From the IMG/VR virus record IMGVR_UViG_3300031749_000022, positions 1 to 32,137 of that record: a DNA stretch of 32,137 nt; one strand, written 5' to 3'. A model generated the notes under the pieces. That model saw only the letters and a program-made list of their open reading frames with translations, ran no database searches and was not told where the DNA came from. This stretch comes from a virus. The position numbers were made by a program, and so were the translations under genes. Shown one piece after another: positions 1 to 32,137 of this stretch. Each line of letters starts with the position of its first letter. Within the stretch, counting starts at the first letter, position 1.

Positions 1-448
1 CGGGTTTCAAGTTGCGGTAGATGACCTCGATCTCGTCGACCGCAGGGATATACCAGTCGGCGTGTCCAGCGATCCGGAGGTCGAGCGCCCATTGCGCAAG
101 ATCGCTTCCAGCTGCGGCCATGGCCTTTGTGTTGGCGAGGCCGTCGTTGTAGGAAAGCGCGCCCGGGACATCGGTGATGTCGTTGATCCATTCGTGATCG
201 TCATGATCGCCTTCGGCCTTGGGAGCCACGATCAGCGCGTAGGGCTGCTCGTCGATGAGAATCCTTCCAGCGTAGAAACCGCCGTCCATTCTTGTTCCAT
301 AGGGAAGTTCACCTGATCGTGCTTTGGCCAAGAGCGCACGAGGATCTTCGAGCTCTGACGATTCAGGAAGCCGGGCATGATTGTCTGCTGCGAATTGGGC
401 TGCATCTTCGAACGTCATCGGAACTTCGGATTCGATTGAATTTTCCAT
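1..448 (-). CDS. DUF1566-like phage protein, cut by the window edge
   Basis: The frame opens at an ATG at 448 and stays open for 149 codons to the edge of the window, so the C-terminus is missing. GGAG lies 6 bases before the start, overlapping the end of the upstream gene whose stop is at 451-453. The visible protein has an acidic N-terminus, a 'GGFYAGR' segment (residues 56-62), an acidic His/Asp stretch (80-86), and 'GLANTKAM' and 'DWYIPAVDEIEVIY' (103-144), which resembles the Lcl_C/DUF1566 fold of phage accessory and fibre-associated proteins. The function of these proteins inside early operons is not established. A second member of the same apparent family opens this operon at 4657. The family assignment is by pattern recognition only. 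Confidence 0.75.
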   Translation of the reverse strand, partial: MENSIESEVPMTFEDAAQFAADNHARLPESSELEDPRALLAKARSGELPYGTRMDGGFYAGRILIDEQPYALIVAPKAEGDHDDHEWINDITDVPGALSYNDGLANTKAMAAAGSDLAQWALDLRIAGHADWYIPAVDEIEVIYRNLKP

Positions 449-450
449 GG

Positions 451-714
451 TTATTCTCCTTGCATTGATGATGGGTTGGTGAGATTTGAGATGCATCCCG
501 AAGCGTGCAGCTCGTTGAGGATTTTTGTGGGGTTGGCGAATTGTCCGCAGCGATATTCTTTCGCAGACAGAATTGCCATCATTCCATTTCGGCAGCGATA
601 TACTACGTCGCGCCTTTTTGGCCTCATGACATTGAAAACCCTGTAGCGGCTCGTCTGTCCCGTGATGCTGTCAGAACAGGTTTCGCGCTCCAGAAATACT
701 CGAAACAGCTTCAT
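451..714 (-). CDS. Hypothetical protein, 87 aa
   Basis: This basic, cysteine-containing 87-residue protein is not one I recognise. AAGGGA lies 6 bases before its ATG, the start overlaps the upstream stop in an ATGA junction, and its TAA sits 2 bases before the next start codon, so it is tightly packed in the leftward operon and probably translationally coupled. It has four cysteines (residues 13, 41, 60 and 74), an Arg-rich middle, and no membrane segment. Its coding status rests on packing and ribosome-binding site rather than on homology. Confidence 0.65.
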   Translation of the reverse strand: MKLFRVFLERETCSDSITGQTSRYRVFNVMRPKRRDVVYRCRNGMMAILSAKEYRCGQFANPTKILNELHASGCISNLTNPSSMQGE

Positions 715-926
715 GCAAGTCCCTTTTCAAGGTCATTCTGAATATCGATCAGATGAGCCATTGGAGCCTTGTCAGTGCCATCGCAGATTCTGATTTGAGC
801 CTCGAGGAGGATCTCGATCTGAGCTTCTGCGATGTCTCGATCATGACCTTTCACGAGACTGGAGAGCAGCCAAAGCAGGCTGGCAATAATGATCAAAAGC
901 AAAAAGACAAGGGTGGGAATATGCAT
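711..926 (-). CDS. Small membrane protein, 71 aa
   Basis: I chose the ATG at 926 because AAAGAGG lies 5 bases upstream; a TTG further up at 941 keeps the frame open but has no ribosome-binding site. Residues 5-24 (LVFLLLIIIASLLWLLSSLV) form one hydrophobic membrane helix, followed by a charged cytosolic tail rich in Asp and Glu that could be amphipathic (about 30-71). This looks like a holin-sized or Rz/spanin-sized protein, but the position in an early operon argues against lysis, so no function is assigned. It begins directly after a hairpin terminator, so it may be expressed at a lower level than the genes upstream or need readthrough. The 3' end overlaps the next start (ATGA). Confidence 0.7.
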   Translation of the reverse strand: MHIPTLVFLLLIIIASLLWLLSSLVKGHDRDIAEAQIEILLEAQIRICDGTDKAPMAHLIDIQNDLEKGLA

Positions 927-939
927 GTGCGCCTCTTTC

Positions 940-965
940 AAAAATGCCGCCCAGAGTAGGGCGGC
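940..965 (-). terminator. Intrinsic terminator inside the leftward operon
   Basis: Read on the minus strand, GCCGCCC (965-959 side) and GGGCGGC form a perfect 7-bp GC-only stem with a 6-base loop (953-958), followed by A and five T residues (940-944). It lies 9 bases after the stop of the 56-residue gene and 14 bases before the ATG of the membrane protein, so it should attenuate the last three genes of the operon. Confidence 0.75.
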
Positions 966-974
966 TCGTCACCG

Positions 975-1145
975 TCAGGCCTTTTTCACGAAGCCTCTCA
1001 GCTTGCCGATCATCTCGCTGAATTCTTCGTGGATTTCGTCGCCCCATTCCTTGAGTTTTCCCTCGAGCTCGTCGACGACGCCATGATAGGCTTCGGCGTC
1101 CGGGGCAGGCTGGGTACCGGTTTGAGGGTTGTTTTGGTCTTCCAT
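975..1145 (-). CDS. Small acidic protein, 56 aa
   Basis: This short gene runs from an ATG at 1145 to a TGA at 975-977. AAGGAG lies 8 bases before the ATG. The first 16 residues are polar and proline-rich. The rest (about 20-50) is a charged amphipathic helix with heptad-like spacing that ends in a basic tail (FVKKA). It lies between two hairpin terminators and downstream of the ParB-like gene. I do not recognise it; a small accessory or protein-binding factor is conceivable. The strong ribosome-binding site and the good fit into the operon are the reasons for calling it. Confidence 0.7.
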   Translation of the reverse strand: MEDQNNPQTGTQPAPDAEAYHGVVDELEGKLKEWGDEIHEEFSEMIGKLRGFVKKA

Positions 1146-1161
1146 AAATAACTACTCCTTG

Positions 1162-1189
1162 AAAAATGGATGGATCAAAGGCTCCATCC
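1162..1189 (-). terminator. Probable intrinsic terminator after the ParB-like gene
   Basis: On the minus strand GGATGGA and TCCATCC form a 7-bp stem with an 8-base loop, followed by A and five T residues (1162-1166). It starts 9 bases after the ParB-like stop codon. The stem is less GC-rich than the one at 940-965, so termination may be partial. Confidence 0.55.
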
Positions 1190-1197
1190 GATGCCTG

Positions 1198-2793
1198 CTA
1201 GGCTGCCAGAGCTTCCTTTTTCTGCTTTGCGGGAAGTTTTGAAGACTTTTCTTTCGCTTTGAGCTGCGCCTTATGTTCCCGGCGCATCTGATCGTGATCG
1301 ATACCAAACCTTGTCGAAAAATCGGCCAGGCGCTCTGTCTTGGGGTCCCTCCAGGTGGCAACATGCGTTTCGCCGATGAGGCAGCAGTCGATCAACAGGG
1401 CGCAAATATCGGCATCGCTCAGCCTGTCGATGTGATTGCGTTCGAATTCATAAACGAGGTCATGGGTGATCTTCTCGTCAATATAAAGAGCAACAAGCCT
1501 CTTGCGCGTGTCAAAGTCGATGCCGCTGAACATCGTCTTGGCCACCATTCTGAGCTCGGCTGGATTGAGCGTCGGGAAGAGCGGCAGCGATCGCTTGGAC
1601 AGATCTTTCTGGAAGCTGAATCGTATTTCAGCCAGCCAGTTCGCTCTGAAAATGTTTTCCTCGCGATTTTCCTTTTCCTTCTTTTTCTGGTCATCGTTGC
1701 CGTTGCTTTGCTGATAAGGCGAACTGACCTTCTTGGCTTTCAGAATCTCGCTTGCCGCCGAGGTTTCAACGCATTCGACGAGAACGCCCTTATTCACGTC
1801 CTCGATCAGCGTCACGGGCGGCATGTCGCCTTTCAACAGTTCCCGGTAAGTTTTGCCGCCCTCATGGTAGTAGTTCCGGTCATTCAGCGGGGTCCATCTG
1901 CTGGAATGTGTGGGACCGTGCGGAAACAGTTTTTTCGCTGCTTCTCCGTGAATAAGCGAGAAGCCTTTTGCTTCCGCTTCGGCAACGCGCTTATCGATAT
2001 TTGCCGCTTTTTTCCGAGCAAAGCATTCCGGATCTGTGCAGACGTCTGCAAATTTAAGATCAGTGAAAATCTCTGGCTGATTGGCGGCAAGCTTTGGGCA
2101 TTCCCGGCAGGATCCGACACCTTTAAGCAGGTCGGTATCTGATGTTTTGAATGGCGCCTGGTCGATACGCAGCATGAAATTGTCTTGTATGTATTTTGCT
2201 GCGGTACGAAAGGACATGATCTCACCCCGCCAATCCGGCTCGGTAATGGATTTCAATGCCTGGATCTGTAGGGAAGCGAGAGGAATGCGAGCGATCAGCA
2301 ATGCAGTCGATTCGCTGAGCTTGCCATCATAGAAAGCCTCACGCGCTTTTTTGCAGAGTGCTGTGAGCTTCAGCTTGGCGTATATGTAGGCCTTGCTCTT
2401 CTTGACCTTCTCGGCCAGCAGTTCTGCCGTGTAGCCATGCTCTTTCATCAGCTTCTCGTATCCTTCGGCTTCCTCCAGGGGATGGAGATCATCGCGCTGC
2501 AGGTTTTCAATCACCTGAACCTCGAGGACCTGTAGATCGCTCATCTCCCGGATGAAAGCCGGGATCTCCGTGAGCTCGGCCATGATGGATGCGCGGTAAC
2601 GACGCTCACCTGCGATCAGTTCGAAGTCTTCGCTATCCTTTTTATGGCGAATCAGGATCGGCTGCAGAACGCCATGGAGACGCACGCTTTCGGACAGCTC
2701 CTTGAGCTTTCCTTCGTTGAAAAACTTCCTGGGATTGGTGGGAGATGGGGAAATTCTGCCGATTTCCACCACGTGGATTTGCTGGTTAATCAT
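1198..2793 (-). CDS. ParB/RepB/Spo0J-family protein with cysteine cluster, 531 aa
   Basis: I start it at the ATG at 2793, with GGAG 7 bases upstream; the open frame continues 33 codons further but without a start signal. Residues 1-112 are a ParB N-terminal domain: the nucleotide-binding motif GERRYRAS is at 62-69 and the conserved ENLQRDDLHPLEEAEGY at 96-112. A helix-turn-helix follows (about 117-146). A four-cysteine arrangement C229-C232-C252-C257 could bind zinc. The region around 365-380 is a charged linker, and the last 150 residues are helical with a Lys-rich tail. ParB domains of this type bind CTP and load onto DNA in characterised homologues. No ParA is present in the window, and the protein sits in a repressor-controlled early operon, so a role in phage regulation, replication or DNA handling is as likely as partition. 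Confidence 0.9.
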   Translation of the reverse strand: MINQQIHVVEIGRISPSPTNPRKFFNEGKLKELSESVRLHGVLQPILIRHKKDSEDFELIAGERRYRASIMAELTEIPAFIREMSDLQVLEVQVIENLQRDDLHPLEEAEGYEKLMKEHGYTAELLAEKVKKSKAYIYAKLKLTALCKKAREAFYDGKLSESTALLIARIPLASLQIQALKSITEPDWRGEIMSFRTAAKYIQDNFMLRIDQAPFKTSDTDLLKGVGSCRECPKLAANQPEIFTDLKFADVCTDPECFARKKAANIDKRVAEAEAKGFSLIHGEAAKKLFPHGPTHSSRWTPLNDRNYYHEGGKTYRELLKGDMPPVTLIEDVNKGVLVECVETSAASEILKAKKVSSPYQQSNGNDDQKKKEKENREENIFRANWLAEIRFSFQKDLSKRSLPLFPTLNPAELRMVAKTMFSGIDFDTRKRLVALYIDEKITHDLVYEFERNHIDRLSDADICALLIDCCLIGETHVATWRDPKTERLADFSTRFGIDHDQMRREHKAQLKAKEKSSKLPAKQKKEALAA

Positions 2794-2977
2794 GATTTTC
2801 TCCAGTATTTTGAGGAAGGCTTTTCCGGGCAGAGACGGAGATCTTGATCCATCCCTTCGGTACAATCGGCGAAAGCAAGGTGCGGCGCCCATCGGTCACC
2901 AGATGAAGGTGCGCGGCAGAGGCAAGGATGGAGGCCTCGAGCACGGTCTGTTCGTCAGGAATGGTCACCGTTGCCAT
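2786..2977 (-). CDS. Hypothetical protein, 63 aa
   Basis: The ATG at 2977 follows the stop of the preceding gene by 2 bases, and the TAA at 2786-2788 lies inside the start of the ParB-like gene (8-base overlap), so the three genes should be translationally coupled. The 63-residue product contains a hydrophobic, Ala/Leu/His-rich segment (about 13-26) and a basic C-terminal half. I do not recognise a family. No strong ribosome-binding site is visible, which fits coupling to the upstream gene. Confidence 0.6.
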   Translation of the reverse strand: MATVTIPDEQTVLEASILASAAHLHLVTDGRRTLLSPIVPKGWIKISVSARKSLPQNTGENHD

Positions 2978-2979
2978 GA

Positions 2980-3804
2980 TCAGGACTCGTCAGCGACAAA
3001 ATCGTAGAGAACCGTCGTGCTTTCCGGATCCAGCTCGAGCGGCTCCGGCGTCAAGCCGAAAAGGATGAGCGTTCGATCGGAGGTTATTGCTACGCGAAAA
3101 CGATTGGGGGGGGGCAGCTTGGCTTCAGGTGGAGCGGGATCAGGAGTTTCTGTCTTCGCTGGCTCAGATGAAGATGCTCCGGCGCTTTTCGGAAGGGCGA
3201 CAGGAGCGGGTGACGTGCTTGATTTTGATTGGTACGAGTTTCTTTTGCTCGCGCCAAGCTTGGCCATTTCAGCTGCAGTAGCATGGGCGTTCGGTCCGAG
3301 CGATATCCGTTCGATTTGGGATTTGTCGATTTCGAAGCTCAGGCGCCCATTCTTTTTGCCTTCCACCAGCGCGACGGAAAGCGGCCCGGTTTCATTGGAA
3401 AAATGCTTCCGAAGATCGGCGCGTGTGGATGCTGGATGATCGGACAGGAACTCGATAAGACGTTTCATGAGGCTCTTCTTTTTCTCAGGAACGACAGTTT
3501 CAGGAGAAGATCCGGCACCGGCAGCGGGTGACTGATTCTCGGATTCCGGCGAAATGCTTCGTGCTTCTCCTCTCCCGGAGGGTGTTAGCATCAGAAGAAA
3601 TCCGTCTTCGATATCGCCCATATCGATTGCGCCGTCTTTGGCAAGCTTGGCGACTTCATCGAATACCTGGTTGCGGCTGAACGACGCACTCATGCAGCCG
3701 GGGAGTTCATGCTTCCTGATGGGTTCATGCTCCAAAATGGAGAGCAGAATCGCTTCACGAAGGGATTTTGCGTTGAGCGAAGAGATTTCAGCAGGTGAAA
3801 GCAT
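2980..3804 (-). CDS. Winged-helix-like phage protein, 274 aa
   Basis: The start is the ATG at 3804, with AAGGGA 6 bases upstream. The protein reads as two compact helical domains, residues about 10-80 (helices 'LREAILLSILEHEP', 'NQVFDEVAKLAKDGAI' followed by a strand ending in 'LLMLTPSGRG') and about 108-170 ('SLMKRLIEFLSDHP', 'RADLRKHFS'), each like a winged helix. They are joined by Ser/Pro/Ala-rich linkers, and a C-terminal strand-rich segment follows (about 232-274). DNA binding is inferred, not shown. A run of nine C residues on the coding strand (3106-3114) encodes Pro-Pro-Pro near residue 231 and is a potential slippage point. Its 5' end overlaps the upstream gene by 17 bases. Confidence 0.75.
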   Translation of the reverse strand: MLSPAEISSLNAKSLREAILLSILEHEPIRKHELPGCMSASFSRNQVFDEVAKLAKDGAIDMGDIEDGFLLMLTPSGRGEARSISPESENQSPAAGAGSSPETVVPEKKKSLMKRLIEFLSDHPASTRADLRKHFSNETGPLSVALVEGKKNGRLSFEIDKSQIERISLGPNAHATAAEMAKLGASKRNSYQSKSSTSPAPVALPKSAGASSSEPAKTETPDPAPPEAKLPPPNRFRVAITSDRTLILFGLTPEPLELDPESTTVLYDFVADES

Positions 3805-4012
3805 TGGTTTCCCTTTCGTAGATAAGGCATTCGGATTTGGCGGCGCTGGAGATCGCCAGCATTTTTGTGGCGAGGATCTTTTTGCGGGCAAGCAGATCAT
3901 CGATTCGCGCTTGGGAATTCCGGATATTCATCCGCTCTCTCTGGATTGCGCGGTCTATGCGACATTTTTCATCATCGAAAATCAGGAGCAAAATTGAAGC
4001 CTCGGAAATCAT
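3788..4012 (-). CDS. Small helical protein, 74 aa
   Basis: The ATG at 4012 overlaps the stop of the preceding gene (ATGA), and GATGAGG lies just upstream; a GTG at 4054 in the same frame would overlap the neighbour by a further 42 bases and has no better signal. The product begins with a short hydrophobic stretch (MISEASILLLIF), and then becomes highly charged and helical with Arg/Glu/Ile spacing typical of a coiled coil (about 14-60). I recognise no family. It overlaps the start of the winged-helix-like gene by 17 bases. Confidence 0.65.
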   Translation of the reverse strand: MISEASILLLIFDDEKCRIDRAIQRERMNIRNSQARIDDLLARKKILATKMLAISSAAKSECLIYERETNAFTC

Positions 4013-4233
4013 GGCCTCATCCAGAACAGGAAAACGCACATCGCGAAGATCCACAGGGCGATTGTTTGCCAGAGCGGAAGAGGTCTATTGTCTTCCTCGT
4101 ACATGGACTCAGACCTGTAGTGAATGTCGTATTTGCTCATTTCCTTCCCCCGCTTCATGACGGCCATCAGACCCATGGCGAAAAAAAACGTCCCAACGAT
4201 CCAGCATCCGACGATAATCAGCCCTGTTTCCAT
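4009..4233 (-). CDS. Two-pass small membrane protein, 74 aa
   Basis: The ATG at 4233 has GGGG 9 bases upstream. Residues 4-25 and 54-71 are hydrophobic and should form two membrane helices, joined by a charged loop of about 28 residues (KRGKEMSKYDIHYRSES and an acidic stretch). The positive residues after the first helix place the loop in the cytoplasm. No family is recognised. It follows the DUF1566-like gene by 28 bases and overlaps the next gene by 4. The upstream part of this open frame (to 4653) is antisense-like and is not part of the gene. Confidence 0.65.
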   Translation of the reverse strand: METGLIIVGCWIVGTFFFAMGLMAVMKRGKEMSKYDIHYRSESMYEEDNRPLPLWQTIALWIFAMCVFLFWMRP

Positions 4234-4261
4234 CGCGAAGCCCCGGAAAATTGATGAATGA

Positions 4262-4657
4262 CTAAATGACTTCTCTGCGGACGGCCCGGGCGCGCAGCTC
4301 GTCGTAGGTGTCGTAGCAATCCTGGCCGCCATAGTCGAAGCTCTGGTACCAGGCCCAGCCGTCTTCTTCATCCAGCTGATTCGACCAGTAGGCTGCAGCT
4401 TCGAATTTGTCTTTATGGAAAGCGATAAGAATCGCTTGCTCGATGCGGTTAGGAAGATCGCCGCCGATCGACTGCGCCCAGGCCATCTGTTTCTTCCAGG
4501 GAGCGCGATCGTTGTCACCTGGTAGGATGAAGAAACGGGTGAGACGACCATCAGGACCGGCGTAGTAACCGCCGAGGACTTCGCCATCTGCCAGTGCGAA
4601 AGAAGGCAGCATGAGAGAGGGTTCGATTTTTCCGACGACTTCAGCAGATTCATGCAT
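4262..4657 (-). CDS. DUF1566-like phage protein, 131 aa, first gene of the leftward operon
   Basis: The start is an ATG at 4657 with GGGGAA 6 bases upstream. The protein matches the pattern of the small DUF1566/Lcl_C proteins of phages: 'GGYYAG' (29-34), 'DLPNRIEQAIL' (67-77), 'AYWSNQ' (89-94), 'AWYQSFDYGGQ' (102-112), and a closing 'RARAVRR' (122-128). These are hallmarks of the fold. Its role in an early operon is unknown. It is preceded by an untranslated leader of about 150 bases from the promoter at 4817-4845. The reading frame stays open for about 30 codons upstream of the ATG without any start codon, which is probably chance. A second apparent member of the family lies at the left edge. 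Confidence 0.8.
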   Translation of the reverse strand: MHESAEVVGKIEPSLMLPSFALADGEVLGGYYAGPDGRLTRFFILPGDNDRAPWKKQMAWAQSIGGDLPNRIEQAILIAFHKDKFEAAAYWSNQLDEEDGWAWYQSFDYGGQDCYDTYDELRARAVRREVI

Positions 4658-4816
4658 AGTTATTCCCCAATAATGGTTAAACAGATCAATGCCAGTAGTT
4701 TGCTGATCCGTCCCCGCGTACTGCGTGCCAAAAGGCCGTTTCGCGCCTGCCTACTGTTCCGGCAGATTCCAGGTCAGGGGCAATTCTCCTTGGGAGTTTT
4801 GCTGGCTGATGGGGAG

Positions 4817-4845
4817 ATATTAACGAATCGTTAATGCTTGGTCAA
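4817..4845 (-). promoter_or_regulatory. Leftward early promoter
   Basis: On the minus strand TTGACC (4840-4845) and TAATAT (4817-4822) are separated by exactly 17 bases, a good sigma-70 promoter. Transcription would start near 4810 and run into the operon beginning at 4657. The leader between 4658 and about 4810 contains no gene that I can support. Two operator-like 17-mers cover the promoter. Confidence 0.8.
4819..4835. promoter_or_regulatory. Operator 1 of the leftward promoter
   Basis: ATTAACGAATCGTTAAT is a perfect palindrome with a single central base. It fills the space between the -10 and -35 boxes of the leftward promoter. The same half-site TCGTTA(A/T)T occurs at the repressor/cro intergenic region, so the same regulator should bind both. 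Confidence 0.8.
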
Positions 4846-4860
4846 TAGCGTTTCGTTATT
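4844..4860. promoter_or_regulatory. Operator 2 of the leftward promoter
   Basis: AATAGCGTTTCGTTATT has one good half-site (TCGTTATT) and one degenerate half. It overlaps the -35 box, with its centre 25 bp from that of operator 1. Confidence 0.65.
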
Positions 4861-4883
4861 TTTTTCTTGATATGAGCGACAAA

Positions 4884-4911
4884 TATTCCCAACGTGGACT
4901 TGTTGGGAATA
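4884..4911. repeat. 10-bp inverted repeat, possible protein-binding site
   Basis: TATTCCCAAC (4884-4893) and GTTGGGAATA (4902-4911) form perfect arms around an 8-base spacer. It lies upstream of the leftward promoter and directly beyond the terminator of the gene at 5012-5980. It lacks a proper T-tract, so it is more like an operator than a terminator. The binding partner is unknown. Confidence 0.6.
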
Positions 4912-4935
4912 AAAAAACCCGCCTAGGCGAGTTTT
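4911..4935 (-). terminator. Intrinsic terminator of the LprI-like gene
   Basis: On the minus strand a stem centred on CGCCTAGGCG, with flanking A-T pairs and one C/A mismatch, is followed by seven T residues (4911-4917). It stands about 80 bases downstream of the stop codon at 5012-5014 and insulates the leftward early promoter from that gene. Confidence 0.75.
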
Positions 4936-5011
4936 AATTTAACTAGGAGGGCATGTAAGAGTCTATTGTAAGAAATGAACAGAGGGTAAGTCTTATATCA
5001 TGAGCTTTTGT

Positions 5012-5980
5012 CTATGGTTTTTGAATCACATCGTCGAGCTGCTGTTTGCGCCGGGCGTACCATTTGAGGACGCATTCCTTGTCGTGACAGTTTTTTTCAC
5101 GATTTTTCCATTCGACCTGATTTTCTGCATAGAATGCATCTTTGTCGACAGAAGCGTTGCGAGCCTCTTTGTAAAGAGACGCCAGTTCATTATCCAGCGT
5201 CGCGAGATCTTTGTCTGAGCAGATCAGTTTTTCCGCATCGGATCGCGCTTTCGAGCAATCGAAACTGGGGTGGGCTAATTGGTCTGGCTGGACGGTTTCC
5301 GGATCGGGCGCGGATTCTGTAGATTGAAGTGTGTCTTTTTCCTTATTTGAGGTAGACGCGATGGAATTGTTTTCCTGTTCTTGGTCGCGGATCACGCAAT
5401 TCTTCAGCATAGCGGTTGTAGTGATATCTCCGTTCCCTGTACAGATAAGAGAGATGTGCTGCCCTTTCTTCAATGTAGCCGCCTTCTGTCGTTCAGAATC
5501 TTCTAGTGCAGCGCTCGGGGAGAGAAATTCGTTTTCAGGATTCAGTAGGGCGACATTGACATTGTTCAAAATGTCCGTGGTTACGGAATATACGATTCCG
5601 GTAATTTCAAACCGCTTCCCCTTGAATTGGTTATCTGCGGCCACTGTGTTTGCTGAATAAGCGTGAGCAAGATCGGCTGCTGTGATACGAAATTGTGGGC
5701 TAGCGGCTAAAGAGGTATCTACGGTTGCTATAGGGGATTTCTGCTGTTCCTTAGAGGGCGCGCGGGCGACTTGAGCATCATCTGAGCCTGAAAGAGAAGA
5801 CGGCGTGTCATTCTTGTCGTTTTGCGCCATAAACCATATCAACCCTGGGACAAGAACAATCAAGGAAAATACCGCCATTTGCCAGGAAACTTGTACTGGT
5901 AATTTGGCCCCGCATCCAGGGCATGCCTGGGCCTTCGTGCTGACTTGATATCCGCATTCCTTGCATTTTGTCATTGCCAT
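5012..5980 (-). CDS. Membrane protein with zinc ribbon, OB-like and LprI-like domains, 322 aa
   Basis: Residues 6-23 hold a zinc ribbon (CxxC at 6/9 and 20/23). One membrane helix follows (about 34-51), then an Ser/Gln-rich linker, and an OB-fold tRNA_anti-like region (about 98-196: 'FKGKRFEITGIVYSV', 'KKGQHISLICTG'). The C-terminal domain (238-315) resembles the lysozyme-inhibitor LprI/DUF1311 domain, with cysteines at 242, 254, 298 and 303 and the typical 'SFDC..A....EKLIC....LA.LD..LA.LY'. The topology suggests a cytosolic ribbon and a periplasmic remainder, where the cysteines could pair. It stands alone between repressor and leftward operon, with its own terminator, and is oriented like the repressor. 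That is the usual place of a gene expressed in the lysogen. The start could also be the ATG two codons later. Confidence 0.8.
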   Translation of the reverse strand: MAMTKCKECGYQVSTKAQACPGCGAKLPVQVSWQMAVFSLIVLVPGLIWFMAQNDKNDTPSSLSGSDDAQVARAPSKEQQKSPIATVDTSLAASPQFRITAADLAHAYSANTVAADNQFKGKRFEITGIVYSVTTDILNNVNVALLNPENEFLSPSAALEDSERQKAATLKKGQHISLICTGNGDITTTAMLKNCVIRDQEQENNSIASTSNKEKDTLQSTESAPDPETVQPDQLAHPSFDCSKARSDAEKLICSDKDLATLDNELASLYKEARNASVDKDAFYAENQVEWKNREKNCHDKECVLKWYARRKQQLDDVIQKP

Positions 5981-6113
5981 GAAGAGTTCCCGAATGAGTT
6001 TTAATAAAAGCCGGTTCTAACCCTCCCCGAATCAATCCCAGTCTGGATCTGACTGGTTTGCCTCGCCGTGATCAGAGAAATCGAAGCTCGTCTGAAACCA
6101 GATTTGTATCACA

Positions 6114-6458
6114 TTACTTCTTATTGGATCCTTTTTCTTGTGGTTCATATGCCAAACTGCTAGTGCTTAAAAGCCAGGATTGCACTTCGGGAGGAAGCTT
6201 TCCAAATGCTTCGGCCTTCCCATCTGAGTGGTCATGATCTAACCACCCGCGCTCTTTGTTCATGCAGGCTTCTAGTTTTCTTGCGGCCTTAGTTCCAATT
6301 TCTTTCGGAGTTCCACTTTTCGAATCCTTGTAGGACCGGGCCATTGTTTTTATGTTTGCTTCTGAGCAGCCATATTTTTCAGCAAGAAAAAATTCTCCCC
6401 CTGCCTCTTTGATAAGAATGAGCAGGTTTTCTCTTCTAATTTCTTCACATGTTTTCAT
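6114..6458 (-). CDS. Phage repressor (CI position), short form without peptidase domain, 114 aa
   Basis: The ATG at 6458 has AAGG two bases upstream and gives the natural N-terminus MKTCEEIRREN; the open frame begins ten codons earlier at 6488. Residues 8-45 form a helix-turn-helix ('FFLAEKYGCSEANIKTMARS'), and 'GTKAARKLEACMNKERGWLDHDH' (55-77) is the segment that follows the HTH in many proteobacterial phage CI-like proteins. The remaining 37 residues are a polar tail. There is no room for the S24/LexA-type autoproteolytic domain, so RecA-driven self-cleavage is not expected. It faces the Cro-like gene across two operators, the standard lambda-type immunity arrangement. Confidence 0.8.
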   Translation of the reverse strand: MKTCEEIRRENLLILIKEAGGEFFLAEKYGCSEANIKTMARSYKDSKSGTPKEIGTKAARKLEACMNKERGWLDHDHSDGKAEAFGKLPPEVQSWLLSTSSLAYEPQEKGSNKK

Positions 6459-6464
6459 AACCTT

Positions 6465-6493
6465 ATTTGATAACAAAATGCTAATCATGTAAA
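6465..6493 (-). promoter_or_regulatory. Possible repressor-maintenance promoter
   Basis: On the minus strand TTTACA (6488-6493) and TCAAAT (6465-6470) are 17 bases apart. The -35 box touches the edge of the operator at 6493-6509, the position from which a bound repressor could contact RNA polymerase. The -10 box is a weak match (4 of 6), as expected for an activated promoter. Confidence 0.45.
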
Positions 6494-6509
6494 TTCACGA
6501 ATCGTTATT
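6493..6509. promoter_or_regulatory. Operator between repressor and cro (distal)
   Basis: ATTCACGAATCGTTATT matches the operator consensus ATTAACGAATCGTTAAT at 15 of 17 positions. It overlaps the first two bases of the -35 box of the cro promoter. Confidence 0.75.
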
Positions 6510-6536
6510 GACAGACATTAGCGAATCGTTAATAAT
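6508..6536 (+). promoter_or_regulatory. Rightward early (cro) promoter
   Basis: TTGACA (6508-6513), 17 bases, then AATAAT (6531-6536). Transcription would begin about 6542-6545, that is 1-4 bases before the cro ATG at 6546, so the mRNA is predicted to be leaderless or nearly so. No Shine-Dalgarno sequence precedes the ATG. Confidence 0.75.
6517..6533. promoter_or_regulatory. Operator between repressor and cro (proximal)
   Basis: ATTAGCGAATCGTTAAT differs from the perfect 17-bp palindrome at 4819-4835 by one base. It fills the spacer between the -35 and -10 boxes of the cro promoter, and its centre is 24 bp from that of the other operator. Confidence 0.8.
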
Positions 6537-6545
6537 TTTGTTACT

Positions 6546-6776
6546 ATGAATATCAACGAATATCTGTCGAGTCAGAACATCCTGGCAAAGAAATTGGCCG
6601 AACACCTCGGGGTGCCCCCTCCATTAATTAGTCAATGGAGGAATGGGCGCCCTGTCCCGATAGAGCGTTGTGTTGCCATCGAGCGCGTTACGAACGGCGC
6701 CGTAACTCGCCGCGATCTGCGTCCAGACGACTGGCACCTGATCTGGCCCGAGCTGATCGACAAGGACGCCGCATGA
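6546..6776 (+). CDS. Cro/YdaS-family transcriptional regulator, 76 aa
   Basis: This matches the YdaS/Cro type of phage early regulator throughout: 'LAEHLGVPPPLISQWRNG' (17-34) is the helix-turn-helix, followed by 'PVPIERCVAIERVTNGAVTRRDLRPDDWHLIWPEL' features (37-70), with the family's 'VTR.DLRP..W..IWPEL' ending. In related phages the protein represses the repressor promoter and drives lytic choice. Length is normal for the family. The ATG at 6546 is the only reasonable start; it has no ribosome-binding site, and the promoter places the transcript start within a few bases of it. It overlaps the next gene by 4 bases. Confidence 0.9.
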   Translation: MNINEYLSSQNILAKKLAEHLGVPPPLISQWRNGRPVPIERCVAIERVTNGAVTRRDLRPDDWHLIWPELIDKDAA

Positions 6777-7138
6777 GAAACCTGATCATTGGCAAAATCT
6801 TCAGAGAGGGCGACGGCTTGATGATCGGGGTCAGCGCTCCCGAAGGAACTCCACCTGAGCATATCGAGGTCGTCACGAATGGCTTGGTCAGTCTCGCAGC
6901 CGTTACTCCGTGTACCCGCATGAATCGCAATGAAGCGTGCCCATCGTTGTGCCGGCAAAACCTAAATCCTGATAGGGGTGTGCGTCCCGACCCCTCTCCC
7001 GGGTTTTCATGGGACGAAATACTTGATGAACGCGCTTTGGCAATCAAGAAGTTTTCGGAAAAATCCTCTTCTTCGCGGATTCGATCCCTGTTAAGAAGGC
7101 TTCTGAAATTTCTTCGCGCGGGAGGGCGGTCGAGATGA
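6773..7138 (+). CDS. Hypothetical early protein, 121 aa
   Basis: The ATG at 6773 overlaps the cro stop (ATGA), which argues for coupled translation. The first 85 residues look like a real protein ('LIIGKIFREGDGLMIGVSAPEG', 'HIEVVTNGLVSLAAV', five spaced prolines, three cysteines). The last 32 residues are Arg/Ser/Leu-rich and lie antisense to the reverse-strand gene at 7044-7280. That tail may be a by-product of an inserted neighbour rather than an evolved sequence. No family is recognised. Confidence 0.55.
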   Translation: MRNLIIGKIFREGDGLMIGVSAPEGTPPEHIEVVTNGLVSLAAVTPCTRMNRNEACPSLCRQNLNPDRGVRPDPSPGFSWDEILDERALAIKKFSEKSSSSRIRSLLRRLLKFLRAGGRSR

Positions 7139-7280
7139 GCTTTTCCAGTTCTTTTGTCACGAGCGGATTTAACTCTGGACTCGAAGTAATTATGGCTCTG
7201 ATCGCTGTCTGGGTCGCAAAAAGTTGCCCTTCCAGATAATCGGAATAGTTCTTTTCTTCTTTCGCTTTTTTGTAGCTCAC
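7044..7280 (-). CDS. Hypothetical protein on the reverse strand, 78 aa
   Basis: This reads leftward against its neighbours. It begins at a GTG at 7280 with AAAAGGA 6 bases upstream. The product is a soluble, helical protein ('SDYLEGQLFATQTAIRAIITSSPELNPLVTKELEKLI' features at about 13-49, then 'REEISEAFLTGIESAKKRI'), with a composition like a genuine protein. I recognise no domain. It converges on and overlaps the gene at 6773 by 95 bases, so one of the two reading frames is constrained by the other. The ribosome-binding site is nearly identical to that of the zinc-ribbon gene at 8187, which is also inverted. Confidence 0.7.
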   Translation of the reverse strand: MSYKKAKEEKNYSDYLEGQLFATQTAIRAIITSSPELNPLVTKELEKLISTALPREEISEAFLTGIESAKKRIFPKTS

Positions 7281-7469
7281 GGGGGTTCCTTTTATGAAAA
7301 GGTTTTGTGTGGAAACTGAATCGTATCATGGCTGCGAATTCCCTCCTTTTTCTATTATCCCCCCCGTTCCGCGCATTTCTATAGTGCGGAGCTTTGCCAG
7401 GTCTGTTTCCTCCCCTGGCTCTTTTCTTTCGCTCATAGGTGAATTGTATTTTTTCGCCCTGAGCTTGTC

Positions 7470-7487
7470 TTTCCAAGGGTTTCCAAG
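7470..7487 (+). repeat. Tandem TTTCCAAG boxes upstream of an early gene
   Basis: TTTCCAAG occurs at 7470-7477 and again at 7480-7487, one helical turn apart, 20-38 bases before the ATG at 7508. A further TGGAAAGGG lies between them and the gene. The spacing suits a dimeric regulator or activator. The rest of the gap 7281-7507 shows no supportable gene. Confidence 0.4.
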
Positions 7488-7507
7488 AGAAATGGAAAGG
7501 GTTGCAA

Positions 7508-7906
7508 ATGCAAGTTGAAATGCCATTTTATGAATGCGCAGAAGATGCGCTAAAGGGCTGTATTCAGGCGCTGGGAGGGGCAAAGGTCGTGGGGGCTCAG
7601 CTCTTCCCAGACAAATCCATTGAGGCTGCCAGAGAATATCTGCTGGCCAGTCTCAACCCTAACAGAAATGAAAAGCTTAGTTACACCCAAATGATGTGGG
7701 TGTTCAGTAAGGCCAAAGAAGCCGGTTTCCATGGTGGATTCCAATGGTTCGCATCAGAAATCGGTTACGACATAAAGCCCATCACCCGCGCCGAGGAAGT
7801 GGACCGCCTCACATCGGTCATCGAGCAGGCCAGCAAGACGCTTTCAACGGCTGTTGCGGCCCTTGAAAGAGTGCAGAACAGGGTAGAAATGAGGAGCGTT
7901 AAATGA
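7508..7906 (+). CDS. Phage early regulatory-type protein, 132 aa
   Basis: I start it at the ATG at 7508 because AAAGGG lies 7 bases upstream. The pattern 'YECAEDALKGCIQALGGAKVVGAQLFPDKSIEAAREYLLASLNPNR' style segment (7-51) followed by 'EKLSYTQMMWVFSKAKEAGFHGGFQWFASEIGY' features is that of a phage protein family found after cro genes in betaproteobacterial prophages. These are thought to be CII-like or DNA-binding regulators. The 'LGGAKVVGAQLFPDKSIEAAREYL' part can form a helix-turn-helix. The C-terminus is a Glu/Lys/Val coiled helix (about 98-128). The functional call is tentative; the family resemblance is clearer. Confidence 0.7.
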   Translation: MQVEMPFYECAEDALKGCIQALGGAKVVGAQLFPDKSIEAAREYLLASLNPNRNEKLSYTQMMWVFSKAKEAGFHGGFQWFASEIGYDIKPITRAEEVDRLTSVIEQASKTLSTAVAALERVQNRVEMRSVK

Positions 7907-8169
7907 GTGAAGCAAAGATCACTCTTTCCCTCGACGCGTCACTTGTCCAGAAGCTGATCGGGCGCCTGGAGCAGGAAAGCCGTTCATTTCCCTCCGAGGT
8001 TCTTGAGCGATTTATCGATCGAATCGAGAACCTTGCGAATGTCGGCAGTTTTTACCGAATTGAGAGCCCCGCAGTGAGGACAGGTTACCTGCTTTACATT
8101 CTTGAGCCTTCCGAAAGTTTCCTGGAACTTTACGCGGCAGCTGTCACACGCAATTACGATTTTTTCTGA
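7903..8169 (+). CDS. Hypothetical early protein, 88 aa, half overlapped by a reverse gene
   Basis: The ATG overlaps the previous stop (ATGA), and GAGGAG is 6 bases upstream. The N-terminal 30 residues ('KITLSLDASLVQKLIGRLEQES') look like a true beta-alpha protein. From residue 28 on, the frame is antisense to the zinc-ribbon gene at 7984-8187, and its composition is less protein-like. The simplest reading is an original gene whose 3' part was replaced by an inserted inverted gene. The reverse gene has the stronger family signature. Confidence 0.5.
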   Translation: MSEAKITLSLDASLVQKLIGRLEQESRSFPSEVLERFIDRIENLANVGSFYRIESPAVRTGYLLYILEPSESFLELYAAAVTRNYDFF

Positions 8170-8187
8170 GTCGAAGTTTAGTTTCAT
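7984..8187 (-). CDS. Small zinc-ribbon protein on the reverse strand, 67 aa
   Basis: The ATG at 8187 is preceded by AAAGGA 7 bases upstream. The protein has CDSC (residues 15-18) and CPHCG (36-40), a classic four-cysteine zinc ribbon. A short helical, Lys-rich tail follows ('TADIRKVLDSIDKSLKNL', 47-64). It resembles the small MJ0042/FYDLN-type ribbons in layout, but I cannot name a family. It is transcribed against the early genes around it, so it is probably expressed in the lysogen or controlled separately. The overlap with the gene at 7903 is 186 bases. Confidence 0.75.
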   Translation of the reverse strand: MKLNFDSEKIVIACDSCRVKFQETFGRLKNVKQVTCPHCGALNSVKTADIRKVLDSIDKSLKNLGGK

Positions 8188-8208
8188 GGAGGGTTCCTTT
8201 GATGTTCG

Positions 8209-8412
8209 ATGATGGGTTTGGCGATTCTGAGTCCGGCACGAATGAGCTCCTCCACCTTTTCCAGTGAGAGCGAGCATGTTTTGAAAGCGCGTCTTCTCAG
8301 GCAGATGAAGGCGATTGCTCATGCCGTTCCGGCAAGGAAAAACAAAAAGGCCATTACGGACAAATATTTCGAATTGGCGAAGCGATATCTGGGGTCAAAA
8401 GCAGAACAATAA
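8209..8412 (+). CDS. Hypothetical early protein, 67 aa (start uncertain)
   Basis: The frame from the ATG at 8209 gives 67 residues. Only the part from about residue 24 on ('LKARLLRQMKAIAHAVPARKNKK', 'DKYFELAKRYLG') looks like a folded basic protein. Other starts are the ATG at 8242 (56 residues) and 8305. The best Shine-Dalgarno (GGAGGG, 8188-8193) is correctly spaced for another ATG at 8202, whose frame gives a plausible acidic peptide of 21 residues and ends at 8267. The gene may therefore be frameshifted or coupled to that short frame. Stop TAA at 8410 is one base before the next start. Confidence 0.55.
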   Translation: MMGLAILSPARMSSSTFSSESEHVLKARLLRQMKAIAHAVPARKNKKAITDKYFELAKRYLGSKAEQ

Positions 8413-8413
8413 A

Positions 8414-8692
8414 ATGGGTGAAAATTTGGATTTGTCTGACATCGATGCAATTCCCGAAGACTTTCAGCGTCTCCGGAATCTCTGGGCGGAAGTAATCCGC
8501 GTAGCGATCGCAGATGCTCAGATGTCCGGTCGAAACTTCAGCGGATATCGAAAAGACGCCATCAACTGGATTTTCGACGATGGGCGCGCCAAGGAAGTAA
8601 ATTCGTTCGTGTCGATATGCGGATTGCTGGATGTTTCTCCTGAGCAGATCCGTGCCAGGCTGAGAAAAATGCTCGGTATGCGAATCTCATGA
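8414..8692 (+). CDS. Phage protein upstream of the primase, 92 aa
   Basis: The ATG at 8414 follows the previous stop directly, and no strong ribosome-binding site is seen, so coupling is likely. The core 'LRNLWAEVIRVAIADA', 'DAINWIFDD', 'FVSICGLLDVSPEQIRARL' is the pattern of a small protein common in temperate phages, where an aromatic WIF.D motif is followed by a helix-turn-helix-like 'LLDVSPEQIRARL'. Its role is unknown, but its place next to replication genes is usual. Its end overlaps the primase start by 4 bases (ATGA). Confidence 0.7.
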   Translation: MGENLDLSDIDAIPEDFQRLRNLWAEVIRVAIADAQMSGRNFSGYRKDAINWIFDDGRAKEVNSFVSICGLLDVSPEQIRARLRKMLGMRIS

Positions 8693-11043
8693 AGAAAATC
8701 GATTTCGCTTCGATAAACCAGGCTGCGCTCAATAATTTCGAAGGGCTGCTGAGAGAGTGGCTGCCGAGCGGGAAAAAGGAGGGCGGGGAATACAAATCCC
8801 TGAATCCAGTCCGCGCCGATTCGAAAATCGGATCCTTCTCGATCTCGATCCGGAAAGGCGTCTGGCAAGACTTTGCGACAGGAGACAAGGGGTCCGACCC
8901 GACCAGTCTCTATGCATATCTTTTTTGTGGCGGAGACCAGGGGAAGGCAGCAAAGGAATTGGCCGAGCGCCTCAACATATCATCTACCCTTTCCCACACG
9001 TCCATCCCCTCCGCTCCTCCGCAGAATAGCAGCAAGAAGCCTCAGTGGCACCCCATTCTCCCTGTGGCCGCAGATGCCGGAGATCCTCCTGCAGCTCATA
9101 TCAAGCGAGGAAAACCTGAAAGGACCTGGTGCTATCGCGGTGCGAATGGCGAGATCCTGGGGTACGTGTACCGGTTCAAGACTTCGGATGGGGGAAAAGA
9201 GGTTTTGCCGCTCAGCTGGTGCCGAAATGAAGAAGGGCGGTCGGAATGGCGCTGGATGTCATTTCCCGAGCCCAGGCCGCTTTATCGTCTGGATGCGCTG
9301 GCTGCTCATCCTAAAGCATCTGTTCTGCTCGTCGAGGGCGAGAAATGCGCAGATGCCGCTGCGATGGAAATAGAGTGCGACGAGCTCGTAATCGTGTCAT
9401 GGCCGGGTGGCGGAAAAGCCGACGGTAAGGTCGACTGGTTTCCTCTGTATGGCCGCAAAGTCATTCTATGGCCGGATTGCGATTCCCAGCGTGAGAAGAT
9501 GTCGAAGGAAGAGAAGGAAGCGGGCGTCGATCCTGCATCCAAGCCTTACCTTCCGAAGGATAGGCAGCCCGGCTTCTCGACCATGCTCCGGATAGGCGAG
9601 CGACTGTCGGAGAACGGCTGCAAGATCTGGGACGTGCAGATCGATGAACCGGGCTTAAAGCCTGACGGATGGGATGTGGCTGATGCAATCGCTGATGGCC
9701 TTCGCGCTGATGATCTTCGTGAGTACATTCGCGCGAAGAGTGTTTTGCGAGCGCCAGCTCTTTCAGGGGAAGAAAGCATTTCTACCGCACCCGAAGCTGG
9801 CGCGATCATCCCTGAATGGCGCCGTGGGTTGATGTGGAAATCGGAAAACGTTCTTCAGGATTGCCGTGAAAATGTTTTTCTTATCCTTTCTCGGCATCCT
9901 GCCTGGAAAGGGAAAATCGGATACAACGAGTTTTCCGGGCGTATCGAAAAACTTGAAGCTCTGCCGATAGCATCAGACCTTGGCGAGTGGTCGCCGCAAG
10001 ACGATCTGGACGTCGGTTTATGGCTCGCTCAAAACTATCCGAAGCTGCTCATCAAGGGGGAGGGAACGCTCGCCGCAGGCATCTCCATGGTAGCGGCCAA
10101 GAATAAGTTCCATCCTGTTCGAGAATGGTTGCGTAGTCTGCCATGGGATGGCAAGTCAAGACTCCGGTATCTGTTTTCAGACTGTTTCGGAACGGCAGAA
10201 TCCGAATATTTTGCGCTGTGCGGACAATATTTCCTGATAGGCATGGTGGCGCGGATTTTCAAACCAGGGTGCGCAATGCAGTATATGCCGATCCTCGAGG
10301 GTTCTCAAGGCAAAGGAAAATCGACTGCATTGAGAATACTCGGAGGCGAATGGTATGCCGAAACACCGTTCAAGATCGGAGACAAGGATGCGTACATGCA
10401 GATCGCCGGCGTCTGGCTCTACGAAATTCCGGAACTCGATTCGTTCAATCGCGCCGAGTCCACTGCGGTAAAGGCATTTGTGACAATCCAGACTGACAGA
10501 TATCGCGAGCCTTACGCCAGGCGCACTATTGATCGGCCCAGGCAGTGTGTTTTCGCCGGAAACACCAATCATGGAGAGTATTTCAAAGATCCAACGGGGA
10601 ACAGACGATTCTGGCCGATCCGCTGCGGGCAGATCGATCTCGATCGGTTGCGCGAATGGCGTGAGCAGCTTTTTGCTGAAGCCTGCGCGTTGTTCGATCA
10701 GGGCGAAAAATGGTACCCCGGTCGAGACGAAGAGGAAAAATACTTCAAGCCACAGCAGGAAGAGCGCGAGATCGTCGATCCCTGGCTTTATACCCTCTAC
10801 GATTGGCTCGATGATCCTGAAAACCGGGCAATCACCGAGATCACTTCTTCCGATTTACTGAAACGCTGCTTTCATGTCTCACATGACAAGGTCGACGGAA
10901 ACCGTGGCATGGCAACGCGGATCGGGAATCTGATGCATCGGCTTGGATGGGCAAAAAAACGGCGCTCAACAGGCTATCGAGAGTGGATTTATTGTCGGCC
11001 AGCGCCAGCTGTATCAGGGGGGGCGATCAATGTTCCATTTTAA
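8689..11043 (+). CDS. Primase-helicase with Toprim and VapE/P4-type ATPase domains, 784 aa
   Basis: The protein combines an N-terminal region related to DNA primases (about 40-100, 'GVWQDFATGDKGSDPTSL'), a Toprim domain with the VEGEK acidic motif (215-219) and WPDCD (261-265), and a C-terminal helicase of the virulence-associated E (VapE) family. The helicase motifs are Walker A EGSQGKGKST (537-546), a Walker B-like LYEIPEL (577-583), sensor AGNTN (623-627), and NRRFWPI (638-644). Such proteins unwind the origin and prime phage replication, as alpha does for satellite P4. The adjacent 3' region (11101-11388) contains a cluster of repeats that is a plausible target. The start overlaps the previous stop (ATGA). 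Confidence 0.93.
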   Translation: MKKIDFASINQAALNNFEGLLREWLPSGKKEGGEYKSLNPVRADSKIGSFSISIRKGVWQDFATGDKGSDPTSLYAYLFCGGDQGKAAKELAERLNISSTLSHTSIPSAPPQNSSKKPQWHPILPVAADAGDPPAAHIKRGKPERTWCYRGANGEILGYVYRFKTSDGGKEVLPLSWCRNEEGRSEWRWMSFPEPRPLYRLDALAAHPKASVLLVEGEKCADAAAMEIECDELVIVSWPGGGKADGKVDWFPLYGRKVILWPDCDSQREKMSKEEKEAGVDPASKPYLPKDRQPGFSTMLRIGERLSENGCKIWDVQIDEPGLKPDGWDVADAIADGLRADDLREYIRAKSVLRAPALSGEESISTAPEAGAIIPEWRRGLMWKSENVLQDCRENVFLILSRHPAWKGKIGYNEFSGRIEKLEALPIASDLGEWSPQDDLDVGLWLAQNYPKLLIKGEGTLAAGISMVAAKNKFHPVREWLRSLPWDGKSRLRYLFSDCFGTAESEYFALCGQYFLIGMVARIFKPGCAMQYMPILEGSQGKGKSTALRILGGEWYAETPFKIGDKDAYMQIAGVWLYEIPELDSFNRAESTAVKAFVTIQTDRYREPYARRTIDRPRQCVFAGNTNHGEYFKDPTGNRRFWPIRCGQIDLDRLREWREQLFAEACALFDQGEKWYPGRDEEEKYFKPQQEEREIVDPWLYTLYDWLDDPENRAITEITSSDLLKRCFHVSHDKVDGNRGMATRIGNLMHRLGWAKKRRSTGYREWIYCRPAPAVSGGAINVPF

Positions 11044-11100
11044 TCAATTTTATGCTTTCCAGGGATCGGGTGAAACCGGAAAAGGAATGCGTGAAAATTT

Positions 11101-11131
11101 GTCCAACCTTCGTTTTCATACAAGGTTGGAC
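11101..11131 (+). other. 10-bp hairpin after the primase gene
   Basis: GTCCAACCTT (11101-11110) and AAGGTTGGAC (11122-11131) form a perfect 10-bp stem with an 11-base loop, 57 bases after the primase stop. No T-tract follows, so it is not a classical terminator. It is the left-hand local folding alternative to the large palindrome. Confidence 0.65.
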
Positions 11132-11202
11132 GGCAAGGTTGGACGGCTGAGACCCTCATGGTTAAAGGGTTCGTCCAACCGTCCAACCTCGTCCAACCTT
11201 GC

Positions 11203-11245
11203 CGCGTGCACACACATGCGCATGCGCGTGCGTATACGCGCGCGC
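11203..11245. other. 43-bp perfect alternating pyrimidine-purine tract (potential Z-DNA)
   Basis: From C11203 to C11245 every pyrimidine is followed by a purine and the reverse without exception. Most steps are CG or CA/TG, with one TATA in the middle, and it ends in a CGCGCGCGC run. Such tracts can flip to left-handed DNA under negative supercoiling. It lies in the left half of the loop of the palindrome, close to its centre. A 6-bp hairpin (11257-11270) and an AT-rich stretch (11272-11288) follow. Confidence 0.85.
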
Positions 11246-11390
11246 TGTACTCAATTCAGGGATTTCCCTGTCTATAAATTTTCAATATCCCTTAGACGAG
11301 GTTGGACGGTTGGACGGATTGAGAGTTTATGCGGCTCTCAGCCGTCTAACCTTGACGTCCAACCTTGCAAACTGTTTGGAGGTTGGACGG

Positions 11391-11591
11391 ATGGCAAATC
11401 TTGATATTGAACAGATGCGGAAGGATTTCCAGGCAGTCGTGTCCTGGAGGAAGGAAAACGATGGGTGGACTGATAGTGATTGCGAAGAGCTGGGGGAAAA
11501 CATCAAGTCGGCAATCGAGCGCGGGGATTGGGAAATCGCCAATTCATATGCAAATTGGTTGAGAACAGAGGCGGCTGAATATGGCAAATAG
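11391..11591 (+). CDS. Small acidic phage protein, 66 aa
   Basis: I start this at the ATG at 11391 because GGAGG (11378-11382) is 8 bases upstream; the longer open frame back to 11199 reads through the repeat region and is not protein-like. The product is acidic, helical and Trp-rich ('FQAVVSWRKEND', 'CEELGENIKSAIERGDWEIANSYANWLR'). I recognise no family. The ribosome-binding site and start codon directly abut the last GGTTGGAC iteron, so folding or protein binding at the palindrome could affect its expression. It overlaps the next gene by 11 bases. Confidence 0.7.
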   Translation: MANLDIEQMRKDFQAVVSWRKENDGWTDSDCEELGENIKSAIERGDWEIANSYANWLRTEAAEYGK

Positions 11592-11781
11592 TTACCGATG
11601 TCCATTGGGAGCATTGCAGCCCAAGGAAATGGATAGGGAAAAGATCAAATCTCGGGCATGGAATGAAGACGGCTGGCTCGTGGTTCATCGCGATGATCCG
11701 GATCTGCACTGGACAGAGCGAGAAACGATCCTAGCCATTGGCGAAAGGAAATTCGGAAATACTGTGAAGGGGAAAAAATGA
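11581..11781 (+). CDS. Small conserved-type phage protein, 66 aa
   Basis: The ATG at 11581 lies within the end of the previous gene. The protein ends with 'DGWLVVHRDDPDLHWTERETILAIGERKFG' features: a short N-terminal region, then a segment in which 'W....ERE.....GE..FG' resembles small proteins found before antitermination genes in temperate phages. Its function is unknown. It overlaps the Q-like gene by 4 bases (ATGA), so the three genes form one translational unit. Confidence 0.65.
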   Translation: MANSYRCPLGALQPKEMDREKIKSRAWNEDGWLVVHRDDPDLHWTERETILAIGERKFGNTVKGKK

Positions 11782-12155
11782 TTCTGCACATCAACGACCG
11801 CTTGAACAAGTGGGCTTTCTGGTGCCTTACTGGCCGTACTTCGAATATAGGTTTCCCGAGCAAAAGCTCGTATTGCAGTCTGGAGGGGCGCGGTGGGAAT
11901 AGTCTGTCGGCAGAATTCAACGACGATGCCTGGGAGATCGAGCAGGCCGTCCAGTCGCTGGATGAGATTTTGAAAAAAGCGGTCGTTGAGTTTTATACCG
12001 GGAAAGGAACTGTCGAGCAAAAGGCGCGCAACTGTGGATGCACAAAAATGACCCTCTACAATCGTGTTGATTCGGCGCAATATAAAATCATGGATTGGCT
12101 CAATGGCTACTATGCTGAAAAAAGTGTTGACAGCGATTTTACTGAAATGGTATAA
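11778..12155 (+). CDS. Q-like late antitermination protein, 125 aa
   Basis: The N-terminus 'LNKWAFWCLTGR' (9-20) and the 'SSYCSL' segment, then 'DAWEIEQAVQSLDEILKKAVVEFYTGKGTVEQKARNCGCTKMTLYNRVDSAQYKIMDWL' pattern (50-108), are characteristic of short Q-type antiterminators and their relatives. The segment about 78-105 is a sigma region 4-like helix-turn-helix. Q proteins load onto RNA polymerase at the late promoter and make it pass terminators. The context supports this strongly: a strong promoter lies in the end of the gene (12127-12156) and an intrinsic terminator follows it at 12187, ahead of the structural genes. The subfamily is not certain. Confidence 0.75.
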   Translation: MILHINDRLNKWAFWCLTGRTSNIGFPSKSSYCSLEGRGGNSLSAEFNDDAWEIEQAVQSLDEILKKAVVEFYTGKGTVEQKARNCGCTKMTLYNRVDSAQYKIMDWLNGYYAEKSVDSDFTEMV

Positions 12156-12156
12156 A
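12127..12156 (+). promoter_or_regulatory. Late promoter (pR'-like)
   Basis: TTGACA (12127-12132), 18 bases, then TATAAA (12151-12156). It is nearly consensus and lies in the last codons of the Q-like gene, with its -10 box spanning the TAA. Transcription should begin near 12163. With the terminator at 12187-12217 it would give an RNA of about 50-55 bases in the absence of antitermination. Confidence 0.8.
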
Positions 12157-12186
12157 TTCGTTAAATTTGGTTTGGTGCGTCTACAG

Positions 12187-12217
12187 AACCCGGAGCGGAA
12201 ACGCTGCCGGGTTTTTT
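12187..12217 (+). terminator. Intrinsic terminator behind the late promoter (tR'-like)
   Basis: ACCCGG (12188-12193) pairs with CCGGGT (12207-12212), extended by AGCG/CGCT around a GAAA tetraloop with one bulged G, followed by six T residues. It lies between the Q-like gene and the first structural gene. Confidence 0.88.
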
Positions 12218-12242
12218 GTTGCCAGCGCCTCTGTGGAATATC

Positions 12243-12863
12243 ATGTTCGATATCGAAATCAGGTCGAATCTGGATCAGATCCAGCGCAAGCTCAATTCGT
12301 TTGCGAATCGGCAGGTCCCGTTCGCGGCGGCAGAGGCATTGTCCAGCATGGCCACTATTGTGGCGGATGAGGAAAGAAAAAATCTCGAAAAAGTACTGGA
12401 TCGCCCCACCCCTTTCACGCTGCGGGCGATTCGAATACAAAAGGCGCGCAAAGACCGTCTCTATGCATCGGTCATCGTCCAGGACATCACGGCGGCATAT
12501 CTATATCCCTACGAGTTCGGCGGCCTCAACAAGCTGAACTCCAGTGCATTGCTCAAGCCTGTCGATGCGCGCTTGAACCAGTACGGCAATCTGCCTAAGT
12601 CGGCGCTCGATCGTTACAAAAACCGTCGCGACGTGTTTATCGGTAAGGTCAAAACGAAGATTGGAGACGTAAACGGGGTATGGCAACGTATCCCTCCGGT
12701 CAAAGGGAAGCCGGGCGGTTTGAAGCTGCTTGTCCGATTCGCGGATGCCCATGAGGCGACGCAGCATCTAGGCTGGAGATCGCTGGCAAAGCGCGTGGTC
12801 ATGCAAAACCTCAAAAAAGAATTCGGGAAGGCGATGGCCAAGGCCATTGCTACGGCCAAGTGA
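12243..12863 (+). CDS. Minor tail/virion protein (gpZ- or gp10-like), 206 aa
   Basis: The ATG at 12243 follows TGTGGA by 6 bases; nine codons upstream the frame is open but enters the terminator. The pattern 'LNSFANRQVPFAAAEALSSMATIVADEERKNLEKVLDRPTPFTLRAIRI' (22-72) followed by a 'YLYPYEFGG' motif is known from phage minor tail proteins of the gpZ/HK97 gp10 type. In these, a helix 'PFAAA.AL' precedes a 'RPT.FT' segment. The C-terminus is basic (KKEFGKAMAKAIATAK). Its place ahead of the terminase genes, away from the tail module, is unusual. I am sure it is a structural-module gene, and less sure of its exact role. Confidence 0.65.
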   Translation: MFDIEIRSNLDQIQRKLNSFANRQVPFAAAEALSSMATIVADEERKNLEKVLDRPTPFTLRAIRIQKARKDRLYASVIVQDITAAYLYPYEFGGLNKLNSSALLKPVDARLNQYGNLPKSALDRYKNRRDVFIGKVKTKIGDVNGVWQRIPPVKGKPGGLKLLVRFADAHEATQHLGWRSLAKRVVMQNLKKEFGKAMAKAIATAK

Positions 12864-12905
12864 AAGGGACTGCCTTTCATGGGTCCTTCCTGACCATCCA
12901 AAAGC

Positions 12906-12933
12906 CAAGGGCATTGCGCGCCTTGATTTTTTT
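12906..12933 (+). terminator. Weak possible terminator
   Basis: CAAGG and CCTTG form a 5-bp stem around a 10-base loop (GCATTGCGCG), followed by A and seven T residues. It lies between the gene ending at 12863 and the terminase small subunit. The stem is short, so termination may be slight. Confidence 0.35.
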
Positions 12934-12989
12934 CTAGCTGGCGAATTTCTGGGTAAGTGAATTCTTTTGTTTCAGGGTGAAATAGTGAA

Positions 12990-13583
12990 ATGCAAGGTGA
13001 AAACCAATACCTGAGCAAGAAAGAATTCGCGATCAGCCAGGGATGGAGCCCGAGTTACGTCACGAAGCTGAAAGAGCAGGGGCGTCTTGTGCTGTCGCCC
13101 GATGGAAAGCGCGTAGACGTCAAAGCGACCCTCGAAAGACTCAATCGCACTTCAGATCCATCGAAGGATCATGTGCGCGATCTTCATGCATCGGCTCGAT
13201 CTGAGCGAGACGTAGGGCGCCATACCAGGCCGGATGCGCCGGATGAAAGTGGCGAGCGTGGATCAACATCTTCGGATCCGAAATACTGGGACAACAAGAC
13301 TCGTCGAGAAGGCGCGCTTGCCGCCTTGGCCGAGCTCGAGCTTGCCAAGAAAGCAGGGATACTCGTGGAGCGGGATCGGGTGCAGGCTGTTGCATTCGCC
13401 GCCGGAAGAATGCTGCGCGATGCCATGCTGAATATTCCGACTCAGATCGCTCCGATCATTGCGGCGATGACGGATCCATGGGAAGTGGAGCGAGCGCTGC
13501 GCGATGCCATGCGCCAGGTGATGTCCGACATGGACAAGGTGACCGCGGACGATCTCGACAAGGCCATGGAGGCATCCCATTGA
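12990..13583 (+). CDS. Terminase small subunit (Nu1-like), 197 aa
   Basis: Residues 8-50 form a winged helix-turn-helix ('SKKEFAISQGWSPSYVTKLKEQGRLVLSPDGKRVDVKATL' style), the DNA-recognition part of Nu1-type small terminases. A polar linker follows (55-95). The C-terminal half ('TRREGALAALAELELAKKAGILVERDRVQAVAFAAGRMLRDAML') is the helical region that oligomerises and contacts the large subunit. It lies immediately upstream of the large subunit and overlaps its TTG start by 4 bases. GTGAAATAG before the ATG gives only a modest ribosome-binding site. This protein would recognise a cos-type or pac-type packaging site, which I could not locate. Confidence 0.85.
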   Translation: MQGENQYLSKKEFAISQGWSPSYVTKLKEQGRLVLSPDGKRVDVKATLERLNRTSDPSKDHVRDLHASARSERDVGRHTRPDAPDESGERGSTSSDPKYWDNKTRREGALAALAELELAKKAGILVERDRVQAVAFAAGRMLRDAMLNIPTQIAPIIAAMTDPWEVERALRDAMRQVMSDMDKVTADDLDKAMEASH

Positions 13584-15544
13584 GCCACGCCATCGCTGAT
13601 GGCGGCGAAGTGTACCTGCGAGCATTCTGCGGTGGGCTTGCTCCGGATCCTGAGCTTTGGATCGATGTATGGTCGGATGAGTACCAGCGGATCCCGCCTG
13701 GGAATGGTCCTGAACCAGGGAAGTACCGAACAGACAGAACCCCTTTTGCTCGCGAGCCGATGCGTTGCCTGTCGCCGGCGCATCCCTGTCGGCGCGTAGT
13801 GGCCATGGCCGCTTCGCAGCTGCTGAAAACGCAGATCGCGCTTAACTGGCTGTCCGCATCGATCCACCAGGCACCGGGCAACATGCTGACGCTGCTGCCG
13901 TCGGGCAACATCGCGAAGCGCGTATCCAGCCGGATCGGCAAGACGATCGACGAAGTTCCCGTGCTGAGGGAGCGTGTTGCGCCTGTCAGATCCAGAGACA
14001 GTCGAAATACCATCGACACGAAGGAATTCCGGGGGGGCACTCTTTACATCACGACGGCGGGATCGGCCGCGAACCTCGCCGAGATCCCGGCGAGATACGT
14101 CTATGGTGACGAGATCGACCGCTGGGAAGTGTCCGTCGATAAGGAAGGGGACCCGGTTGAGCTTGCCGAAGCTCGAACGAGCACATTTGGCAGGAACGCC
14201 AAGATCTATTACTCGAGCTCGCCGACCCTTGATGGGGTAAGCAGGATATCGTCCCTATTCAAACAGGGCGATCAACGTTACTACTACGTTCCTTGTCCTC
14301 ATTGCGGCGAGTACCAGCAACTCGAGTGGGAAAATCTTAGATGGGAAGCCGACTTCAGCGCCGCCCACTACATATGCGTCGAATGCGGAACGCTCATCGA
14401 GGAGCGTTTCAAAACACAGATGCTCGCTGCCGGCGAATGGCGGGCTCTTGCGGACGGGGACGGGGAAACCGTTTCATTCAATCTGTCGGCGCTCTATGCG
14501 CCGCTTGGATGGGTGTCATGGGTATCTTTGGCAAGGCAGTACGTCAAAGCGAAGCAAGCAGATGAAAAGGGCGACCCGGAGCCCATGCAGGTGTTCTACA
14601 ACACCAGGCTTGCACGCTGCTGGGACAACATCAAGGAGCGGACGCAGCCCGATGATCTGAGGGCGCGTGCCGAGCCATATCTTCTTCGGATACTTCCCGA
14701 AGGTGTCCTGGTTCTGACGGCCGCAGTAGACACACAGGACAATCGCCTCGAGCTCATGATCATTGGGTGGGGGGCAGGCCTTGAGCGATGGGTGATCGAT
14801 TACCAGGTCATTCATGGAGATCCGGCAACGGATGCTCCCTGGGAGATGCTGGAAGAAATTCTGACGACGCCACTGGCCTTTGATCACGGAGCAAGATTGG
14901 CGATTCGCGCCGTGGCGATCGATTCTGGCGGTCATCATACTCAAGATGTCTACGAATTTACCAGGGGCCGGAAATATCGCATGGTGTTCGCCGTCAAAGG
15001 CGCAAGCAAGCCATCGAGGCCGATCGTGGCCGCTCAGCCGAGCAAGGTCGATGTCAATCGACGCGGAAAACTTGAAAAAGGCGGTGCCGAGCTCTGGGTT
15101 GTCGGGGCCGATACTGCCAAGGACTGGCTGCATTCACGCTGGAAATTGGCGACGGGGCCCGGCGCGATTCATTTTTCGCAAGACCTCCCGGAAGATTTCT
15201 ATGGCCAGCTGTGCAGCGAGCGGCGCCTCATCAAGTATGTGAAAGGGCATAAGCGCAGCGAATGGGTCAAGGCGAGGGGAGATCGCAATGAGGCGCTCGA
15301 CCTGTCCGTGTACAACCTGGCGGCAGCACATCGCCTTGGGCTGCACAAGTGGCGCGACACGGACTGGGAACGTGAGCGGCGGAAAATTAACCCTCCACAG
15401 GCTGACTTGTTTGCGAATTCGGCGCTGGCGAAAAGTGCAGACGTTCACACGGTTCACACGGTTCGCGACAATCAAGTCGATGTGGCAACCAAGCAAAATG
15501 CACCATCCGGTACTGTGAAGAAACTGGTCAACAAGCTGGCATGA
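13580..15544 (+). CDS. terL: Terminase large subunit (lambda gpA family), 654 aa
   Basis: I place the start at a TTG at 13580 because GGAGG lies 7 bases upstream and the TTGA overlap with the small subunit fits; the frame is open to 13478 but is antisense-like there. The protein has a divergent Walker A region (about 73-85), the Walker B motif YVYGDEID (174-180), a zinc-finger-like CPHC...CVEC (239/242 and 266/269) typical of gpA, and a C-terminal nuclease-type region ('VLTAAVDTQDNRLELMIIGWG', 'AVAIDSGGH'). This is the ATP-driven packaging motor and endonuclease. The length agrees with lambda gpA (about 640). Confidence 0.93.
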   Translation: MSHAIADGGEVYLRAFCGGLAPDPELWIDVWSDEYQRIPPGNGPEPGKYRTDRTPFAREPMRCLSPAHPCRRVVAMAASQLLKTQIALNWLSASIHQAPGNMLTLLPSGNIAKRVSSRIGKTIDEVPVLRERVAPVRSRDSRNTIDTKEFRGGTLYITTAGSAANLAEIPARYVYGDEIDRWEVSVDKEGDPVELAEARTSTFGRNAKIYYSSSPTLDGVSRISSLFKQGDQRYYYVPCPHCGEYQQLEWENLRWEADFSAAHYICVECGTLIEERFKTQMLAAGEWRALADGDGETVSFNLSALYAPLGWVSWVSLARQYVKAKQADEKGDPEPMQVFYNTRLARCWDNIKERTQPDDLRARAEPYLLRILPEGVLVLTAAVDTQDNRLELMIIGWGAGLERWVIDYQVIHGDPATDAPWEMLEEILTTPLAFDHGARLAIRAVAIDSGGHHTQDVYEFTRGRKYRMVFAVKGASKPSRPIVAAQPSKVDVNRRGKLEKGGAELWVVGADTAKDWLHSRWKLATGPGAIHFSQDLPEDFYGQLCSERRLIKYVKGHKRSEWVKARGDRNEALDLSVYNLAAAHRLGLHKWRDTDWERERRKINPPQADLFANSALAKSADVHTVHTVRDNQVDVATKQNAPSGTVKKLVNKLA

Positions 15545-15553
15545 CGACGATAT

Positions 15554-15820
15554 ATGGAAAACTGGAATACCTCGACATCGATTCTCGCCGGACGGTCAAC
15601 CGTTCAGCTGCAGGCAGATCTTGCCCAGCTGCAGCAGGCCTATATTGATCTGTCGAGCGGCGCAAAGGGAGAGTCCTATTCCTACACACAAGGGGATGGT
15701 GCGAAATCCGTGACCTATACTCGTGCGAACATTTCGCAGCTCGTTGCAGCTATACGTGAAATTCAGGTGCAGCTCGGCATCATTACACGCGGCCGTCGCC
15801 CAATTCGTCTTGTTTTCTGA
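15554..15820 (+). CDS. Head-tail connector gpW-like protein, 88 aa
   Basis: A Leu/Gln-rich helix ('LQADLAQLQQAYIDLSSG', about 19-36) is followed by two strands ('SYSYTQGDGAKSVTYTRAN') and a second helix ('ISQLVAAIREIQVQLG', 59-74), ending in a basic RGRRPIR tail. This is the gpW fold: helix-strand-strand-helix. gpW closes the portal channel and prepares the head for gpFII. It lies between large terminase and portal, as in lambda. No good ribosome-binding site is visible. Confidence 0.85.
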   Translation: MENWNTSTSILAGRSTVQLQADLAQLQQAYIDLSSGAKGESYSYTQGDGAKSVTYTRANISQLVAAIREIQVQLGIITRGRRPIRLVF

Positions 15821-15821
15821 C

Positions 15822-17450
15822 ATGGCCGATCCAGTCAAAATATTAGGGGCGGATGGCAAGCCGCTTTCCCAGCGACGTCCATCCATGGTTGTCGGCGGAA
15901 AAGTTGCACCATATGATGCGGCCGACATTTATTCCGGCCACCTGGCGGCATGGAGACCCTATCTGTGGTCGCCTGACGGCGAGCTCAACATGTACCGCGA
16001 CCGGATCGTGTCGCGCGTTCGTGATCTGGTGCGAAATGATGGCTGGGCAAGCGGCACCGTCACCAGGGTTCTCGACAATGCCATCGGCGCTGATTTTAGG
16101 CCCATTTCGAAACCTGATTACAAGTGGCTTCAGTTCTATACAGGCAACAAGGCCTTCGACGCCACCTGGGCGGACGAGTTTGGCCGTGCCGTAGATGCAT
16201 ATTGGCGCAATTGGGGCAACGATACTGGCCGCTATTGTGATGTCACGCGGAATCAAACCATTCCTCAAATGATGAGGCTGGCTTTCCGGCACAAGCTGAT
16301 CGATGGCGATGCGCTGGCCATCATGTACTGGTTGCCGCAACGTGTGGGAATCGGCAAGGCGCGTTATGCAACAGCAGTTCAGGTCGTCGATCCGGATCGC
16401 CTGTCCAATCCCCAGATGCAATTCGACCAGCAAACCATGCGCGGCGGCGTGCAGGTCGATGAATATGGGGTGGCCACAGGATACTGGATCCGCAGAGCCC
16501 ACCAGGGCGACTGGTTCAATGCCGAAAAGGCGATGCATTGGGATCTCTATCCGAGAGAAACGGACTGGGGGCGTCCGGTGGTCGTGCATGACTATGACAT
16601 GGACCGAGCAGCGCAGCATCGAGGAGGCGCCGGCATTCTGACTCCGGTCATCGATCGTCTCAAGATGCTGATCAAGTATGACGGCACGGAATTGGACGCG
16701 GCGATCATCAATGCGATTTTCGGGGCCTACATCGAAAGCCCATTCGATCCGCAGTTCGTAGAGCAGGCCATGGGCGAATCCGAAGAGCTCAACACCTACC
16801 AGCAGGCTCGAGTGGATTTCCATGGCGAAAAGCGAATGACGCTCGGAGAGAGCCGCATTCCCATCCTGTTCCCGGGTGAAAAAATAACCGCCGTGGCGGC
16901 GGAACGTCCGAATACCAATTTCAAGGACTTTGAAGCGGCTGTGTTGCGCAATATTGCGGCCGGATCCGGGCTCTCGGCGCAGCAAGTTTCGAATAACTGG
17001 TCCGATGTCAATTACAGTTCGGCACGCGCAGCGCTCCTGGAGGCATGGAAGACGCTTTCGGTTCGTCGCCACAATTTCGGCATTGGCTTTTCCTCCAAGA
17101 TTCGGGCTGGGTTTTTGGAAGAATGTTTCGATGTCGACGATCTTCCGCTCCCGAGAAATGCACCTGACTTCATCGAATGCCGCGAGGCCTATGCCCGTTG
17201 TAAATGGATGGGGCCCGGCCGTGGATGGGTTGACCCGGTAAAGGAAAAGGCCGGATCGATTTTGGGCATGGATGCCGGATTGTCGACGCTCGAGAATGAA
17301 GCCGCTGAATCTGCCGGCGAGGATTGGGAAGAGATCATTGATCAACGCAAACGCGAAATCGAGGCTTTCAAGGAAAGAGGCATGACGCCGCCGAGCTGGG
17401 CAGTCGCTGAAAATGCCACGAATTCAATCAGGGAGCCAGAAGCAGAATGA
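15822..17450 (+). CDS. Portal protein (lambda gpB family), 542 aa
   Basis: The ATG at 15822 follows the gpW stop by one base, so reinitiation is likely; the open frame extends upstream to 15723 inside gpW. The protein has the portal signatures of the gpB family: 'RDRIVSRVRDLVRNDGWASGTVTRVLDNAIG' features (about 59-91), 'FRHKLIDGDALAIMYW' (146-161), 'VDPDRLSNP' and 'NYSSARAALLEAWKTL' (398-413). It forms the dodecameric ring through which DNA is packed. The length matches lambda gpB (533). It overlaps the protease gene by 4 bases. Confidence 0.92.
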   Translation: MADPVKILGADGKPLSQRRPSMVVGGKVAPYDAADIYSGHLAAWRPYLWSPDGELNMYRDRIVSRVRDLVRNDGWASGTVTRVLDNAIGADFRPISKPDYKWLQFYTGNKAFDATWADEFGRAVDAYWRNWGNDTGRYCDVTRNQTIPQMMRLAFRHKLIDGDALAIMYWLPQRVGIGKARYATAVQVVDPDRLSNPQMQFDQQTMRGGVQVDEYGVATGYWIRRAHQGDWFNAEKAMHWDLYPRETDWGRPVVVHDYDMDRAAQHRGGAGILTPVIDRLKMLIKYDGTELDAAIINAIFGAYIESPFDPQFVEQAMGESEELNTYQQARVDFHGEKRMTLGESRIPILFPGEKITAVAAERPNTNFKDFEAAVLRNIAAGSGLSAQQVSNNWSDVNYSSARAALLEAWKTLSVRRHNFGIGFSSKIRAGFLEECFDVDDLPLPRNAPDFIECREAYARCKWMGPGRGWVDPVKEKAGSILGMDAGLSTLENEAAESAGEDWEEIIDQRKREIEAFKERGMTPPSWAVAENATNSIREPEAE

Positions 17451-18322
17451 AATTTGCACATCTTGCCCAGCGGCTTTTCAACGTGCCGCTGGCGATTCAT
17501 CCCCGAAAAGCCGAAGTCATTATGGCGTCATTGGGTGAGCGACTGGGAATTACAAAGGTCATGCGCCTGGATGGCGATGTATTGCAGACGTCTGCATTTT
17601 TCGATTCGGGAGAATTCTCCGGCGCCGGATCCAATCCTCGAGCAGGTTATACGTTGCTCGAGGGAGTGGCGATTATCGAAATATCCGGGACGCTTGTTCA
17701 AAAGCTTGGAACGCTCGAACCATATTCCGGCATGACCGGATATGACGGTATTCGACAGAATTTCCTTGCTGCGCTTTCCGATCCGGATGTCAAAGCGATC
17801 GCTCTCGATATCGATTCTCCCGGGGGGGAAGTGGCCGGATGCTTCGATCTGGTCGACACCATTTATGAGGGCCGCGGCATGAAGCCGATCTGGGCGATCC
17901 TCGATGAGTCGGCTTATTCGGCAGGATATGCGCTGGCCTCTGCTGCCGATCGGATTGTCGTGCCGCGTACTGGAGGGGTGGGTTCGATCGGGGTGATTGC
18001 AATGCATGTCGATTGGTCTGCTGCCTTAACCGACAGCGGCATCAAGGTTACCTTCATTACTTATGGCGATCGGAAAGCCGACGGTCATCCGGAGATCCCT
18101 CTTTCGAAGGAAGCGCTCGATCGCTTCCAGAGTGATATTGATTCAATGGGCGAGCTGTTCGTCGACACGGTAGCCCGAAACCGAAACATCGCCGCCTCTA
18201 AGGTGCGTGATACCCAGGCGGCAACTTTCCTGGGAGCTGAAGGCGTTCTCGCCGGCCTGGCTGATGAAGTCATGGCGCCGGACGCCGCGTTTTTGGCCCT
18301 GCTGAAAGCAATGGGTAATTGA
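17447..18322 (+). CDS. Head maturation protease, S49 family (lambda gpC-like), 291 aa
   Basis: Core motifs of the S49 (SppA/ClpP-like) peptidases are present: 'IDSPGGE' (122-128), 'ESAYSAGYALAS' (154-165) with the likely catalytic serine 158, and Lys 210 in 'YGDRKADG' as the general base. It cuts scaffold and portal proteins during procapsid maturation. In lambda the scaffold Nu3 is the C-terminal part of the same gene; here the scaffold is a separate gene, so this protein is shorter than gpC (439). The ATG overlaps the portal stop. Confidence 0.92.
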   Translation: MKFAHLAQRLFNVPLAIHPRKAEVIMASLGERLGITKVMRLDGDVLQTSAFFDSGEFSGAGSNPRAGYTLLEGVAIIEISGTLVQKLGTLEPYSGMTGYDGIRQNFLAALSDPDVKAIALDIDSPGGEVAGCFDLVDTIYEGRGMKPIWAILDESAYSAGYALASAADRIVVPRTGGVGSIGVIAMHVDWSAALTDSGIKVTFITYGDRKADGHPEIPLSKEALDRFQSDIDSMGELFVDTVARNRNIAASKVRDTQAATFLGAEGVLAGLADEVMAPDAAFLALLKAMGN

Positions 18323-18344
18323 TTAATCTTCAAAGGAGCATTTT

Positions 18345-18926
18345 ATGAGCGTCGCAAAGAGATTGGCCAAGTCGGTTCCGTTCGCCCACTTGCTGGGAAT
18401 TCGCGCGGAAGATGAATCGGATGATGATCGCGAGAAGCGCGAAGAAGACGAAGCTCGCCGCGCTGAATGGGAAAAGAAGGCAGAAGACGATCCTGATCGT
18501 GAACGTCGAGAGGACGAGTCTGACGAGGAGTACGCCAAGCGCATGGAGAAAATGGACGAGGAGGAGGAAGAGGCTCGTCGTGCCGAGGATCGCCGTGCGC
18601 GTGGTGAGGGGGAAGATGGCGATTCCGAAGAGGCTCGCGCTGAGCGTGCCCGCTGCGCCCAAATCATTGCCTTCGGCATTACGAGCAATTGCATTCGTCA
18701 GGCAGCTGTCTTTGCGTTCGACACGACAATGTCCGCCAAAGTGGCAATTGCCAACATGAAGGCCACGCGTGCGGATGGGAAGCAGTCGATTCATTCGCGT
18801 ATGTCAGGAGTCGCCCCGATCAACCCCGTCGGAGCGGATGGAGGCGAGCAGCTCGATGCATCGAGCAGCAAGAGTGTTGCCGCAGCCATTATCCAGGCAG
18901 CCAAGAAAGCGCGCGGCGAGGCCTAA
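18345..18926 (+). CDS. Scaffold-like protein (Nu3 position), 193 aa
   Basis: The start has AAAGGAG 7 bases upstream. After a short N-terminus the protein becomes almost entirely Asp/Glu/Arg/Lys (about 21-95), a long charged helix suited to a coiled coil. A more ordinary helical C-terminal domain follows ('RCAQIIAFGITSN' to 'AAAIIQAAKKARGEA'). This composition and the location between protease and decoration protein are those of capsid scaffolds, which fill the procapsid and are then removed by the protease. The identification is by place and composition rather than by sequence match. Confidence 0.75.
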   Translation: MSVAKRLAKSVPFAHLLGIRAEDESDDDREKREEDEARRAEWEKKAEDDPDRERREDESDEEYAKRMEKMDEEEEEARRAEDRRARGEGEDGDSEEARAERARCAQIIAFGITSNCIRQAAVFAFDTTMSAKVAIANMKATRADGKQSIHSRMSGVAPINPVGADGGEQLDASSSKSVAAAIIQAAKKARGEA

Positions 18927-18961
18927 TCAAGCATCAATCTTTCATCATTTAGGAGATGTCC

Positions 18962-19651
18962 ATGACTCTTACAATCAATACCCTGGGAGACAATCCCCAG
19001 CAGCCCGGGATTCAGGCGGAAACGTACGTTCCGGATCAGCTGATTGCTGGCAATCTCAAACTTGTCAGCGACACGATCACGCTCGGTTCCGGAACACTTC
19101 AGCGCGGTACTGTGCTCGGCCAGCAAACCATCGGTGCGGCGACCTCGGTTGCGGCCAAGCCGGCCGGAGGCGCAAATACGGGCAATGGCACGATTTCCGC
19201 AGTGACGATTGCCGCGAATGCGCAAATCGGCAATTACGTGCTGACCGCGCTGTCTGCCACCGATTTTGAGGTGGTTGGACCCGACGGCAGTCGTCTGGCC
19301 GAAGCTACCGCAGGTACGGCTTACGTTGATCAAATCGGATTCACGATTACGGCAGGCGGCACGGCATTTTCTGCCGGCGACGGTTTTACCGTCACGGTCG
19401 CAGCGGGATCCGGCAACTATATCGAAAGCGTCAAGTCCGCCACCGATGGCAGCCAGTATCCCACCGCCATTCTGGCCGATTATGCGGATGCCTCGGGTGG
19501 CGCCGTTACGACTGGTGCGTATGTCATGGGCGAATTCAATGAGAATGCGCTGATATACGATGCCTCCTGGTCGATTACAACATTGAAGCCTGCACTCAGG
19601 CCTGTCGGGATATTCCTGAAGAACTTCGTTTCTGCAGCCGATCCCACCTGA
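18962..19651 (+). CDS. Head decoration protein (lambda gpD family) with insertion, 229 aa
   Basis: I use the ATG at 18962: AGGAG (18951-18955) is 6 bases upstream, whereas it directly touches the ATG at 18956. The protein begins with a gpD-like region ('GDNPQQPGIQAETYVPDQLIAGNLKLVSDTITLGSGTLQRGTVLGQ' style, 10-55). It ends with 'YPTAILADYADASGG' and 'MGEFNENALIYDAS' (about 163-200), both family hallmarks. Between them is an extra beta-rich segment of about 90 residues (Gly/Ala/Thr-rich). gpD trimers stabilise the expanded capsid. It is twice the length of lambda gpD (110) because of the insertion. Confidence 0.88.
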   Translation: MTLTINTLGDNPQQPGIQAETYVPDQLIAGNLKLVSDTITLGSGTLQRGTVLGQQTIGAATSVAAKPAGGANTGNGTISAVTIAANAQIGNYVLTALSATDFEVVGPDGSRLAEATAGTAYVDQIGFTITAGGTAFSAGDGFTVTVAAGSGNYIESVKSATDGSQYPTAILADYADASGGAVTTGAYVMGEFNENALIYDASWSITTLKPALRPVGIFLKNFVSAADPT

Positions 19652-19673
19652 TTAACCACGGAACTCCTCCTGT

Positions 19674-19697
19674 AACCCGCTTCGGCGGGTTTTTTTT
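19674..19697 (+). terminator. Intrinsic terminator between decoration and capsid genes
   Basis: AACCCGC (19674-19680), a TTCG tetraloop, GCGGGTT (19685-19691) and a run of eight T residues (19690-19697, the first two also in the stem). It lies inside the late operon, 23 bases ahead of the major capsid start, and no promoter is seen between it and the capsid gene. Confidence 0.9.
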
Positions 19698-19719
19698 CGC
19701 CCACTAAAAGGATATGGAA

Positions 19720-20760
19720 ATGGCCGACTTAGTTTTTGACACGAACGTCCTGATTCAGGTCGTACCCAATCTCAAGCGCGCCCAGAAGTTTCTTCTGGAC
19801 AAATTCTTCCCGAATCAGGTGACCTCGGATTCGGAATATGTCTCCATCGACGTCGACGTCGGCAAGCGCAGGATGGCTCCCTTCGTTTCGCCGTTGGTTG
19901 AAGGCAGGCTCGTCGAGCAAAGACGCTACCAGACCAACACCTTCAAGCCGGCCTACATCAAGGACAAGCGCGCTCCAGATCTCCGCAAGCCGGTTCGCAG
20001 GATGATCGGCGAGCGCATCGGCGGCGACATGACCGGCATGGAACGCATGATGGCCAATCTCGAATTCGAAATGACCGATCAGATCGATATTCTCGATCGT
20101 CGTCTCGAATGGATGGCCGCTCAAGCGCTCATGGGCGGTTCTGTTACCATCACGGGAGATGGCTTTCCCACTGTTGTGGTGGATTTCGGACGTGATCCCA
20201 CGCTGACGGTTGCGCTGACGGGTGGTGCAATCTGGTCTGCTGCCAACATTGCTGCGGACACAGCTGCGCCGAATGCGAACATCGAATCCTGGAGCCAGCT
20301 GGTCCTCCAGAAATCGGGCGGCGTTTGTACCGACATCATCATGACGGAAGGCGCATGGAATGCGCTGAAGCTCGATCCCGTCATCAAGCAAGCGATCTGG
20401 TACCCCGGCTCCGGTCAGGGCAATACCATTCAGATCGGGGCGCAAATCCAAAGAGGCGCCCAGTACAAAGGGCGCTGGGGGAATTACGACCTCTGGCTCT
20501 ACAACGACTGGTATGTCGACGACAACAATGTCGAGCAGCCGATGCTTCCGGATGGGACGGTCATCATGTGCGGCCCCGACATGATGGGAACGCGTGCTTT
20601 CGGTCAGATCATGGATCCCAACTTCAGCTATGAGGCGCTTCCCTACGCGCCGAAAACCTGGGTCGAGCAGGATCCCGCGCAAAGGCTGTTGCTGATGCAA
20701 TCCAGCCCGATCGTGATCCCGTCCAGGGTAAATGCCTGTCTGGCTGCGCAGGTGCTGTAA
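19720..20760 (+). CDS. Major capsid protein (lambda gpE family), 346 aa
   Basis: I choose the ATG at 19720 because AAAAGGA is 7-8 bases upstream; the ATG at 19714 is too close to it. The protein follows the gpE pattern: 'FPNQVTSDSEYVSIDVDVGKRRMAPFVSP' segment (about 31-60), 'KPAYIKDKRAPD', 'RRLEWMAAQALMGG' (about 128-141), a beta-hinge region, and 'WSQLVLQKSG', then 'YLW/NYDLWLYNDWYVD' and a C-terminal 'PNFSYEALPYAPKTWVEQDP' with 'LLMQSSPIVIPSRVNA'. It forms the HK97-fold shell. The length agrees with lambda gpE (341). Confidence 0.93.
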   Translation: MADLVFDTNVLIQVVPNLKRAQKFLLDKFFPNQVTSDSEYVSIDVDVGKRRMAPFVSPLVEGRLVEQRRYQTNTFKPAYIKDKRAPDLRKPVRRMIGERIGGDMTGMERMMANLEFEMTDQIDILDRRLEWMAAQALMGGSVTITGDGFPTVVVDFGRDPTLTVALTGGAIWSAANIAADTAAPNANIESWSQLVLQKSGGVCTDIIMTEGAWNALKLDPVIKQAIWYPGSGQGNTIQIGAQIQRGAQYKGRWGNYDLWLYNDWYVDDNNVEQPMLPDGTVIMCGPDMMGTRAFGQIMDPNFSYEALPYAPKTWVEQDPAQRLLLMQSSPIVIPSRVNACLAAQVL

Positions 20761-21161
20761 TGGAAGATCTGACCAAGCAAGATGGCGCTGGACAGCAGGA
20801 TGAAAACGCTGGTGTGCCCAGCGTTTCATCCGCCACTGAAGGCAGCTCTTCTGAAAAGAAACCCAAGCCCAAGCAAGCGACCAATGCGGCCCCTTCAGGG
20901 CAACCTGACCTGCTTGACCCGAACGCTTCGAAAGAAGTCACCCTGGCGGATGGCCTGGTTGAAGTCACCGTGGCGGATGGCAGGTCGATATGGGACGGCA
21001 AGACGCATCACAAGCCTGGTGCTGTCCTGACGATATCGAAGGATGACGCCGATGCTTTGAGGCGCAAGGGATTCATTCATGATCCTGCAGCTGTTCCCGT
21101 GCCCAAGGGAATTGGTCCTTCCTTCACGCCGGAGGATGGACCGAGGATCAAGGGCTACTGA
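20760..21161 (+). CDS. Protein in the lambda FI position, 133 aa
   Basis: It starts at the last base of the capsid stop (TAATG). The N-terminal 50 residues are polar, Ser/Lys/Pro/Gln-rich and probably disordered. A short internal repeat follows ('TLADGLVEV', 'TVADGRSI', 62-76) and then a small folded domain ('THHKPGAVLTISKDDADALRRKGFI'). That end is like the small domain in which phage proteins mark a head-completion or packaging accessory. By position it corresponds to lambda gpFI, which aids packaging, but I see no sequence identity to gpFI. Confidence 0.65.
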   Translation: MEDLTKQDGAGQQDENAGVPSVSSATEGSSSEKKPKPKQATNAAPSGQPDLLDPNASKEVTLADGLVEVTVADGRSIWDGKTHHKPGAVLTISKDDADALRRKGFIHDPAAVPVPKGIGPSFTPEDGPRIKGY

Positions 21162-21478
21162 TGATCGATTGGGATGCCTATGTACTCGGACCGCTGCAGG
21201 GTGTCTTCGGTGAGGCAGTAACCTATATGCCCTACGGACAGACGAGCTTTCAGGTCAGCGGCATTTTCGATGAAGCCTATCGCGACGTCGATCTTGCCGG
21301 AGGGATGGGCATTACCAGCGAAATGCCGGTTCTTGGCGTGCAGATGTCTCAATTCCCAAGCCAGCCCATGCAAGGCGACAGCCTGACCATCCTGCGCACC
21401 GCCGAAACTTTCGTGGTTAAGGAAGTGCGCCTGGACGGTCACGGGGGCGCCAAGCTGATGCTCAATTTATCGACTTGA
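21161..21478 (+). CDS. Head-tail joining protein (lambda gpFII-like), 105 aa
   Basis: Start and stop overlap (TGATG). The size and strand pattern fit gpFII: 'VLGPLQGVFGEAVTYMP' (8-24), 'FQVSGIFDEAYRDVDL' (30-45), 'LGVQMSQFP' and 'GDSLTILRTAETFVVKEVRLDGHGGAKLMLNL' features. gpFII docks on gpW and forms the surface on which the tail is placed. It is the last gene of the lambda-type head module; from 21480 on the genes are Mu-type. Confidence 0.8.
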   Translation: MIDWDAYVLGPLQGVFGEAVTYMPYGQTSFQVSGIFDEAYRDVDLAGGMGITSEMPVLGVQMSQFPSQPMQGDSLTILRTAETFVVKEVRLDGHGGAKLMLNLST

Positions 21479-21479
21479 T

Positions 21480-22154
21480 ATGGCCGCACCTCAACAGCCA
21501 ATGCTTGCCAGGAGACAGCTGCGCCTGGCGGTGGTAGCCGCACTTCAGGGCATTCAGTCTATGGCCGGAATCGTCACGATTGATTCGCCGGGAGACTGGA
21601 GCACGCCTCCCGAAAAAATGCCTGCGATTTTGATTCGCGCAGGCAGGGAGCGCAAAGAATCGATTGGAAAAACAATTCCTGAGTTTAACACGAATGCAGT
21701 TGTAGAGATCGAAGCCAGGCTGGAAGAAGCGACAGCAGCTGCGGCGCAGGATGCCATCGAGGCGCTCGGTTACGCTATCGAGAATGCTGTTCTCAAGGAC
21801 TACAACATCGTCAGTATGGTGCAGCAGTTCACTTCGGTAGACACCGATACCGAAATTTCTGCAGAGGGAAGGCGGCAAATCGGAGCTTTTAAGATGGCCA
21901 TTTCCTGCGAAATGTTTGAAGCTTTCGATCCTGAGGAAACCGATCCGCTCGCCACAACTTGGCCGGCGCCGTTCTCAGCAACATCGGCGCTCACAAGCAT
22001 AGGGTTGCATGCGGATATGGTCAATGTTTTCGATCAAAGCGGCACGTACACGCCTTCTGCTGATGCGCCTCCCTATACCCCCACGCCAGCTCCGAGAACG
22101 TCTGGTCCGGATGGTCGAGATGAAGGGGCACTCGATATTACGCTACCTCAATAA
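21480..22154 (+). CDS. Mu gp37-like tail terminator protein, 224 aa
   Basis: This gene begins one base after the gpFII-like stop. The core 'LAVVAALQGIQSMAGIVTIDSPGDW', 'PAILIRAGRERKESIGK', 'FNTNAVVEIEARLEEATAAAAQDAIEALGYAIENAVL' is the alpha/beta layout of tail terminators and of Mu gp37 (DUF1834). The C-terminal 40 residues are Pro/Thr/Ser-rich and disordered. It would sit at the top of the tail tube and stop its growth. It precedes a DUF2635 gene and the sheath, exactly as in Mu. Confidence 0.75.
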   Translation: MAAPQQPMLARRQLRLAVVAALQGIQSMAGIVTIDSPGDWSTPPEKMPAILIRAGRERKESIGKTIPEFNTNAVVEIEARLEEATAAAAQDAIEALGYAIENAVLKDYNIVSMVQQFTSVDTDTEISAEGRRQIGAFKMAISCEMFEAFDPEETDPLATTWPAPFSATSALTSIGLHADMVNVFDQSGTYTPSADAPPYTPTPAPRTSGPDGRDEGALDITLPQ

Positions 22155-22163
22155 GGAGATGAC

Positions 22164-22325
22164 ATGTTTGTCAAGCCAGCAAACGGCATGAAGATTCGGG
22201 ATCCGGACCTCAAAGATTTGATCCCGGAAGAGGGGAGGGAGGTGCCGGAGTCCGGTTATTGGATTCGGCGTGTTCGCGACCGGGATGTCGTCCTCGCTAC
22301 ACCTCCAAAGCCCAAAAAACCTTAA
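22164..22325 (+). CDS. DUF2635 protein (Mu gp38-like), 53 aa
   Basis: The 53-residue protein starts at an ATG 5 bases after AAGGAGATGAC (AAGGAG at 22153-22158). It begins 'MFVKPANGMKIRDPD' and contains 'IPEEGREVPESGYWIRRVRDRDVV', the DUF2635 signature. The family is found between gp37 and sheath genes of Mu-like phages; its function is unknown. A strong terminator follows 18 bases after the stop. Confidence 0.88.
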   Translation: MFVKPANGMKIRDPDLKDLIPEEGREVPESGYWIRRVRDRDVVLATPPKPKKP

Positions 22326-22343
22326 TCAGTATTTGAAAAAGAT

Positions 22344-22367
22344 AAACCGCCGAAAGGCGGTTTTTTT
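22344..22367 (+). terminator. Intrinsic terminator ahead of the tail sheath gene
   Basis: AAACCGCC (22344-22351), a GAAA tetraloop and GGCGGTTT (22356-22363) form a perfect stem that runs into seven T residues (22361-22367). It lies in the late operon 23 bases before the sheath ATG, and there is no evident promoter after it. Confidence 0.88.
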
Positions 22368-22390
22368 ATTGATCTTTTCGGAGATTTCAT

Positions 22391-23887
22391 ATGATCCCGT
22401 TCCAGAATCTGCCGCAAAACATTCGGGTTCCGTTGTTTTACGCGGAAATCAACAATTCCATGGCCAATACAGCAACCCAGAATCAGCGCGCGCTGATCAT
22501 TGGCCAGGCAACAGCTGCTGCAATATCTGCCGGGACCGTTCCGAACGTACCTGTCATTTCACAAGGTGTGGCAGATGCCGCCGCTGTCGGAGGGGTTGGC
22601 TCGATGTTGCACCTGATGACCGCCGCATATCGACTCAATGATCAGTTCGGCGAAGTCTGGTATTTGCCATTGGCCGACGATCCGGCGGCCACGGCCGCAG
22701 GCGGAAGCATCAATTTCACTTCGGCGCCTTCGGCGAACGGGACACTATATCTCTATATCTCTGGGACCCGGATCGCGCTTCCCGTGCTACCAACCCAGAC
22801 GACCGCCAATCTTGCAACTGCACTTGCTGCCGCGATTACTGCGACACCGAATCTGCCGGTTACTGCAACCGTGGATGGTACCACACCGAGCAAGGTCGAT
22901 ATCACGGCTCTCAACAAGGGGCTGGCAGGAAACGATATCGACATTCGCCTCAATTATGGCGGCTCGCAGGCCAACGAGATCATGCCGCTGGGTCTTGCCG
23001 TCACGATTACGGCAATGAGCGGCGGCGCAACGAACCCTTCCCTCGCTACCGCGTTCGCGAATCTGGGTAGCGAATCGTTCGATTTCATCGCATTTCCCTA
23101 CACGGATTCTGTGAGTCTGGATGCCATCATGTCTTTGCTCAACGACTCAACGGGACGCTGGTCCTGGAGTCAGCAGATCTACGGCCATGCATTTGCCGCC
23201 AATCGTGGTACGCTTGGCACGCAAACGACGTTGGGCACCGCGCGCAACGATCAGCATGCCTCGATCATGGGGTTCAATGATAGCCCCACTCCGAACTGGA
23301 TATGGGCTGCTGCTATTACAGGCGCGGCCGCGGTCAGCCTGCGCAACGATCCGGCACTTCCGCTCCAGACGGTGGTGGTTCAGGGCGTATTGCCCCCCCC
23401 CATTGAGTCCAGATTTGCTCTTACTGATCGCAATACGCTGCTCTACGACGGCATTTCGACATTCAATGTTGCATCGGATGGAACCGTTTCAATCGAAAAC
23501 CTTATCACGACGTACCAGAAAAATTCCTTCGGCCAGCCGGACAACAGCTACCTGGAGGTCGAAACCATGTTCACGCTGGCTTATGTTCTGCGTTTCCTGG
23601 CCGCGCGCATCACGAGCAAATTTGCCCGCATGAAACTGGCGGCAAATGGTACACGATTCGCGGCAGGCTCCGCGATCGTGACGCCCAACATCATCCGGGC
23701 AGATCAGATCGCCGCCTATCAGGAACTGGAGTTCAACGGGTTTGTGCAAAATTCAACTGCCTTTGCCCAGGCGCTGATTGTCGAGCAAAACGCAACAAAC
23801 CCCAATCGTGTCGACGTGCTTTGGCCTGGCACATTGATCGATCAGCTCAGGATTTTCGCGCTGCTCGCGCAATTCCGTCTTCAATAA
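22391..23887 (+). CDS. Contractile tail sheath protein (Mu gpL family), 498 aa
   Basis: The ATG has GGAG 7 bases upstream. The protein begins like Mu gpL ('MIPFQNLPQNIRVPLFYAEINNS') and contains 'QRALIIGQ' (33-40), 'MLHLMTAAYRLNDQFGEVWYLPL' features (71-93), a beta-rich inserted domain (about 100-225), and a C-terminal half with 'FDFIAFPYTD', 'LPPPIESRFALTDRNTLLYDGISTF' and 'FLAARITSKFARMKLA'. It polymerises around the tube and contracts during infection. A tract of nine C residues (23393-23401) encodes the Pro-Pro-Pro. The length agrees with Mu gpL (495). Confidence 0.93.
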   Translation: MIPFQNLPQNIRVPLFYAEINNSMANTATQNQRALIIGQATAAAISAGTVPNVPVISQGVADAAAVGGVGSMLHLMTAAYRLNDQFGEVWYLPLADDPAATAAGGSINFTSAPSANGTLYLYISGTRIALPVLPTQTTANLATALAAAITATPNLPVTATVDGTTPSKVDITALNKGLAGNDIDIRLNYGGSQANEIMPLGLAVTITAMSGGATNPSLATAFANLGSESFDFIAFPYTDSVSLDAIMSLLNDSTGRWSWSQQIYGHAFAANRGTLGTQTTLGTARNDQHASIMGFNDSPTPNWIWAAAITGAAAVSLRNDPALPLQTVVVQGVLPPPIESRFALTDRNTLLYDGISTFNVASDGTVSIENLITTYQKNSFGQPDNSYLEVETMFTLAYVLRFLAARITSKFARMKLAANGTRFAAGSAIVTPNIIRADQIAAYQELEFNGFVQNSTAFAQALIVEQNATNPNRVDVLWPGTLIDQLRIFALLAQFRLQ

Positions 23888-23900
23888 TCAGGAGTAAAAA

Positions 23901-24269
23901 ATGGCAGATACCACAAATCGCCTAGCGGGCGTCGCCTATGTCTCTGTGGACGGGCAAAGCTATATGCTGGCAGGAGATCTTTCTTACAGTGTCGCCGCTT
24001 TCGTAAGAGAAAGCCTAGTGGGTCAGGATTCTATTCATGGTTATTCTGAGAAACCTCACGTCCCATTCATTTCGGGTACTTTCAGGGATTCGGGAGGTTT
24101 GACTGTTGCAGATTTCAATGCAATGACAAATGTCACGGTCGTCGCCGAACTTGCAAACGGCAAGGTCATTACCGGCCGAAACATGTGGACGGCGGAGGCC
24201 CAGGAAGTGAAAACAATGGAAGGGACTTTCGAGGTGAAATGGGAAGGATTTTCCGTGGTGGAGGCATAA
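23901..24269 (+). CDS. Tail tube protein (Mu gpM family), 122 aa
   Basis: AGGAG lies 7 bases before the ATG. The protein follows the Mu tail tube pattern: 'RLAGVAYVSVDGQSYMLAGDLSYS' (7-30), 'REKS/RESLVGQDSIHGYSE' (36-50), 'PFISGTFRD' and 'VVAELANGKVITGRNMWTAEAQEVKTMEGTFEVKWEG'. It makes up the inner tube through which DNA passes. It is followed by the chaperone gene after 3 bases. Confidence 0.93.
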   Translation: MADTTNRLAGVAYVSVDGQSYMLAGDLSYSVAAFVRESLVGQDSIHGYSEKPHVPFISGTFRDSGGLTVADFNAMTNVTVVAELANGKVITGRNMWTAEAQEVKTMEGTFEVKWEGFSVVEA

Positions 24270-24272
24270 ACA

Positions 24273-24563
24273 ATGGAAAATTTCGAAGAAGAAAAAACCC
24301 TCGTGCTCCGCAAGCTAGTCAAAGTTGGGGACGTTGAATACGACAGCCTCCAGCTTAGAGAGCCAACAGCCGGAGAGCTTTCCAAGGCGAACAAGCAGGC
24401 CGATCCGATTGACGCTTCAATCGTGCTCATCTCCCTCGTGGCAAAAGTACCGCGGACAGCAGTAGAAGGACTTTGCCAGCGCGACCTGGAGGATGCGGCC
24501 GATTTTTTGGGCCGCTTCAGCGACGCTTCCCAGAAAACTTCCGGGATGTCGTCGCAGATCTGA
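24273..24563 (+). CDS. Tail assembly chaperone (Mu gp41-like), unshifted product, 96 aa
   Basis: The protein has the gp41/gpE-type pattern: 'LRKLVKVGDVEYDSLQLREPTAGELSKANK' (12-41), then 'ASIVLISLVAKVPRTAVEGL' (48-67) and 'RDLEDAADFLG' (70-80). It binds the tape measure protein during tail assembly. In such phages a longer form is produced by ribosomal frameshifting; here a slippery heptamer lies at 24503-24509 near codons 78-79. The normal product ends at 24563, while the second frame goes on to 24676. Confidence 0.87.
   Translation: MENFEEEKTLVLRKLVKVGDVEYDSLQLREPTAGELSKANKQADPIDASIVLISLVAKVPRTAVEGLCQRDLEDAADFLGRFSDASQKTSGMSSQI
24503..24509 (+). promoter_or_regulatory. Slippery heptamer for -1 frameshift
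   Basis: T TTT TTG in the phase of the chaperone gene (codons GAT TTT TTG), an X XXY YYZ site. Backing up by one base joins the first 79 codons to the open frame that runs to 24676. Confidence 0.65.
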
Positions 24564-24676
24564 GCAGGTTTTTCGGGTGGGGCCCGCAGGATGCCTGGGA
24601 GCTTACCTGGACGGAACTGGAGTTCTGGAATGCCCAGGCACACAGACTAGCAAAGGCAGAACAGCATGGCGAATGA
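24509..24676 (+). CDS. Frameshifted extension of the tail assembly chaperone (gpT-like part)
   Basis: After a -1 shift at 24503-24509 the frame continues for 55 residues and gives a 134-residue fusion that starts at 24273. The extension contains 'DVVADLSRFFGWGPQDAWELTWTELEFWNAQAHRLAK', the pattern seen in the shifted parts of tail chaperones ('FGW', then 'L.W.EL..W...A'). It has no start codon of its own with a ribosome-binding site. The longer form would be made in a few per cent and link tape measure and tube subunits. It ends within the first codons of the tape measure gene. The exact slip position is inferred. Confidence 0.72.
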   Translation, partial: GPLQRRFPENFRDVVADLSRFFGWGPQDAWELTWTELEFWNAQAHRLAKAEQHGE

Positions 24677-26429
24677 CTTTCAGATCAGGATTAGCGCTGT
24701 CGACAAGCTGACCGCAACCGTCAGAGGCATCAATGATCGAATGGCAAAGCTTACACGCCCGATCGACAACATTCGCAACTCGATGAAATCATTGACGCGT
24801 GAAGCCGGCCTCGACCGGTTCGGCAAAAACCTCAAGAACGTTTCCGAAAAAGCGGGGCGCGTCTCGTCCAACATCCGCTCGATCGTTGCACCTCTGACCG
24901 CGATCGTCGGCGTCGGCACGGTCGCCGGGGTCGCCGATCTGGCAGCGCAATTCGGCAGATGGGGAAACTCTCTGACCAGAACGTCGTCGGTACTGGGTGT
25001 CTCCACGGGCAATCTTCAGGAATTCCAGGCTGCAGCCAAGATGGCCGGCCTTTCGTCTGATTCTATGACGGCAAGCTTGAAAAGCATGGGTGATACGCTC
25101 GAGGATGCGACCTATGGGCGCAACCAGGAAGCGCTGATGATGATGAACCGCCTGCACATTACGCTTCATCGTACAAAAAGTGGCGCTATTGATTCTGCGC
25201 GCGGATTGAAAGATCTTGCCGATGCGCTTCAAAGCCCATCCTTCAAGGGAAATGTACAGGCCCAGGCACTCGTGGCGAGAACTTTTGGCGTCGAATCGAT
25301 GCTCTATCTTCTGCAAAAAGGCTCGAAGGGGATCGACGCCTATATTGCGCAGGCGCGGAAACTTGGGCTGATCATGTCGCCGGCCCAGATCGCCGCTGCA
25401 AATCGATACAACGAAAACATGATGCGCTTCGACATGACGCTCACCAATCTCCGGAATACTATCGGGAACGCTCTGATGCCGGTGCTCGGTCCGCTACTGC
25501 AGAGGCTGACGGCCTGGATATCGAACAATAAGGCCATTATTGCCACAGGCATCACCAATTTTGTGAAGCGCTTAGCAGATGCCATTGCGCACACCGATTG
25601 GGAGAAATTCAAGGTGGGGGCTATTGCAGTTGCTGGTGTTCTTGGCGCAGGCCTTGCGGCCAATGTGCTCAATCTGGCACTTGCCATAGGCAAGCTTGCA
25701 TGGTCGATGGGGTCATTCATCAAGATCGCGGCCGGCGTCGGAATGTCGGGCGCATTGGCCAATCTCGGAAAGCTCGGTTTGGTCGCAGGCGCTGGGTTTG
25801 CCGGCTGGGAAGCTGGCAAATATATCGTGAACCCGTTGCTGAACTGGGGCGTTGGCAAGCTAACAGGAGGCAAGGAGGATAGCCTTGGCGGCTGGATGTA
25901 TGATGCCACCCACAAGAGAGGCCCGATCGGCTTGAGTCAGAACAACCCTGGAAATCTCCGGCGTTGGGGAAATAATATCCGTATGAACGGATTCGCGGTG
26001 TTCAAGACACCAGGGCAAGGAATCACCGCCATGGCGGAAAACCTTCGAGGATATCAGAACCGGTACGGACTGAATACTCTCCGCGGCATCATCAATCGAT
26101 ATGCTCCGTCGAGCGAAAATGATACCGCAGCCTATATTGCCGACGTGTCAAAGCATACCGGGTTCGGCGCGGATCAGCGGCTCAACCTGAACGACGCCAG
26201 AACGCTGGCCCCTCTCGTGTCTGCGATGATTCTGCATGAAAACGGAAAAAATCCTTACACGAATCCGCAAATCGACGCCAGCGTTCAGGCGGCGCTTCGT
26301 GAACCCCAGAAGGTGCACGTCGAAGTGTCGTTCAAGAATACGCCTTCCGGCACCCGAGTGGCCACCAAGACCGATAAGGGCGCTTCGGTTGCGCTGCGCA
26401 TAGGGCATTCCCTTCATCCCGCATCATGA
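24666..26429 (+). CDS. Tail tape measure protein with lysozyme-like domain, 587 aa
   Basis: The protein sets tail length and is ejected ahead of the DNA. It starts with the 'FQIRISAVDKLTATVRGINDRMAKL' pattern of Mu-type tape measures. Hydrophobic segments lie at about 74-95 and 315-385. From about 425 to 535 there is a peptidoglycan-degrading type domain: 'NNPGNLRRW', 'FKTPGQGITAMAENLRGY', 'APSSENDTAAYIADV', 'LAPLVSAMILHENGKNPY'. This is the pattern of structural lysozyme-like virion domains (P5-like). At the usual 0.15 nm per residue the length would fit a tail of roughly 80-90 nm (inference). The ATG overlaps the end of the shifted chaperone frame. Confidence 0.88.
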   Translation: MANDFQIRISAVDKLTATVRGINDRMAKLTRPIDNIRNSMKSLTREAGLDRFGKNLKNVSEKAGRVSSNIRSIVAPLTAIVGVGTVAGVADLAAQFGRWGNSLTRTSSVLGVSTGNLQEFQAAAKMAGLSSDSMTASLKSMGDTLEDATYGRNQEALMMMNRLHITLHRTKSGAIDSARGLKDLADALQSPSFKGNVQAQALVARTFGVESMLYLLQKGSKGIDAYIAQARKLGLIMSPAQIAAANRYNENMMRFDMTLTNLRNTIGNALMPVLGPLLQRLTAWISNNKAIIATGITNFVKRLADAIAHTDWEKFKVGAIAVAGVLGAGLAANVLNLALAIGKLAWSMGSFIKIAAGVGMSGALANLGKLGLVAGAGFAGWEAGKYIVNPLLNWGVGKLTGGKEDSLGGWMYDATHKRGPIGLSQNNPGNLRRWGNNIRMNGFAVFKTPGQGITAMAENLRGYQNRYGLNTLRGIINRYAPSSENDTAAYIADVSKHTGFGADQRLNLNDARTLAPLVSAMILHENGKNPYTNPQIDASVQAALREPQKVHVEVSFKNTPSGTRVATKTDKGASVALRIGHSLHPAS

Positions 26430-27871
26430 GTCTCTCAAATATTTCATCTTCGCTTATTCGCACCTCTGGAGCGGCTCAGGGTGTCAGCAATATCGTCCAG
26501 GGAGTTGGGCAGACACTCGGTTCTCTGACATCCGGAACCTACTGGGAGCAGCTGCGGCCGGCATCCTTTCGAGGCATCCCGTTCGGAGTGTTCGGCAGCC
26601 AAGTACGATTTGGCAGGCGTAACGCAGAACATGATTATCCCAAGCGCGACATTGTGTGGATCGAGGACATGGGCCGCGCAGCTCGAAAGATCCGGCTTAC
26701 CGGATTTCTCGTTGGCGATGACGTCATTGCTCAGCGTGACAGGCTGATTGCTGCGTGCGAGGCCCCCGGAAATGGCGAGCTCATCCATCCGACATTAGGG
26801 CGTCTCGTCGTAAGCCTGATGGAGGCGGATTCGCAAGAGCGTTGGGATAACGGCCGCGTATTCGAAATTTCGTTTTATTTCGTTGAGCAGGGGAAACGGG
26901 TATTCCCTTCAGCCTCCACATCAACATTTGATTCTGTCATGTCTGCAGCAATTGGGGCAGATGCCGGGGCTCTATCGGATTTTGTGACGCAGGCCTCATC
27001 TGCACTGTCATATGGATCGGCCGTTCTTTCGCAGGCGGTCACGACGACAGCGAATTGGGCATCGATTGCCAGTTCCGCAGTGACGAATGCCACGAGTCTT
27101 TTCAGTCTAGTACAGTCCATTCCTGCGGCAGCCGGACAGCTCGGCCGGTTCGGCGGCCAGCAAGCATCCTTTACGTCTGCAAATCAACAATATCTTGCTT
27201 CGGGACTCGCCACCACAACGCAGGGATTGATCGCGCAAGCGGCCGCTTCTCGTCAAGCCGTAACATCGAATCTTGCGAATTTGGGCGCCGCATCAGCCAC
27301 CCTGAGCGCATCAACCGCATCGGCTTATGCAACGCAGGCACAGGTGACAAATGCGGCCGTTCTGTCGGCCGTTCCGACACCCGGAGAAGCTATTCAGACC
27401 ATGCAGAATATGGCAACTTTTACCCCCGCAGACCCGGTACCGGCATCCATCGTAGGCGCCGCTATGAATAGCATGCAGGGTGCCGTGGGGGATTTGATGC
27501 GTCGTGCCGCGGTTGTATCGATGGCACGCGCATCGGCGAGTTACCAGCCAACATCCAGAATGAATGCTTCATCAGTCATGACGACGATATCTTCTATTCT
27601 CGATGCGGAGATTCTTGTCGCCGGCGACCAAGGGCAGGACGCTACCTATTCTGGCTTGCGCACGCTTAGAGCAGCTGTTGTGCAGGATCTGACAACACGC
27701 GGCGCGCAGCTTCCTTCGATGGTGACGATTTCCATGAATGCATCCATGCCGGCACTCGTGCTCGCGCAAAGGCTCTACAGGAATTATGCGAGATCCGACG
27801 AACTGGTGATGGAAGGCAATCCGATTCATCCAGCATTCATGCCGCGCTCTTTTGACGTGCTGTCGAGCTGA
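26426..27871 (+). CDS. Baseplate/tail protein gpN-like (DNA circularisation N-terminal domain), 481 aa
   Basis: The ATG overlaps the tape measure stop (ATGA). The N-terminal domain 'WEQLRPASFRGIPFGVFGSQVRFGRRNAEHDYPKRDIVWIEDMGR' features, then 'FLVGDDVIAQRDRLIAACEAPGNGELIHPTLG' (about 95-128), is the DNA_circ_N family of Mu gpN. It is followed by a long Ala/Ser/Thr-rich helical stretch (150-370) and a C-terminal helical domain ('MVTISMNASMPALVLAQRLYRNYARSDELV'). In Mu this protein belongs to the baseplate hub. It overlaps the next start by one base. Confidence 0.88.
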   Translation: MSLSNISSSLIRTSGAAQGVSNIVQGVGQTLGSLTSGTYWEQLRPASFRGIPFGVFGSQVRFGRRNAEHDYPKRDIVWIEDMGRAARKIRLTGFLVGDDVIAQRDRLIAACEAPGNGELIHPTLGRLVVSLMEADSQERWDNGRVFEISFYFVEQGKRVFPSASTSTFDSVMSAAIGADAGALSDFVTQASSALSYGSAVLSQAVTTTANWASIASSAVTNATSLFSLVQSIPAAAGQLGRFGGQQASFTSANQQYLASGLATTTQGLIAQAAASRQAVTSNLANLGAASATLSASTASAYATQAQVTNAAVLSAVPTPGEAIQTMQNMATFTPADPVPASIVGAAMNSMQGAVGDLMRRAAVVSMARASASYQPTSRMNASSVMTTISSILDAEILVAGDQGQDATYSGLRTLRAAVVQDLTTRGAQLPSMVTISMNASMPALVLAQRLYRNYARSDELVMEGNPIHPAFMPRSFDVLSS

Positions 27872-28932
27872 TGGACGACCTGACCCTAGTTGTAGGGGCT
27901 CGGAAAATTTCCGGGTGGACTAATATTCGCGTAACGAGGGGAGCAGAGCGGCTGCCCAACGATTTCGAAATCGGCATGACCGAACGTTTTCCTGGCGAGC
28001 TGAATGCATGGATTGTCCAACCCGGGGATGCCTGCAAGGTCCTGCTCGGATCTGACCTGGTGATCACTGGATACATCGATCGCTACATTCAATCGATGTC
28101 AGCCTCAGGACATACCATCCGTGTCTTAGGTAGGGGGAAATGCTGTGACCTGGTGGACTGCGCGGCCGAATGGCCGAACAGTCAGATTACCGGATCCTCG
28201 GCTTTCCAGATCGCGCAGAAGCTGGCTGGGCCTTATGGGATTTCGGTGGCCTGTGATGTCTCGAATTTACCTTCAGTTACCCAGTTCAACCTGGTCATCG
28301 GAGAGTCTGCTTTCGAGATCATCGAAAGAATTTGCAGAGCTGCTTCGCTGCTTTCCTACGAATTGCCGGACGGCACGCTCAATCTGACCAGGATCGGCGA
28401 TACAAGTGCCGCTAGCGGCATCCAGGAAGGCGTCAATATCCAAGAAGTAAGCTACATGCGCAGCATGGACAACCGCTATTCGGAGGTCAATGCCTTCTTG
28501 AATTCGGTTGATCTTTTCGGCGATTTGGGAAGCGGCGATGGAAACTTGCTGATTACCGTGAAAGATCCCAATGTCCCGCGCCATAGGATGATGGTCGTTA
28601 TTGCTGAAGGACGCGGATACGGCGAGGACATCGCCAAGCAGAAGGCCTTGTGGGAAGTCAAGCGCAGAGAAGGTCGCTCATCCGTGGTGACGGTGAAGGT
28701 TGATTCATGGCGCGATAGCGCCGGCAAACTCTGGGCTCCGAATACGCTTGTTCCGGTGCTCGATCTACCTTCCCTGCATCTCAAGGCAAGCGGATGGGTA
28801 ATCGGGGAAGTGACCTACAACCTCGATGAAGATCGGGGCACGACGGCTGATTTGCTCATTATGCCGCCGGATGCTTATGCGCTGCAGCCCGTGTTGCTTA
28901 TGCCTGTTCCGGCGGATGTGCCGACGCTGTAA
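27871..28932 (+). CDS. Baseplate hub protein gpP-like (Mu gp44), 353 aa
   Basis: It starts at the last base of the gpN stop. The pattern 'LVVGARKISGWTNIRVTRGAERLPNDFEIGMTER', 'PGDACKVLLGSDLVITGYIDRY', 'RVLGRGKCCDLVDCAAEWP', 'AFQIAQKLAGPYGISV' is characteristic of the Mu gp44 (gpP) and gpD-like hub fold. The C-terminus holds 'GRGYGEDIAKQKALWEVKRREGRS', 'LWAPNTLVPVLDLP'. It forms the trimeric ring on which the spike sits. It contains four cysteines in the first half, uncommon for the family. Confidence 0.9.
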   Translation: MDDLTLVVGARKISGWTNIRVTRGAERLPNDFEIGMTERFPGELNAWIVQPGDACKVLLGSDLVITGYIDRYIQSMSASGHTIRVLGRGKCCDLVDCAAEWPNSQITGSSAFQIAQKLAGPYGISVACDVSNLPSVTQFNLVIGESAFEIIERICRAASLLSYELPDGTLNLTRIGDTSAASGIQEGVNIQEVSYMRSMDNRYSEVNAFLNSVDLFGDLGSGDGNLLITVKDPNVPRHRMMVVIAEGRGYGEDIAKQKALWEVKRREGRSSVVTVKVDSWRDSAGKLWAPNTLVPVLDLPSLHLKASGWVIGEVTYNLDEDRGTTADLLIMPPDAYALQPVLLMPVPADVPTL

Positions 28933-28934
28933 CC

Positions 28935-29516
28935 ATGACCGATTTACTCAGAAACATCGCGCAGCGCCTGCGCATGATGATCGGACGCGGACGAGTGACA
29001 TTCGCCGACGATTCGGGGTCCGTCCAGATTATCCAGGTGCAATTAGGCCCGCTCGAGACCAACGATTGCCTTCGACTCGCGGAATTCGGCTTCACGAGCA
29101 ATCCGCCCGTCGGCTCTGACGTTGCCGCAATTTTCATCGGAGGAGATCGCTCGAACGGGATCATCATCGCGACTGGTAATCAGACGTTGCGACTGAAGAA
29201 TCTTTTGCCCGGCGAATCGGCGCTCTATGACGCACTGGGAAAGTACATCTACCTGACCGAGAACGGAATCGAGATCGAGGCGAATGGACAGCCAGTCATG
29301 ATCAACAGCGCCAGCGCGATGACGGTCAATGCGGCCACTGAGGTGGTTCTGAACACGCCGAATTTGCAGGTCAACGGAAACATCACCGCTTCCGGCGAAA
29401 TTTCCGACCAGAACGGTGCAAAAGGGACGTTGCAGCACATTCGGGATAACTACGATAGCCACACTCACATTGACGCACAAGGCGGCAATACGGGTGCGCC
29501 GAGCAATACGTTATGA
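28935..29516 (+). CDS. Tail spike / baseplate assembly protein gp45-like, 193 aa
   Basis: The N-terminal OB domain ('RVTFADDSGSVQIIQVQLGPLETNDCLRLAEFGFTSNPPVGSDVAAIFIGGDRSNGIIIATG' features, 20-81) is the Mu gp45 pattern. It is followed by a narrow beta-helical part ('GIEIEANGQPVMINSASAMTVNAATEVVLNTPNLQVNGN'). The tip 'NYDSHTHIDAQGG' contains the His-x-His (176 and 178) that binds iron in the spike of Mu-type and P2-type phages. The trimer pierces the outer membrane. It overlaps the next start by 4 bases. Confidence 0.92.
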   Translation: MTDLLRNIAQRLRMMIGRGRVTFADDSGSVQIIQVQLGPLETNDCLRLAEFGFTSNPPVGSDVAAIFIGGDRSNGIIIATGNQTLRLKNLLPGESALYDALGKYIYLTENGIEIEANGQPVMINSASAMTVNAATEVVLNTPNLQVNGNITASGEISDQNGAKGTLQHIRDNYDSHTHIDAQGGNTGAPSNTL

Positions 29517-29956
29517 GCGACATATCTACTCTTTGGAACCCCGCGACTCAGCATGCTGACTGGGCCATGGAAGGCTATCAGCTGCAGACTGGCGATGATC
29601 TGTTTACCGCTGTATTAATCAGCCTTTTCACAGATCGCACAGCCAATCCGGACGACGTCATTCCTGATGGGAGCGGAGATCCCCGTGGATGGTGGGGAGA
29701 TGATCCTCAATATCCGATCGGCAGCCGGTTATGGCTGCTATCAAGATCGAAAGAGACGCAGCAGGTCCCGGCGCTAGCCCAGGATTATGTAGCCGAGGCT
29801 CTCCAGTGGCTGATTGACGACGGGGTAGTGGCTTCGTTCGACATTCTTTGCGAGTGGACGAGGCCGTCCATGCTCGGCATTCAGGTGGTCGCTAACAAAA
29901 TGGACGGTACGACCGCTTCCATGAATTTCAACTGGGCGTGGCGAGGAATACAATAA
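29513..29956 (+). CDS. Baseplate protein gp46-like, 147 aa
   Basis: The sequence matches the Mu gp46 family: 'LQTGDDLFTAVLISLFTDRTANPDDVIPDG' features (22-49), 'DPRGWWGDD...GSRLWLLSRSKETQQV' (52-81), and 'YVAEALQWLIDDGVV' (87-101). It is the wedge protein equivalent to gpW of P2/T4 gp25. The ATG overlaps the stop of gp45, and the TAA overlaps the next ATG by one base. Confidence 0.92.
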   Translation: MSDISTLWNPATQHADWAMEGYQLQTGDDLFTAVLISLFTDRTANPDDVIPDGSGDPRGWWGDDPQYPIGSRLWLLSRSKETQQVPALAQDYVAEALQWLIDDGVVASFDILCEWTRPSMLGIQVVANKMDGTTASMNFNWAWRGIQ

Positions 29957-31086
29957 TGCCGTGGACTAGACCTCAACTTAGCGAACTTAGAAACGGCGTG
30001 GCGCAGGACATTGCGTCCGCGATACCGGGCTCGGATCCGTTGCTGCGTTTCGCCAATTTACGGATCATGGGAAATGTGCAGGCAGGCCTCGCGCATCTGC
30101 ATTATGGTTATCTTGATTATATTGCGCTCCAATCCAACCCATTTACGGCAACAGATGAATATTTAGAGGCATGGGCGGCTCTTAAAAATATTTTTCGGGA
30201 GCCAGCCACATCCGCGTCCGGTCAAATCACTTTTCAGGCGACGCCAAACATTGCTCTGATTCCGTCCGGAACGCCGATAACTCGAGGAGATGGCGTAGGC
30301 TGCACGACAACTGCAGATGCAACTTCCAACTCCAGTGGCATAGTAGTTGTGTCGGCGACGATTGATGCAGATCCTTCAGGCCTGACTGGCGCCTTCGGTA
30401 ATACTGCAGTCGGCGTAACCATGACGCTCGGCATTTCTATCGCCGGTGTCAAATCTTCCGGTACTGTGACAACTGCATTTACTGGAGGCGCAGACATCGA
30501 GCTTGATAGCAGCCTTCGATCCAGAATGCTTGAGGCATATCAAAAAACCCCCCAGGGCGGCGCAAAAGCCGATTACGAAATTTGGGCCCGAGAAGTTCCC
30601 GGCGTAACGAGATCATGGTGCAACCCACTCGGTGCCGGATCAGGGACTGTCGTTGTTTATATCATGCTTGACCAAGCAGAAAGCGCATTTAATGGCTTTC
30701 CACAAGGAACGAATGGCGTGGCAACAAACGAGCCGAGAGATACACCTGCAACTGGTGATCAATTGATCGTGGCGAACTATATCTATGCTCTGCGGCCCGC
30801 AACAGCTCTGGTGTATATCGTTTCGCCAGTTGCCTATCCGGTTAACTTTACGATTAGCGGACTGTCAGCAGCTTCTTCGTCAACCCAAGCTGCAATTTCC
30901 CAAGCCATATCCGGTGTTTTTCAGTTAGCAGGGACGCCACTAGGGGGAACTGTCGATCTTGATCTTATCGAATCTGCCATTGCGGCAATTCCAGGAACAT
31001 CAGGATTCGTCATCACATCACCTGCCGGAAACATTGTCACAACGATTGGCCAGCTTCCTGTCTTGGGGACGGTGACCTATGCGTAA
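29956..31086 (+). CDS. Baseplate J-like protein (Mu gp47), 376 aa
   Basis: I start it at the ATG at 29956 with GAGG 9 bases upstream; a GTG at 29938 lies within the previous gene. The protein has the Baseplate_J pattern: 'LLRFANLRIMGNVQAGLAHLHYGYLDYIALQ', 'EYLEAWAALKNIFREPATSASGQITFQA' (about 63-90), 'IPSGTPITRGDGVGC', 'RMLEAYQKTPQGGAKADYEIWAREVPGVTRSWC' and 'VVVYIMLD'. It forms the main wedge element of the baseplate. It overlaps the gp48-like gene by 8 bases. From here on the base composition becomes slightly more AT-rich. Confidence 0.92.
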   Translation: MPWTRPQLSELRNGVAQDIASAIPGSDPLLRFANLRIMGNVQAGLAHLHYGYLDYIALQSNPFTATDEYLEAWAALKNIFREPATSASGQITFQATPNIALIPSGTPITRGDGVGCTTTADATSNSSGIVVVSATIDADPSGLTGAFGNTAVGVTMTLGISIAGVKSSGTVTTAFTGGADIELDSSLRSRMLEAYQKTPQGGAKADYEIWAREVPGVTRSWCNPLGAGSGTVVVYIMLDQAESAFNGFPQGTNGVATNEPRDTPATGDQLIVANYIYALRPATALVYIVSPVAYPVNFTISGLSAASSSTQAAISQAISGVFQLAGTPLGGTVDLDLIESAIAAIPGTSGFVITSPAGNIVTTIGQLPVLGTVTYA

Positions 31087-31681
31087 TAGACGCTCTCCCC
31101 TCTATGTTGCAAGTGACTATCAGAACGCCATGCTTGCACTCATGCCGAGAGGCCGCGCATGGTCAAAAGATCCCGATTCAGTGCAATCAATTGTGTTTAG
31201 TGCGCTTTCTCGCGTTTATGAGCGTTCGACGTCAGATGCCATCAATCTTCTGACAGATGCTTTTCCTGTCTCGGCGGTCAGCATGTTGCCAGAATGGGAA
31301 GCTACACTTGGCCTCCCCGACATTTGTGATGGAATCGATCCCGCATATCAAGCAAGGCAGTCGCATGTTGTGGCCAAATTTGCTGGAACTGGCGGCCAAT
31401 CGATCCCTTATTTATCTGGATATGCTTCAAAACTTGGATATACGGTAACCACTACTGAATTTTCACCATTCCGTTTTGGTCGGTCTTTTGGGCAACTTCT
31501 TAACGGAGACGACTGGGCTTATGCGCTGCAAATTAATGCACCATTGTTTTCTGAACAGATATTTTCCCTAGGATCATCCGGGTTTGGCGAGCCTTTCGCA
31601 AGCTGGAGCAATGCAACGCTCGAATGCGTGATGCGAGAAATCGCGCCAGCACATGCAGCACTTATTTTCTCTTACTCGTGA
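31079..31681 (+). CDS. Baseplate/tail fibre connector (Mu gp48, DUF2313/YmfQ-like), 200 aa
   Basis: The start 'YQNAMLALMPRGRAWSKD' (14-31) and 'LLTDAFPVSAVSMLPEWEATLGLPD' (57-81) are the classic DUF2313 motifs, followed by 'RQSHVVAKFAGTGGQSIPYLSGYASKLGY'. A C-terminal beta-rich part ends with 'APAHAALIFSYS'. The protein joins the baseplate wedge to tail fibres. The ATG lies in the end of the gp47 gene; the 200-residue length is normal for the family. Confidence 0.9.
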   Translation: MRNRRSPLYVASDYQNAMLALMPRGRAWSKDPDSVQSIVFSALSRVYERSTSDAINLLTDAFPVSAVSMLPEWEATLGLPDICDGIDPAYQARQSHVVAKFAGTGGQSIPYLSGYASKLGYTVTTTEFSPFRFGRSFGQLLNGDDWAYALQINAPLFSEQIFSLGSSGFGEPFASWSNATLECVMREIAPAHAALIFSYS

Positions 31682-31695
31682 TCGGAAAGTAATTC

Positions 31696-32137
31696 ATGGA
31701 AAGAATAATCGCAACAAATTCTGTGCCATTATCTGGAGCTGACGCGGCTCCTGTATCTGGCACACCGCAGTATGCGACGAGTGGCAATCCTGCCTTGGGC
31801 ATTCCTGCGACGCAGTTCCCGGCTTATGCCTGGAATATGATCCAGGAAGAAATGATGGCAATTTTGGCCGCGGCGCGTATTGCACCTGATCGAACGAACA
31901 ATGGTCAGGTACTCGCGGCGATCGAAAATCTAATCCAGGCAAGGGCCGGAAATTACGCGCTTGATACCGGGGTTGCAAACGCCTATGTAATTGCGCTCAG
32001 CCCAGCCGTTTCGGCATACACAAACGGCCTGTCGATTCGGCTCAAATTTGCACATTCCAACACCGGCGCGTCTACCATCGATGCTGGAGCTGGCGTGGTC
32101 CCCCTGCTCAACGACGAGGGAGCAGCCCTCGTCGCCG
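31696..32137 (+). CDS. Tail fibre protein, N-terminal part, cut by the window edge
   Basis: GGAAAG lies 7 bases before an ATG at 31696, and 147 codons are visible before the window ends. The N-terminus is Ala/Gly/Pro-rich ('AAPVSGTPQYATSGNPALGIPATQFPAYAWNMIQEEMMAIL') and includes the 'ATQFPAYAWNMIQEEMMAILAAARIAPDRTNNGQVLAAI' type segment seen in phage tail fibres, where it anchors the fibre to the baseplate. Repetitive beta structure follows ('YTNGLSIRLKFAHSNTGASTIDAGAG'), which is typical of the fibre shaft. Receptor specificity lies outside the window. Confidence 0.85.
   Translation, partial: MERIIATNSVPLSGADAAPVSGTPQYATSGNPALGIPATQFPAYAWNMIQEEMMAILAAARIAPDRTNNGQVLAAIENLIQARAGNYALDTGVANAYVIALSPAVSAYTNGLSIRLKFAHSNTGASTIDAGAGVVPLLNDEGAALVA

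Follow-up and report, generated by a model that had tools for sequence, protein, structure and literature searches.

A mirrored iteron array 3' of a phage VapE-type primase-helicase gene: a proposed bidirectional replication origin

Replication origins of the PICI/SaPI type lie immediately 3' of the primase-helicase gene, with an AT-rich region between sets of iterons (PMC7581432, PMC6092414). The SaPI Rep protein reads its iteron origin, which is located just 3' of its own gene, with its C-terminal domain (PMC7581432), and the organisation of PICI origins was stated to occur in no other known bacterial replicon (PMC6092414). We analysed a viral DNA of 32,137 nucleotides (IMG/VR record IMGVR_UViG_3300031749_000022), the whole of which is called the window in the following. 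It encodes terminase, portal, head, tape-measure and baseplate proteins and thus belongs to a phage and not to a PICI. The phage record is incomplete; it includes head and tail genes, and no integrase or tail fibre was found among the ORFs scanned. Directly 3' of the primase-helicase gene, which ends at 11043, an array of short repeats begins at 11101. With a probability of roughly 85%, this element is the bidirectional replication origin of the phage, used by the primase-helicase encoded just upstream. Our best reading places it with the origins of the PICI/SaPI/P4 kind, as a new form with mirrored halves on which two initiator hexamers plausibly sit. No description of this architecture, including GTCCAACC, was found in the literature searched (open-access papers only).

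Geometry of the array and its core

An earlier note on this DNA, made from the letters alone, had described ten exact octamers and one variant around a shared centre near 11244. Our recount confirmed this, with ten exact copies of GGTTGGAC inside 11101-11388 (Table 1). The complete window contains 12 exact copies compared to 0.72 expected, a number that was reached in 0/100 shuffles. Outside the array there are two lone copies, at 19273 (+) and 28015 (-), where the note had counted one. Ten exact GGTTGGAC, one GGTTAGAC and one degenerate CCTTAGAC form six mirrored pairs of opposite-facing iterons, and the midpoint of every pair is 11244.0 or 11244.5. Counted outward from the centre, the iterons of the left half are spaced 10/8/36/13/23 and those of the right half 10/8/36/13/24. 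The inverted arms that had been placed on one centre were recovered as an outer pair (11121-11159/11329-11367, 39 nt, 90%) and an inner pair (11172-11196/11292-11316, 25 nt, 96%), both centred at 11244. This position is also the best dyad of the region (z=6.1; 200 shuffles gave at most 4.9, and the highest value among 202 other windows of the phage was 5.0). The iterons thus occur in both orientations, with the halves inverted rather than direct, and they form the single iteron cluster of the window, which represents an incomplete record. A DnaA box was sought in the element and none was found.

Table 1. Coordinates of the array, its parts and the neighbouring genes in the window
Feature	Position	Strand	Remarks
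Mirrored iteron array, proposed replication origin	11101..11388		dyad at 11244; geometry, and layout kept in relatives
Left half-site	11101..11198		six iterons
Right half-site	11290..11388		mirror of the left half; six sites including CCTTAGAC and GGTTAGAC
Exact GGTTGGAC copies, left half	11101(-), 11124(+), 11137(+), 11173(-), 11181(-), 11191(-)		
Exact GGTTGGAC copies, right half	11300(+), 11308(+), 11357(-), 11381(+)		
Variant iteron GGTTAGAC	11344	-	
Degenerate iteron CCTTAGAC	11290-11297	+	mirrors 11191-11198
Left-half spacer box GCTGAGACCCTCAT	11146..11159	+	second-best model match in window
Right-half spacer box GCTGAGAGCCGCAT	11329..11342	-	best model match in window
Alternating purine-pyrimidine tract, Z-DNA-type sequence	11203..11250		67% GC
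AT-rich tract, proposed melting site	11251..11297		34% GC (window 54%)
VapE-type primase-helicase, proposed initiator	8689..11043	+	784 aa; PF05272, E=1.4e-75
Proposed iteron reader, C-terminal domain	residues ~695-771		iteron covariation, peak at 721-771
Initiator kinds, named by iteron			GGTTGGAC initiator; GGTATGGA initiator
Small ORF	11391..11591	+	66 aa; phrog_29193; starts just after last iteron
ParB-like protein	1198-2892	-	564 aa

The two iteron sets flank the AT-rich tract 11251-11297, and the same arrangement is found in 33 loci with both half-sites that are described below. The cores of these loci span 57-123 bp and are asymmetric: the side of the primase is GC-rich and alternating, and the far side is AT-rich, with a GC content by tenths of the core that rises from 0.52 to 0.75 and then falls to 0.35. 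In 33/33 loci, the alternation of the core exceeds the 99.9th percentile of base-shuffled cores. The alternating tract may adopt the Z-DNA form.

The neighbouring primase-helicase named in the earlier note is indeed a VapE-domain protein. Its sequence matches the PriRep1 structure 7pds (E=6e-47), and a fold comparison of the model for residues 440-784 likewise gave PriRep1 with dsDNA (7pds; E=1e-22). For the C-terminal part, a moderate model (mean pLDDT 74) predicts a winged-helix-like domain, and the isolated C-terminal model gave weak winged-helix-type fold matches only. As for the ParB-like gene of the window, phages Aval and Mica likewise have genes of this kind close to the primase.

Conservation of the layout and covariation with the primase

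A DNA BLAST search of the element against phages and plasmids yielded no meaningful match, due to the fact that only the short sites are conserved, and a primase search of genome contigs returned no relatives. In the viral data, the array was found directly downstream of the primase in 5/5 relatives (57-61% identity). Scanning viral contigs for the motif yielded 52 loci, and most clusters of at least four sites adjoined the 3' end of a VapE helicase gene. So that the motif would not bias the sample, 160 loci were collected with the primase profile as the only criterion; together with the window and some additional relatives, this set gives 63 non-redundant loci, nearly all of them obtained through the primase alone. 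An alternating tract, called at a score of at least 15, was present in 49 of the 63. It was combined with iterons 3' of the primase in 41 of the 63, and 38 of the 63 additionally had the inner minus/plus orientation. A tract score of at least 20 was reached by 69% of the primase-profile set, compared to 0.3% of background windows. For the Haddon-like A2 set, tract enrichment in the first 500 bp seemed absent because the arrays are located ~400-700 bp downstream of the primase.

The sites themselves differ by lineage (GGTTGGAC, GGTTAGAC, GGTAGGAC, GTGGGAC, GGTATGGAA, GGTTAGGAA and GGTGTGGAA). In the cultured phage Haddon, GTGGGAC-type sites surround an alternating tract, and the cultured phage PS3 follows the same plan with GGTCACCC-type sites. 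Across lineages, opposed sites are mostly spaced by 36-37 bp (with the iteron reading frame normalised) and inner tandem iterons are 8-10 bp apart. In 49 loci, 180 mirrored pairs were observed, while 115.7 were expected with gaps and orientations shuffled; mirror pairing was individually significant (p<=0.05) in 22/49. Among the 33 loci with both half-sites, 40/66 halves contain exactly six sites (mean 5.88), six is the commonest count per half, and 14/33 loci have a 6+6 layout. For this count, sites with two mismatches were accepted only beside an existing site, and the numbers are descriptive, as related loci are not independent. The order of the outer sites varies (-++---, --+---, ---+--) and the count stays near six. 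DnaA boxes were found in 2/33 loci; in L186 alone, the DnaA-box-like TTATCCACA flanks the mirrored array at both outer edges.

Arms, octamers, spacing and the place beside the primase are thus all kept in relatives, and dozens of diverse phages have the mirror plan in common, including those in which the sequence of the sites has changed. The architecture, which had been called unusual, is so in comparison with textbook direct-repeat origins, but within this phage group it is the rule.

The iteron sequence was compared with the domains of the primase in a distance-based covariation test covering 41 loci. Iteron distance correlated with the distance of the C-terminal domain (0.65) and not with that of the primase N-terminal domain (-0.04), and the helicase added nothing once the C-terminal domain was given (-0.07). 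The reverse partial Mantel test of C-terminal domain versus iteron yielded r=0.47 (p=0.001), and in a sliding window the covariation was highest at residues 721-771. Natural domain swaps agree with this. L202 is 57% identical in the N-terminal region and 21% in the C-terminal domain and has a different iteron; L237-L239 have 17-18% identity in the N-terminal region and 45-50% in the C-terminal domain and carry the same iteron. The iteron sequence thus tracks the C-terminal domain, which supports this domain as the probable reader of the iterons. Iteron switching along with the C-terminal domain represents a natural experiment on the evolution of initiator specificity.

The spacer between the opposed iterons contains a box (consensus GCTGAAACCCGCAT, then about TACTGG), which is read on the top strand in the left half-site and on the bottom strand in the right one. 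When a box model made without the window was run over its 32 kb on both strands, the two boxes of the window ranked first and second (Table 1). They do not have the TACTGG end of the consensus. The exact box was sought in two host genomes carrying the array and was not found there. A box variant (GCTGAAAGCCGCGCCATTACTGGC, with small changes) is present in the origin of the E. coli PICI EcCICFT073 (L352 32183-32209), for which the function of the rep-ori region was shown by a plasmid assay (PMC6092414). Variants also occur in the lambdoid replication gene O, with the annotated rep_origin of Sf6 among these cases; upstream of repA of a P1-like phage, between GATC-containing repeats and a repeat array; and beside rep of the 1.8-kb plasmid p47S. 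In G4, the best box-model match (3890-3909, score 12.7, next 8.2) lies within the complementary-strand origin region, and GAAAGCCGCCGTCCCTACTGC at 3979-3999 overlaps the annotated primer and origin; this likeness is short, weak and partly post hoc, and the alpha3 box score, unlike that of G4, is at background. A box common to unrelated initiators points to a shared host or priming step, and the GCTGAAAGCCGCGCCATTACTGG-like box could serve generally for priming or for binding a host factor. Among the many box-like matches in plasmids, one sits between a resolvase and a toxin gene of an IncQ1 resistance plasmid, so that counts of such matches are no evidence of origin location.

We also recorded boxes like GCTGAAAGCCGCGCCATTACTGG in or beside origins with unrelated initiators at L353 901-925, L354 901-926 and L355 1501-1527, with further ones at L352 32183-32209 (the EcCICFT073 box), L366 899-926, and L364 3890-3909 and 3979-3999. 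Aeromonas phage Avpx2 (L358) has three spacer-box copies at 1503, 1593 and 1758, which are intergenic and near a replicative helicase gene.

The origin reading and other explanations

The origin reading is based on the position 3' of the primase, the conserved layout, the count of about six sites per half, the covariation with the C-terminal domain, the core, the presence of the box in other origins, the precedent of SaPI Rep and the match of the helicase fold to PriRep1. Origin function, which the earlier note had proposed, gains support from conservation, from this covariation and from a box that also occurs in a PICI origin of demonstrated function. On the other side, the GC skew shows no origin signal, and the missing DnaA box, the moderate C-terminal model, the boxes of the window without the TACTGG end, the incomplete record and the differences from EcCICFT073 and P4 also count against it. 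In the model that we infer for replication, protein binding, hexamer number, melting and priming by the element, the winged-helix-like C-terminal domains of the initiator would bind the iterons, and the roughly six sites per half, in fixed mirrored geometry, would place one hexamer on each half, the two being oppositely oriented. Two facing hexamers had been suggested before; the mirrored halves with about six sites fit this idea, but do not thereby prove it. Assembly of the hexamers would strain the ~90-bp core so that the AT-rich tract melts, and the alternating tract may store or release supercoiling by a B-Z switch or serve as a flexible hinge. Helicases leaving outward would expose the left box on the top strand and the right box on the bottom strand. 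If the boxes are priming signals, the primers made on the two boxes of the window would run outward from the centre and begin one leading strand each, as required of a bidirectional origin.

The inverted-repeat structure itself might instead be selected, extruded as a cruciform in DNA or formed as a hairpin in RNA. The arms are complementary across 25-39 nt, 5-bp stems are possible in some left boxes, and left and right spacers of the same locus are more alike (18.0) than spacers of different loci (14.4). However, compensatory pairing within the spacers is not significant (no pair above z=2; hairpin pairing p=0.08 left, p=0.52 right) while a fixed sequence box is conserved, and the cruciform extrusion considered in the earlier note is thus unsupported. 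With Rfam matches that are all sub-threshold and an outer-site order that varies around a nearly constant count, we regard a selected structure as most improbable. Alternatively, the sites could be an operator array that regulates the small gene at 11391 or autoregulates the replication operon, without being an origin. Initiators often autoregulate, the last iteron (11381) comes after the GGAGG of the small gene, and homologues of this gene keep their place at loci with other iterons. Still, no promoter above chance was detected, the AT-rich and alternating core and the mirror symmetry would be unnecessary for an operator, and the box is common to known origins, so that an operator without origin function seems very unlikely to us.

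A centromere-like partition site is scarcely credible. The window does encode a ParB-like protein that could use it, and centromeres can be short-repeat arrays, but the array is located at the primase, ~8 kb from the ParB-like gene, and its sequence follows the primase C-terminal domain. A mobile palindrome, which had been named as another alternative, is likewise unsupported. An octamer scan of genomes listed 80 loci, three of which (L117, L124 and L146) have a VapE relative; these three are the ones with interspersed two-way clusters of eight or nine sites, and most other loci are one-way tandem repeats. Matches of an exact 18-mer scan in Bacteroidota, Gemmatimonadota and others were rejected as unrelated tandem GGTTGGAC, mostly one-way and without a VapE gene. 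At L069, L099, L142 and similar loci, in Bacteroidota and other genomes, tandem GGTTGGAC-type repeats run in one direction, and a VapE gene was not found next to them.

Given a bidirectional origin, a further and rather doubtful step is to see in these elements a distinct double-hexamer origin class in bacterial viruses, with six sites per half, divergent priming boxes, a Z-tract torsional switch and a box that is general across initiators; this last part covers VapE primases, lambda-type O, P1-like RepA, rolling-circle plasmids and G4. For practical purposes, the grammar of orientation, spacing, site count, box and core can locate the origins of phages with VapE/P4-type primases from sequence. 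Among the phage records examined, only Sf6, with another initiator, carries an origin annotation of the region. With a Z-type tract preserved in the cores of dozens of diverse origins, a possible role of Z-DNA in initiation would become directly testable.

Comparison with known systems

A classical iteron plasmid origin has direct iterons and DnaA boxes; the element has two-way iterons and no DnaA box. The origins of SV40 and papillomavirus combine an SF3 helicase initiator (large T or E1) with inverted short sites on which two hexamers assemble. The element shares the SF3 helicase and the inverted short sites with them, and its two-hexamer state is a proposal; this suggests a parallel in bacterial viruses with a single-gene, clonable initiator. 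Large T and E1 bind with their N-terminal domain (PMC7581432). The complementary-strand origin of G4 has a short sequence likeness to the spacer box, and priming by the phage boxes is putative.

The closest systems are those of PICI/SaPI (SaPIbov1, SaPI1, EcCICFT073), in which, as in the element, iterons flank an AT-rich region 3' of the primase-helicase gene, and the iterons are short, contain GG and occur in both orientations. Together with the position and the flanked AT-rich tract, the element has a SaPI-related VapE/SF3-type helicase. The carriers found here include full phages with structural genes, whereas PICI are satellites; if the phage elements are origins, the remark that the PICI organisation is unique (PMC6092414) would need revision. 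EcCICFT073 shares the spacer box, but it has one box only, lacks an alternating tract (score 4) and is not strictly mirrored. In P4, crr similarly lies just past the alpha 3' end and has two-way 8-bp iterons, the annotated ori has six type I iterons, and opposed sites recur at a fixed 43-bp spacing. An identity of pattern with P4 crr was withdrawn, since the match depends on the iteron strand that is compared. P4 crr consists of two direct 120-bp repeats with a separate ori elsewhere, while the element is one inverted cluster in an incomplete record, and P4 has neither the alternating tract nor the mirror layout. At the level of sequence, the element thus differs from EcCICFT073 and P4 by its strict mirror layout, its alternating tract and its paired boxes.
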